A stretch of 42,306 nt of DNA, taken from positions 1 to 42,306 of IMG/VR virus record IMGVR_UViG_3300000228_000016. The stretch is one strand, 5' to 3'. The position numbers and the translations under genes are program-made. Positions within the stretch are counted from its first letter, which is position 1; each line of letters starts with the position of its first letter. Of this stretch, positions 1 to 42,306 are shown in pieces. Below the pieces are notes generated by a model that was given only the letters and a program-made list of their open reading frames with translations, did not search any database and was not told where the DNA came from. The stretch is from a virus.

Positions 1-16
1 AATATCATTCATATAC

Positions 17-46
17 TAGACAATTAACTAATATATTTGATATAAT
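17..46 (+). promoter_or_regulatory. Promoter, sigma70-like
   Basis: TAGACA (17-22), an 18-base spacer and a perfect TATAAT (41-46) lie upstream of the first gene. A 31-base stretch (14-44) that includes this promoter is repeated exactly at 3327-3357 ahead of another small gene, which supports a regulatory role. Transcription start is inferred, not seen. Confidence 0.7.
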
Positions 47-104
47 ATAGATTATGAATTAAATATTTTAATCAAGCTTAAAACAAGCTTAGGAGCGACA
101 AATT

Positions 105-506
105 ATGGCTTTAAGTATGGGAAACTTTACTACTATTGTTAATGAGTATATACGATCACTGTCACGTGAAAATAATTACTCAATGAACGGAATGAACTTA
201 CCTGATGATGTTATTCAGATTACTTGTGATAACTGTGTTTTATACTTCGGAGAGGTTGATGAAAACTTTTGTGTGAGTGTTCATACAAAAGAAACAGAAG
301 AAACCCCTTATGAAAATCATATCATGGATATAACTAAAGGAATGATAGGAAATAAAAAAGAAGACCTTGAGTTTATCAAAAAAATAACTAATGAATATCA
401 ACATAAAAGCCTTGAGGAATTACAAGTCCTTGAAGTTAGACCATTAGATGATGAAGATAATTTTAGTACTGTAGGTTGTGAGTTCAGTCACTCTGACTTT
501 TTCTAA
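105..506 (+). CDS. Hypothetical acidic early protein, 133 aa
   Basis: I do not recognise a family. The protein is acidic, soluble-looking and without membrane segments. The ATG is preceded at good spacing by AGGAGCG (91-97). The leader AACAAGCTTAGGAGCGACA is shared almost exactly with the next gene at 605, so the two are probably translated alike. It is the first gene behind a good sigma70-like promoter and resembles the other small acidic proteins of the left end (1595, 3400, 3749) only in size and charge. Its last seven codons lie inside the 105-base sequence that recurs inverted at the right end of the window. Its position suggests early expression, perhaps host takeover; that is inference. 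Confidence 0.75.
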   Translation: MALSMGNFTTIVNEYIRSLSRENNYSMNGMNLPDDVIQITCDNCVLYFGEVDENFCVSVHTKETEETPYENHIMDITKGMIGNKKEDLEFIKKITNEYQHKSLEELQVLEVRPLDDEDNFSTVGCEFSHSDFF

Positions 507-589
507 TTTCTATCAGGATAACCTAGCAACTTATCCTGTCAAGAGATTATAATGTCTCTAATATATTTTAATCAAAAGCGAGGAACAAG
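485..589. repeat. Left copy of 105-bp exact inverted repeat
   Basis: This stretch is exactly the reverse complement of 42202-42306. It holds the last codons of the first gene, a hairpin (CAGGATAA 514-521 with TTATCCTG 531-538), the AGAGA...TCTCT palindrome around TATAAT, and the TTTTAATCAA leader with GAGGAAC ribosome site. Identity stops at 589/590, just before the start codon region. On the right the repeat is cut by the end of the window, so its true length is unknown. Confidence 0.95.
514..570 (+). promoter_or_regulatory. Repeated hairpin/operator/promoter element, copy 1
   Basis: Order: hairpin with 8-base arms (514-521/531-538), CTGTCA (536-541), an AGAGA/TCTCT inverted repeat (542-546/555-559) enclosing TATAAT (548-553), then a TATTTTAATCAA-type leader. 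Related copies are at 792-840, 1980-2036 and 3683-3732, and inverted at the right end. A palindrome placed between -35-like and -10-like hexamers is the usual position of a repressor operator; the repressor is unknown. Confidence 0.6.
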
Positions 590-604
590 CTTAGGAGCGA
601 CACA

Positions 605-781
605 ATGGGAATTAAAGAAATAGCTAAAAGAGTAATAACAGATCCAGCAACAAAAAGAATAACCAAAGAAGAGTTAGAGAAAAAGCTTATTTCAATAGAA
701 TTGTTAATCAGTTCTATTGATTCACCAGATAGAAGACAAGGATTAAAAGATATGCTTATATCAATAGCTGAAAGATTATAA
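605..781 (+). CDS. Hypothetical small protein, 58 aa
   Basis: ATG at 605 with AGGAGCG eight bases upstream; ends TAA at 781. The protein is charged and probably helical, with a KEELEKKL stretch and a second amphipathic helix near the C-terminus. No family recognised. It has its own copy of the repeated promoter/operator element upstream and another copy directly after it, so it is likely a single-gene transcript. An antisense frame over the same bases has no ribosome site and was not annotated. Confidence 0.7.
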   Translation: MGIKEIAKRVITDPATKRITKEELEKKLISIELLISSIDSPDRRQGLKDMLISIAERL

Positions 782-791
782 TTTCTACCAG

Positions 792-840
792 CTCTCAATA
801 CTGAGAGTTGACTAGAGATTATATCTCTATATTTTAATCA
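792..840 (+). promoter_or_regulatory. Repeated hairpin/operator/promoter element, copy 2
   Basis: Hairpin CTCTCA/TGAGAG (792-797/802-807), then TTGACT (808-813), a perfect palindrome AGAGATTATATCTCT (814-828) and TATTTT (830-835), leading into TAATCAAGCGAGG. Spacing of 16 between the hexamers fits a sigma70 promoter with an operator in the spacer. The hairpin differs in sequence from the other copies while its pairing is kept, which argues that the structure matters. Confidence 0.6.
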
Positions 841-857
841 AGCGAGGAATTATTACT

Positions 858-1544
858 ATGGCAAGAGCTAAAATTAAACAGGATGATGTGAGTTTTCTTG
901 ATTTAGACGAAACACCTGTTTCTAAAACTTATATAGCTGAGGATTTACAAGGAGCTGAGATTATCCCAGAAGTTGTTGAACCTGTTAAAACTAAATCAAT
1001 GTCTAGCTTAGCTATGGAAGCACAACAAGCCCAAGAAGACAAAGAGCTAGAACTACTTGAGAAACAAAAACTTGAGCAACAAGCCCAAGCAACAGCTTTA
1101 CTTAATATTGATAAACCTCAAGAAGCAGCAAAAATTGTTGTTCCTGATGAAAAAACTGAAACTCCTAAACCTCATCAAGATCTTATTGATGAACTTGATG
1201 AGGAAGAGGAAGCCGAAGAAAAAGAAAATAGGGATTTATATAATAATCTTTTTATCTCAAAAGCGAATATAGTTTGCCAGTTTGAGCTTAGAGGACATAA
1301 AGTTATACTTTACCCAGATTCAGATGGAAAAAACTATGTAGTTGAATATTGGACACCCGAACTTGTTCAAGAAGAAACAATTAAGAAAAGCATAGTTAAT
1401 GGAATCGGTGAGTTTCAATTCGTGCTTGATTGTATCTTAATGAAATTGAAATTAGTCAAAGTAACCAAAGATAACAGAATTGTAGAAGTTAAAGAAAAAG
1501 CTGAAGTTATCGACATAAAAAAAGATAGACCAAGAAAATCGTAA
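858..1544 (+). CDS. Hypothetical protein with Gln/Glu-rich coiled coil, 228 aa
   Basis: ATG at 858 with GAGG at 844-847. Three parts are visible. An N-terminal low-complexity segment leads into a Gln/Glu/Lys-rich helix likely to form a coiled coil (about residues 50-80). A very acidic linker with runs of Glu follows (about 110-130). A more compact C-terminal region (about 130-215) has alternating hydrophobic residues typical of an alpha/beta fold. The last residues are basic. No family recognised. It lies behind copy 2 of the repeated operator, so it is expected to be co-regulated with its neighbours. A scaffold or adaptor role would fit the layout but is only a guess. Confidence 0.75.
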   Translation: MARAKIKQDDVSFLDLDETPVSKTYIAEDLQGAEIIPEVVEPVKTKSMSSLAMEAQQAQEDKELELLEKQKLEQQAQATALLNIDKPQEAAKIVVPDEKTETPKPHQDLIDELDEEEEAEEKENRDLYNNLFISKANIVCQFELRGHKVILYPDSDGKNYVVEYWTPELVQEETIKKSIVNGIGEFQFVLDCILMKLKLVKVTKDNRIVEVKEKAEVIDIKKDRPRKS

Positions 1545-1556
1545 ATAAAATTATAG

Positions 1557-1581
1557 TAAGCTTGGATAAACTCCAGGCTTA
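1557..1581 (+). promoter_or_regulatory. Hairpin next to ribosome binding site
   Basis: A 9-base stem with one G-T wobble (1557-1565 with 1573-1581, loop of 7) ends on the AAGGA ribosome site (1580-1584) of the gene starting at 1595. It may act as a weak terminator or limit ribosome access; there is no T-run. Confidence 0.35.
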
Positions 1582-1594
1582 AGGATTAACTAAA

Positions 1595-1972
1595 ATGGGA
1601 ATTAAAAAATTAAGTTTAAGTGAATACCAAGAATATCTGTTAAAGTTATCAAAATTAACTGGTTTTACTCCATGTGGAGCTTTCTCAAAAGATAATGTAG
1701 ATTATTTAAAATACACAGTAGAAGGCATATTTCAGATAACAGCGATAAAAGTTATAGATACTCTAGGTTATGATGTAAGTTTCTTTAAAATTGCTAACAG
1801 TGCTTATGATACCGAATATGAAATAGATATCCTTTGTGATGACGATTATGACGGCATTGTTAAATCTCTCAGTGAAGTTTCGGATAATTTTGGAGACTTA
1901 GAGCAGGACACAAATTTTTTATTGGAAGCCGTAAAAAAGACAAAAAGATTTATTGTAGAAAGTATCAAGTAA
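1595..1972 (+). CDS. Hypothetical acidic protein, 125 aa
   Basis: ATG at 1595 with AAGGA at 1580-1584. The protein is acidic (a DDDYDG stretch near residue 90) and looks alpha/beta: an N-terminal helix, a central strand-rich part and a C-terminal Lys-rich helix. The general shape recalls the proteins starting at 3400 and 3749, each ending in a helix after an acidic segment, but I cannot show homology by eye. It is followed by copy 3 of the repeated operator element. Function unknown. Confidence 0.72.
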   Translation: MGIKKLSLSEYQEYLLKLSKLTGFTPCGAFSKDNVDYLKYTVEGIFQITAIKVIDTLGYDVSFFKIANSAYDTEYEIDILCDDDYDGIVKSLSEVSDNFGDLEQDTNFLLEAVKKTKRFIVESIK

Positions 1973-1979
1973 TCTTTAT

Positions 1980-2036
1980 CAGGATAGCTAATACCTATCC
2001 TGTCAAGAGATTATATATCTCTATATATTTTAATCA
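1980..2036 (+). promoter_or_regulatory. Repeated hairpin/operator/promoter element, copy 3
   Basis: Hairpin CAGGATA/TATCCTG (1980-1986/1996-2002), CTGTCA, palindrome AGAGAT-TATAT-ATCTCT (2006-2022), TATTTT (2026-2031) and the AATCAAGGAG leader of the gene at 2052. Here the palindrome has a spacer of 5 rather than 3, while both six-base arms are kept. Confidence 0.6.
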
Positions 2037-2051
2037 AGGAGAATTATCCCA

Positions 2052-2258
2052 ATGGGTAACAACAAGTCAAATTTAAACACATTAGTATCAGTAAACGAGA
2101 TAGGTTATGAAGTCGCTGATCTTATGAATGAAAGTAGATTGAGTGTAGGTGACAGAGCTATTGATATATCAATAAGGCTAGGGAAAGCTGTTAAAAGCCA
2201 TATTAAGAATCAAGATGATCTTGAAGCATTTATCGCAGGTCTTCAATCAAAGGAATAA
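2052..2258 (+). CDS. Hypothetical small protein, 68 aa
   Basis: ATG at 2052 with GGAG at 2038-2041. A mostly helical small soluble protein without cysteines or membrane segments; no family recognised. It is the first gene behind operator copy 3 and is followed after 42 bases by the thioredoxin gene, so the two and the gene at 2690 are probably one transcript that ends at the terminator at 3165-3196. Confidence 0.7.
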   Translation: MGNNKSNLNTLVSVNEIGYEVADLMNESRLSVGDRAIDISIRLGKAVKSHIKNQDDLEAFIAGLQSKE

Positions 2259-2300
2259 TTTATATTTAAGAGAGTTTAACCGCTCTCTTTGGAGTTAATC

Positions 2301-2690
2301 ATGATCTCCGAACAACCTATTACTTATGTAAAAAATCAAATAAATATGTCCCCTGAGTTCATCAGGAAAGGTTTAATAAGAATGAAAGAAATAAATAACG
2401 ATGACTTTAAACAGTCAATAGCAACTGGTTACAGTGTTGTAAAGTTTAGTGCAAAATGGTGTGTTCCATGTCAACAGTTAAATAAAGTATTAGAGGAAGC
2501 AAAAGACCAAATAGATTCAAGAATAAAAACTTATCAGATGGATATTGATGTTAGCCAAGATACAGCTCAAGAGCAAAATGTTATGTCTATACCTTGTTTA
2601 GTTAAATACAAAGATGGTGTTGAAGTAAAAAGAGCTTTAGGGATGAGAACTAAATCAGATGTATTGAGATTTATAAATGAGGTGATTTAA
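2301..2690 (+). CDS. Thioredoxin-like protein
   Basis: Thioredoxin fold protein with the active-site motif WCVPC (Cys54 and Cys57 counted from this start; the classical motif is WCGPC) and the cis-proline region SIPCLVKYKDG. Thioredoxins reduce disulfides in the cytoplasm; phages use them to supply ribonucleotide reductase or as DNA polymerase processivity partners, and neither partner is visible here. The chosen ATG has GGAG at 2291-2294. A second in-frame ATG at 2382, behind AGGAAAGG, would give a protein of standard thioredoxin length (102 aa). The first 27 residues may therefore be an extension or not translated. Overlaps the next gene by one base. Confidence 0.88.
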   Translation: MISEQPITYVKNQINMSPEFIRKGLIRMKEINNDDFKQSIATGYSVVKFSAKWCVPCQQLNKVLEEAKDQIDSRIKTYQMDIDVSQDTAQEQNVMSIPCLVKYKDGVEVKRALGMRTKSDVLRFINEVI

Positions 2691-3130
2691 TGGAAACTGA
2701 AACAATAAAACAAGAAGTTAGAATTTTTGCTGAAACTAAACCTTACTCATATCTAATAGAAACTCTTAAAGCTTTAGCCACAGAAATAAAAAATATTTCT
2801 GAATCAAAACTCGCCAATGAAAAAGAGATTTTACAGATAGATAAAAAAGTAAGATATTTTGAAAATGAACTTAGTCAAGCATCTCTTAACCATGAAATAA
2901 GAGTTTTTAATGATCCAGAACTTAAAAATGCTTTTACTAGAGATTGTGCTTTGAGAAAAGCTTTATTAGATGATAGTATCTATAAAAACTTATCCGAAAG
3001 TATAGAGCTACTTAAAGACCAAGAAAACGATCTAAGGATTAAAAATAAATTTCAAAGTATCTCTATTGATTATCATAAAAGAATGTATGATATAGCTAAA
3101 CTCAACCTAGAGAATCTATCTTTTACATAA
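2690..3130 (+). CDS. Hypothetical coiled-coil protein, 146 aa
   Basis: ATG at 2690 overlaps the thioredoxin stop (TAATG). Nearly all-helical, with heptad-like hydrophobic spacing through most of its length, Glu/Lys-rich, without cysteine motifs. The look resembles small phage proteins that bind DNA-repair nucleases, but no family signature can be named. Last gene before a strong intrinsic terminator. Confidence 0.7.
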   Translation: METETIKQEVRIFAETKPYSYLIETLKALATEIKNISESKLANEKEILQIDKKVRYFENELSQASLNHEIRVFNDPELKNAFTRDCALRKALLDDSIYKNLSESIELLKDQENDLRIKNKFQSISIDYHKRMYDIAKLNLENLSFT

Positions 3131-3164
3131 AAAATTTTCTTCGCTCTTTATTTTTAAAATCTTT

Positions 3165-3196
3165 GACTACTGATAATATATTAGTAGTCTTTTTTT
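3165..3196 (+). terminator. Rho-independent terminator
   Basis: GACTACT (3165-3171) pairs with AGTAGTC (3183-3189), loop of 11, followed by seven T (3190-3196). It ends the rightward transcript that carries the thioredoxin gene. Confidence 0.85.
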
Positions 3197-3241
3197 ATTG
3201 CTTATAATTGCTTTAATTGAGTGTTTAAAGCTATTCATAGA

Positions 3242-3289
3242 TATATAAGCTTGTCTTCACTGTTAATCAATAGAAGACAAGCTTATATA
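3242..3289. repeat. Perfect 17-bp-arm inverted repeat
   Basis: Arms at 3242-3258 and 3273-3289 match without error around a 14-base loop. The arms hold AAGCTTGTCTTC. There is no T-run, so it is not a typical terminator. It sits alone between a terminator and a promoter in a stretch without genes (3131-3399). It may be an RNA hairpin or a protein-binding site. Confidence 0.8.
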
Positions 3290-3329
3290 AAACAAGTTTG
3301 TAAACAAATATTACATATTAACTAATTAC

Positions 3330-3359
3330 TAGACAATTAACTAATATATTTGATATACT
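3330..3359 (+). promoter_or_regulatory. Promoter, duplicate of the first early promoter
   Basis: TAGACA (3330-3335), an 18-base spacer and TATACT (3354-3359). The 31 bases at 3327-3357 are identical to 14-44. Leads into ATATTTTAATCAA and the gene at 3400. Confidence 0.7.
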
Positions 3360-3399
3360 GTATATAGATATTTTAATCAAATTAAGGAAACAAACAAAA

Positions 3400-3675
3400 A
3401 TGTTTTATAATAAAAAAGAAAAAAATAGATATTTTTCTGAATTAGCTAAGGAAACTGGATACCACACAAATGATGAGATATTTGAATTAGTTTATGAAAA
3501 TTCTAGTTTTAAAATGCTTGTTCAAAGAGAAGATGACCTATTAACTTTTTTCTGTTCCTCAAGTGAAGAAACCCCTGACTGTTTTTTTGAAGTAGTTTTA
3601 ACTCAAGACTTAAAACAAGATAAAGACCTTTTACTTAATGCAATAAACAAAGCTAAAAAATTTTATAACATCTAA
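3400..3675 (+). CDS. Hypothetical acidic protein, 91 aa
   Basis: ATG at 3400 with AAGGAA upstream (3384-3389). An N-terminal helix, a beta-rich middle and a C-terminal Lys-rich helix; overall acidic. The order recalls small type III-secretion-chaperone-like folds, but the similarity is too weak to claim. It is under a duplicate of the first early promoter, so it should share timing with the gene at 105. Function unknown. Confidence 0.7.
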   Translation: MFYNKKEKNRYFSELAKETGYHTNDEIFELVYENSSFKMLVQREDDLLTFFCSSSEETPDCFFEVVLTQDLKQDKDLLLNAINKAKKFYNI

Positions 3676-3682
3676 TTTCTAT

Positions 3683-3732
3683 CAGGACAGTTTACCTATC
3701 CTGTCAAGAGATTATATCTCTATATTTTAATC
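3683..3732 (+). promoter_or_regulatory. Repeated hairpin/operator/promoter element, copy 4
   Basis: Short hairpin CAGGA/TCCTG (3683-3687/3699-3703), CTGTCA, perfect palindrome AGAGATTATATCTCT (3707-3721), TATTTT (3723-3728), then TAATCAAGCGAGG. The palindrome is identical to copy 2. Confidence 0.6.
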
Positions 3733-3748
3733 AAGCGAGGAATTAATT

Positions 3749-4180
3749 ATGTCATGTTATATAGTTGGTAAGCAATGTATTGATCGTGTTGTTACTACCT
3801 GTTCATTATTTGGGATAGATAAAGACTCTAAGTTAGATGTAACAGAGCTAGGTCAAATGTTTTGGGATGAAAATATTAAAGCCTATAACTTTAGATACAA
3901 TGACACAGTTTCATTTGAAAAGTATGAGTTTGAATTGCCTGTTAATTTTATTGATTTAGAATTAGAAAAAGAAATGATTTTATTTGGTTTATTGTCCTCT
4001 GTAAAAGCTTTAAATTATCAATGTTCTGAGACCGATGAGTACGAAACAAGTGATACTAAATTGTTTCTAAGGTTATGTGAAATAGAGCTTTTTAAAAATT
4101 TGAAAATTAGCAGTGATAAATATTATAATAGCCCAATTCATTATGATGAAATTTTTAATAAAGTTTTCTCAAATTTCTAA
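3749..4180 (+). CDS. Hypothetical acidic protein, 143 aa
   Basis: ATG at 3749 with GCGAGG upstream. Acidic, no membrane segment, alpha/beta in appearance, several Cys without metal-binding spacing. It belongs to the group of single small genes that each carry the repeated promoter/operator element. Family and function unknown. The 124 bases downstream hold two hairpins (4190-4240 imperfect, 4244-4256 short) and no gene. Confidence 0.7.
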   Translation: MSCYIVGKQCIDRVVTTCSLFGIDKDSKLDVTELGQMFWDENIKAYNFRYNDTVSFEKYEFELPVNFIDLELEKEMILFGLLSSVKALNYQCSETDEYETSDTKLFLRLCEIELFKNLKISSDKYYNSPIHYDEIFNKVFSNF

Positions 4181-4189
4181 TTAAACCTT

Positions 4190-4256
4190 AATTATCTTGA
4201 TAAATTCTAGTTATTTTTTTAATTGTTTTTTATCAAGGTAAGTCTGGAAAGTCCAG
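4190..4256 (+). terminator. Possible terminator/hairpins
   Basis: ATTATCTTGATAA near 4190-4203 pairs, with one mismatch, with TTTATCAAGGTAA near 4228-4240. A second short hairpin CTGGA-AAG-TCCAG is at 4244-4256. No clear T-run follows, so a terminator is only one option; an untranslated regulatory leader for the next small genes is another. Confidence 0.35.
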
Positions 4257-4304
4257 TAATACACAAATAAAAATAATTATTCGGTTAATATAAAGCGAGA
4301 CAAA

Positions 4305-4460
4305 ATGATAAGAGTTTATGAAAAACATTATATAGATAATAATGCCCCAACAAAAGGAAAGTTTGTCGGAATGTTTAAATATCATTGGTATATAGAATTA
4401 GTGTTTGATATATCGAAACATTGTGCTAGTCAAATGTTTATAGCAGAGGTAGTAGAATGA
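4305..4460 (+). CDS. Hypothetical small protein, 51 aa
   Basis: ATG at 4305 with AGCGAGA upstream; stop TGA 4458-4460 overlaps the next ATG (ATGA). Mixed aromatic and hydrophobic residues, no clear membrane helix. First of six tiny genes coupled by overlaps or short gaps up to 5123. Function unknown. Confidence 0.6.
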   Translation: MIRVYEKHYIDNNAPTKGKFVGMFKYHWYIELVFDISKHCASQMFIAEVVE

Positions 4461-4567
4461 ACGATAAAATGAAACAATTACTAGAAGATGCAAAGGTTCT
4501 AATCAAAGATATAAATTTTTTAATAGAAAGTAGAATTGTTGAATCAGGTGATAAAAATGAAATATGA
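4457..4567 (+). CDS. Hypothetical small helical protein, 36 aa
   Basis: ATGA overlap with the previous stop suggests translational coupling. The peptide is a single likely amphipathic helix rich in Lys, Asp and Ile. It overlaps the next gene, whose ATG at 4557 lies inside its last codons. Function unknown. Confidence 0.5.
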   Translation: MNDKMKQLLEDAKVLIKDINFLIESRIVESGDKNEI

Positions 4568-4745
4568 AAAAGTGGATCAGCAATACTATGAATGTTCTCA
4601 AGGTTGCGACAACAAGTATTGTGAGAATTTAGCAACAAAAAAGCGAGATGGTAAGTTTATATGTAATGATTGTTTGGATTTTGAACAGGCAATAGACAAA
4701 CATATTTTCGAGAACTATATAAAAGATTCTCAAGGAGAGTATTAA
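4557..4745 (+). CDS. Small Cys-rich, probable zinc-binding protein, 62 aa
   Basis: ATG at 4557 with AGGTG at 4547-4551; a longer reading from TTG 4536 is less likely. Cysteines are spaced as C-x3-C-x4-C followed about 14 residues later by C-x2-C, which fits a treble-clef or ribbon zinc site. Such tiny zinc proteins are common in phage operons and may bind nucleic acid; no family can be named. Followed after 3 bases by a small membrane protein. Confidence 0.65.
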   Translation: MKYEKVDQQYYECSQGCDNKYCENLATKKRDGKFICNDCLDFEQAIDKHIFENYIKDSQGEY

Positions 4746-4748
4746 ATT

Positions 4749-4859
4749 ATGCAATATGCCTTAGAACAAACGTTTTATCACATGCTCCAGTTGTCATTAT
4801 GGGGCTTTGTTATTAGTTATTTATTAGCGAAAATATTATTAGTTGAGGTAGACGATTAA
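4749..4859 (+). CDS. Small single-pass membrane protein, 36 aa
   Basis: ATG at 4749, AAGGAG at 4732-4737. One hydrophobic helix of about 17 residues (WGFVISYLLAKILL region) with a short acidic C-terminus. One base separates its stop from the next ATG. No family recognised. Confidence 0.55.
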   Translation: MQYALEQTFYHMLQLSLWGFVISYLLAKILLVEVDD

Positions 4860-4860
4860 A

Positions 4861-5043
4861 ATGGAAACAATAAAAGCTTGGGTTAAAGAAAATAGTTATT
4901 ATTTTGTAGATGAAAAAGGTGATGTTGATATAGTTGCTCTATCAGAGGAAGCGATACATTTATTTGAATTGCCTTTAGATGATAAAAAAGGATTTCAGAA
5001 AATAGTAGAACATATTCTAGGTAATGTAAAAATATGTGCTTAG
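4861..5043 (+). CDS. Hypothetical small protein, 60 aa
   Basis: ATG at 4861 with GAGG at 4844-4847. Soluble, acidic, alpha/beta-looking, no motifs. It overlaps the following 29-aa frame by ten bases. Function unknown. Confidence 0.6.
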   Translation: METIKAWVKENSYYFVDEKGDVDIVALSEEAIHLFELPLDDKKGFQKIVEHILGNVKICA

Positions 5044-5123
5044 AACTAATTGATTTTGTAAAAGCCTTGAAAGATATTTGTCAGAATTATGACAATATAG
5101 TTAATCAAGAAAAAAAGAAATAA
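5034..5123 (+). CDS. Hypothetical peptide, 29 aa
   Basis: ATG at 5034 inside the end of the previous gene, stop TAA 5121-5123. Likely one helix with a Lys-rich tail. No strong ribosome site, so only tentative. It is convergent with the leftward nuclease gene, with a hairpin between them. Confidence 0.35.
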   Translation: MCLELIDFVKALKDICQNYDNIVNQEKKK

Positions 5124-5128
5124 ACTAG

Positions 5129-5509
5129 CTAAAGACTATCAGTCATATATTGATTAATAGTCTTTATTGCTGACTTGTAACCTATACATACACAAGCATA
5201 ATATCCAAGATAATGTAATCTCTTTAGTACATTAGCCTGTTCGTTTAAATGATCTGTTTTTAACTTCCCTTTTGTTGTAAATATATTTTGATTAGCTTTT
5301 TTAAGCTCTATTAACAAACCGTAATATTTTTTATTCGGAAATAAAATAATCAAGTCAGGCATCCCTCGACTGCTTTTTAATTTCGCAAACTTTTTAGCAA
5401 CATAAGGGTGTAGTGCTATTCCAGAAGCATCTGTTAAAAATATCACATCAGGGTAGAAAGTTTTTAAATAATCACAAACTTTAAAATGTACTATTTCTTC
5501 ACTATCCAT
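5129..5509 (-). CDS. VRR-NUC family nuclease
   Basis: A stand-alone VRR-NUC domain of the PD-(D/E)XK nuclease superfamily, 126 aa. Visible motifs: GMPDLIIL (Asp52), IELKK (Glu68, Lys70) and the downstream LNEQ (Gln91), in the usual order and spacing. These domains cut branched or structured DNA in repair and phage DNA processing. It is one of the few leftward genes in the left half and diverges from the operon starting at 5680. The 170 bases between hold a 42-base palindrome and an AATAACTGTTATT-like site, so the two transcripts are probably controlled from one region. Confidence 0.87.
   Translation of the reverse strand: MDSEEIVHFKVCDYLKTFYPDVIFLTDASGIALHPYVAKKFAKLKSSRGMPDLIILFPNKKYYGLLIELKKANQNIFTTKGKLKTDHLNEQANVLKRLHYLGYYACVCIGYKSAIKTINQYMTDSL
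5131..5165. terminator. Bidirectional terminator between convergent genes
   Basis: AAAGACTAT (5131-5139) pairs with ATAGTCTTT (5157-5165), loop of 17. A T-rich tail on one side and an A-rich one on the other suit both strands. It overlaps the last codons of the leftward nuclease gene. Confidence 0.55.
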
Positions 5510-5548
5510 TTAATTAATTACCTCATAAAACATATTGTCAGAAAATAA

Positions 5549-5561
5549 AAGAACTGTTATT
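5549..5561. promoter_or_regulatory. AATAACNGTTATT-like site (one mismatch)
   Basis: AAGAACTGTTATT differs at one base from the palindrome found exactly at 15940, 40958, 41058 and 41550. It lies upstream of the VRR-NUC gene. Confidence 0.4.
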
Positions 5562-5614
5562 ATAATAAATAGATATATTTTTTAAGTCAATGCTGTAACG
5601 TGTTTTATTAGCTG

Positions 5615-5656
5615 TAAAGCTTATTAAATATATTATAATATATTTAATAAGCTTTA
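5615..5656. promoter_or_regulatory. 42-bp perfect palindrome between divergent genes
   Basis: The two halves 5615-5635 and 5636-5656 are exact reverse complements with no loop. The centre reads ATTATAAT, giving a TATAAT on each strand, and the outer part holds AAGCTTATTAAATATAT. It lies 24 bases upstream of the ribbon-helix-helix gene. A divergent promoter/operator is more likely than a terminator, because both neighbouring genes point away from it. Confidence 0.75.
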
Positions 5657-5679
5657 ATTAAAGCTTTTAAAGAGATTTT

Positions 5680-5859
5680 ATGAGAGATAATAAAAAAGAT
5701 CCTTTAGTTAGTTTATCACTTAAATTACCCCAATCTTCAAGAGATAAATTAAAGTTGTTAGCTGACAAAGAAAAAAGAACAATGAATTTTTTTGCCTGTG
5801 AAATTATTGAGAATTATATTAAAAGCAAAAGGGTTGTGAAAAGTGAAAAAAATGTGTAA
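5680..5859 (+). CDS. Ribbon-helix-helix (Arc/MetJ-like) protein, probable regulator
   Basis: 59 aa. After a short basic-acidic start comes a strand (LVSLSLKLP, residues 9-17) followed by two helices. This is the pattern of the ribbon-helix-helix DNA-binding fold, in which the strand pairs in a dimer and contacts DNA. ATG at 5680 with AGAGA just upstream. First gene of the rightward operon holding the DNA-modification genes and right next to a large palindrome, so autoregulation and control of the divergent VRR-NUC gene are likely; this is inference. Confidence 0.65.
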   Translation: MRDNKKDPLVSLSLKLPQSSRDKLKLLADKEKRTMNFFACEIIENYIKSKRVVKSEKNV

Positions 5860-5911
5860 GTACTGTTTGAGTGATCCTAAAAAATGTAAATGCAAAGGTA
5901 AAAAGAAATGA
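5843..5911 (+). CDS. Tiny Cys-rich basic peptide, 22 aa
   Basis: Starts at GTG 5843, or at ATG 5852 for 19 aa. Four Cys in C-x2-C...C-x-C spacing and a Lys-rich end suggest a metal-binding knuckle. It overlaps both neighbours. Too short to be sure it is translated. Confidence 0.35.
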   Translation: MKKMCKYCLSDPKKCKCKGKKK

Positions 5912-6528
5912 TGATGTTAAAAAATCTCAAGATCGAAACTAAAACAGTAAAATTTAAAGATCTTAAGTATGCACCTTATAATCCTAGAGTTTTTAGTGCT
6001 GATGAAGAATTAAAACTTACCAGAAGCTTTGAACAGTTTGGATATGTTCAGCCTATCATTGCTAATAAACAAACAATGCACGTAGTCGGTGGGAATCAAA
6101 GACTAAAAGTTTTAAAGAAAATGAACTTTATAGAAGGGTCAGTAGTCTTTGTTGATTTAGATTTAGAAAATGAAAAACTTTTGAATATTGCTTTAAATAA
6201 AGTAGGAGGTGTTTTTGATCTTGAAAAAGTAAAAGATATTTTTAATGACATTAGTTTAAAATCACCTGAAATGGATTTATCTTTGTCAGGATTTTTCTTT
6301 CCTGAAATAGAAAAAATCCAAGGTCTAGGAGAATTAAAAGTATCAAACTTTGAAGAAGAAGAAAGTGATGGATATTCAGGCGGAGAACATCCTAAAAGTG
6401 TAATGAATGTTAATATTACTGCACCAAATTCTTTTAAGTCTTATGATGAAGAGATTGAATTACAGCACACCTGTCCTAAGTGTGGATTTGAATTTGATGA
6501 TAATGATAATCAACCAGAGGAAGAATAA
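5908..6528 (+). CDS. ParB/Srx-fold N-terminal domain protein with C-terminal zinc ribbon
   Basis: 206 aa. The N-terminal 110 residues match the ParB/sulfiredoxin-like domain common in phages: LKYAPYNPR, then RSFEQFGYVQPII and VVGGNQRLKVLKK. The middle is helical, and the C-terminus holds HTCPKCGFEF, half of a zinc ribbon. In phages this domain often stands next to or is fused with DNA methyltransferases; here it is four genes upstream of the C5 methyltransferase. A role as a DNA-binding or NTP-hydrolysing accessory to DNA modification is plausible. Three ATG codons stand in a row at 5908-5916; the true start is one of them. Not a chromosome-partition ParB: it is short and no ParA is nearby. 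Confidence 0.8.
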   Translation: MMMLKNLKIETKTVKFKDLKYAPYNPRVFSADEELKLTRSFEQFGYVQPIIANKQTMHVVGGNQRLKVLKKMNFIEGSVVFVDLDLENEKLLNIALNKVGGVFDLEKVKDIFNDISLKSPEMDLSLSGFFFPEIEKIQGLGELKVSNFEEEESDGYSGGEHPKSVMNVNITAPNSFKSYDEEIELQHTCPKCGFEFDDNDNQPEEE

Positions 6529-6530
6529 TT

Positions 6531-6755
6531 ATGAAACAAGTTAAAATAGGAAAAGTTAAAGTAAAGCCAGTATTTGAAGAGATTGAGTACTGGATAAATG
6601 GCGAAAAATATTATCTAACAGCTATTGTTGTTGAATTTTTACCTGCTAACAATAAAGTTTACTTAAAGCTTAAAGTTAATAATCGGCTTAAATGTGATTA
6701 TGATACAAAAATAGTTTGTGATTATTTCAGAAGTTCAAGAGAGGATAATTTTTAA
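6531..6755 (+). CDS. Hypothetical protein, 74 aa
   Basis: ATG at 6531, 3 bases after the previous stop, with GAGGAAG upstream. Strand-rich and basic, perhaps a small beta-barrel. Its stop overlaps the next ATG by one base (TAATG). No family recognised; operon position links it to the modification genes. Confidence 0.7.
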   Translation: MKQVKIGKVKVKPVFEEIEYWINGEKYYLTAIVVEFLPANNKVYLKLKVNNRLKCDYDTKIVCDYFRSSREDNF

Positions 6756-7054
6756 TGTTTTTAGTTACATTACCTAATAACTCTTATAGAGAGTTTAACG
6801 ATTTTGAAGACGCAAAAAAAACAGCTATAGATCAATGTTTAAACTCAGGCGAAGAGATTAAAATATATCTTGCTTGTGAATCTGTTAAACCTGAGATTAA
6901 AGTCAAAGAATTTATTTTTTGGAAGCCTAAAGGCAATGTTTTACATGCAAACTCAGTTGGAACAATAATGAAAGATAACGCCTTACTTACAAACTCAGTT
7001 ATAGCAAATATAATTAAACCTATTGAAGATGATGATGATATGAGTCCTTTTTAA
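6755..7054 (+). CDS. Hypothetical protein, 99 aa
   Basis: ATG at 6755 with GAGAGG upstream. Alpha/beta appearance, ending in a run of acidic residues (EDDDDMSPF). TAATG overlap with the next gene. No family recognised. Confidence 0.7.
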   Translation: MFLVTLPNNSYREFNDFEDAKKTAIDQCLNSGEEIKIYLACESVKPEIKVKEFIFWKPKGNVLHANSVGTIMKDNALLTNSVIANIIKPIEDDDDMSPF

Positions 7055-7284
7055 TGAATGTAATTTTAGTAGATAAGAAAAATGTTAAACTAGGTGAACT
7101 TGATTTACATACTATTCCAAGAGTAGGGGAGTATTTACAGATACCTTTTAGAGCAGGATATTTAATCTATGATTCAATGGGTCGTGAATCAGTCACTTAT
7201 GAAGTTTTAACTATAGAACATAAAATACATAAACATCATGGTCAAGATATCATAATAAAGTTAGCAATCCTTAACTATGATTAA
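7054..7284 (+). CDS. Hypothetical beta-rich protein, 76 aa
   Basis: ATG at 7054 overlapping the previous stop. Alternating hydrophobic pattern, Pro/Gly turns (RVGEYLQIPF) and a His-rich segment (HKIHKHHG) suggest a small beta-barrel; similar small phage proteins of unknown role exist. Overlaps the methyltransferase start by eight bases. Confidence 0.7.
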   Translation: MNVILVDKKNVKLGELDLHTIPRVGEYLQIPFRAGYLIYDSMGRESVTYEVLTIEHKIHKHHGQDIIIKLAILNYD

Positions 7285-9466
7285 GCCTGAGTTTTATATC
7301 CCTACTATGCAAGAAATAGCTAATGTAAATCAAAACGGTTTTAAAGCTATAAGCACGTTCTCAGGAACAGGCGGATCATGTCTTGGATATAGAATGAGTG
7401 GATATAGTCTACTATGGGCTAATGAGTTTATTCCAGACGCTCAAACTTGCTATAAAATGAACCATAAAAATTCTATCCTTGATACTAGAGATATTAGGAT
7501 TATCCAACCCGATGATATTTTGAATAAATTAAAGCTAGATATTGGAGATATTGACTTGATGGATGGATCACCTCCTTGTTTTGAAAAGGACACTTTAATA
7601 ATGACATCAAAAGGCTTAAAGAAAATTCAAGATATTTCTTTAAATGATGAAGTACTAACTCATAATAATAGGTTTAAAAAAGTTATAGAGTTATTTAAAA
7701 AAGAATCAGAAACTATTAATATAATAAAAGTTTCTGGAATACCTGAGATAAAAGCTACTTCTGAACACCCTTTTTATGTTCGTGAATTTAAAAGAACATC
7801 AAAAACTATTGATAGTAAAAGAGTTAAGATGAAAAAATTTGATGTGCCGAAATGGATAAATGTAAGTGATTTAGAAAAAAATCATTATATAGGAATAGCT
7901 ATTAATAATAAATCTGAATTACCTTTATATGAAGGATTGGAATATAAAATAAATCAATCAGACACAACTATTATTAAAAATAATCTTTCTTTTGATAATC
8001 CTAACTTTTGGTGGATAGTTGGAAGATGGATAGGAGATGGATGGGTAAGAATTAAGCATTATGAAAATAAATCAAGTCGTTATGATGTAAAAATATGTTG
8101 TTCAAAAAAAGATAACGAGTTAAAGGAAATTACAGATAAATTAGAGGGTTTATATAAGTTCAATATATCTGAAAATAGAACAACCTACAGAGTAGAAATT
8201 TGTAATAAAGAACTAGCATATTTTTTAAGAACCTTTGGGACAAGTTGTTATGATAAAAGAATTGATGAAAAAATATTAAACTTGCCTGTGGATTTACTTA
8301 AATCTTTTCTTGATGGATATATAAGTGCTGATGGACATATTGAAAATATTAAAACAGGTACAGTTTTATATTCTTGTGCTTCAGCAAGTAAAGAGTTAAT
8401 TGTTGGATTAACCGCTTGTATTCATAAAGTTTATAAAACACACGTTAATTATCATCACTATAAAAGAAAAGGTACTCATAAAATCGAGGATAGAACTGTT
8501 AATGTTAATGATATTTTTTCCATCAGGTTTAAATTAACTAAAGACTTTAGAGATCAATCTTTTTATGAAAATGGATGTATATGGACACCTTTTAAAAGTA
8601 AACAGAATATAAACTGGAATGATTATGTTTACAACTTTGGTGTTGAAGAAGACGAATCTTATACTGTTTATAGCCTTATTGCCCATAATTGTGTTTCGTT
8701 CTCTGGAGCAGAGGGAAAAAAAGCTCAAACAAAATGGGGCGTTGTTAAAAAATATTCTACAGGAAAAAATAAACAGAGAACAGATGATTTATTTTTCCAA
8801 TACTCAAGACTATTAAAATATTTACAGCCTAAAGTTTTTGTTGCTGAAAATGTTGACGGATTGATTAAAAGTGATGCAAAAGGTTATTTTAATCTTATCT
8901 ACAAAGAGTTAACAGCATGTGGTTACAAAGTAAAAGCAAAGGTTTTAGATGCTCAGTATTTGGGAGTTCCACAAAGGCGTAAAAGATTAATTTTTATTGG
9001 AGTTAGAAACGATTTGAATATTGATATCGTATTTCCTGAACCATTGGATTATATATATAATTTTAAAGATGCTGTGAATAGCCTGTCAGATGATAGATCA
9101 GAATTTTTAAATATTAATCCCAATCTTACAGAAATGTATCATCTGACAGGCTATCAAGATAATTTCATGAAAGCAAGTCAAAAGATACATGGTAAAGATA
9201 GTTATTTCTCACATCGTAGGATGTCATGGGAGACACCGATTACTACTGTTACTCAAGGACGTGCTACTTTGTATCACCCTGATATCCCAAGAACACTAAC
9301 AATAAATGAAGTAAAAAGATGTTCTACCTTTCCTGATGATTTTATTTTAGTAGGAAATTTTACTAAAAAATGGGAACGAATCGGACGAGCTGTGCCTCCT
9401 ATTATGATGAGAGAAATCTCAAAAATTATTGCTGAAAAAATGCTAAGTAAGTTAAAAGGTTACTAA
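7277..9466 (+). CDS. DNA cytosine-C5 methyltransferase fold enzyme, intein-containing; candidate carboxymethyltransferase
   Basis: 729-aa precursor; removing the intein (residues 101-471) leaves 358 aa, normal for this family. Motif I FSGTGG (28-33), motif IV DGSPP joined after splicing to catalytic Cys472, ENV of motif VI, motif VIII PQRRKRLIFIG, motif IX RTLTINEVKRCSTFPDDF and motif X IGRAVPP are all present. In motif X the Asn of the usual IGNAVPP is Arg704 (codon CGA 9386-9388). C5 enzymes flip cytosine and transfer a group from an S-adenosyl cofactor. A positive charge at this cofactor-side position, together with the CmoA-like gene downstream, suggests carboxy-SAM as donor, giving 5-carboxymethylcytosine (inference). 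The target-recognition region is short, so the recognition site may be short. No paired restriction enzyme is visible. Confidence 0.93.
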   Translation: MIKPEFYIPTMQEIANVNQNGFKAISTFSGTGGSCLGYRMSGYSLLWANEFIPDAQTCYKMNHKNSILDTRDIRIIQPDDILNKLKLDIGDIDLMDGSPPCFEKDTLIMTSKGLKKIQDISLNDEVLTHNNRFKKVIELFKKESETINIIKVSGIPEIKATSEHPFYVREFKRTSKTIDSKRVKMKKFDVPKWINVSDLEKNHYIGIAINNKSELPLYEGLEYKINQSDTTIIKNNLSFDNPNFWWIVGRWIGDGWVRIKHYENKSSRYDVKICCSKKDNELKEITDKLEGLYKFNISENRTTYRVEICNKELAYFLRTFGTSCYDKRIDEKILNLPVDLLKSFLDGYISADGHIENIKTGTVLYSCASASKELIVGLTACIHKVYKTHVNYHHYKRKGTHKIEDRTVNVNDIFSIRFKLTKDFRDQSFYENGCIWTPFKSKQNINWNDYVYNFGVEEDESYTVYSLIAHNCVSFSGAEGKKAQTKWGVVKKYSTGKNKQRTDDLFFQYSRLLKYLQPKVFVAENVDGLIKSDAKGYFNLIYKELTACGYKVKAKVLDAQYLGVPQRRKRLIFIGVRNDLNIDIVFPEPLDYIYNFKDAVNSLSDDRSEFLNINPNLTEMYHLTGYQDNFMKASQKIHGKDSYFSHRRMSWETPITTVTQGRATLYHPDIPRTLTINEVKRCSTFPDDFILVGNFTKKWERIGRAVPPIMMREISKIIAEKMLSKLKGY
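7577..8689 (+). mobile_element. Intein with LAGLIDADG homing endonuclease, inserted at the catalytic Cys
   Basis: 371 aa from Cys1 (codon 7577-7579) to the final Asn (8687-8689). Block A starts CFEKDTLIMTSKGLKKI. Block B holds ATSEHPF (TxxHP). The C-terminal blocks read YTVYSLIAHN, followed by Cys as +1 extein residue. The middle carries two LAGLIDADG-type motifs: VGRWIGDGW and FLDGYISADG. Splicing joins DGSPP to CVSFSG, restoring the catalytic PPC motif. Both LAGLIDADG acidic residues are kept, so the endonuclease may be active and the element mobile. The reading frame is open throughout. Confidence 0.93.
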
Positions 9467-9468
9467 AA

Positions 9469-9843
9469 ATGTCAATGTTATTCCTTCCAAGACAAATAGA
9501 AGACACAGGTCTGACTTTTAAAATAGGAAAAATTATCCATTTTCTTGAGGTTAACTGTAGAAATTTTCCTGAAGAAATTTTTACAAAATCATATAAGTTA
9601 GGTAAAGGAAATGATTATTTAATCAAAGTTTTTATTCCAGTAGAACATATTGTTGAAATTCCAGATCAAAGTAGAGACAGAAGACTTAAAGAGTTTTTAG
9701 ATTCCCTCGGTCAAACAATAATGAAAAATATCTCTAATGAATATACTTATTCAAAACATGATCTTACCACTGGAGAATTAGATGAGTACGAGGATTTTAT
9801 GTTATTTAGAATTTTTGTTACCAAGAAGTTTATAATCTTATGA
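9469..9843 (+). CDS. Hypothetical protein, 124 aa, between methyltransferase and PP-loop enzyme
   Basis: ATG at 9469, two bases after the methyltransferase stop; the stop TGA (9841-9843) overlaps the next ATG. Alpha/beta in appearance with a hydrophobic C-terminal strand; no cysteine motif, no membrane helix, no family recognised. Its place between two putative modification enzymes makes it a candidate accessory subunit, for example for substrate delivery; this rests on context alone. Confidence 0.7.
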   Translation: MSMLFLPRQIEDTGLTFKIGKIIHFLEVNCRNFPEEIFTKSYKLGKGNDYLIKVFIPVEHIVEIPDQSRDRRLKEFLDSLGQTIMKNISNEYTYSKHDLTTGELDEYEDFMLFRIFVTKKFIIL

Positions 9844-10691
9844 TGTTAAAGTCAGTTACTCCCAAAGGTTACGAAGCTATAAGAAAGTTAATGATAAAAA
9901 GGGTAGAAGAAATAGATCCTAATCATAATACAGCAATAGCATTAAGTGGCGGAGTTGATTCTACTGCTATATTATTTGCATTTTTAGAAAGTGGACGTAA
10001 GCCTGACTGTTATACTTTTAGACTTACTAACTATAAATCAGATGACTATAAATCTGCCAAGCTTTTATGTAAAGCATTTGGATTAAAATTCCATGAAATA
10101 CTTGTACCATCTGATGTGGAAAGCATTGTTAATGATATTGTTGAGATATTGCCTTATTGTGCTTATGTGAGAAAAACAATTATTCAGTGCATGATCCCCT
10201 GGTTATATATTTATCCAAAATTAGAGCAGGATCAAATAGTTTGCGGTTTCAAAGCTGATGATTTATTTCAAACATTCAAAGATTCACAGATGGACTTAAG
10301 AAAATACGGTGAGGAAAAAATACGAGAAACAACAAGATCAGGTTCTCATAATGAATGGACTGATGAAACATCTGTTTTTAATATTATGAAATTTGCCAGT
10401 CATTTTAATAAAAAATGTATAGATTTTTATTTTGACAAAGATATTATAAACGAGTTTTTAGATTATGAAATCCAAGCACTTCATAAACCTTTTGAAAAAG
10501 CTTTTTTAGTTGGAGCATTTAGTGACTATTTCCAAAAAGGCAGTTTCTATAGAAAAAGGAGTAATTATCAAATAAACTCAAGATTGAGAGAAGCCCATGA
10601 GAGACTGCTTAAATCTGAATATAACATCAATGATTCTAAAGCAGTAATAGGTATATACAATAGCATAGCAAGAAAGATGGAGTTAATATGA
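9840..10691 (+). CDS. Asparagine-synthetase-like PP-loop ATP pyrophosphatase, candidate DNA-base amidase-forming enzyme
   Basis: 283 aa. The PP-loop SGGVDST (residues 36-42) binds the pyrophosphate of ATP. The segment QIVCGFKADDLF (133-143) matches the pattern of asparagine synthetase C-terminal domains (G-x-(G/A)-D-E-L-F), and a KPFEKAFL segment near 220 fits the later conserved region. Asparagine synthetases adenylate a carboxylate and replace AMP with ammonia. The N-terminal glutaminase domain is missing, so ammonia or another amine must come from elsewhere. Between the C5 methyltransferase and the CmoA-like gene, it could adenylate and amidate a carboxymethyl group on cytosine (inference). 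Other PP-loop families (QueC, PAPS reductase, TilS) fit less well. Overlaps both neighbours by four bases. Confidence 0.85.
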   Translation: MMLKSVTPKGYEAIRKLMIKRVEEIDPNHNTAIALSGGVDSTAILFAFLESGRKPDCYTFRLTNYKSDDYKSAKLLCKAFGLKFHEILVPSDVESIVNDIVEILPYCAYVRKTIIQCMIPWLYIYPKLEQDQIVCGFKADDLFQTFKDSQMDLRKYGEEKIRETTRSGSHNEWTDETSVFNIMKFASHFNKKCIDFYFDKDIINEFLDYEIQALHKPFEKAFLVGAFSDYFQKGSFYRKRSNYQINSRLREAHERLLKSEYNINDSKAVIGIYNSIARKMELI

Positions 10692-11242
10692 TTACTGTAA
10701 TAACAGGTACAATGTTCTCAGGAAAAACTACTGAACTATTACAACAGATAAACCTAGCAAAAAAAAGAATTGTTCTTAAAGATTCCGATCAAGATATAAA
10801 AATATTTAAGCCTAGTTTTGATAATAGATATAAAGAAAACTATATTGTTACTCACGATAAAAAAGAGATTGAAGCTGTACCTGTACGTAATGCTATTGAT
10901 ATATTAAAGCACTGTGATACTTTTACAAATGATTATGTTTTTATAGATGAAGCCCAGTTCTTTAAAAAAGATATTGTTACTGTCGCTCTAAGATTAAGTA
11001 ACATGGTTAATAATGTTATGCTTGTTTGTCTGGAACATGATTATCTACATAGACCGTTTGGATATAGTAATAAGTTGATGAAAATAGCTGATGAAATAAT
11101 CATAAAAGAAATTAACTGTATGACCCCTGATTGCAAAAATAAAGCTACTCACAATAAAAGATTGATAAACGACAAAGTACAATTCTATCTAGGCTCTGAT
11201 AAACAATATCAAGCAGTCTGTGAGGAGCATTATGACCATTGA
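10688..11242 (+). CDS. tdk: Thymidine kinase (TK1 type)
   Basis: 184 aa. Phosphorylates thymidine to dTMP with ATP. P-loop GTMFSGKT (residues 7-14), FIDEAQFF (Walker B, about residues 84-91), and a C-terminal zinc site with CMTPDC plus a later C-x2-H. This is the full TK1 order, slightly shorter than the bacterial norm. The substrate-binding loop near the C-terminus (IGSDKQYQAVC-like) is present. ATGA overlap with the PP-loop enzyme puts it in the same operon; it would supply pyrimidine nucleotides for phage DNA. Confidence 0.93.
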   Translation: MITVITGTMFSGKTTELLQQINLAKKRIVLKDSDQDIKIFKPSFDNRYKENYIVTHDKKEIEAVPVRNAIDILKHCDTFTNDYVFIDEAQFFKKDIVTVALRLSNMVNNVMLVCLEHDYLHRPFGYSNKLMKIADEIIIKEINCMTPDCKNKATHNKRLINDKVQFYLGSDKQYQAVCEEHYDH

Positions 11243-11297
11243 TTACGATACTATGATAATGATTTTCTTTCTTGCTTTAATATTATTTTTGGATTAA
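11232..11297 (+). CDS. Tiny hydrophobic peptide, 21 aa
   Basis: ATG at 11232 overlapping the thymidine kinase end, with GAGGAG at 11222-11227 at good spacing. A short acidic start then one hydrophobic helix of about 13 residues. The good ribosome site is the main support. Confidence 0.45.
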   Translation: MTIDYDTMIMIFFLALILFLD

Positions 11298-11303
11298 TTA
11301 TAA

Positions 11304-11465
11304 ATGACAGAAATTATTGTGGTTATTATTAATATTTTGTTCATAGCTTATTTTTTAAGTGGTGGAAGTGGAATAGTAGAATATGACTTTATTATGATGA
11401 TTATTTATCTTTTACTTATGTCTTATTTTGTCACTGGTGGAAATCGAGCAGTTGACGATGACTAA
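11304..11465 (+). CDS. Small two-helix membrane protein with internal repeat, 53 aa
   Basis: ATG at 11304. Two hydrophobic helices, each followed by a similar segment: YFLSGGSGIVEYD and YFVTGGNRAVDDD. The protein is thus a tandem duplication of a helix plus a YFxxGGxxxV loop. Its end overlaps the CmoA-like start by eight bases, suggesting coupled translation. No family recognised; a holin-like or membrane-modifying role is possible but unproven. Confidence 0.55.
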   Translation: MTEIIVVIINILFIAYFLSGGSGIVEYDFIMMIIYLLLMSYFVTGGNRAVDDD

Positions 11466-12165
11466 AAAAACAAGTGTTGGACATTTACCTGTTCAAGAGA
11501 AATGGGAATTTGATAAAACAGTTACAGAATGTTTTGATGATATGCTTGAAAGATCTATACCTCAGTATGCTCTCATGCGTTCCTTAGTAAACGATTTAGT
11601 AAAAAGCTTTTATTATCCTAGAATAAGAATTTTAGACTTAGGAAGCTCAAAAGGTGGATCAATAGAAAGCTTAGTTAATGATCTTGACGCTCAGTTTATT
11701 TTATCGGAAGTTTCTAAACCTATGATTGAAGTTTTAGAGAATAAATTCCCTAATAAAGAAAAAGTAAAAATTATTACCGATGATATTAGAGAAAAATTTC
11801 CTTATTGTAATGCTAATATTACTTTATCTATCCTTACTATTCAGTTTATACCGATTGAGTATAGACAAGATATCATTCAAAGAATTTATGACAATCTCTC
11901 ATTCGGTGGAGTTTTTATATTTGTAGAAAAAGTACTTGGAAGTAATGCCTTGATTAATAAGACTTTAAATGATAACTATTATAATATGAAGTCCATAAAT
12001 GGTTATTCAGAAGAGGATATCCAAAGAAAGAAACTAGCTTTAGAAGGTGTTCTCGTTCCAGTAACAGCAAAATGGAATGAGAACTTATTAGAACAAGCAG
12101 GGTTTAGAAATGTCGATGTATTTTACCGCTGTCTGTGCTTTTCAGGATGGATAGCAATAAAATGA
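11458..12165 (+). CDS. CmoA-like carboxy-S-adenosylmethionine synthase
   Basis: 235 aa from ATG 11458; a TTG at 11428 without ribosome site is less likely. It follows E. coli CmoA along most of its length: WEFDKTVTECFDDMLERSIP near the start, motif I LDLGSSKGGS (59-68), ILTIQFIP (125-132), NGYSEEDIQRKK (181-192) and a CFSGWIAIK end. CmoA converts SAM and prephenate to carboxy-SAM, normally for tRNA wobble uridine modification by CmoB. As I recall, Arg199 of E. coli CmoA holds the carboxylate; the aligned residue here is Lys192, keeping the charge. No CmoB is present, so the product probably feeds another enzyme, most likely the C5 methyltransferase in the same operon (inference). The alternative is an ordinary methyltransferase of this branch. 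Confidence 0.85.
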   Translation: MTKKTSVGHLPVQEKWEFDKTVTECFDDMLERSIPQYALMRSLVNDLVKSFYYPRIRILDLGSSKGGSIESLVNDLDAQFILSEVSKPMIEVLENKFPNKEKVKIITDDIREKFPYCNANITLSILTIQFIPIEYRQDIIQRIYDNLSFGGVFIFVEKVLGSNALINKTLNDNYYNMKSINGYSEEDIQRKKLALEGVLVPVTAKWNENLLEQAGFRNVDVFYRCLCFSGWIAIK

Positions 12166-12449
12166 GTGAAATAGAATTTAAAATAGGTGATATTATCATC
12201 CATAAAAAGCCTTATGATGGAGAAGCTCCTTATAAAATAATATCCGAAAAAGATAAACATAACTTTTATAAGTGCATGCCTTTAAATACAGATAATTTTT
12301 TATTTGATGATGATTCAGTGACTTGGTTAGCTCATTATCAAGAACTTGAGTGTTATGAGAAGATAGTAAACTTTAATTTATGGTTATATCATAATAAGCA
12401 AAAGATACTTACAAAGCTTGATAGATGGCATTTAGAGAGATGTTATTAA
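12162..12449 (+). CDS. Hypothetical protein, 95 aa
   Basis: ATG at 12162 overlaps the previous stop (ATGA); upstream in-frame GTG and ATG codons exist but lack ribosome sites. Begins with a beta-rich segment (FKIGDIIIHKK) typical of small SH3-like barrels, ends in a Trp-rich helix. No family recognised. Confidence 0.65.
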   Translation: MSEIEFKIGDIIIHKKPYDGEAPYKIISEKDKHNFYKCMPLNTDNFLFDDDSVTWLAHYQELECYEKIVNFNLWLYHNKQKILTKLDRWHLERCY

Positions 12450-12453
12450 ATAA

Positions 12454-12708
12454 ATGAATAAAGATATTTTAGGAAAGAGCATTTGGATTAAAGAACCTGT
12501 GGATATTTCAAAAAAAAGAGAAGAGAATAAAAACGGATGGTTTACATCAATAGCTGATTGTAACACTTGCTCTAAGCCTACTGTTAATGTTCATAATGAT
12601 ATAAATTTCACAAGTTTTGAATGTCCATATTGTGATGGTAAACAGATTATCCATCATTTATTAATGTTTAATATTTTTATAGGTGTCCTATATGTCAGAA
12701 GAAAATAA
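12454..12708 (+). CDS. Zinc-ribbon protein, 84 aa
   Basis: ATG at 12454. Two C-x2-C knuckles (CNTC and CPYC, about 20 residues apart) make a zinc ribbon, followed by a short hydrophobic segment. Overlaps the start of the small terminase. Its position at the boundary with the packaging genes would suit a DNA-binding or transcription role; unproven. Confidence 0.65.
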   Translation: MNKDILGKSIWIKEPVDISKKREENKNGWFTSIADCNTCSKPTVNVHNDINFTSFECPYCDGKQIIHHLLMFNIFIGVLYVRRK

Positions 12709-13084
12709 AATAAAAAATCCCAAAGGAGCAGGGAGAAAAAAAAAGACCATTGACTGGACAGTATTTGATACTTTGGTAAGTCTTCAATGCACTCTAAGAG
12801 AATGTTCAGATCACTTAGGTATAGATGAAGACACTATAATGGCAATAGTTAAACGTGAAAAAAAAGAAACTTTTAAAGAATATTCAAGCCGTTTTACTTC
12901 AAAATTAAAAATATCCTTAAGACGTGAAATAATTGATCTAGCTATAAATCAAAAAGATAAAGGGACACTTTTCTTTTTATCAAAACAATACTTAGGCTTT
13001 TCAGATAAAGTAGAAATTGGGGGAAGTTCTGATAAGAAACCTTTACGAATAAAATTTGTTAAAAATGCCAAAAACAAAAAGTAA
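12692..13084 (+). CDS. terS: Terminase small subunit
   Basis: 130 aa. The basic GAGRKKKTIDW start followed by a helix-turn-helix (LQCTLRECSDHLGIDEDTI, about residues 30-50) is characteristic of phage small terminases, which recognise the packaging site and recruit the large subunit. AGGTG at 12681-12685 supports ATG 12692 over GTG 12683. The end overlaps the large subunit by 20 bases, the usual gene order. Confidence 0.85.
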   Translation: MSEENKIKNPKGAGRKKKTIDWTVFDTLVSLQCTLRECSDHLGIDEDTIMAIVKREKKETFKEYSSRFTSKLKISLRREIIDLAINQKDKGTLFFLSKQYLGFSDKVEIGGSSDKKPLRIKFVKNAKNKK

Positions 13085-14495
13085 AGATAACGCCAATGAA
13101 ATAATTGAAATGAAACTCCTAGACAAACAGATGATTGCCTATGAGTTTTTGACTGATAATAAGACCATTGAAGTTGTTTACGGAGGAGGAGCAAGAGGAG
13201 GAAAAAGTTATCTAGGTTGTGCTTGGATAATTCAATCTTGCTTTGAATATCCAGAAAGTCGTTGGTTAATCGGACGATCCAGACTTAAGGATTTAAAGAG
13301 AACAACTTTTAAAACCTTTATGAAAATTCTAAGCGAATTAGGATTAGAAAAAGGAAAAGATTGGCAATATAACGGACAGACAGATACTTTGATTTTTTAC
13401 GAAACAGGCAGTGAAGTAGTATTTGTTGACTTATTCCATTACCCACAAGATCCAGAATATACAAAATTAGGATCATTAGAATTAACAGGGGCATTTTTAG
13501 ATGAGTGTGGAGAAGTACCACATCTTGCTAAAAATATTGTTCTTACTCGTTTATCTTTTATGCTTGAAGAATACGGTATAACTCCTAAACTTTTAATGAC
13601 TTGTAATCCAAAAAAGAATTGGCTTTACTTTGAGTATTATGAACCTTGGAAGAAAGGACAGTTAAAAGAAGACGCTCAGTTTATCATTTCATTGGTAGAT
13701 GATAATCACTATATAGCTAAGTCATATATTCATTTATTAGAAAATAACATAACAGATCACGCAAGTGTACAACGTTTAAGATACGGCAACTGGGAGTATG
13801 ATAACGAAGACGTTTCATTATTCACTTATAAAAACATTTTAGATATTTTCAGTAACGATCATGTCTCAGGCGGATTAGCATATATAACTTGTGATGTAGC
13901 TAGATATGGAAAAGATTATTTAGTAATAATGGTCTGGGAAGGATTAAAAGTTGTTGAAACTATTATCCTTGAAAAATCTTCTATACCTGAAATTGTCGAA
14001 TTAATCAAAGCTTATGCAAGTAAATATAGAGTACCTAGATCACGAATAATAGTAGATGATGGAGGAGTAGGCGGAGGAGTAGTCGATTATCTTCCTAACT
14101 GTGTTTCATTTGTTGGAGCTTCTAGCCCTATTGATAAAGAAAATTACAAAAATCTAAGAACACAGTGTTATTACCGATTAAGTGAAGTTGTTAAAGATGC
14201 TGAATTATATGTAATGTTCACTAATAATTCTACCAAGAAAAATGCTATCAAAGAATTTATAGTAACTGATTTACAAGCAATAGAAAGAAAAAATATAGAC
14301 AGTGATGGTAAATTAGAAATAAATTCCAAAGATGAAATTAAAGGAAAAACTGGAAGATCACCTGACTTTGGAGATTGTTTATCCATGAGAATGATATTCC
14401 ATAAGAAAAAAGTTAAGTTCGGCATAACAAGTATTTATACAGAAGATCCTGATTATCGTTACAGTGATAACGATGGTTACGATGATGACGATTAA
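13065..14495 (+). CDS. terL: Terminase large subunit
   Basis: 476 aa from ATG 13065. Packaging ATPase: Walker A GGGARGGKS (40-48), Walker B with LTGAFLDECGE near residue 145, coupling motif MTCNP. The nuclease half has CDVARYGKD, IIVDDGGVGGGV and GRSPDFGDCLS, giving the acidic metal-binding residues of the RNase H-like headful or cos nuclease. It cuts concatemeric DNA and drives it into the prohead. Complete, with all motifs intact. No HNH gene adjoins it, so the packaging type cannot be judged by that sign. Confidence 0.95.
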   Translation: MPKTKSKDNANEIIEMKLLDKQMIAYEFLTDNKTIEVVYGGGARGGKSYLGCAWIIQSCFEYPESRWLIGRSRLKDLKRTTFKTFMKILSELGLEKGKDWQYNGQTDTLIFYETGSEVVFVDLFHYPQDPEYTKLGSLELTGAFLDECGEVPHLAKNIVLTRLSFMLEEYGITPKLLMTCNPKKNWLYFEYYEPWKKGQLKEDAQFIISLVDDNHYIAKSYIHLLENNITDHASVQRLRYGNWEYDNEDVSLFTYKNILDIFSNDHVSGGLAYITCDVARYGKDYLVIMVWEGLKVVETIILEKSSIPEIVELIKAYASKYRVPRSRIIVDDGGVGGGVVDYLPNCVSFVGASSPIDKENYKNLRTQCYYRLSEVVKDAELYVMFTNNSTKKNAIKEFIVTDLQAIERKNIDSDGKLEINSKDEIKGKTGRSPDFGDCLSMRMIFHKKKVKFGITSIYTEDPDYRYSDNDGYDDDD

Positions 14496-14568
14496 TTAAG
14501 AAATTAGATATAGTAAATAATCAGAAAATAGCATAAAATGGTGAAGTATTTTTTCAAAGAGAACAAAC

Positions 14569-15927
14569 ATGGGAATAATAAATAAACTAACTGGATTTTT
14601 AGGTTTGAATGATAATCAAATTGACGATTCAGAAGACAAAAGAATTATTGATGAAGTAGAAGAAATTGAAAAAGAAATTGAAAATAATAACCCTTATGTT
14701 GAAGTAGCAATCAATGAGTTTATCAAAGAATTTGAGGAACGTTTCGATGCAGGTATATTTGGATTCACTACTTATTCAGAGGTAATGCACGAAATAGAAT
14801 TATCCGAATTACAAAGAAATAAATTAGACCCTCAGATTAAATCCACTTTGTCCACATTAATTTATTCTGTAATGCAAAAATTATTGACGTTTACAGCTAA
14901 AGACGAAACAGAACAGGCAATAGATTTAAAAGAATTTTCAGAACTTATTATCAGTAGTTTAGAGACTATACCGTTTTCTGTTACTCTTTCATCAATGCTT
15001 GAAACAAAAATATACTACGGCTTTGTAATAGCTGAAAAAGTATATAAGTTATTTGAAAATAAAAAGTATAAATTTAAAAGACTGCTTAAAGATATAAAAG
15101 TAAAAAGAGTAGGACAAGTAGGCTTTCAAATAGATAGATTTAATAACATCATAGGGATAAAATCACTTATGAATAATAATAGGGTTTATCCATTAAGTAA
15201 ATTTCTATACTCCACTTTTAACCCTGAATTTGACAATCATTATGGATCAGGAGTTATTGAATATGTAAATAAACTCTCATGGTTAAAGGGAAAGTTATTA
15301 GAGCAATACTCTCTTGGTCTAGCTAAAAAAGCTGTTCCTGCAAGTGTAATAAAAGTAGATGATATTAGCGACCCTAATACGATGACTTATGCTAAAAGAC
15401 TTTTAAAAATCCTAAAAAAAGGAGGGGGAGCAGTTGTACCTTCTGATATACAGTATGAAACAAATATCGAATCAACAGGACAAGAAGGTAGTTATATTCA
15501 AGCTATGGATTGGATAGATTCACAAATAGCAAAAGCTATTCTAGGCAACACTCTAACAAATAACGAGGGAATTAATGGAACAGGCTCATTCGCTCAATCT
15601 CAGACACACATGCAAGTTACAAGTATTTATTCCAATTACCTTGAGATACTTGTCCTTGATCTTATTCAGAAGCAAGTTATTTACCCATTGTTAAAACTTA
15701 ACTTTGATGAAATAAATTATCCTGAAGATATTTACCCTATTATTTCTTTAGAGAACTCTGACCCTGCTAAACGTAAACTTGATATCAACACTATTACTGC
15801 TTTAACAGACAAAGGTTTTATAAATCCTAAAAATTTATCTGACTTAAATAAAATAAGAAAAATGTATGAATTTTCAGAAATAAAAGAGGAGCAACTACAA
15901 GAGTACTTACCTCAACAAGTTGCATAG
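14569..15927 (+). CDS. Portal protein, Mu gp29-like (DUF935)
   Basis: 452 aa. Forms the dodecameric ring at the head vertex. The region KAILGNTLTNNEG...GSFAQSQTHMQV (about residues 323-350) is the hallmark of the Mu gp29/DUF935 portal family, and length fits. N-terminal acidic helix before the portal core. ATG at 14569 with AAAGAGAAC upstream; 73 bases separate it from the terminase. Confidence 0.9.
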   Translation: MGIINKLTGFLGLNDNQIDDSEDKRIIDEVEEIEKEIENNNPYVEVAINEFIKEFEERFDAGIFGFTTYSEVMHEIELSELQRNKLDPQIKSTLSTLIYSVMQKLLTFTAKDETEQAIDLKEFSELIISSLETIPFSVTLSSMLETKIYYGFVIAEKVYKLFENKKYKFKRLLKDIKVKRVGQVGFQIDRFNNIIGIKSLMNNNRVYPLSKFLYSTFNPEFDNHYGSGVIEYVNKLSWLKGKLLEQYSLGLAKKAVPASVIKVDDISDPNTMTYAKRLLKILKKGGGAVVPSDIQYETNIESTGQEGSYIQAMDWIDSQIAKAILGNTLTNNEGINGTGSFAQSQTHMQVTSIYSNYLEILVLDLIQKQVIYPLLKLNFDEINYPEDIYPIISLENSDPAKRKLDINTITALTDKGFINPKNLSDLNKIRKMYEFSEIKEEQLQEYLPQQVA

Positions 15928-15939
15928 ATAATAACAGTA

Positions 15940-15952
15940 AATAACAGTTATT
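15940..15952. promoter_or_regulatory. AATAACNGTTATT palindrome
   Basis: Exact AATAACAGTTATT, continuing as TTTAATA so that 19 bases match the sites at the ParB-like gene (40952-40970 inverted, 41058-41076). A half copy (ATAACAGTAA) precedes it. Lies between portal and protease genes, a likely operator. Confidence 0.5.
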
Positions 15953-15984
15953 TTAATAGAATAAAAGCATTTAGAAAAAGACTA

Positions 15985-16009
15985 TTGACAATATTAAATA
16001 TTTTGTCAA
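15985..16009. promoter_or_regulatory. TTGACAA-N11-TTGTCAA inverted repeat
   Basis: Perfect seven-base arms (15985-15991, 16003-16009) upstream of the protease gene. The left arm holds a consensus TTGACA; no good TATAAT stands 17 bases on, so it may be an operator rather than a promoter. Confidence 0.4.
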
Positions 16010-16054
16010 AATTAAGGGTATATAAACTTATTTTTAGCAAAATAATAAACAAAC

Positions 16055-17239
16055 ATGAAAAGTCTTAAAAATGTTGCTGTATTCAGTACAGGTACATTCA
16101 AGGGAAAAACTTATACTTTAGATGATTTAAACGAAATGGTAAGCGTTTCAAAATCTATTAAGTATAGTCCAAGAATAGGTCTAACTCACAATAGACAAAA
16201 ATTTGTAAGTTCTTATGGACTTGCAAAAAACTTTAAAGTCGATGGAAATTTAGTTAGAGCCGATTTAGAAGAAATCCCTGACAATGTATTTGAAGCAATA
16301 GACAAAGGCTACTTTCCAAGTAAAAGCATAAAACTTGCACATAATATCCCACTCCAAAGCGGTAAAGTTGTTAAAAATTTAATCACAAGTGTTGATTTAT
16401 TAGGGAATGAGATACCTGCTTTATTTGAAATAGAAGATGTTGCAGAAAAATTTAGCTTAGAAGAAGACGGCGAAGAAATAAGTATTGACGAATTTAGCCT
16501 TATTGAATTTATTGAAGAAAAAGGAGATCAAATGCCAAAGGGAATAGGAGAAGTAGATACTGATGGAGCAGGGAAGACACCTGATGTTAATACTCCAGAT
16601 GCAAACGATAAAACAGATAATCCAGTGACACCTGATGTTAAAGCAGTTGTTGAAATTCCAACTCAAAGCTCTTTTAACCTTGAGGATATTGTTAAAAGTG
16701 TTACACAACAAGTAACTGAAAAGTTACAATCTCAGTTTAGCCTTGTTGATGGAATGACTGAAAAAGTTAAAAAAATGGAAAAATCAAAGGTTATAGAAAG
16801 CGATAAATTATTTATCAGATCACTAACAGAAAAAGCTAATCCACAACTACTACCTAAAGATGTAAAAATTGTTACTGAACTTTTTAATTTACTCTCAGAT
16901 GATGAAGTTATTGATTTACCTAATACTTCTTGTTTCCATTTAAGCAAAATTGATGATGAGCAAACCAGTTTTTCTTTATCAGAAAATTTATCCCCAAAAG
17001 ATATTGTTAAAAGATTCTTGAATGAGATATTACCTGAGAGATCAGACTACAGCTTAGATGAGTACATTGAAGAAGTAGATGGTGTAAAAGTAACATCTCA
17101 TGACTTAGAGAGTGCAGGGGGAGATCTTGATGGTGCAAAACTTCTTAAAAAAGCTCACAAAATTGCAGGTGAAAAAGGACTTAAAACTGATACCCAAGAA
17201 GAACTAGAACATGTATTACATTTAGCGAGGATTTCATAA
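16055..17239 (+). CDS. Mu gpI-like prohead protease/scaffold
   Basis: 394 aa. The N-terminal 150 residues (TGTFKGKTYTLDDLNEMV, IGLTHNRQ, GYFPSKSIKL, SVDLLGNEIPAL) match the Mu I-protein protease family, a serine protease that matures the capsid. A Pro/Thr/Asp-rich linker (about 165-205) follows, then a Gln/Lys-rich helical scaffold-like region. As in Mu, one gene seems to encode protease and scaffold; an internal start for scaffold alone is possible (ATG near 16531 or 16755). No strong ribosome site precedes ATG 16055. Confidence 0.88.
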   Translation: MKSLKNVAVFSTGTFKGKTYTLDDLNEMVSVSKSIKYSPRIGLTHNRQKFVSSYGLAKNFKVDGNLVRADLEEIPDNVFEAIDKGYFPSKSIKLAHNIPLQSGKVVKNLITSVDLLGNEIPALFEIEDVAEKFSLEEDGEEISIDEFSLIEFIEEKGDQMPKGIGEVDTDGAGKTPDVNTPDANDKTDNPVTPDVKAVVEIPTQSSFNLEDIVKSVTQQVTEKLQSQFSLVDGMTEKVKKMEKSKVIESDKLFIRSLTEKANPQLLPKDVKIVTELFNLLSDDEVIDLPNTSCFHLSKIDDEQTSFSLSENLSPKDIVKRFLNEILPERSDYSLDEYIEEVDGVKVTSHDLESAGGDLDGAKLLKKAHKIAGEKGLKTDTQEELEHVLHLARIS

Positions 17240-17641
17240 ATGGCATTCACAAAATTTGGATTTCAGTATTCAGGTAGAGCTAAGGGAGCTATTCCAATAA
17301 ATACCCCTATTAAAGTTGCTGATAAAGATGGATCAATAATTAGATATGAAAAAGTATCTACTCAAGCAGATGACTTTGTAGGTATTTCGACATTAGATGC
17401 AGGTGACGGTGATGAGTTTCCGTGGACTGATGGTGGAATAGTTAAAGTCGAAACAACTACAGATCTAACAGCAGGTCAAAGAGTCATACTTGATTTTACT
17501 GTCCCTGCTGTCCCTAAAGTTAGATATTCAGCCTATACAGGAACAACTAAAGTCTGGTCAGTAGGAATAGCTTTAGAGGATGCAGTAGCAGGTCAAGTGA
17601 CATCAATCAAGTATGACAAACAACCTTATTTAATTACTTAA
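17240..17641 (+). CDS. Probable head decoration/stabilisation protein
   Basis: 133 aa, beta-rich, with GAIPINTPIKVADKDGSIIRYEK and LTAGQRVILDF segments like small capsid decoration proteins (DUF2190 type). Sits between protease and major capsid, the usual place. ATG at 17240, one base after the protease stop, with GCGAGGA upstream. Confidence 0.7.
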   Translation: MAFTKFGFQYSGRAKGAIPINTPIKVADKDGSIIRYEKVSTQADDFVGISTLDAGDGDEFPWTDGGIVKVETTTDLTAGQRVILDFTVPAVPKVRYSAYTGTTKVWSVGIALEDAVAGQVTSIKYDKQPYLIT

Positions 17642-17656
17642 AGGAGTAAAAATATC

Positions 17657-18004
17657 ATGGGTGGACCAAGAAAAGACGGGTCAAAATTAAGTGAAACTGG
17701 ATATAGAAGTGCTGGAGCCGCAGTCAATGCCGGTGTAGCAAGTGCTGTATCTTTTAAAAAAGGAGCAGATGGGAAACTCGCATCAGTTCCAGGCGGAAAA
17801 GCAGGGAAGATAACATCAACAAGAAAAGTCGCAGGAGCAATAGTTGATAAATTTGGAGCAAGAGCGGCAAGAGCTAATTTCCAAAGAAATACTACATCAG
17901 CCAAAGCTATTGTAAAAGCTATTGCTCAAGATAACAAAGGAAAGGCTAACGCTAAAAGTCTAAAAGCAGTGATTAAAAAAGCAAAAAGAGATACTAGAAA
18001 TTAA
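17657..18004 (+). CDS. Highly basic Ala/Gly/Lys-rich virion-module protein, 115 aa
   Basis: ATG at 17657 with AAGGAG at 17641-17646. Rich in Lys, Arg, Ala and Gly with few acidic residues; the C-terminal half looks helical with repeated Lys-Ala pairs, recalling histone H1-like tails. Lies between the decoration protein and major capsid genes. It may bind packaged DNA or serve as scaffold; no family recognised. Confidence 0.7.
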   Translation: MGGPRKDGSKLSETGYRSAGAAVNAGVASAVSFKKGADGKLASVPGGKAGKITSTRKVAGAIVDKFGARAARANFQRNTTSAKAIVKAIAQDNKGKANAKSLKAVIKKAKRDTRN

Positions 18005-18025
18005 AAGGTAAAGGAATAACAAACA

Positions 18026-18994
18026 ATGGCACTTAAAAGGAAAGAGCTTAAACGTGACGCTGTCTTATCAGAATTAATGATTAGAAGAATGGTCGCAGAT
18101 AAGTACAACGCCGCTAATAAAATCAGTCCAGTTATTACTGTATCAAAACGAACTGATATGTATTATGTTTTTGATGATTCTAACTCAAGATTAGAGAATA
18201 CAGCGGCTGATCGTAAAGGTGGAACAAATGAAGTAGATTTCGGTTTCGGGACTGATACATACAGAATTAATGATTATGGATTAAAAGTCTATATTCACCC
18301 TGATTTATTGGATGACGTGGATGATGCGATTAGCTCTAATATTAGACAAGCCGCTTCTCAGCATTTAACTGATTTAATGGTAATAGATAGAGAATATAGA
18401 TGTAACAAAGTATTCTTTAATAATACAATAATGGCAGGATGTACAGAAGCATTAGACAATAATTCAGCGGTTGATAATGAAAATTCAGACTTCATAAGTT
18501 TAGTAGACGATTCATTAGAAAAAGTCAGAATGGGTGCAGGAATCGAAGCTAACACATGGTTAATGAATAAAAAGATTTGGAGAAAAGTAAGAAGAAGACC
18601 TGATTTGATAAAACTTATGAAAGATGATTCAATCAGAAGACTATCTTTAAAAGACCTTGCTTATATCATGGAAGATCAAGATTTCGATCTCCCGAACATG
18701 GTAGTAGCAGGACAAACATATAATACAGCTCCAGAAGGTAAGACAAAATCTTTTGCTGATGTTTGGGACCCTTGTATGTTATTTGCTTATGTTAACCCTC
18801 AACAAAAAACTGTTATGGAAAACACTTTTAGTAAAACTTTCATGAGAAAGCAAGACGGTATAAATGTATTTTTCTATGATGATCCGGATCCAGACAAAGA
18901 CGGTCAATACTGTAAAGTAAAAACTAACTATGGATTCAAGATCACTAATAAATCAGCAGGTTATCTAATAACTAACTGTTTAAAAACAGCGTAA
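18026..18994 (+). CDS. Major capsid protein
   Basis: 322 aa, the size of HK97-fold capsids. Recognised by context (after protease, before connectors), length and segments such as ISPVITVSKRTDMYYVFD, YGLKVYIHPDLLDD, NTWLMNKKIWRKVRRRPDL and a C-terminal YGFKITNKSAGYLI beta region typical of Mu-like or related coats. No N-terminal propeptide of obvious delta-domain type. Strong ribosome site AAAGGA at 18010-18015, as expected for a highly expressed gene. Confidence 0.87.
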   Translation: MALKRKELKRDAVLSELMIRRMVADKYNAANKISPVITVSKRTDMYYVFDDSNSRLENTAADRKGGTNEVDFGFGTDTYRINDYGLKVYIHPDLLDDVDDAISSNIRQAASQHLTDLMVIDREYRCNKVFFNNTIMAGCTEALDNNSAVDNENSDFISLVDDSLEKVRMGAGIEANTWLMNKKIWRKVRRRPDLIKLMKDDSIRRLSLKDLAYIMEDQDFDLPNMVVAGQTYNTAPEGKTKSFADVWDPCMLFAYVNPQQKTVMENTFSKTFMRKQDGINVFFYDDPDPDKDGQYCKVKTNYGFKITNKSAGYLITNCLKTA

Positions 18995-19006
18995 GGAGTT
19001 AATAAT

Positions 19007-19303
19007 ATGAGTAAAGGCGTTCAGTTCGCACTAAACAGAGGTCAAAGCGTAAGAATTAATGGAGTTAGTTGTACTGACCCAGTTGTTACAACTGACTATC
19101 CAACAGCTAAAGCATGGGCAAAGTTACACGTTGGGACGATTATCGGAGAAGAAGAGGAAGACGAAGAAGAAGTTAATCACCCTATGTTTGGAAAAAACAA
19201 TGTTGATATAGATGTAGGTGTTTTTGATGAAAACAACCTAAATTCTTCAGAAGAAAAAGATGATGAAGATGATACTCCAAAGAGAGGTAGAAACAGAAGA
19301 TGA
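19007..19303 (+). CDS. Hypothetical head-module protein with acidic tail, 98 aa
   Basis: ATG at 19007 with AAGGAG upstream. Beta-like N-terminal 45 residues, then a long run of Glu/Asp and a short basic end (KRGRNRR). Overlaps the next gene (ATGA). Structural accessory role inferred from position only. Confidence 0.65.
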   Translation: MSKGVQFALNRGQSVRINGVSCTDPVVTTDYPTAKAWAKLHVGTIIGEEEEDEEEVNHPMFGKNNVDIDVGVFDENNLNSSEEKDDEDDTPKRGRNRR

Positions 19304-19722
19304 GCTTAGAAACTACTGGAAAAGTACCGATGAATCGTAAAGAATCAGTTGCACTTGGGAGTGTTGCCCCTAATCAAACCTTTACTATTTTTGAAGCTAC
19401 AGAAGATTGTAATATTCAGTCTATATCAGTAACTAATGCCACTGCTTATGCTCTTGATGCTAGTAACAATATCGCTTTTCATGTTCTTAATAAAGGATTA
19501 GATGGAACAGGTACAACAATAGTTGCTGATAAAGCTACTTTAAAAAATACTACTAAGCTAACAGGTAGTGTAATAAGTGCTAATGTTCCTCTTAGTCTTA
19601 CTTTGACAGCAAATATATTTGTTCCAAAAGGTTCTGTTTTAACTATGTTAATAGAAAAAACAGGAACAGTCACAGCTCTAGCAGGTGCATTAGTTACAGT
19701 AAAGTATAAAGGTAAAGTTTAA
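19300..19722 (+). CDS. Hypothetical beta-sandwich head protein, 140 aa
   Basis: Thr/Val/Ala-rich with alternating hydrophobic residues, no cysteine motifs; looks like a beta-sandwich. Forms a pair with the next gene, which has a similar look, between capsid and connector. Possible head fibre or decoration protein. Confidence 0.65.
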   Translation: MSLETTGKVPMNRKESVALGSVAPNQTFTIFEATEDCNIQSISVTNATAYALDASNNIAFHVLNKGLDGTGTTIVADKATLKNTTKLTGSVISANVPLSLTLTANIFVPKGSVLTMLIEKTGTVTALAGALVTVKYKGKV

Positions 19723-20036
19723 TGGATCTTAAGAGTAATATCTTTAACAGTGATGTTAAAAATGGATATGCTGTAGGATCAACACCAGAAGTAATATTTC
19801 CTGCTGTAACCAACAAGATGTATTATGTTGATTCAATCACAGCATATTCAGGCACAGATTCAGTTATAAACATCTATTCAGATACGGACGTTATATGGAG
19901 CGGATTTGTTAAAGCGGGTGATACTGCTTTAAGTACTTGTTTCAAAAATAAGCTTTTAGGAGTTCATGGAGAAGCATTAAAAGCTAAAGTAATGACAGGT
20001 ACAGGAGCAGTTACTTTAATTGCTGTGTTGAAATAA
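19722..20036 (+). CDS. Hypothetical beta-sandwich head protein, 104 aa
   Basis: TAATG overlap with the previous gene. Beta-rich with VIFPAVTNKMYYVDSI and GAVTLIAVLK ends. Like its neighbour it resembles small jelly-roll decoration proteins of virions. No family named. Confidence 0.65.
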   Translation: MDLKSNIFNSDVKNGYAVGSTPEVIFPAVTNKMYYVDSITAYSGTDSVINIYSDTDVIWSGFVKAGDTALSTCFKNKLLGVHGEALKAKVMTGTGAVTLIAVLK

Positions 20037-20500
20037 TGGATTGTGTTTATTGTACCTCTGATGATGTAATTGATGTATTGCCTGATACTTTGGATAGCGA
20101 TGTTCTTGGATTAGATAAAATACAAAAAGCAATAAATCACGCAGGTTCATGGATAGATGCAAGATTAAAGCATTTATATAAAACTCCTTTACAAGTTATA
20201 ACTGGTGATTTCCCAACAGAATTAACTTATGCTTGTGCTTATTTCTCGGCTCATTTTTGTCTGTTAAAATATTTTTCTGGAAACAGTTATACTCAAGAAC
20301 AAGCTAATTTTAGAAAAGAATTTAAAAATATTGCTGAGGAATATTTAACAGCTTTAGAAGCAGGTAAATATTTTGTAAGTGAATTTAGTACACCAGATGT
20401 TGAAGATACTTCATCAAAAAATTTCTATTTTGATGAAGACGAGGAATATACCAATACTAATGAGATTATCTCAAGAGTAACAAGTAAAAGGTTTCTATGA
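20036..20500 (+). CDS. Head-tail connector, Mu gp36-like (DUF1320)
   Basis: 154 aa. Starts CTSDDVIDVLPD, then an AINHAGSWIDARL helix and KTPL turn, the typical pattern of the DUF1320/gp36 adaptor that extends the portal ring. C-terminus acidic. TAATG overlap upstream and ATGA overlap downstream. Confidence 0.8.
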   Translation: MDCVYCTSDDVIDVLPDTLDSDVLGLDKIQKAINHAGSWIDARLKHLYKTPLQVITGDFPTELTYACAYFSAHFCLLKYFSGNSYTQEQANFRKEFKNIAEEYLTALEAGKYFVSEFSTPDVEDTSSKNFYFDEDEEYTNTNEIISRVTSKRFL

Positions 20501-20946
20501 TAGCAATTCAATTATCATTATCTAAAGCTTTTGCTCAAGGTATAGAAAATCTTAAGAAAAAATCTCAAGATATGACTAAAGAACTTACAGAAATAGGTGA
20601 CTTAGTTATGTCTGAATGGGATAAGAACTTTGAAAGTGAAGGAAGACCTGCTCGATGGAAAGAGACTAAACAGCCTAATAAGATACTTCAAAAGTCTTTA
20701 AGTTTGAGAATGTCTTTGACCAAAAAAAGCAGTCCTTTTAATCTGTATAAGCTCTCAAAGTTAAGTATTAATTTAGGAACTATTTTACCTTATGCTAATT
20801 TACATAAAAATGGGGGATATATCCAAGCATGGGGCAAAACAAGAGTTTATATAGACAAAAGGGACATGACTTATTTGCCACCTGATGTTAACAGCAAAAT
20901 GGAAAATGTTGTTTTAAAATCCTTAAAAGGTGCAGTGACAATATGA
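20497..20946 (+). CDS. Tail completion/virion morphogenesis protein, Mu gpG-like
   Basis: 149 aa. The segment NFESEGRPARWKE (about residues 46-58) is the signature of the phage virion morphogenesis family, followed by LPYANLHKNGG. Acts at the head-tail joint. Basic protein; overlapping start and stop with neighbours. Confidence 0.82.
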   Translation: MIAIQLSLSKAFAQGIENLKKKSQDMTKELTEIGDLVMSEWDKNFESEGRPARWKETKQPNKILQKSLSLRMSLTKKSSPFNLYKLSKLSINLGTILPYANLHKNGGYIQAWGKTRVYIDKRDMTYLPPDVNSKMENVVLKSLKGAVTI

Positions 20947-21428
20947 CATGGGATGCAATAACAATAGATCAAAGTATTGAAATAAGGAACGCTTTCTGGC
21001 AAGTATTTGAAGACAATGATTATTTATCAGAAAAATTAAAAGATAACAATATTATCATTAGACATTATCTTCCACACGATGTTGTTAATGTTAAAAAATA
21101 TCCTTATATAGCAGTAATTGATTATTCAAATATTGACTACGAGGAAACGTTTAATACCAATGAGTTAGTATCAGAAGAATTTTTTATACAGATAGCTGAG
21201 AAAGCCAGTAGCTATGACGAAGCTAAGAAAAAAGCAAAGCTCTTATATCTCAATATAAGAGCAATGATTAAAACGTCAAATAATCTAGGTCTTTATTATA
21301 TTAATGAAATTAAGTTTATAAATATCAGGAACAGGGAAGGAATCGAAGCTCAACCGAGGACTTGGATATACACAATTTCAGTAAAAATAAGAATTGATTA
21401 CCAAGAAAGTATATTAGAAGAAATTTAA
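20943..21428 (+). CDS. Probable tail terminator protein
   Basis: 161 aa, alpha/beta with a YPYIAVIDY strand and a basic C-terminal strand pair; size and position between gpG-like and tube protein fit the tail terminator that caps the tube. Assignment by synteny. Confidence 0.65.
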   Translation: MTWDAITIDQSIEIRNAFWQVFEDNDYLSEKLKDNNIIIRHYLPHDVVNVKKYPYIAVIDYSNIDYEETFNTNELVSEEFFIQIAEKASSYDEAKKKAKLLYLNIRAMIKTSNNLGLYYINEIKFINIRNREGIEAQPRTWIYTISVKIRIDYQESILEEI

Positions 21429-21441
21429 GGAGATCGCCCAG

Positions 21442-22356
21442 ATGGGAAACTTAATAGATGGAAGTTTACAAATAAATTCAAACGAACTTTTAAGAAGTAA
21501 AAAATTAGCCTTTGCAGGTGTCAACACTTTACAAGTAGCTGATAGATACAATGATACAATAACTCCACTTTCATCAGAAGGTTGGGAAGATCTTGGAGAT
21601 ATAGAGCAAATATCACCTGATAAGAAATATGATATTTTGGAGTTAGCGAACGGATGGCCCTCTACTTCAAAAGGGGGAATTGTTACAGGGATGAGCATGT
21701 CAATAGGCGTGACTTATAGCAATCCAACACTACAAGGTTTAGATTATGCTAATGCGTCAAACTATGCAATGCAAGTAAATACAGGCGGAACAGCTAAAAC
21801 TGTAACATCTGGAAGTACAAAGGATAAATTAGTGTTTTCATCTGCCCCTGATTATCAGCCTAACGAACTTTTAGAAGTTGATCTAAGTAGTGGAACAAGT
21901 TATGGTATCAAAAAACAAATAGCTTTTGTAATTAAAGTTGTAGGAAATAATGTTTTTATATCAAGATTGTCACAAGCCCCTAAGTCTGGAGCAGCTATCA
22001 AAAGAGTTAACGGATATGGAGCTGATAGCCAGTTTGTTGATAGTGCTACTTTACAAAATAGTGGTGTTCTTATGACAGAAGGAGCTACTGAATCACCAGA
22101 AGTTAGAGCTAGAATATTCAATGTAAATGTTACCACTAGAAGTATTTTCTTAACTTACATCGAACAAGCAGAAGTAAGAATGCCTGTTGCTTTAAAAAGA
22201 ACAGCTAAGGAAAAGGAGTTAATGACAGCAGGATTTACATTAATGGTAATCCCTCAATATGGAAACTTTACAGATAGAAATGGTCAAGCATTAACTGGAG
22301 TTCCATATTTATGTCAAACTGGATTGTTACCACAACAATTTACTGTTTCTACTTAA
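21442..22356 (+). CDS. Major tail (tube) protein
   Basis: 304 aa, beta-rich, LIDGSLQINS start and GVTYSNPTLQ, FTLMVIPQYGNF segments; lies directly before the tail chaperone frameshift pair, the standard place of the tube protein. AAGGAG at 21427-21432 supports ATG 21442. No sheath gene adjoins it. A stem-loop follows at 22400-22427. Confidence 0.82.
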   Translation: MGNLIDGSLQINSNELLRSKKLAFAGVNTLQVADRYNDTITPLSSEGWEDLGDIEQISPDKKYDILELANGWPSTSKGGIVTGMSMSIGVTYSNPTLQGLDYANASNYAMQVNTGGTAKTVTSGSTKDKLVFSSAPDYQPNELLEVDLSSGTSYGIKKQIAFVIKVVGNNVFISRLSQAPKSGAAIKRVNGYGADSQFVDSATLQNSGVLMTEGATESPEVRARIFNVNVTTRSIFLTYIEQAEVRMPVALKRTAKEKELMTAGFTLMVIPQYGNFTDRNGQALTGVPYLCQTGLLPQQFTVST

Positions 22357-22370
22357 TAAATATATATTCT

Positions 22371-22388
22371 TAATTCTGACAAAGGTTT
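22371..22388 (+). repeat. 18-base repeat TAATTCTGACAAAGGTTT, copy 1
   Basis: Exact match to 32687-32704. Both copies stand just ahead of tail genes. No consistent -10 follows, so the role is open. Confidence 0.6.
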
Positions 22389-22399
22389 TAAATATTATG

Positions 22400-22427
22400 A
22401 TATTCTAGTATTAATTTACTAGAATAT
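22400..22427 (+). terminator. Stem-loop after tube gene
   Basis: Perfect 11-base arms (22400-22410, 22417-22427) with a six-base loop, followed by TTTGTC. A moderate terminator that would give more transcript for the tube gene than for downstream tail genes. Confidence 0.6.
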
Positions 22428-22450
22428 TTTGTCATTAAGGTAAAAAACAA

Positions 22451-22849
22451 ATGTCAACTATTGATTTCTCAAAATTAGAAATTAAACCATTAAAACTTAC
22501 TCAATTATTATCCTTAGCTTCTTTGGCTAAAAAGATTTATACAAACTCAAAAAATGATCCTGATAAAGTCTTTAAAATAGAAAAATTTGACAAAGAAAGC
22601 AAAGAAGTAATTATGAAATTAATTATTGAAGGCATAATTGACGAGTTCGATGTTGTAAATGAACAATTTGGTGCAATCGGAAAGCAAGTTATTTTAATAC
22701 TCTCAAGAATCACAGATCTTTCAGAGAACCAAATTAAAAACTTAGATTTTGAGGATATTAATGCTGTGATGGGAAAAGTAGTAGGTAAGCAAGAGGAGGA
22801 AGTGGAAGACCTTTTTTTGAACAAGACGGATACGACATCGGAGACTTAG
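22451..22849 (+). CDS. Tail assembly chaperone, short form (gpG analogue)
   Basis: 132 aa, acidic helical protein between tube and tape measure genes. AAGG at 22437-22440. Near its end the frame runs over T TTT TTG (22813-22819), a good -1 slippery heptamer; most ribosomes end at TAG 22847-22849. Confidence 0.85.
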   Translation: MSTIDFSKLEIKPLKLTQLLSLASLAKKIYTNSKNDPDKVFKIEKFDKESKEVIMKLIIEGIIDEFDVVNEQFGAIGKQVILILSRITDLSENQIKNLDFEDINAVMGKVVGKQEEEVEDLFLNKTDTTSET

Positions 22850-23232
22850 ACCGTCGTGTTCAAGCATTTAGAGGAGAAGAAGAAACCGATGATTACGATA
22901 TTAAAAGTACTGACATCGTAAAAAATGACTTTCTCTGGTATGAACCTTGTTGGATTGAAGATAATTTTATTTCACCACTTTATGAGTATTTTCCAAGATC
23001 AGAAATTTTAAATTTTACAGTAAAAGAATGTTTATCTACAATTAATTCGATAAACAGGGTAGAAGAAAGAAAATCATCCATTCAAAAATGGGAAGACTTT
23101 AAAAGAGCAACAATAAGAGGTGATGATCTTCCACAAACTTATTCACCTGATGGAAAAGCTATAGAAAAAGTAGTAATGAGAGAGAGTATAGTTAGGCGTT
23201 TAAAAATGAAATTAGATATTGAAGAGGAGTAA
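22451..23232 (+). CDS. Tail assembly chaperone, long form by -1 frameshift (gpGT analogue)
   Basis: After the TTT TTG slip at 22813-22819 reading continues at GAA 22819 in the -1 frame to TAA 23230-23232. This gives 123 residues of the short form plus 137 more (260 aa). The second part (EQDGYDIGDLDRRVQAF...) has no start codon or ribosome site near its beginning, yet is fully open and coding-like, as in the T part of lambda GT. The long form binds the tape measure protein and brings tube subunits to it. Confidence 0.82.
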
Positions 23233-23235
23233 AAG

Positions 23236-23985
23236 ATGACCATTAATAACTGGGATAAACAAACTGTAGAATTTTTGGATGAAAAATGTTTTAAAAATAG
23301 AATAACCAAAGTAGAAAAAAAACTTGTTGAGAGTTTAAAATTAATTCCTGATTTAAAAATAATAGATTACGGTTGTGGAACAGGAAGACTTGTTGAAATA
23401 CTTAAAACCCTTTATCCAGACTTTAATATTAAAAATAATTATATAGGTGTCGATCAATCCCAAGAAATGATCCTAAAAGCTAAAGAAAAATACCCTGATT
23501 TAGAATTTTCTTTATTAGATCCATTCTTTCAACCTATCAAAGATTTTAACACTTTAATATCTTTGGATGTATTACAACATCAAAACAAGCCTATGGAGTT
23601 CCTAGATATAATATTTGCTTTAGAAACTGACAATGTTTTTATAGAAACTTGGTCAAAAGAAAACGGACAAAATTTAGAGCATACAGAGAATATTATCACT
23701 CTACAATCAGGTAATCAATTTTACGAAAATATTTATAGTTTAAAAGCTATAGAAGAACTAGGTGCAATTTATGGAATGAATATTGACTTTGAAAATGAGT
23801 GTAATGCTTATGATACAACCCTTTTTTATTATACTGGAATAAGTGAAGTTCTAGCTTTTTACACTGGTTACTCAGTTCAAGAAATAGATGACTTTACTAA
23901 TGAATCAATGAAAGCTGAAAAAGTCATTGTAGGCACAGATATTAAAGAAACATTACAGTTTTTAAAGAATACAGATATAAAATAA
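23236..23985 (+). CDS. Class I SAM-dependent methyltransferase
   Basis: 249 aa. Rossmann motif I IIDYGCGTGRLVEIL (about residues 42-56), then IGVDQSQEMI with the acidic SAM-ribose residue, and a later LISLDVLQH. Substrate unknown; small-molecule or sugar methyltransferases look alike. GAGGAG at 23223-23228 ahead of ATG 23236, and the stop overlaps the glycosyltransferase start (TAATG), so the two act together. Their position inside the tail operon suggests modification of a virion protein or host glycan. Confidence 0.87.
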   Translation: MTINNWDKQTVEFLDEKCFKNRITKVEKKLVESLKLIPDLKIIDYGCGTGRLVEILKTLYPDFNIKNNYIGVDQSQEMILKAKEKYPDLEFSLLDPFFQPIKDFNTLISLDVLQHQNKPMEFLDIIFALETDNVFIETWSKENGQNLEHTENIITLQSGNQFYENIYSLKAIEELGAIYGMNIDFENECNAYDTTLFYYTGISEVLAFYTGYSVQEIDDFTNESMKAEKVIVGTDIKETLQFLKNTDIK

Positions 23986-25151
23986 TGAAAAAAAGGATAT
24001 TACATATAACACATGGCTTTTATCCTAATAAGGGATTTGAAGTATATTTAAAAAATCTAATTAATAACTTACCTGAATATAATCATTATGTAACTGTCTT
24101 TCCTAATAAAAACAATGACATAGGTTTATCAAGTAAAGTAAATGTTATTGAAATAAGCAGTTTAAACGATGTTAAAAATATAGTTGATACTTTTGATATA
24201 AAAATAGTAAACATTCATTGGACAGGAGCAGAGGCACTAAATAGTGATGCTTATTTATTACAGATAAAAGACAAAGAATATACAGCATATAATAATACTA
24301 GCAAATACCCTGATGATATTGATAATAATCCTTATGGATATGTAAATATTCCTTATCTCTGGGAAACATACATAGAAACAGGCAACATTATTAATGTAAC
24401 TTATCCTTGTTTAAAATCAGTGAAAATCAAAGAAAAAATAGTTAATCCGAATAGACCTAGATTTATCATCACTTCCCATAGTGATTTTAAATTACCTAGT
24501 TATTTGGATTTTCCTGTTATTGATAAAATTATTTCAGTCTCTAAAAAAAGTATGTTTAAACAGCTTCATGTTAATACACAGCATGAAGTTATATATAATG
24601 GTGTTCCTGATGAAATTCCTGATAATGTACTTCAAAAATCTATTAAAAGAAAATCTCAAGACCATAAAAAATTAAAAGCAGTCTGGGTTGGAATGTTAGC
24701 AAAATATGATGAGACAATTTACCAAGTAATAAAAGAAAATAAAGAAATTAATGAGTTATACGATTTCTTTTATCTAGGCACAGGGACACTGGATGAAAAT
24801 CCATTAAGTAATCATCATTTCCTCGGTGAAATTCCACATAAAAAAGTTTTAGATTTTATTTCAGACTGTGACGTATTCTTATACCCTAGTTCTATTGATT
24901 CATTCGGAATTGCTTTAGTTGAAGCAATGAGCTTAGGTCTAATGTGTATTACTTCAAAAGAAGTAGAAGAAGTGATATTTAATTCAGGTCTAATCTGTAA
25001 ATCAAAAAAGGATTATTTGAATAATCTTTTATCAGTTAGTAAAAATAAATCAGCCAAGTTTATTTATGGAAGTAAAGCAATAGACAGGGTTAAAGAAAAT
25101 TTTGTTTTATCCAAGATGATTGAGAGCTATAAAAAGGTATTTGACTTATGA
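23985..25151 (+). CDS. Glycosyltransferase, GT4-like (GT-B fold)
   Basis: 388 aa. N-terminal RILHITHGFYPNKG and C-terminal VFLYPSSIDSFGIALVEAMSLG with the E-x7-E-like nucleotide-sugar motif mark a retaining GT-B enzyme. The middle holds VWVGMLAKYDE typical of the hinge region. Full length. Likely substrates: tail protein, surface sugar, or modified DNA base; the tail context favours the first. Stop overlaps the tape measure ATG. Confidence 0.87.
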   Translation: MKKRILHITHGFYPNKGFEVYLKNLINNLPEYNHYVTVFPNKNNDIGLSSKVNVIEISSLNDVKNIVDTFDIKIVNIHWTGAEALNSDAYLLQIKDKEYTAYNNTSKYPDDIDNNPYGYVNIPYLWETYIETGNIINVTYPCLKSVKIKEKIVNPNRPRFIITSHSDFKLPSYLDFPVIDKIISVSKKSMFKQLHVNTQHEVIYNGVPDEIPDNVLQKSIKRKSQDHKKLKAVWVGMLAKYDETIYQVIKENKEINELYDFFYLGTGTLDENPLSNHHFLGEIPHKKVLDFISDCDVFLYPSSIDSFGIALVEAMSLGLMCITSKEVEEVIFNSGLICKSKKDYLNNLLSVSKNKSAKFIYGSKAIDRVKENFVLSKMIESYKKVFDL

Positions 25152-28100
25152 GTATGAATGTTGATATTTTAATCAGAGTAGTTTCTAACCAAGTTAGTGA
25201 AGCTTTAAGCAATATTACTGGGATGTTTACTAATTTAGCCAGTAAAGTAACTAACTTTTCTCTTGGATTTGAACAGACTATGAGAAATGTCAACACCATT
25301 GCTAAAGTTACTGAAGATCAGTTTAAATCTATGACTGACGAAATCAGAAAACTTTCAGAAGACCCTTTAATAAAAGATGGACCCACATCTTTAGCTCAGG
25401 GAATGTATACATTAGTATCATCTGGATTTGAAACAGCCGAAGCAATGAAAATTGCAGGAGTAGCAAGTAAAGCTGCCGCTGGAGGAGCTAGTGATGCCGC
25501 TACTGCTATTTCTACTTTATCTGGGATCATGAATGCTTACTCTCAAAGGACTTTACCTGACGCAATAAAATATTCAGATCAGCTATTTAAGATAATCGAA
25601 TTAGGTATATACGATTTTAATACTTTAAGTAGATCAATGGGTCAAGTATTATCTGTAGTAGATAGTACAAAAGTAGCATTTGAAGACATAGGTGCAATGT
25701 ATGTAGAACAATCTAAAAATGCAATATCAGCAGGAATGGCACAAATATCAACATTGTCAGTAATCAGAGAATTTATTAAACCATCTCAACAAGCAGTTAA
25801 AGTACTCAAAGAATATGGATTAGAAATGAGTACAGCCAGTCTTCAATCAAAAGGATTAGCTGGATCAATCCAAGAAATGTATGAAAAAGTCGGTCGTAAC
25901 AAAGAAGTAATGTTACAGATATTTGGGAAAAAAGAGCAACAAAGAGCTATTCTAGGTGTCCTAAAAAATGATATGAAGGATTATTTATCAGATGTTGAAA
26001 AGATCAAAAATAGCCAAGGATCAACTGACGACGCAGTAAAAGAGCAGTTAAAAAGTACTCAAGCCCAGTTGGATAAACTTTATTCTAGTTTAGAAAACAT
26101 GTTAATCGGATTCGGTCAAAATGTATTAAATGCTATGAAGCCTGTTATTACTGTATTAAATGCAGTGATAGAATTAATCAATTTAATAGATGATTCAACC
26201 AAAAAGATGATTGTTTCAACAGCAACATGGATAGTATCAATAGGCATTCTGTCAGGAGTATTAATAGGAATAACATCACTAATAGGCGGATCATTAGTAT
26301 CTGTTTTAGTTCTATTTAACACAACTATAATAGCAAGTATTTTACAAGTAGGTTTATTTGCAACTGTTACAGATGTTTTAGTAATTAGCGTTATTGCCTT
26401 ATCAAACGCTTTAAGAGTAATTATATTGTTTCTTACCCCTCTAAACATAGGTATTTTAGCAATAGTTGGAGCAATAGCTGCATGGCATAGTATAGTAGTA
26501 ATGTTACAGGGAGTTAATGAATCTACTTTGTCTGGATTCTCTGGATGGTTACAATATCTTGATCCTGTTAGATTATTAGGAGTCGGATTTCAGAAAATAG
26601 CCGATGCTATAAAAGATATTGGAGTTTTTGCTAAAGCCGCTAAAGATCAGGAAGATAAAGAGAAAGAAAAAAAAGAAGCCCAAGATACAATAGACGCATT
26701 AGAAAATCAAGCAAAAGCTATTGAAAACTTAAGATACAAATACGGTGATCTTGACAAAGCTAAAAAAGAATTAAGTAAATTATCAGGAGAAGAAGCTAAT
26801 CTCTTCTCAAAAGGTATGCAAGATTTCAATAGAATAAACAAAAGATCTATGACCAACGAAGAAAGAAATTCTTTTAGAGAAAATACCCAACAAAAAGTAT
26901 ATAAAAACCCTGTGGACTTACAAAAGAAAAAAGATTTTGAAAACTTAGAGTTAATGTCTTCCGATGATTACCTCAAGCTTAAAAATGCAAAAATACTTAT
27001 GAGCCAGTATGCTACTAAAGGAGAAGCTAGCCAAAGATATAAGAAAGAAGCTGAAAAGTATGGGAACGAGCAAGAAAGAAGGGCTAAAGAGGAAGAAGCT
27101 AATAAACTAGGAGAAGTATATAAAGACCCTTCCGATGATGTTCTAAGAAAAAAAGAACAGTTAAAATATCTTAGAGAAAAAGAATTTACCAATAAACTTT
27201 TAACTATCACAAAAGATAGAGAAAAAGCTTTATCAGAACTTGCCAAGAAAAATTTTGATGAGCAAACACACATTGAAGAAATGTTTACAGGTAAATCAAA
27301 AGAAGAGTTAGCAAGAAAAAACACTGCTTTAAAAATCCTTGAAACAAACTATGGTCTTGAAAAATTAGAAATCAAGAAAAAATTTGACGAAAAGGAAAAA
27401 GACGAAAGGGAAAAGAAAGCCGAGAAAGAGAAAAGGGATCAAGAAAAAATCCAAAAAGATTTATTGAAACATTATAATAAATTACTGGATATTAACAAAG
27501 GTAAAATAGATTTACTTGATTCTAAAAAAGAATCAGGACAAATCAGTCAACCTCAGTATGAAAAATCAATGAATCCTATTATCAAGCAAAGAAAAGGATA
27601 TTATCAGGACTTAATCTCTGGTAAAGAATCAAAAAAAATAGATCAAGATACTAAAGATACTTTCATAGGCGATCTTGATAAATTCAATAATGAATTAGTC
27701 ACTAAAAAAATTAAGATTAAAGAAAAACTTAACCAACAAGATTATGAAATGTATCTCAACTCTATTAAAAGAGTTAAAGATGAAAACACCTTTAAAGCTG
27801 ATAATGAATTAGAAAAAATTGCTCTTTATAAGGACAGTTTAAACAAAAAAGAAAATATTGATTTAGATTATTTCCAAAAGGTTTTAGCTCGTGAGAAAAA
27901 ATTAAAACTTGATAAAAACGGAATAAACATAGAGGCTATTGACGAAGAAATTAATGCTAATAATAACTTACTTAAAACTTTAACCCCTTTTGATGAAAAA
28001 AGAAAAGATATTATTCAGAAAAATATTGATCTTGAAAGAGAGAGAAATAAATTAGTCATGTCTTTCCTTATTGAAGAAAAAAAACTTGAGGAAGCCCAGT

Positions 28101-31100
28101 CTAATGAATGGATAGCATTAAATGATAAAATCAGCCAGATTAAGATAAGAGAAATTGACTTTGACATCCAACAAGCAAAACTAAAAGTTGCTAGAGGTGA
28201 AAAAACAGAACAATCCTTATATGATTTTGTTGTTCAAAAAACCAATGAAAAAATACAGCAATATAATTTAGATTTGGAAGCTAACAAAGATAACCAAGTC
28301 AAGATTGCTGAAATTAATAAAAGCATTACTGCCGAGCAAAATGTATTAACTGATCTTAAAATACAAAAAGACGAAAAAGAATATAAATTAAAATTAGATG
28401 TTTTCACCAGAATTAAAAATAATGCTGATGTTGCTTTTAAAAGTCAAAAAATAGGTGCCGATAAACTCTATGAGATTAACCAGAACATTAGGAAAGCAGA
28501 ACTAAAAGCTTTAGAGGAAAAGACTGTTGCCAGTGATAAACAATCTGAACATGAAATTGAGATCCAAAGAAAAAAGAATGAAATTACCATTGCTTTTATT
28601 GATGAAGAAGAGAGAAAGAGAACATCTTTATTTAATGGATTAAACCAAATAGGTGATCTAATAGGACAGTTTGATAATAAAACTGGAAATGCTGTAAAAA
28701 GTTTAGCTAGTTTTGGCAACACTATAGTAAATATAGTTAAGTCAGGAGGACAAGACGTAGGTGCATGGTTAAGTCTTGTTACTCAAGCTATTTCAGGAAT
28801 AGTCTATGTTTTCGAGGTTCAAAAAAATCAAGCTGAAAAGTTTTTAAATGATACTAAAGAATTGAATAATGAATTAATGAGTGTTTCAAATAATATTGCA
28901 CAGACCAACGCTCAGATTAACAGTAACTTGGATAATTTATTAAATGCAAGTGCTGAAAAGTTTAAAAAACAAAGAGTTGATACCACGAATGAGATTGATA
29001 AAAGCATAAAAGACTATCAAAAACAAATTGAACAATTAAGAAACGGGTTCAACATAGATAATATTATTGGATTTATGTTTGATAAAGAAAACTGGGCAGA
29101 AAGAACTAAAAATACTTATGAAAATTTAACCAATGCTATTGAAATGAAGCAAAAAGAAAAAGGTATAACATCTAATCAACAAACAGAGCTAGAATATAAA
29201 GAGAAGACTAAGATAACCTCTGATTATTATGCAAAAATAGAAAAATTAGAGATAGATTATACTAAAAATGAACAGGAACGAAAACAAAAACAATTAGATT
29301 TTGACCTTAAAAAAGCTAAAGAATCCTTAGATTTAGGCGATATGCAACAAGATGAATATAATAAAATTGTCAGGAATAAAACAGAAGACTTTAATGATTG
29401 GGTAAAAAGTAAAGATATTGAATTACAGAAATTAAAAATATCCTTACAAGAACAGTACCTTGATAAGTTGGATCAAACATATAAATTAGAAATTCAACTA
29501 CTGGAAGAAAAAAACAGGCAAGGATATATTAAAGAAGAAGAATATCAAACAAGGTTAGCTATCTTAAAAAAATCTTTCCAAACGGATTTATTAGATCAAC
29601 TTAATAAACTTGTTTCCGAAAAAGACAGGTTAGCAAATAAACTAATGGAACAGGAACTTAAACCTATTACTTCCAAAGCTGAAATTGAGATAGAAAATAT
29701 CAGACGTAAAATGCGACCTGTGGAAGCACAAGTAAGAGCATTAGATGAACAACTCAGGAAAATAGACGAGGCTTATGCAAGACTTGAAAAAACAGCAAAT
29801 AAAGACAGCTCGGCTGAATTTGCTAGACTTAGACAAGCAAGACTAAAGGATATTGAAGCAAATTATCAAGGCTTTTATGGACGTAGTGAAGACGCTTTTA
29901 ATATAGATCAAGACGCAAAAAGGGAACAAATAGAGAGTGACTTTTTAAACGGTTTAACTACTGAAGCTGAGAGAGTTAAAAAATTAATGGCTCTACAAGT
30001 AGATGGGAATATTTTCTACTCTAAAATAACAAGGGATATTAAAACAAGTCAAGGTGCGACACAAATGTATTTTGATTATGTAAAAAGAGGAAATCAGGCT
30101 TATGCTGACTTTAACTCTTTATATAAAGAAAATACATCTATTAAAGCAAAAAATGAAAGGGATATACTAGAGGATCAAAAGAAAGGTTTAACAGATATCT
30201 TGGATCAGAACGAGAGTAATATTAAGACCATTGAAGAGAAAATGACTGAAAGTATAGACAGGATAACTTTATCATTCAAGGATTCGGCAGGGCAATTTTC
30301 CAATGAATTAATATCAAAAATGACAGGGAAAGGAGGGGCATTTGATATTATCCTTGAGCAGTGGAGAAAAGTGGATCAAGAAATTAATGCTACCAAAGCT
30401 AAAGTTGAAAGTACTTTATCAAGTAATCAAAAACTAGCACAATCAGCAGATAAAGGCTATGTAATGAGTACTGGGACATCATCAAGTAATGCTGATAACA
30501 CTCCGAAATCAGGTGAAACATACGATCAAATGATTGCTAGATTTAAAAAAGAAGATGCTGAAAAAGCTAAAGCAGCCAGTAGTAAAACTGTAACATCAAA
30601 TAATTCTAGTCCAATACTTACCGCCGCTATCACTGCTGGAAATGTAGCTAAAACTCAACAAACTGCTAGTAAACCAGTTGTGAATAATGTTCCTAAAGAA
30701 AATAGTTTAACTTACTCAGGATCAAGCTATGATTACACTAAGCCTACTATTATTAAAGGGATAAACTATGGATTTTTAAATAATTCCAGTACCAGTTGGA
30801 ATAGAGTAGAACAAGAAAAATTTGAGCAAAATATTATTAACCCTAAAAAAGCTGAAACTAAGCAAACTGGCACATTTGACAAAGGCGGATCACTTGGATT
30901 TCTCAATCCTTTAAATTGGTTCGACACAGGGGGATTAGTTAAAAATAAGTCAATAGTCGGTGTGGCTGAAACTGGAGCAGAAAGAATACTATCTCCTAGA
31001 CAAACCACAGCATTTGAGAAATTAGTAGAAAGTATTACTAACCCATCTTTTAAAACTTCAAATTTTGGAGGAGGAACAAATGTTTATGTAAATATAACAG

Positions 31101-31201
31101 GTAATACTATATCTAGTGAAATGGATCTCAATAGAATCTCTAGCAAAATATCTAAAGATGTTATGGCAAAAATGACAGAAAATTATGTAAGCACTGGCTA
31201 A
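25148..31201 (+). CDS. Tail tape measure protein
   Basis: 2017 aa, by far the longest gene. The N-terminal 330 residues form the TP901-like core (AKVTEDQFKSMTDEIRKLS, VASKAAAGGASDAATAIS). A strongly hydrophobic region lies at about 348-460. Long Lys/Glu-rich coiled coil fills most of the rest, and a Gly-rich end (FDTGGLVKNKSIVGVAETGAERIL) is typical of these proteins. Sets tail length; by the usual 0.15 nm per residue, about 300 nm. AAAGG at 25133-25137; ATG 25148 and 25154 both possible. No lytic transglycosylase or peptidase domain was spotted. Confidence 0.95.
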   Translation: MSMNVDILIRVVSNQVSEALSNITGMFTNLASKVTNFSLGFEQTMRNVNTIAKVTEDQFKSMTDEIRKLSEDPLIKDGPTSLAQGMYTLVSSGFETAEAMKIAGVASKAAAGGASDAATAISTLSGIMNAYSQRTLPDAIKYSDQLFKIIELGIYDFNTLSRSMGQVLSVVDSTKVAFEDIGAMYVEQSKNAISAGMAQISTLSVIREFIKPSQQAVKVLKEYGLEMSTASLQSKGLAGSIQEMYEKVGRNKEVMLQIFGKKEQQRAILGVLKNDMKDYLSDVEKIKNSQGSTDDAVKEQLKSTQAQLDKLYSSLENMLIGFGQNVLNAMKPVITVLNAVIELINLIDDSTKKMIVSTATWIVSIGILSGVLIGITSLIGGSLVSVLVLFNTTIIASILQVGLFATVTDVLVISVIALSNALRVIILFLTPLNIGILAIVGAIAAWHSIVVMLQGVNESTLSGFSGWLQYLDPVRLLGVGFQKIADAIKDIGVFAKAAKDQEDKEKEKKEAQDTIDALENQAKAIENLRYKYGDLDKAKKELSKLSGEEANLFSKGMQDFNRINKRSMTNEERNSFRENTQQKVYKNPVDLQKKKDFENLELMSSDDYLKLKNAKILMSQYATKGEASQRYKKEAEKYGNEQERRAKEEEANKLGEVYKDPSDDVLRKKEQLKYLREKEFTNKLLTITKDREKALSELAKKNFDEQTHIEEMFTGKSKEELARKNTALKILETNYGLEKLEIKKKFDEKEKDEREKKAEKEKRDQEKIQKDLLKHYNKLLDINKGKIDLLDSKKESGQISQPQYEKSMNPIIKQRKGYYQDLISGKESKKIDQDTKDTFIGDLDKFNNELVTKKIKIKEKLNQQDYEMYLNSIKRVKDENTFKADNELEKIALYKDSLNKKENIDLDYFQKVLAREKKLKLDKNGINIEAIDEEINANNNLLKTLTPFDEKRKDIIQKNIDLERERNKLVMSFLIEEKKLEEAQSNEWIALNDKISQIKIREIDFDIQQAKLKVARGEKTEQSLYDFVVQKTNEKIQQYNLDLEANKDNQVKIAEINKSITAEQNVLTDLKIQKDEKEYKLKLDVFTRIKNNADVAFKSQKIGADKLYEINQNIRKAELKALEEKTVASDKQSEHEIEIQRKKNEITIAFIDEEERKRTSLFNGLNQIGDLIGQFDNKTGNAVKSLASFGNTIVNIVKSGGQDVGAWLSLVTQAISGIVYVFEVQKNQAEKFLNDTKELNNELMSVSNNIAQTNAQINSNLDNLLNASAEKFKKQRVDTTNEIDKSIKDYQKQIEQLRNGFNIDNIIGFMFDKENWAERTKNTYENLTNAIEMKQKEKGITSNQQTELEYKEKTKITSDYYAKIEKLEIDYTKNEQERKQKQLDFDLKKAKESLDLGDMQQDEYNKIVRNKTEDFNDWVKSKDIELQKLKISLQEQYLDKLDQTYKLEIQLLEEKNRQGYIKEEEYQTRLAILKKSFQTDLLDQLNKLVSEKDRLANKLMEQELKPITSKAEIEIENIRRKMRPVEAQVRALDEQLRKIDEAYARLEKTANKDSSAEFARLRQARLKDIEANYQGFYGRSEDAFNIDQDAKREQIESDFLNGLTTEAERVKKLMALQVDGNIFYSKITRDIKTSQGATQMYFDYVKRGNQAYADFNSLYKENTSIKAKNERDILEDQKKGLTDILDQNESNIKTIEEKMTESIDRITLSFKDSAGQFSNELISKMTGKGGAFDIILEQWRKVDQEINATKAKVESTLSSNQKLAQSADKGYVMSTGTSSSNADNTPKSGETYDQMIARFKKEDAEKAKAASSKTVTSNNSSPILTAAITAGNVAKTQQTASKPVVNNVPKENSLTYSGSSYDYTKPTIIKGINYGFLNNSSTSWNRVEQEKFEQNIINPKKAETKQTGTFDKGGSLGFLNPLNWFDTGGLVKNKSIVGVAETGAERILSPRQTTAFEKLVESITNPSFKTSNFGGGTNVYVNITGNTISSEMDLNRISSKISKDVMAKMTENYVSTG

Positions 31202-31219
31202 ATTTGTATTTTATTTATT

Positions 31220-31248
31220 TTTACTGTAAACTTATGTGAAAATATTAT
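31220..31248 (+). promoter_or_regulatory. Possible promoter of inserted cassette
   Basis: TTTACT (31220-31225), 17 bases, TATTAT (31243-31248) in the 68-base gap before a two-gene cassette. Separate promoters are usual for cargo genes in tail operons. Moderate match only. Confidence 0.4.
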
Positions 31249-31269
31249 AGTAATAGTAAGGTTAAGTCA

Positions 31270-31551
31270 GTGGATAAAAACGAAGTGAAATCTGCAATTA
31301 GAAAAAGGATTGAACAATTTAGTTTTGTAACTGATAAAACCATTTCAGACGAATGGGATTTTGATATAAACTCAGATGATTTTGAAAAAGTCATAGATTC
31401 ATTAATTAAATTAAAAGTCATTGACCAAGATATATGGGAAATAAATTTTGATGATGGGTCAGGAAGTATGAAAATATTTTTTGCACGAGGAGTAGACAGA
31501 GATAAATTATTAAAACCTATATCTCAATATATTAGCTTTACAAAGAAATAA
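31270..31551 (+). CDS. Hypothetical acidic protein, 93 aa
   Basis: GTG start at 31270 with AAGG eight bases upstream; no ATG fits. Helical N-terminus, acidic middle, beta end. No family recognised. Together with the next gene it interrupts the tail operon and has its own promoter-like sequence. Confidence 0.6.
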   Translation: MDKNEVKSAIRKRIEQFSFVTDKTISDEWDFDINSDDFEKVIDSLIKLKVIDQDIWEINFDDGSGSMKIFFARGVDRDKLLKPISQYISFTKK

Positions 31552-31569
31552 AGATTAGAAAGGTATATT

Positions 31570-32130
31570 ATGAAAAAGTTATTTATTGCAGGATTGATTT
31601 TATTATTATCTGGTTCGTTTCCAGTTGTTTCCAGTGCTGATGATATACCTGAATTTATAGAATATAAATATGATGATGAAAAAAAAGGTAAAACTTATAA
31701 GGTTTCTTGGGAGTTAAAAAGCAAATCGACAAATACAAATACTTCAATCACACGCTGGACAATGGATTTTTCTAAACAAATAGAAAAAAATAAAGAGGAT
31801 AATTATTATTATTTATCATTTTGTATTGAGACAAATAGAATGATAAAATTAACTAAAAATCAAAATTTAATTTTTGATGCTGATGGATTTGAAACACCTT
31901 TACCAAGCAAGTATCAAGAAGATGAAGTAAGTAATAAATTAGATAATGATGGCAATAATTATTTATGCAGAGGGTATAGAATAGATAAGTCTCTTATATA
32001 CGACTTATTTGAAGCCAATGAAGTTAGTATAGAAATTAAAGGAGTTACTGACTATAAAGTTGAATTTGATAAAAAACAATTTAATGAGTTAAAAGAATTT
32101 TATTACTATGTAAATAAAATAGAAAGTTAA
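31570..32130 (+). CDS. Secreted protein with Sec signal peptide, 186 aa
   Basis: Clear signal peptide: MKK, hydrophobic core of 13 residues, and a likely cut after VSSA (residue 23). The mature part is acidic and beta-rich and has two Cys (in SFCIE and YLCRG) able to form a disulfide outside the cytoplasm. AAAGG upstream of ATG 31570. A cargo gene among tail genes that exports a protein points to lysogenic conversion, superinfection exclusion or an envelope role; no family recognised. Confidence 0.78.
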   Translation: MKKLFIAGLILLLSGSFPVVSSADDIPEFIEYKYDDEKKGKTYKVSWELKSKSTNTNTSITRWTMDFSKQIEKNKEDNYYYLSFCIETNRMIKLTKNQNLIFDADGFETPLPSKYQEDEVSNKLDNDGNNYLCRGYRIDKSLIYDLFEANEVSIEIKGVTDYKVEFDKKQFNELKEFYYYVNKIES

Positions 32131-32167
32131 TTTAAAAGCGAAAAATTTACAGATCAAACCAGAAGAA

Positions 32168-32179
32168 TATCTTGCTAAC
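32168..32179 (+). repeat. 12-bp direct repeat, left
   Basis: TATCTTGCTAAC, identical to 32634-32645. The two copies bracket the leftward broken gene. Confidence 0.6.
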
Positions 32180-32184
32180 AAACT

Positions 32185-32583
32185 TTATTTATAAATATGA
32201 TATCCATAGGTTGATTCAACTTCCATATAATCAGCTTGTATATCTTTTAAAAATTCTCTGTACTTTTTACTTAAAAATCGTTTGCAATCACCTTGATAGA
32301 AATCACATGCTTTTAACTTTGCTGGAATTAAGGATAAAATATTTGCCTTAAATATTTTATTTATTACAAATGAAAGACTATTTATTCTTTCTAAGTGACT
32401 TTTAAATGTTGGTTTGATTCCATGTACATTAATGAAATTAAGAGTTTTAGCTAATGATGAACCTGATTATTCTAAGTAATCAAATAGATGCTCTAGTCTT
32501 TCGTCTCTTAAGAAAGTTGATGTAAAAGAATTAAATATATAATATATACCTTCTTTTTTAGAGACATAATTATTTTCGTTCAT
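32185..32583 (-). pseudogene. Leftward gene of unknown function broken by one stop codon
   Basis: Reading leftward from ATG (32581-32583) the frame is open for 38 codons, meets TAA (32467-32469), then stays open to TAA at 32185-32187, about 132 codons in all. The C-terminal half is Lys/Phe/Tyr-rich and coding-like (ACDFYQGDCKRFL). One base change would restore it, so a recent nonsense mutation, a sequencing error or recoding are possible. Its leader holds TATTTTAATC, like the early promoter leaders, and TATAAT lies further upstream. The only content of the 586-base gap between the secreted protein and the tail hub. Confidence 0.65.
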
Positions 32584-32633
32584 GCTTATTTATTCCGATT
32601 AAAATATTTTATTATCTTAATTATACTATAAAC

Positions 32634-32645
32634 TATCTTGCTAAC
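32634..32645 (+). repeat. 12-bp direct repeat, right
   Basis: TATCTTGCTAAC, second copy, 466 bases from the first. It overlaps the likely -35 area of the promoter for the tail hub gene. Confidence 0.6.
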
Positions 32646-32664
32646 GATAGATATTTAATATAAT
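32638..32664 (+). promoter_or_regulatory. Probable promoter of tail-tip operon
   Basis: TTGCTA (32638-32643) with TATAAT at 32659-32664 (15-base spacer, slightly short); a second TATAAT is at 32672-32677. The copy 2 of TAATTCTGACAAAGGTTT follows at 32687-32704. Confidence 0.4.
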
Positions 32665-32686
32665 ATAGAGATATAATATATATACG

Positions 32687-32704
32687 TAATTCTGACAAAG
32701 GTTT
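32687..32704 (+). repeat. 18-base repeat TAATTCTGACAAAGGTTT, copy 2
   Basis: Exact match to 22371-22388. Here AAAGG (32697-32701) is the only ribosome-site-like sequence for the ATG at 32717, at a long spacing. Confidence 0.6.
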
Positions 32705-32716
32705 ATAAATTAATTA

Positions 32717-35700
32717 ATGCCTTGGCAAGTTCTCTATTCTACAAGTGATTTAATCTTTAAGAATATAACAAGATTCTGCAAAGAATTATCATGGTCAAGA
32801 AATACAGATCAAAATATACTTACTTTTAATTTAATCCTTGAAGTGCCTAAGTTTAACAATGAAAAAGTTTTTTTAAAGTCAAGTGATAATATAATAGTTA
32901 TCAGAGATGATTCATACAATCAAATTATCCTTAATGGAAAAGTTAGAAAGCCTAGTATTAAGCCTATTAAATGGAATCCTTCAACATCTAAATGGGATAA
33001 AATTTATACTTTAACTATTAGAGAAAAAGATTTTTCTAAAAAGCCTATTTCTAAAACTTACATAAACACCACTATTTCAGAAATTATCCAAGATATTTTA
33101 ACATATTACTGTTTTAATCTTGGAGGGATAAAAAAGAACGGAGAAGTTTTAGAGCCGTTTATTATGCTGTGTGCTAATCAAAGTGTAGATTATTACGAGA
33201 TCAACGATAAGCGACCACTAGAGAGCATTAAAGATTTATTAGATATGTTTATGTATTCTTTAAAATTAAGACATCACAGCGAAGCAGACAATACATATAC
33301 AGCAATAACTTATACACAGTTAATAATCCTAGATTCAAGCGGTGAGATAGCTCCTCCAGAATTTTATATAAATGATGAAATTTTAAGAAAAGGTGAAATA
33401 TATAATTATGATTATCAGATATTACCTAATCAGAGAAAATATTTAAAAGCTTGGGGATTACCTGAGTATTCTTTTAGTGAAGACGATATCATAAATTACT
33501 TAACTTTAAACGCAAAGGTACTACATGAAGGAAACACTGAAACATTAGAGAGATACGAAGCCACTGCTACGGAATATACTCCAAACTATACAATAAGTTA
33601 TGCGGCAAGAGAAATAGCTTATGTCTGTAACAACCCTGTAATTATTAATATTACTGAAATATTATCATCAACAGAATTTTATATAAGTAAGTTCAACATT
33701 TGGGCTTTTGAAGTAGATTATGTAATCAGATTAACTAATGGAATAGACCAAGACTTTAGGAAAATAACAGCTATTAATACAACTACAGGGAAAATAACAA
33801 TAGATATTACTTTAACTTTTACCCTAGCAGTAAACGATGCTTTAGAGTTAGTAAACAATTTAACTTTATATCTTGATAATCAAGTATCTTATCAAGAAAG
33901 TGGTGTTGTTATTGATACTAAAGTTTCTAAGGAAGCCAAAGTCAAGTTTTTAAAAAGAAGTATTCCAAATGTTGGATCACGTTTTACAGTCTGGTACTCA
34001 AGAGTTCAGGAATATTTAGAATCTCACGAAGACCAAGAAAGTATTGAAAAGTATGATTTAAAGCATTATACAAAAGAACTGGAAAGTATATTAACCAAAG
34101 AGCAAATTAGACAAGTAATGTTAGCAATTCAACAGAAAGAGCCTAATGTGGAAGTTATTATCTCTTGTTTTATCCCAAGCATTACACCTCCTGAGATACA
34201 TTGGTCAGTTCCAACTCAAATAGATGATGATATAAACAAAAATCTTAGAATAACAAATATTGAAAGTAAATATTTAGGATTTTCTCGTGGTAAAGATATA
34301 GTAGAATATATCATTACTTTATCGGATAGAAAATTTGATTTTAATTCAGTAATAAAGGCTATAGAAAAAAAAGCTAAGGATAAACTTGTTAAATTATCTG
34401 CTCCACCTAATTTACTTCAAGTAGTCAATGATAAAATTTCTATAATAGATACTGTGGAAGTTACTTTAAATAAGACATCTATTGCCCCTGTAGCTTTACC
34501 TGCTACACTTATCTCAAACGTAGGATTTACAGCTAATTTAGAACATGCAGAAGGGGCAACATCATATATTATTCGTGTTTATCAAGATGACGATTTTAAT
34601 AACACAGTAGTCGGTTATACAGATTATGAAATTGGATATAAAACATCTCATTTAGTAAATAATAGTAAAGTAGCAGAAGCAATCGAACCAATTAAATATG
34701 TATTTAGAGCTAAAAATGGGAATGTGTTATCAACATGGTCAAATCCTATTGAAGTTCCTAAAACGTATGATAGATATTACTTCGCAGCTCCGAAAGATAG
34801 AGGTTACACGAACATTTGGAGCTGTAGGACTGATGGGTCTGATATGCAAAAATTGAGCTATTTTGATTTCGCAAGAAGACCTTTCTATTTATCTGTATCA
34901 CAAACCCACGATATAATTACATATACAAATATAGCGGGTTCTGCTGATGAATTTGGAACATTACAAGTAAGATTTAATAATAAAATATTCAGTGATGAAA
35001 AATATACAAATGTAGAATATGGATCTAATGCAAGGGGTAAATCACCTATTTGCGTTCTTGAAGATAATATTTATTCTGTAAAAAAGAGTTTAGATTATAA
35101 TTATAATATTATACAGAAATATAATGTAACAACAAATACCACGGCTACATTAAAGACACTAGCAGGGTTTGACTCGGTACAGCATATAGCTGTTTCTCCA
35201 AATCAACGATATTTAATAATAGCTTATCAAGCAACTACTTCTGATATTTGTATATTTGATTTAGTAAGCAATACTCAAGAAATCAGAACAAATAAATGGG
35301 GTAAAATCGCCTTTTTTGGCAACAATGATGATTTTATATTATGTAATAATGCGGGTGGACCAACTACTACTAGAAATAAAATTAGTAATCCGTCTTTTTA
35401 TACTAGCATTAGTTTATCGCCAAAATCTTGTTTTGTCTGCCAAATCATTAGTAATGATACAGAGTATTTAACTATAGAACTAGGCGGTGGAACATGGATA
35501 GGTAGATATAATACAAGCACTTTAGCACAGATAAGTTTAATCAAAGTATCAGACAGCCAAGACACAAATTATAATTTTAATCATGTAGAAATGGCATTAT
35601 CTTCACCACTTTCATTTGAAAGTCAGTTCCCTGAAAGTATATATGTAGATGATGAAACAACTGATTTAGATTATGGCTATATCTTCGATCCACAGTACAA

Positions 35701-36409
35701 AGATGATTTCACAGATTATTCATTTCAAAACCAAAAAGGGATATTTTATGCAGAAAATGGAAACACTAATTTAGATCATCCACATTTCGACAAAGATGAT
35801 AATGATAAATGGTATATAGATTTTAATAGACCTTATCCTACCGTTTTTGTTGTTCCTGATGGAAGTTATGAATTAGGATCTAACTCTACTATCACAATGG
35901 AATTAGATAAAAATAATACAGGTACACAGACAATTATTTGTAAATGGTGGGATAACGCAAGTAATGGTTTAAATTCATCTCTATTAGTAAGCTATGTTGG
36001 TGATGAATTGAACGTGATTTATCAAGATTCAAGATTTGCAACTGATTTAAACGATAGATATTTATTTGTAAAAATTCCTTTTATGGGCTTTTCAGGATCT
36101 CAAATAGTATCAGTAAGCCTAGATTGCAATAGTGCTGGAACTCCTATCATTAATGTAGTTCAGAATCAAACAACTAAATCATATTCACTATATGCTGATG
36201 GTACATTTGGAAGGTTTGATATTCAATCTGTTTACAACACGCCTAATAGAATGGCAATAGGACATAGATTAGAATTAAGAGACACACCAAACAGCGAAGA
36301 TTGGGCTGGAAATCAATTTACAGGAAAGCTAAAAGGATTAGCTATTATAAAGCAGTCATTGTCAGATGCTCAGATAAAAGAAATTCACAGACTAAAAGGA
36401 TATGAATAA
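32717..36409 (+). CDS. Tail hub/tip protein with FN3-like, beta-propeller and LamG-like domains
   Basis: 1230 aa. Residues 1 to about 550 look like a phage tail hub: beta-rich, with TYINTTISEIIQDIL and a late helical LTKEQIRQVMLAIQ. A fibronectin III-like segment follows (about 560-680). A propeller-like region at about 680-960 has TolB/WD-type repeats such as NIWSCRTDGSDMQKLS and HIAVSPNQRYLIIAY. A C-terminal LamG/concanavalin-like domain (about 1030-1225) ends FTGKLKGLAIIKQSLSDAQIKEIH. The outer domains probably bind host surface sugars or proteins. No close ribosome site stands ahead of ATG 32717. Confidence 0.8.
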   Translation: MPWQVLYSTSDLIFKNITRFCKELSWSRNTDQNILTFNLILEVPKFNNEKVFLKSSDNIIVIRDDSYNQIILNGKVRKPSIKPIKWNPSTSKWDKIYTLTIREKDFSKKPISKTYINTTISEIIQDILTYYCFNLGGIKKNGEVLEPFIMLCANQSVDYYEINDKRPLESIKDLLDMFMYSLKLRHHSEADNTYTAITYTQLIILDSSGEIAPPEFYINDEILRKGEIYNYDYQILPNQRKYLKAWGLPEYSFSEDDIINYLTLNAKVLHEGNTETLERYEATATEYTPNYTISYAAREIAYVCNNPVIINITEILSSTEFYISKFNIWAFEVDYVIRLTNGIDQDFRKITAINTTTGKITIDITLTFTLAVNDALELVNNLTLYLDNQVSYQESGVVIDTKVSKEAKVKFLKRSIPNVGSRFTVWYSRVQEYLESHEDQESIEKYDLKHYTKELESILTKEQIRQVMLAIQQKEPNVEVIISCFIPSITPPEIHWSVPTQIDDDINKNLRITNIESKYLGFSRGKDIVEYIITLSDRKFDFNSVIKAIEKKAKDKLVKLSAPPNLLQVVNDKISIIDTVEVTLNKTSIAPVALPATLISNVGFTANLEHAEGATSYIIRVYQDDDFNNTVVGYTDYEIGYKTSHLVNNSKVAEAIEPIKYVFRAKNGNVLSTWSNPIEVPKTYDRYYFAAPKDRGYTNIWSCRTDGSDMQKLSYFDFARRPFYLSVSQTHDIITYTNIAGSADEFGTLQVRFNNKIFSDEKYTNVEYGSNARGKSPICVLEDNIYSVKKSLDYNYNIIQKYNVTTNTTATLKTLAGFDSVQHIAVSPNQRYLIIAYQATTSDICIFDLVSNTQEIRTNKWGKIAFFGNNDDFILCNNAGGPTTTRNKISNPSFYTSISLSPKSCFVCQIISNDTEYLTIELGGGTWIGRYNTSTLAQISLIKVSDSQDTNYNFNHVEMALSSPLSFESQFPESIYVDDETTDLDYGYIFDPQYKDDFTDYSFQNQKGIFYAENGNTNLDHPHFDKDDNDKWYIDFNRPYPTVFVVPDGSYELGSNSTITMELDKNNTGTQTIICKWWDNASNGLNSSLLVSYVGDELNVIYQDSRFATDLNDRYLFVKIPFMGFSGSQIVSVSLDCNSAGTPIINVVQNQTTKSYSLYADGTFGRFDIQSVYNTPNRMAIGHRLELRDTPNSEDWAGNQFTGKLKGLAIIKQSLSDAQIKEIHRLKGYE

Positions 36410-37197
36410 TGATAGAAATAATAGAAAAAAAAGATACAAGTCAGATAGATGGAATAGTTAAAACTACTAAGCTAAATTTTCAAGGTTGCATAAATATCAA
36501 CTGTCCTCTTTTATATAAATGTAGTAATCAAAACCCTATTGATATTTACTGTAAATTTGGGAATGATAAATCACCTATTAAAGTTTCTTATACAGATCCA
36601 TCGCATGAGGAATATTTAGAAAACGGATACTTTCATAATACTACTCCAACAGAATTAAAAACATCTATGATAGAACTATTATTTGGTTTAACTACTCCAA
36701 ACTTAAAAGTAAATTATGTTGCTTTATCAAGTGCTTATGATGAAAGTAATATCTTTAATAATGAACTTACTAGAAAAGCCCCTACTACAGCAGTGAATGG
36801 AAACTCAGGTACAAGTACTGTTAACTTTACTTTAGCAGAAGCTAATAATAAAAGAGCAATAATTCAAGCAAGTCCTAGCCCTACTTCAAAGATTTTTACT
36901 GTGGATGATTCAGCAGGATTCATAGAAGGTGATTTTTTAAATATATTTGTAGCAAGTTCTAGTAAATTTTTTGAAGCAAAACTTTTAGACATAACAGGTA
37001 ATCAGCTAACAATAGATAGGGATATAGCAGTACCTAGTGTTAATGATTACGTCCAACAAATTACAAGATTTATAATCTTAATAGCAAATGGTACTGAAAG
37101 TCCTGCTACTGGAACAAAAGTGTCTATTGCTAAAAATACCATACATAAAAGCTCTGCTGATAATTTAAACATTGTTCATAATATTGTAATTAATTAA
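36409..37197 (+). CDS. Tail-tip structural protein, hypothetical
   Basis: 262 aa, TAATG overlap with the hub gene. N-terminal third has four Cys (INCPLLYKC and others) that could bind metal; the rest is beta-rich, with a Ser/Thr-rich VNGNSGTSTVNFTL. Position between hub and fibre gives the call; no family recognised. Confidence 0.65.
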   Translation: MIEIIEKKDTSQIDGIVKTTKLNFQGCININCPLLYKCSNQNPIDIYCKFGNDKSPIKVSYTDPSHEEYLENGYFHNTTPTELKTSMIELLFGLTTPNLKVNYVALSSAYDESNIFNNELTRKAPTTAVNGNSGTSTVNFTLAEANNKRAIIQASPSPTSKIFTVDDSAGFIEGDFLNIFVASSSKFFEAKLLDITGNQLTIDRDIAVPSVNDYVQQITRFIILIANGTESPATGTKVSIAKNTIHKSSADNLNIVHNIVIN

Positions 37198-37204
37198 GGA
37201 AAAT

Positions 37205-38536
37205 ATGATAAATAAATCTTTACCTATCTTATCCCCTAACTTTCTTGATGGATTTGGTAATCCTAAATGGAGTGAACTGGTTGTATTTAATCAACAAGTT
37301 AAAAATGTTTTATATATGTTAAACGACAACGGTGCAGGTTATGAGGAACTAGAAGAAAGACACTCAGTAACAGAGATTGACGCTGATTATAATATATCAA
37401 GAACCGATAGAATAATATCTTGCAAACAAACTGGAGCATTAGAGCTAACTTTACCCCTTACAGCGAAATTAGCAATAGGAGACTGGTTCTTAATAGTAGA
37501 TACTGACAATCAAGCATTAACTAACAATATTACTTTACTTGTTAATGGAAACACCGTAAACACAATAGGAACAGATATTGTATTAAATAAAGACGGCAGT
37601 TATTTAAGTATAATTTATCTAGGCTCAGGAAAATTTTTAAATACAAATAGTATTTTGCTTAATTCGGACAATTTATGGACTGGCACAAATGATTTTGATA
37701 GTATAGATACACAAACAATTAATCCTAGTGGTGCATTAAGTATCGGAGCTGATGATTCAGGAAATACAGTTGTAAATATTGGCAACAGTGCAAATACTGG
37801 TAGTACAGCAGCAATTAATTTTCATTTCGGAATAGGTTCTAGCCAAACGTATAATACTCAATTAATCGCTTACGCAAATGAGAAAATGGCTTTATTCAAT
37901 GCCTCTAAATTCCTAATTGATTTCGGGGACGCATATACTAGCTTTAATAATCCCATTTACCCAGCTACTGATAATGCTTTCACGCTAGGTAGCGCTTTAC
38001 TAAGATTTACAGATATTTACGCCACTAACGGCACTATCAATACATCCGATGAAAATTTAAAGGATAATGTCAATCCTTCTGAATTAGGTCTTGATTTTTT
38101 AATGTCACTGAAACCTAAATCTTATAAATGGAAAGATCAACCTGCTTTTACTAAAAAAGAATTGAAACTAATTGAGACTAAAAATAAAAAAGGTGAAGTT
38201 GCTTACATAGTAAAAGAGATGCTAACAGAGCAACCTGAGCAAAAATTCAAAAGGCTTCATAGAGGTTTATTAGTCCAAGATGTCTTGTCATCAATGAAAG
38301 AATTTAATATATCTACCAACAATTTTGGGGGATATGTATTTGATCCGATAGCTAAAAGAGGAGGGTTAAGGTACGATCAATTTATACCCGTAACAATAAC
38401 ATCCATCCAAGAGCAACAAGGCATAATTAAAGATTTGAAAATAGAGATAAAGAATCTAAAGACACAATCCCAAGATCAACAATCACAAATAGATGATTTA
38501 AAAGCAATGGTACAAAGTTTAATAGAAAGAGCCTAA
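37205..38536 (+). CDS. Tail fibre with C-terminal S74 self-cleaving chaperone
   Basis: 443 aa. After an N-terminal attachment region and a beta-rich shaft, the sequence INTSDENLKD marks the start of the intramolecular chaperone (peptidase S74). Catalytic Ser281 and Lys286 are present. The rest is the usual chaperone fold, including LMSLKPKSYKWKD and GLLVQDV, and a coiled-coil end. The chaperone trimerises the fibre and cuts itself off, leaving a mature fibre of about 280 aa. Receptor binding is inferred. AAGGAAAAT ahead of ATG 37205. Confidence 0.9.
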   Translation: MINKSLPILSPNFLDGFGNPKWSELVVFNQQVKNVLYMLNDNGAGYEELEERHSVTEIDADYNISRTDRIISCKQTGALELTLPLTAKLAIGDWFLIVDTDNQALTNNITLLVNGNTVNTIGTDIVLNKDGSYLSIIYLGSGKFLNTNSILLNSDNLWTGTNDFDSIDTQTINPSGALSIGADDSGNTVVNIGNSANTGSTAAINFHFGIGSSQTYNTQLIAYANEKMALFNASKFLIDFGDAYTSFNNPIYPATDNAFTLGSALLRFTDIYATNGTINTSDENLKDNVNPSELGLDFLMSLKPKSYKWKDQPAFTKKELKLIETKNKKGEVAYIVKEMLTEQPEQKFKRLHRGLLVQDVLSSMKEFNISTNNFGGYVFDPIAKRGGLRYDQFIPVTITSIQEQQGIIKDLKIEIKNLKTQSQDQQSQIDDLKAMVQSLIERA

Positions 38537-38610
38537 TGATAAAAAGATTTTTTTTGATAATAAAAACATTATACAGATTTTTCACAGGTCAATCTGTATT
38601 TAAAAAGTAA
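38536..38610 (+). CDS. Tiny cationic hydrophobic peptide, 24 aa
   Basis: ATG overlaps the fibre stop (TAATG). MIKRFFLIIKTLYRFFTG and a KK end form an amphipathic cationic helix. A hairpin (38571-38579/38591-38599) is inside it. It may be a small lysis peptide beside the endolysin, or not translated. Confidence 0.35.
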   Translation: MIKRFFLIIKTLYRFFTGQSVFKK

Positions 38611-38623
38611 AAAGGAAAATAAT

Positions 38624-39250
38624 ATGAGTAAACAAATAATAGTAAGAGATATAAGTAAAGATCCATTTGGTTCTTTTATGCAAAACAAAGTTAAATTTCA
38701 ATACATTTCTGAAAATGAAAGCCGTAGGGAATTTTACGATAATGAAAAACACATAGTTAACCATTGGAGTGCAGGAAGAAGGAATCAGTTATGGGATGGA
38801 TACCACTTTAATATCACTGAAATAAACGATCAAATTTTTGTATTTAAAACTTTGAAACGTAAAGAGAAAGGTCAACATCTGTGGGGAAGAAATACTGGCT
38901 GTATAGGAAACTCTATTTGCTCAATGTTCGAGGGAGATAAGCCTACTGATGGGATGATTGATACTTTAGCACTACTTAACGCAGAGCAATGTGCATGGTA
39001 TGGATTGAATCCAGAAGGAACTATTTTATTACCAAAGAAAAAAGTTATTGAAGGAAAATTAGTAACTATTGCAGGGAATATTAACGCCCCAATTATTGCA
39101 GATCACAAACATTTTTCTGATATCGAATATCCAAGTCAGCGAATTGATATAGGTGTTTACATGATTACAGTAAAAAGAAAAGCTATCCAATATTTAAAAG
39201 AATTAAAAGATGGTAAAAGGCAATTTCTTTTTAAAGAAATAATAAAGTAA
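38624..39250 (+). CDS. Endolysin: N-acetylmuramoyl-L-alanine amidase (Amidase_2/PGRP-like)
   Basis: 208 aa. HWSAG with His47, the first zinc ligand, then YHFNI (60-64) and HLWGRNTGCIGNSIC (85-99), a region typical of the amidase_2 fold. ADHKHFS follows (His161 or His163), then RIDIGVY with Asp175 in the position of the last metal ligand in this branch. It cleaves peptidoglycan between MurNAc and L-Ala at lysis. No signal peptide, so a holin or similar is needed. AAAGGA at 38611-38616 before ATG 38624. Confidence 0.83.
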   Translation: MSKQIIVRDISKDPFGSFMQNKVKFQYISENESRREFYDNEKHIVNHWSAGRRNQLWDGYHFNITEINDQIFVFKTLKRKEKGQHLWGRNTGCIGNSICSMFEGDKPTDGMIDTLALLNAEQCAWYGLNPEGTILLPKKKVIEGKLVTIAGNINAPIIADHKHFSDIEYPSQRIDIGVYMITVKRKAIQYLKELKDGKRQFLFKEIIK

Positions 39251-39261
39251 GAAAAAACAAC

Positions 39262-39292
39262 TTGATATTATTTGTTTTTAAATTAATATCAA
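39262..39292. repeat. Inverted repeat between endolysin and receiver gene
   Basis: TTGATATTA (39262-39270) and TAATATCAA (39284-39292), loop of 13 with a T-run inside it. Possible weak terminator or operator. Confidence 0.4.
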
Positions 39293-39324
39293 TACAATAA
39301 TAAATAATAGGGAATTTCTAAATT

Positions 39325-39957
39325 TTGGCTTTAACTGGAAAAAATATAATATTAGTTGATGATGATTCAATAATACAGGTAATGATTAAGCAAATTCTAA
39401 TAATGCTTAATTGTGATGATTACGAGGTATGTAAAAGTGTTGAAGATGCAATTTTAAAATGTGAAGGTACAACATTTGACTTTGTAATCCTAGATATAAA
39501 TTTTCATGGAACAATGGCAGCAGAATATCAGCCACAGAAATCTGGAATAGATATGATTAAGTATTTATATCAAAAAAAAAGACCTGTTCCTGTTTTAGTT
39601 TTCGCTTCTGATATAGATAGCTCTAGTTTTGATTTATTCAGATACGAAAATAATCATTTGACAATATGTTATTTAGAGAAACCATCTAGTCAGATTGAAA
39701 TATCAAAAGCCATAAAAAATTGTTTAGAAATCCATTCTTGCAAAGATTTAAGAGAAGTAAAATTTCCTTTAATGGCTAAGTCTATGGAGGATTTAAAAAA
39801 AGAAATAGAGGAAATGAAGGAAACCACTATTAAAAATATAGCTGAAAATATTTTTATAGAGTTTCTCTCAACCAACAGAGCTAAAATAATAACTGCATTA
39901 GGAGCAATAAGTGCAGGTCTATTTACTTATTATATGACTATATTAAAAACTACTTAA
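39325..39957 (+). CDS. Response-regulator receiver domain with C-terminal membrane segment
   Basis: 210 aa. Residues 5-130 form a complete receiver: acidic pocket VDDD (11-14), phosphoacceptor Asp57 in FVILDINF, Ser95 in VFAS and Lys119 in LEKP. No DNA-binding output domain follows; instead a coiled coil (153-172) and one membrane helix (about 186-206, ITALGAISAGLFTYYM). TTG start at 39325, because the next ATG would remove the acidic pocket; AGGG at 39309-39312. It follows the endolysin, where a holin is expected. A phosphorylation-gated membrane protein, perhaps a regulated holin, is an attractive but unproven idea. Convergent with the ParB-like gene; the stops overlap. Confidence 0.83.
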   Translation: MALTGKNIILVDDDSIIQVMIKQILIMLNCDDYEVCKSVEDAILKCEGTTFDFVILDINFHGTMAAEYQPQKSGIDMIKYLYQKKRPVPVLVFASDIDSSSFDLFRYENNHLTICYLEKPSSQIEISKAIKNCLEIHSCKDLREVKFPLMAKSMEDLKKEIEEMKETTIKNIAENIFIEFLSTNRAKIITALGAISAGLFTYYMTILKTT

Positions 39958-41018
39958 ACCTCTGTAACTATTAAGCTTTCAATTTCCATTAATAACTCTA
40001 TATCTTGAATTGCTTCTACCATTGCTATTACTTTAACTTTATAGTTTTTGAAAAATTCTGTTTGTTCTGCAGGTAAAACTTCATTATTAAATACATATTC
40101 TTCCTGCGGTTTACTACTAAAAAGAAAATCCATTTGTTCAAATTTTTCAGCAGTAAAAGGCAATATTTTTAATTCAGAATCAAAATCTTTATACTCAAGT
40201 TTTTTTATATTCTCATTATCTTTTATTTTTTCTCTAAGATCATTTACTTGGAGTGTTATTAATTCTTCCTGTTGGTCAATATCCATTTTTGATAATTTAA
40301 AAGCTGTATTTATAGATATTTCATTATTACTAACTTTTTTGATAACATCAGGTATAGCATTTTTTTCTATACTTTCTATTCTATGTATAGTATCATGTGA
40401 AATATCAGCTATTTTAGCCAGTTCTTTTTTAGTATCAATAGGAGTAATCGTTCCCTTTTTACCTTGATTTAATTTTGCTTTTTGAGAAACAAGCTTTTTT
40501 AATTGAAGTGCATATTTACCACGTTCATATACAGTTAAATTTCTTCTTTCCAACTGGTGTTTAATGATAAATATTTTTACGTCTTCTTCAGTATCAAAAA
40601 ACTCAATATGTATAAAGCATGGTATTTTTAATTCTGTACAAATTTGATGTCTGTTATGACCATCTACTAAAAAATATCTATCTTGACTTCTCCAGACAAC
40701 TAAGGGAGTTATACAACCTCTTTCTTCTATATCTTTTCTTAATCCATCGTGTTCATCTTTGGATTGTCTTCTTAGTAAATTTTTGAAAGGAGGATAAATA
40801 TAAATTTCTTTATCTTTCCAAGGCTCAATAGTTATAAATTCATTGTCATTTTCTTTTTTAATTTGCCTACTGGGTATATACTCGCTGTGATTAAAAGTTT
40901 TTAGTTCTTGTCTTTTTTCTTCTTCTTCTTTAAAGATGTCTAACTTTGACTTATTAAAATAACTGTTATTATTATTAAAACTTTCTTTACTTGGTCTTTC
41001 ATTCTTATATGTTGACAT
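39954..41018 (-). CDS. ParB-like DNA-binding protein (ParB/Srx domain plus HTH)
   Basis: 354 aa. A low-complexity Asn/Lys-rich N-terminus, then a ParB/Srx-like domain at about 75-185 (LRKDIEERGCITPLVVW, FLVDGHNRHQIC), and a helix-turn-helix (KKELAKIADISHDTIHRIESI, about 195-218). Helical C-terminus. It has DGHNR where partition ParB proteins have GERR, so CTP-dependent clamp function is uncertain; plasmid and phage regulators of this type exist. No ParA gene in the window. The palindrome AATAACNGTTATT occurs in its upstream region and inside its first codons as a 25-base inverted repeat, so autoregulation is likely. Confidence 0.82.
   Translation of the reverse strand: MSTYKNERPSKESFNNNNSYFNKSKLDIFKEEEEKRQELKTFNHSEYIPSRQIKKENDNEFITIEPWKDKEIYIYPPFKNLLRRQSKDEHDGLRKDIEERGCITPLVVWRSQDRYFLVDGHNRHQICTELKIPCFIHIEFFDTEEDVKIFIIKHQLERRNLTVYERGKYALQLKKLVSQKAKLNQGKKGTITPIDTKKELAKIADISHDTIHRIESIEKNAIPDVIKKVSNNEISINTAFKLSKMDIDQQEELITLQVNDLREKIKDNENIKKLEYKDFDSELKILPFTAEKFEQMDFLFSSKPQEEYVFNNEVLPAEQTEFFKNYKVKVIAMVEAIQDIELLMEIESLIVTEV
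40949..40973 (-). promoter_or_regulatory. Palindromic site within the start of the ParB-like gene
   Basis: Holds AATAACTGTTATT (40958-40970). All 25 bases are the reverse complement of 41055-41079. Here they encode part of the Asn-rich N-terminus, so coding sequence and binding site may overlap. Confidence 0.6.
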
Positions 41019-41054
41019 TTTGTTTACCTATTTCTCAAATTAACTACTATATAA

Positions 41055-41079
41055 AATAATAACAGTTATTTTAATAAGT
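41055..41079 (+). promoter_or_regulatory. Palindromic site upstream of the ParB-like gene
   Basis: Holds AATAACAGTTATT (41058-41070), 25-base inverted match to 40949-40973, 40 bases upstream of the start codon. Good candidate operator or centromere-like site. Confidence 0.6.
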
Positions 41080-41142
41080 AAAATAACTTCACGAAAAATT
41101 TATTATTTTGTAATTTGAAACACTTTAGGTTATGATAAAATT

Positions 41143-41367
41143 GTGATAATATGCACAAATAATAAATTAAGTGAAATATTTAGTAATACAGGCAAAAAAG
41201 ATATGAAATCAGCTATAAAACTTTTTAATAAAAGAACCAGTTCTGAAAAAGCTTACAGAAATCTGTATATTAAAATTTATGATAACAAACCTTTGATAAA
41301 TAACATCTCTCATAGAAAAGATGTTAGACCTAAGAGAATGTATAAAAATTCCTCTAATGCTACATAA
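41143..41367 (+). CDS. Doubtful small basic protein, 74 aa
   Basis: GTG at 41143 has no ribosome site; ATG at 41203, with a weak AGGC upstream, gives 54 aa. Basic, Asn/Lys-rich, no family. Diverges from the ParB-like gene and is followed by a terminator, which supports a real transcript. Confidence 0.4.
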   Translation: MIICTNNKLSEIFSNTGKKDMKSAIKLFNKRTSSEKAYRNLYIKIYDNKPLINNISHRKDVRPKRMYKNSSNAT

Positions 41368-41390
41368 ATAAAGAGATATTTTAACAAGGC

Positions 41391-41420
41391 TAAAAACGAG
41401 CTATATTAACCTCGTTTTTA
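41391..41420. terminator. Bidirectional rho-independent terminator
   Basis: TAAAAACGAG (41391-41400) pairs perfectly with CTCGTTTTTA (41411-41420), loop of 10. T-run on both strands. Separates the rightward small gene from the leftward right-end operon. Confidence 0.8.
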
Positions 41421-41503
41421 ACGTTTCTCAATGCAAAAATAGCATTAATTTGATAAAATAAAAAGTTTAATGGAAATAAAAGTTTAAAATATAGGCTATT
41501 AAT

Positions 41504-41516
41504 ACGTTTCAAACGT
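41504..41516. promoter_or_regulatory. ACGTTT-C-AAACGT palindrome
   Basis: Perfect six-base arms. With the AATAACTGTTATT site at 41550-41562 it makes the 215-base gene-free stretch 41368-41582 look regulatory. Confidence 0.35.
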
Positions 41517-41549
41517 TGCTATATTGATAATTCGGGTTATTGATAAAGA

Positions 41550-41562
41550 AATAACTGTTATT
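41550..41562. promoter_or_regulatory. AATAACNGTTATT palindrome
   Basis: Exact AATAACTGTTATT, fourth exact copy in the window, in the intergenic stretch downstream of the leftward right-end operon. Confidence 0.5.
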
Positions 41563-41582
41563 TTTTGTACTATTTAAAAGGT

Positions 41583-41780
41583 TTATATATATATATTAAT
41601 ATCAACCTCTCTAAATTTAGAATTTATTAATTCCAAGATATGATTTTTATCATTCATACCAGAAGATAAAATATATTTTAAAAGACTTAATCTATGGCTT
41701 GGGATTTCTCTAATTTCTTTTAATGTAAACATACTACCAGAAATAGCTTGTATATTTCTAATTTTACTTTCATAATCCAT
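41583..41780 (-). CDS. Hypothetical protein, 65 aa
   Basis: Leftward ATG at 41778-41780 with AAAGG upstream on that strand. Mostly helical with a beta end; no family recognised. Last gene of the right-end leftward operon. Confidence 0.65.
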   Translation of the reverse strand: MDYESKIRNIQAISGSMFTLKEIREIPSHRLSLLKYILSSGMNDKNHILELINSKFREVDINIYI

Positions 41781-41798
41781 TTTTTACCTTTTTATAAA

Positions 41799-41959
41799 TC
41801 ACATTTTTAAATCAATATTTTTGATTGATTTACAAGTAAGAATAACAAATAAACATTTCGGGCAATCAATTTGACAATTTTCTACTACTTCGCTTCCATC
41901 TAACCCTAAGTATGGATCACGCCATCAAAATCCACAACTACGATCTTTTTAAATGCCAT
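41799..41959 (-). pseudogene. Frameshifted small gene with HAD-like start
   Basis: From the leftward ATG (41957-41959), behind a strong GGAGG, the frame reads MAFKKIVVVDFDGVIH and meets TAG at 41906-41908. DFDGV is the phosphatase motif start of HAD hydrolases. Restoring one base near 41921 continues into a clean frame (DPYLGLDGSEVVENCQIDCPKC...) that ends at TGA 41799-41801. Either a one-base deletion (real or sequencing error) in a gene of about 53 codons or a remnant of a larger HAD gene. Confidence 0.5.
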
Positions 41960-42201
41960 TAATTTTCCTCCGTCAAAGAGTTTTTAGCAAAAGGATCAAT
42001 TAAATTTGATCTATTTTTCAAAAATATTGACTCATCACCATCTTTAAAGTAAATATGACTTGCTGCTCTATACTCACTTTCACTTTTGAAAGCAAAATGA
42101 TGAAGCCTAAGATCTTCAATATTTACATTTTTATTTTTTGCTAATAGATCTTCTCTACCTAAAACAATGACTTCTTTTTGGTAAATAAAAATTTTTTCCA
42201 C
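41959..42201 (-). CDS. Hypothetical protein, 80 aa
   Basis: Leftward GTG start (42199-42201) with GCGAGGAAC at correct spacing, part of which lies in the inverted repeat. Mixed charged, no motif, no family. First gene under the right-end copy of the early promoter element; its stop overlaps the next ATG by one base. Confidence 0.7.
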   Translation of the reverse strand: MEKIFIYQKEVIVLGREDLLAKNKNVNIEDLRLHHFAFKSESEYRAASHIYFKDGDESIFLKNRSNLIDPFAKNSLTEEN

Positions 42202-42306
42202 CTTGTTCCTCGCTTTTGATTAAAATATATTAGAGACATTATAATCTCTTGACAGGATAAGTTGCTAGGTTATCCTGATAGAAATTAGAAAAAGTCAGAG
42301 TGACTG
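42202..42306. repeat. Right copy of 105-bp exact inverted repeat, with leftward promoter
   Basis: Exact reverse complement of 485-589: hairpin, AGAGA/TCTCT palindrome with TATAAT, leader and ribosome site, here driving the leftward gene at 41959-42201. The final bases match the 3' coding end of the gene at 105-506, so a related gene probably continues past the window. Confidence 0.95.

Follow-up and report, generated by a model that had tools for sequence, protein, structure and literature searches.

The window, i.e. the whole stretch of DNA analysed here, is a linear IMG/VR virus record of 42.3 kb with a GC content of 29.5%, and it very probably carries an operon of the CmoA-CmoX-CmoY type for the hypermodification of phage DNA. 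The genes for a ParBc-domain protein, CmoX, a 124-aa orphan, CmoY, a thymidine kinase and CmoA form one tight block (Table 1), in which CmoX, CmoY and CmoA are all encoded on the plus strand. A previous sequence-only reading had described these three genes as an operon for a CmoA-like enzyme, a C5-cytosine methyltransferase with an altered residue on the cofactor side and an AsnB-like enzyme devoid of a glutaminase domain, and the domain, family and residue checks agree with this description. It had also stated that CmoB is missing, and indeed TIGR00452 has no match in the record, which may be a fragment. Two features were overlooked, namely the intein of CmoX (residues 101-471) and the thymidine kinase gene between CmoY and CmoA.

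Table 1. Features of the hypermodification gene block and positions in the window.
Feature	Position	Strand	Evidence or remark
ParBc-domain protein, 206 aa, usual CmoX neighbour	5908..6528	+	ParB_N 2e-4 (below cut-off); phrog_620 ParB-like 3e-36
CmoX precursor, predicted cytosine C5-carboxymethyltransferase with intein	7277..9466	+	729 aa, of which 358 aa remain after splicing; best match 8yf3
CmoX N-extein, ends ...DLMDGSPP	7277..7576	+	alignment with intein-less CmoX
Intein, 371 aa (C1 ... HN), residues 101-471	7577..8689	+	Pfam Intein_splicing 5e-9, LAGLIDADG_3 1.4e-6
Catalytic Cys, C472 of precursor, +1 residue of C-extein	8690..8692	+	aligns with SpCmoX C98
R704, equivalent of SpCmoX R350 / HhaI Asn304	9386..9388	+	alignment
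124-aa ORF, overlaps CmoY start	9469..9843	+	no family match
CmoY-like ATP-dependent amide ligase (predicted), synthetase domain only, 283 aa	9840..10691	+	Asn_synthase 2.7e-8
Thymidine kinase	10688..11242	+	TK 1.3e-36
CmoA, predicted carboxy-SAM synthase	11458..12165	+	TIGR00740 2.3e-43; 4gek/1im8 E about 1e-28

Carboxy-SAM, 5-carboxymethylcytosine and its glycine amide were shown for Synechococcus phage S-B43, where the pathway was demonstrated by biochemistry as well as in virion DNA (Yang et al., Nat Commun Dec 2025; PMC12783734). The route proposed from the sequence of the window, i.e. carboxy-SAM made by CmoA, a carboxymethyl group placed on C5 of cytosine and its ATP-dependent conversion to an amide, matches the S-B43 pathway, and the three enzymes found here carry the diagnostic features. 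The pathway is already published and hence not new. The raw sequence independently backs a pathway that was published only in December 2025, and its range is widened to a low-GC phage lineage.

By analogy, CmoA would convert SAM and prephenate to carboxy-SAM, for which the prephenate would have to be supplied by the host. The CmoX precursor would excise its intein and join SPP to the catalytic cysteine, and the mature 358-aa enzyme would move the carboxymethyl group onto C5 of cytosine in the phage DNA, with R704 favouring carboxy-SAM over SAM. CmoY would adenylate the carboxylate with ATP and couple it to an amine, in all likelihood glycine or a different amino acid. The resulting amide-bearing cytosine should block restriction enzymes.

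S-B43 (MN018232, PDB 8YF3) resembles the window in that CmoA, CmoX and CmoY are present and CmoB is absent, the carboxy-SAM contacts and the arginine of CmoX are found, CmoY lacks a glutaminase domain and a ParBc gene often adjoins. The gene order differs, as it is CmoA-CmoY-CmoX in S-B43 and CmoX-CmoY-CmoA in the window, and the CmoX of S-B43 contains no intein. The CmoY proteins are only 26% identical and belong to different clades, which speaks against the proposed pathway in the window. The CmoA proteins share 28% identity.

The co-occurrence of the three genes in other phages, proposed earlier as a check, was confirmed: among 44 well-flanked CmoX loci, 42 contain CmoA and 30 a CmoY-type ligase. 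The two loci without CmoA are of the Erwinia phage type, where CmoA is encoded in the same genome at a distance of about 18 kb. A ParBc gene, which was also reported beside CmoX (PMC12783734), is present in 39 of the 44 loci, and unlike the small ORFs the upstream ParBc gene therefore has support as an accessory. According to CmoY, the nearest relatives are the IMG/VR contigs 3300021400_000468 (L008) and 3300032038_001076 (L173) with 43-46% identity. Both show the order ParBc-CmoX-x-CmoY-CmoA followed by terminase genes, as in the window, but have neither an intein nor a thymidine kinase gene between CmoY and CmoA. At the position x, where the window has the 124-aa ORF, they encode an amino-acid-dehydrogenase-like protein (OCD/mu-crystallin/pyrroline-carboxylate-reductase-like).

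The ORF of CmoA opens with a TTG at 11428; the ATG at 11458 is the more likely start. With 148.6 bits the protein stays under the equivalog cut-off of TIGR00740 (193.3, NCBIfam), which speaks against the proposal. The CmoA proteins of L008 and L173 likewise stay under it, so that the shortfall reads as divergence of a phage branch and not as an exclusion. Residues Y39, D62, S66, D117 and E164 of E. coli CmoA are kept as Y47, D70, S74, D119 and E167, while D89, N90 and N132 are replaced by Glu, Val and Ile, respectively. Arg199, which binds the carboxyl group in the E. coli enzyme, corresponds to the likewise basic Lys202, a second point against the proposal, but this alignment column contains Arg in 96 rows and Lys in 10, and the active CmoA of S-B43 has a Glu. 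CmoA-type genes are also found in other surroundings: Alcaligenes phage Afa-NA1 encodes a homologue with no CmoX nearby, and in MT835562 a CmoA-like gene lies within a biosynthetic/ABC-transporter cluster.

CmoY contains the PP-loop motif SGGxDS as SGGVDS (residues 36-41), and the domain search revealed a glutaminase domain neither in CmoY nor elsewhere in the record. Its predicted structure (pLDDT 93.6) resembles the synthetase domain of beta-lactam synthetase and AsnB with TM scores of 0.73-0.75. For a tRNA thiolase the TM score is about 0.35. The modelled fold thus points to an ATP-dependent former of amides rather than a tRNA thiolase, and judged by its sequence the assumption that the protein would work like CmoY stands. 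No relatives of CmoY were found in a scan of GTDB genomes, so that no link to a host or a prophage could be drawn.

An amine other than glycine, either another amino acid or a derived amine which in the relatives would come from a dedicated dehydrogenase, has in our view slightly less than an even chance. In the CmoY tree the window protein falls into a clade of seven rows, separated with 100/99 support from a group of 24 rows to which S-B43 belongs, and the motifs differ (KTIIQC instead of KTxxEC and YQINSRLREAH instead of NLQLGDSxI). Due to this separate and well supported clade with its own motifs, the use of glycine does not follow for the window enzyme. Ligase clusters with differing active-site residues are known to exist (PMC12783734), and the dehydrogenase-like gene between CmoX and CmoY of L008 and L173 is a candidate for an amine-making gene in these two relatives. 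On the other hand, this OCD-like dehydrogenase is absent from the window and a substrate need not change with the divergence of the sequence. The clade lies outside the biochemically known one and is a possible source of new amide-modified bases.

Ammonia, listed first in the sequence-only reading and leading to a primary amide (+57 Da over dC), is unlikely to be the amine. CmoY does belong to the AsnB family, and the lack of a glutaminase domain need not prevent the use of free ammonia, NH3-dependent NAD synthetase being an example. However, Glu348 at the ammonia site of AsnB (SGEGSDE) is replaced by Phe137 in the window protein (CGFKADD). All 15 phage CmoY ORFs of at least 460 aa, which bear a glutaminase domain, show SGE or TGE at this site, and the Glu is missing in all 25 short CmoY proteins aligned, the glycine ligase of S-B43 included. 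The latter is the only short CmoY assayed, and its product is the glycine amide (PMC12783734).

CmoX matches the Pfam family DNA_methylase (7e-51), and the closest solved structure is 8yf3, i.e. SpCmoX itself (E 9.8e-55). Once the intein is removed, GSPP and C472 restore the catalytic motif SPPC. The contacts F25, E47, F48, D69, C98 and R350 of SpCmoX are all kept as F28, E50, F51, D72, C472 and R704. The alignment also bears out the altered residue on the cofactor side, since R704 in IGRAVPP occupies the place of Asn304 of HhaI; this diagnostic arginine is present in 113 of 116 aligned C-terminal segments. In SpCmoX, R350 holds the carboxyl group of carboxy-SAM, which is the only donor used by the wild type, and the exchange R350N abolishes activity (PMC12783734). 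The enzyme of S-B43 modifies cytosine in a GC motif (PMC12783734). That CmoX is an ordinary SAM-dependent C5-methyltransferase producing 5-methylcytosine, with CmoA and CmoY serving another purpose such as tRNA or a small molecule, might be suggested by the CmoA-type genes in other surroundings mentioned above, but is very improbable in view of R704, the adjacency and co-occurrence of the genes and the absence of CmoB from the record.

The small ORFs (6531-7284, 9469-9843 and 12135-12449) have no family match in domain and profile searches, and relatives of the 124-aa ORF are absent among 50,697 phage records and in the IMG/VR scan. It is also unrelated to an ORF of 150 aa that PaBG carries between its CmoA and CmoY genes. 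The earlier suggestion that the small ORFs are accessories of the pathway thus found no support. The thymidine kinase, tried as a pathway gene, occurs in none of the other 110 CmoX loci and is probably not part of the carboxymethylcytosine pathway. A second methyltransferase (23236-23985) gave generic matches only and was dismissed as a CmoB or a second CmoA.

The intein is inserted immediately before the catalytic cysteine of CmoX, which should therefore be inactive before splicing. All intein blocks are present (C101, TSEHPF as TxxH, HN471, then C472), the cut-offs of the splicing models for the N- and C-terminus (TIGR01445 and TIGR01443) are exceeded, and two LAGLIDADG-type motifs, WWIVGRWIGDGWV and FLDGYISADGHI, were identified. 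A decayed intein that fails to splice would leave the operon inactive, because the insertion splits the two halves of the enzyme right before the nucleophile, but this is hardly to be expected given the open frame, the complete blocks and a same-site intein that persists in 48 Erwinia/Yersinia/Dickeya-type records matching over the full length. A proline at position -1 of an intein might slow splicing, which counts against the proposal here. We suggest only tentatively, and with some doubt, that the CmoY clade uses an amine beyond glycine and ammonia to form an undescribed hypermodified cytosine, and that CmoX would be switched on only by splicing, which would tie the modification to splicing conditions.

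Inteins at the same SPP/C junction, in CmoX proteins with the arginine, are found in Yersinia phage fHe-Yen9-02 and in Erwinia phages (e.g. pEa_SNUABM_5, Yoloswag). They are 23-24% identical to the window intein and have no recognisable acidic LAGLIDADG motifs (e.g. VANG), and in these phages, unlike in the window, a distance of about 18 kb separates CmoX from CmoA and CmoY. Ordinary C5-cytosine methyltransferases of phages (e.g. L176, L177, L181; TH47; Lana) contain inteins that share the insertion point and are 31-41% identical to the window intein; wherever the motif could be read, these plain methyltransferases have Asn instead of the CmoX arginine. The catalytic cysteine of phage cytosine-modifying enzymes, including carboxymethyltransferases, is thus a recurrent site of mobile inteins, and the expression of such genes must allow for splicing, or else spliced constructs must be used in assays.

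The idea of the sequence-only reading, that a CmoA-like enzyme makes carboxy-SAM, a C5-methyltransferase moves the carboxymethyl group to cytosine and a PP-loop enzyme forms an amide with ammonia or another amine, is correct, yet the pathway is already published. In Synechococcus phage S-B43 CmoA makes carboxy-SAM, CmoX forms 5-carboxymethylcytosine (5cxmC) at GC sites, CmoY couples this base with glycine, and the virion DNA contains the product (PMC12783734). The proposed scheme agrees with the published one apart from the amine, for which the solved case has glycine. The same paper catalogues 5,615 CmoX candidates, many with CmoA, a ligase and a ParB-domain gene (ParBc) as neighbours, and places ligases with a glutaminase domain, the proposed ammonia users, in another cluster. 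New here are an intein sitting directly at the catalytic Cys, the unlikeliness of ammonia, the outlying CmoY clade and, in the two closest relatives, a candidate gene for making the amine.

The linear IMG/VR record (42,306 bases, GC 29.5%) fills the entire window and contains no tRNA genes. The genes lie where they had been placed, and family searches confirm the C5-cytosine methylase, the asparagine-synthetase-like protein and the CmoA-like protein. From CmoX to thymidine kinase the genes are separated by 2-base gaps or overlap by 4 bases; for CmoA, whose frame opens at TTG 11428, ATG 11458 is the start that better matches the family. Judged from these sequences, the window carries a genuine CmoA-CmoX-CmoY hypermodification operon, the biochemical steps being predicted for this phage. 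A VRR-NUC nuclease is encoded upstream on the opposite strand (5129-5509). Over the whole window CG dinucleotides occur at 0.5 of expectation and GC at 1.12.

Features of the window and of its relatives L008 and L173
Feature	Position	Remark
CmoX	7277-9466	C5-cytosine methylase by family searches
124-aa ORF	9469-9843	between CmoX and CmoY
CmoY	9840-10691	asparagine-synthetase-like by family searches
Thymidine kinase	10688-11242	downstream of CmoY
53-aa ORF		after thymidine kinase, before CmoA
Terminase	13056	head-tail gene block
Portal	14569	head-tail gene block
Major head protein	18026	head-tail gene block
OCD/mu-crystallin-like dehydrogenase gene	L008:5121-5993	between CmoX and CmoY
OCD/mu-crystallin-like dehydrogenase gene	L173:7099-7968	between CmoX and CmoY

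The co-occurrence expected in related phages was found. Of 44 CmoX loci flanked on either side by 3 kb or more, 42 contain CmoA, 39 ParBc and 30 a CmoY-type ligase; the two loci lacking CmoA belong to the Erwinia phage type, whose genomes carry CmoA and CmoY some 18 kb away from CmoX. Counted from CmoA, CmoX is present within the fetched stretch at no fewer than 25 of 78 loci, a lower bound because many contigs are short.

The best solved-structure match of the window CmoX is S-B43 CmoX (8yf3, 9.8e-55), followed by HaeIII (1.4e-24). All carboxy-SAM contacts named in PMC12783734 are kept, and the altered cofactor-side residue noticed earlier is the diagnostic arginine, R704. This arginine is shared by 113 of the 116 segments aligned from IMG/VR and phage loci; the other three are two CmoX-like proteins with Leu (L085) or Asn (L089) at the position of S-B43 R350, and a plain methylase encoded by phage Lana. 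Staphylococcus phage vB-SscS-F1 encodes CmoA and CmoY beside a C5-methylase without the arginine (motif VGGVIN), which either holds carboxy-SAM in an alternative way or has a different function. At another locus (L101:5384-7966) a methylase with the CmoX arginine and a glutaminase-type AsnB-like ligase form a single continuous frame.

Residues 101-471 of CmoX score above cut-off for both intein splicing signatures, N- and C-terminal, and include a LAGLIDADG-like endonuclease domain. The insertion parts SPP precisely from the catalytic Cys, and this Cys becomes residue +1. Since the intein splits this motif, the precursor is predicted to be inactive, and splicing would restore a 358-aa enzyme. 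In an IMG/VR scan with the window intein, the closest relatives (up to 41% identity) all lie directly before the Cys of C5-methyltransferase-like proteins, and their hosts are ordinary methyltransferases with Asn instead of Arg wherever the motif is readable. The lineage occupies this site in many different phage C5-methyltransferases (L176-L194, L215, phages TH47 and Lana). Inteins of Erwinia and Yersinia phage CmoX share the junction but are only 23-24% identical, and CmoX of L008 and L173, unlike that of the window, is intein-free. Under the simplest history, the CmoX inteins would have been acquired separately, from a lineage of site-specific inteins resident in phage C5-methyltransferases. 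A literature search found no paper on inteins at the catalytic Cys of these enzymes, and the word intein is absent from PMC12783734, whose SPPC filter would be blind to an intein at this junction because the intein likewise begins with Cys.

An AlphaFold2 model of CmoY built from 25 sequences (pLDDT 93.6, pTM 0.91) has beta-lactam synthetase, carbapenam synthetase and AsnB as Foldseek neighbours (TM 0.65-0.75); tRNA thiolases and LarE score far lower (about 0.3-0.4). Glu348, the ammonia-site residue of AsnB, lies within the segment SGEGSDE, for which an alignment to human ASNS was made; the window has CGFKADD here. SGE or TGE is kept in all 15 phage ligase ORFs of at least 460 aa, whereas the Glu is missing from all 25 aligned short ligases and from S-B43 CmoY; for this reason ammonia, one option of the sequence-only reading, appears an unlikely amine for the window enzyme. 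In the CmoY tree the window groups with L173 and L008 (support 100/98) within a seven-row clade (100/99) apart from 24 rows including S-B43. This clade departs from KTxxEC (window KTIIQC) and from NLQLGDSxI (window YQINSRLREAH), so that glycine would be possible for the window CmoY, though not implied.

Both nearest relatives have the order ParBc, CmoX, a 289-290-aa protein, CmoY, CmoA and terminase genes. The 289-290-aa protein of L008 matches ornithine cyclodeaminase/mu-crystallin and pyrroline-2-carboxylate reductase models (Pfam 1e-7, NCBIfam 6e-10), its L173 counterpart weakly alanine/aspartate dehydrogenase models; this dehydrogenase-like protein may make the amine that is coupled to 5cxmC. 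L008 also encodes, upstream of its ParBc and CmoX genes, a short methionine adenosyltransferase-like protein (2225-3037, N-terminal domain matched), which may fit SAM supply.

The window CmoA aligns end to end with the E. coli and H. influenzae enzymes (E about 1e-28). With ligand residues taken from PMC3663124, Y39, D62, S66, D117 and E164 are retained, and D89, N90 and N132 are replaced by Glu, Val and Ile. Arg199, which binds the carboxyl, corresponds to Lys202; this column holds Arg in 96 rows, Lys in 10 and other residues in the remainder, e.g. Glu in the active S-B43 enzyme, and therefore cannot exclude activity.

Further observations concern other genes. Between the tail protein (22451) and a 2017-aa ORF starting at 25148, a methyltransferase and a GT4-like glycosyltransferase (23236-25151) possibly serve virion or DNA glycosylation. 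Near the right end lie a second ParB-like protein (39954-41018, minus strand) and a response-regulator-like protein (39325-39957). Alcaligenes phage Afa-NA1 has a CmoA homologue 47% identical to that of the window, with no annotated CmoX or CmoY within about 7 kb. On a human faecal scaffold (MT835562, L005:11950-12744) a CmoA homologue lies amid NAD-type reductases, small membrane methyltransferase-like proteins and ABC exporters; the cluster looks bacterial, and carboxy-SAM is possibly used there in a secondary metabolite pathway.

Follow-up and report, generated by a model that had tools for sequence, protein, structure and literature searches.

The window, by which we mean the whole 42,306-nucleotide stretch of viral DNA analysed here, is a tailed-phage fragment with terminase, Mu-type portal and tail protein genes, and it very probably carries a CmoA-CmoX-CmoY DNA hypermodification cassette whose CmoX is assembled by protein splicing. 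The analysis supports the placement of its cmoX-like product among the CmoX-type enzymes, as a distant, intein-interrupted and predicted DNA cytosine carboxymethyltransferase.

The system itself is already known. CmoX chemistry was published in December 2025 for SpCmoX of Synechococcus phage S-B43, which takes a carboxymethyl group from carboxy-SAM (Cx-SAM) and places it on C5 of the cytosine in a GC motif; phage CmoA is the source of the cofactor, and CmoY joins glycine to the carboxylate (PMC12783734). Arg350 of SpCmoX touches the carboxylate of Cx-SAM and is equated with Asn304 of M.HhaI, the wild type accepts Cx-SAM only, and the R350N variant accepts neither cofactor (PMC12783734).

The interrupted cmoX-like gene and its motif X

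Examination of the cmoX-like gene (7277-9466, plus strand) revealed a 729-amino acid precursor in which the two parts of a C5-cytosine methyltransferase are separated by an intein (TIGR00675, E = 6.6e-48; PF00145, E = 7.2e-51; searches of Pfam and NCBIfam), an architecture to which the intein domains and an AF2 model also point. The N-extein comprises residues 1-100 and ends in LMDGSPP (7277-7576, plus strand). It is followed by an intein of 371 amino acids with a LAGLIDADG homing endonuclease, running from CFEKDTL to YSLIAHN (precursor residues 101-471; 7577-8689, plus strand), and by the C-extein (8690-9466, plus strand), whose +1 Cys (8690-8692) becomes the catalytic Cys of SPPC once the protein is spliced. 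Within the intein, TIGR01445 marks the N-terminus (residues 101-168) and TIGR01443 the C-terminus (450-472), both over their cut-offs, as is the LAGLIDADG match PF14528, and PF14890 is matched as well. The two LAGLIDADG motifs, WIVGRWIGDG (8012-8041, plus strand) and LDGYISADG (8309-8335, plus strand), have both kept the catalytic Asp in the sequence. The splice junctions read SPP|CFEKD and IAHN|CVSF, and all splice residues are present: Cys1, TxxH (TSEH), the penultimate His, the terminal Asn and the +1 Cys. Residues 101-471 of the model match residues 1-371 of the TliVMA intein (7QSU) with a Z of 30.8. The precursor model is confident for most of both exteins and of the intein, but not for the catalytic loop (472-504). 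The unspliced precursor also reads SPPC, its Cys being Cys1 of the intein; the SPPC of the mature CmoX, where SPP closes the N-extein and Cys+1 opens the C-extein, is contiguous only after splicing. Because the intein sits exactly at SPP^C and the catalytic Cys is the +1 junction residue, the precursor should be inactive. Splicing is predicted to take place in vivo.

The usual motif X residue in C5-cytosine methyltransferases is Asn. At 9380-9394 (plus strand) the window reads ATCGGACGAGCTGTG, translated as I-G-R-A-V, with the Arg codon CGA at 9386-9388. A replacement of the motif X Asn by Arg at this site had been proposed in the initial annotation, and the assignment of the column holds: the residue shares its column with Arg350 of SpCmoX (8YF3, ERVGRMVPP) and the Asn of IGNAVP in M.HaeIII. 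The number 704 given to it then is right for the 729-residue precursor, but the intein had been overlooked, and in the spliced protein of 358 residues it is Arg333.

Among solved structures, the best match of the spliced protein is SpCmoX (8YF3, E = 5.1e-60, phmmer), with M.HaeIII far behind (4.4e-27). By fold, too, 8YF3 is the best solved match: the precursor AF2 model superposes on it with Z 36.4 (VIA-align; 309 residues, 35% of them identical), against Z 29.2 for M.HhaI. All the contact residues of the SpCmoX crystal paper, F25, E47, F48, D69, C98 and R350, are conserved in the window protein. The two enzymes (PMC12783734; 8YF3) thus have in common the fold, SPPC, the motif X Arg and the Cx-SAM-contact residues, whereas the window CmoX is about 36% identical to SpCmoX and carries an intein at SPP^C. 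Its target domain is divergent; GC dinucleotides, with an observed/expected ratio of 1.12 in the window, gave no sign of a target or of avoidance.

The idea of an enzyme dedicated to carboxymethyl transfer, with a neighbouring CmoA-like gene as its supplier, agrees with what is published for the orthologue SpCmoX (PMC12783734), by analogy with which Cx-SAM use, a 5cxmC product and an amide step are predicted for the window. A parallel with M.MpeI N374K had also been drawn, correctly according to PMC12783734: there a basic residue in place of Asn opens the use of Cx-SAM, and Arg is set equal to M.HhaI Asn304. A basic residue thus replaces Asn in both enzymes, but in M.MpeI it is an engineered Lys and the target is CG, whereas the Arg here is natural. 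The swap R704N is not expected by itself to bring back the use of SAM, given that the corresponding SpCmoX variant, R350N, takes neither cofactor.

A scan for an intein-start pattern at the SPP^C site returned 26 viral contigs. Sixteen resemble CmoX of Erwinia/Dickeya jumbo phages, with an intein starting CF[TL] and, where the end was available, an Arg motif X (ERLGR[IV]CVP). The other matches were five Met-type enzymes (L230, L239, L245, L249, L250), one Asn-type enzyme (L231) and four chance matches; no cmoA was detected in the loci of these Met- and Asn-type carriers, and the intein of L245 is a mini-intein of 135 amino acids. The Erwinia/Dickeya phages (e.g. vB_EamM_Y3, KY984068) share with the window an Arg-type CmoX and an intein at the identical site, and Y3 further has cmoA in its genome, about 17 kb from cmoX, and a ParB-like gene directly upstream of cmoX. 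Their exteins are 35-37% identical to that of the window, but their inteins are only about 23% identical and have lost the first LAGLIDADG Asp, whereas both acids are kept in the window intein. The latter is nearest to the intein of Met-type L230 (38.9%, against 23.3% for L227 of the Erwinia group), and the window extein is nearer to Erwinia CmoX (37.2%) than to L230 (31.7%). Since intein and extein kinships disagree, inteins have moved between enzyme classes at catalytic-Cys codons. These sequence comparisons give evidence for the catalytic Cys of phage C5 methyltransferases and carboxymethyltransferases as a recurrent intein site. No report of an intein at the catalytic Cys of a C5 methyltransferase was found in the literature searched, outside which most subscription papers and preprints lie, so that novelty is not proven; the nearest match was a study of actinophage methylase inteins that nowhere uses the words cytosine or catalytic (PMC9957025), and inteins are unmentioned in the CmoX paper (PMC12783734).

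Association of the motif X arginine with cmoA and with other positions

Relatives were gathered by alignment scans of viral contigs and of bacterial genome contigs, and the samples therefore represent nearest relatives, not random draws. A single-sequence scan of the viral contigs with the spliced protein returned no relative, an alignment query being required. Arg occupies motif X in 114 of 139 deduplicated loci and in 35 of the 78 bacterial loci where this residue could be read. When the viral loci were counted as found via the methyltransferase itself and deduplicated, cmoA was present in 87/90 loci with Arg and in 0/21 with another residue (Fisher, 9e-20). The bacterial contigs gave 32/35 with Arg, 0/31 with Asn and 0/12 with Met (non-Arg 0/43; Fisher, 8e-19), both Fisher values overstating the association since the rows are related by descent. 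With viral and bacterial enzymes pooled, cmoA was nearby in 0/64 of those with Asn, Met or Leu. The correlation of a basic residue with a CmoA neighbour, which the initial annotation had put forward for examination, is thus clear, and Arg is far from common away from cmoA, with three of the 90 viral and three of the 35 bacterial Arg loci lacking it. Most of these exceptions are poor in flanking sequence, with about 1 kb downstream (L055, L056), about 0.6 kb upstream (L067) or an end at the contig edge (L258, L287). L310, from Chloroflexi, genuinely departs from the pattern: this contig has genes for an Arg-type enzyme (LGRMVAP) and for a CmoY-like protein, and no cmoA within 8 kb.

In a FastTree tree of 145 rows, built on an alignment that retained the Arg column itself, five independent changes to or from Arg fall on supported branches; cmoA accompanies 4.9 of the five on average and opposes none. 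The tree-controlled sign test gives p = 0.0625, the minimum reachable with five pairs. Several Asn groups are nested among the Arg enzymes, with no cmoA in their loci and no cmoY detected in those examined, and give the appearance of having reverted to plain methylation. Arg at motif X is not a chance substitution: it is fixed across a large family and tracks the neighbouring cmoA.

Two further positions change together with the Arg. The residue following the catalytic Cys is Gln in 16/19 Asn enzymes and in 0/116 Arg enzymes, which have Ala, Ser, Lys, Val or Cys instead; the same pattern is repeated in bacteria, with Gln in 31/31 Asn enzymes and in none of the Arg type. A loop Ser (Ser123 in spliced numbering) is found in every one of the 114 Arg rows that could be read there, and the residues listed for Asn rows do not include it, the bacterial exceptions having Gly (L266, L281, L285, L306). 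In tree-controlled pairs both columns mostly follow Arg and never oppose it, the four or five pairs being too few to reach significance. From these alignments we infer that a pocket containing Arg requires another residue to follow the Cys, a requirement which may explain why SpCmoX R350N is dead, i.e. why no methyltransferase arises from the single change.

Other observations arose from the same scans. A class with Met at motif X (GMSVPP) has Ser after the catalytic Cys and is without cmoA (L308, L309, L312, L315-L318, L321, L322, L326, L328, L329, L091-L093). Some Verrucomicrobia MAGs have several cmoX-cmoA loci on separate contigs (L269, L273, L275 and L282 in one MAG; L272, L278, L279 and L280 in another), for which prophages, mobile elements or a host function are candidate readings. 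Alcaligenes phage Afa-NA1 (L009) encodes a CmoA homologue 47% identical to that of the window; within 8 kb of it, no C5 methyltransferase is annotated.

Ligase, CmoA and other neighbouring genes

Homologues of cmoA and cmoY both lie less than 3 kb from the window cmoX. The cmoY-like gene (9840-10691, plus strand) encodes an asparagine-synthetase-type, ATP-dependent amide ligase of 283 amino acids (PF00733, E = 2.7e-8) in which the PP-loop SGGVDS and the KP..K motif are kept. No PDB match was obtained by sequence, its kinship resting on Pfam and on fold: the AF2 model (pLDDT 91) has AsnB and beta-lactam synthetase as top folds (1CT9, E = 1.4e-8). The motif common among these ligases, GxxADGHFGxSKKxMIH, corresponds to GFKADDLFQTFKDSQMD in the window ligase, its ADGHFGxSKKxMIH stretch being ADDLFQTFKDSQMD. 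In view of this unusual pocket motif, the amine may differ from glycine. Several CmoY clusters with other pocket residues and unassigned amines have been described (PMC12783734), and the window ligase may belong with them. A glutaminase domain, present in the ligase of Streptomyces phage TurkishDelight, is absent here, which makes glutamine-derived ammonia less likely unless a separate enzyme provides it. As in S-B43, an AsnB-type ligase and a cmoA accompany cmoX, and a ParB-like gene is present as in many relatives reported in PMC12783734; the window ligase, however, is only 26% identical to that of S-B43 and has another pocket motif, and the gene order differs, a thymidine kinase gene being located between cmoY and cmoA.

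The cmoA-like gene (11428-12165, plus strand) is an open reading frame with a TTG start and a first internal ATG at 11458, and codes for a putative carboxy-SAM synthase. TIGR00740 is its best family (E = 2.3e-43), although the score of 148.6 bits is below the curated cut-off of 193.3. The closest solved structures are E. coli CmoA (4GEK, E = 1.5e-28) and H. influenzae YecO (1IM8), both of them CmoA proteins. These two proteins serve tRNA cmo5U together with CmoB, whereas the window gene is found in a phage beside a DNA enzyme. Arg199 of E. coli CmoA was considered as a marker of Cx-SAM synthases and set aside as non-discriminating: the window protein has Lys, but the active SpCmoA has Glu.

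Upstream of cmoX lies a ParB-like gene (5908-6528, plus strand; phrog_620, E = 3.1e-36; PF02195, E = 2e-4, under its cut-off) with a C-terminal CxxCGxxF tail, and such a gene is also upstream of cmoX in L003, L005, L006 and L007. The ParB-like gene ahead of cmoX often has a zinc-ribbon-like CxxCGxxF/W tail (window, L003, L005-L007, L070, L098). Open reading frames with this tail occur in 58/108 Arg-enzyme loci and in 11/17 Asn-enzyme loci, so the ParB-like gene seems tied to the methyltransferase and not to the cofactor. Elsewhere in the window, genes for a second protein resembling SAM-dependent methyltransferases and for a glycosyltransferase (23236-25151) are found just upstream of a large tail-protein gene (25148-31201), and 39325-39957 encodes a response-regulator receiver domain protein (PF00072).

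Proposed pathway and competing explanations

In the cassette as we propose it, CmoA (11428-12165) would convert SAM and prephenate into carboxy-SAM. The 729-residue precursor (7277-9466) would lose its 371-residue intein, SPP being joined to CVSF to give the catalytic SPPC. The mature CmoX of 358 residues would then flip out a cytosine, Cys101 attacking C6 and a carboxymethyl group being placed on C5, while Arg333 would bind the carboxylate of Cx-SAM and shut out SAM. The ligase (9840-10691) would adenylate the carboxylate and join an amine to it, and the amide-modified phage DNA should be shielded from host nucleases. In a bolder form of this proposal, the product would be an undescribed hypermodified cytosine: the spliced CmoX carboxymethylates, the divergent ligase adds an amine other than glycine, and splicing gates the timing of modification. 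Taken as a whole, we regard this bolder form as unlikely.

The enzyme could instead be an ordinary SAM-dependent C5-cytosine methyltransferase in which the motif X Arg is neutral, the CmoA-like gene serving host tRNA modification. It has the catalytic core of a C5 methyltransferase, and bacterial CmoA does work in tRNA modification (PMC12783734), but a neutral Arg is hard to reconcile with a cmoA that almost always adjoins Arg enzymes, with Asn enzymes that are nested in the Arg family and lack cmoA, with two further columns that change with Arg, and with an Arg-bearing orthologue that takes Cx-SAM only (PMC12783734). We give this explanation hardly any credence. Scarcely more credible is a decaying cassette, in which the intein would block the catalytic centre and active enzyme would not be made. 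The location of the intein exactly at the catalytic Cys and the placement of loop 472-504 without confidence in the precursor model could be taken that way; against decay, the splice-junction residues are all intact and the frame is open throughout, every active-site residue is kept across the two exteins, and the sixteen Erwinia/Dickeya-type phage contigs have inteins at the same site and exteins that are intact where readable.

A spliced, active CmoX is preferred, and the intein might in addition act as a switch, holding back carboxymethylation until conditions allow splicing, a refinement of the preferred explanation and not a replacement for it. That the SPPC motif is created only by splicing and that the SPP^C site recurs in several enzyme classes would suit such a switch. 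We consider it quite improbable, however, in view of the many intein-free relatives (which the scans favoured), of the transfer of inteins between enzyme classes, and of the endonuclease decay in Erwinia phages and the mini-intein of L245, both of which fit an ordinary homing cycle.

Our findings extend the known system by a distantly related member with an intein, by a test of the Arg-cmoA link that takes the tree into account, by two co-varying positions and by evidence for a recurrent intein site. The tree-aware comparison independently confirms a single-residue marker of DNA enzymes that use carboxy-SAM, and the two co-varying positions should aid the engineering of such enzymes. Moreover, intein-bearing enzymes of this kind start out as precursors expected to be inactive, for which both annotation and expression must allow.
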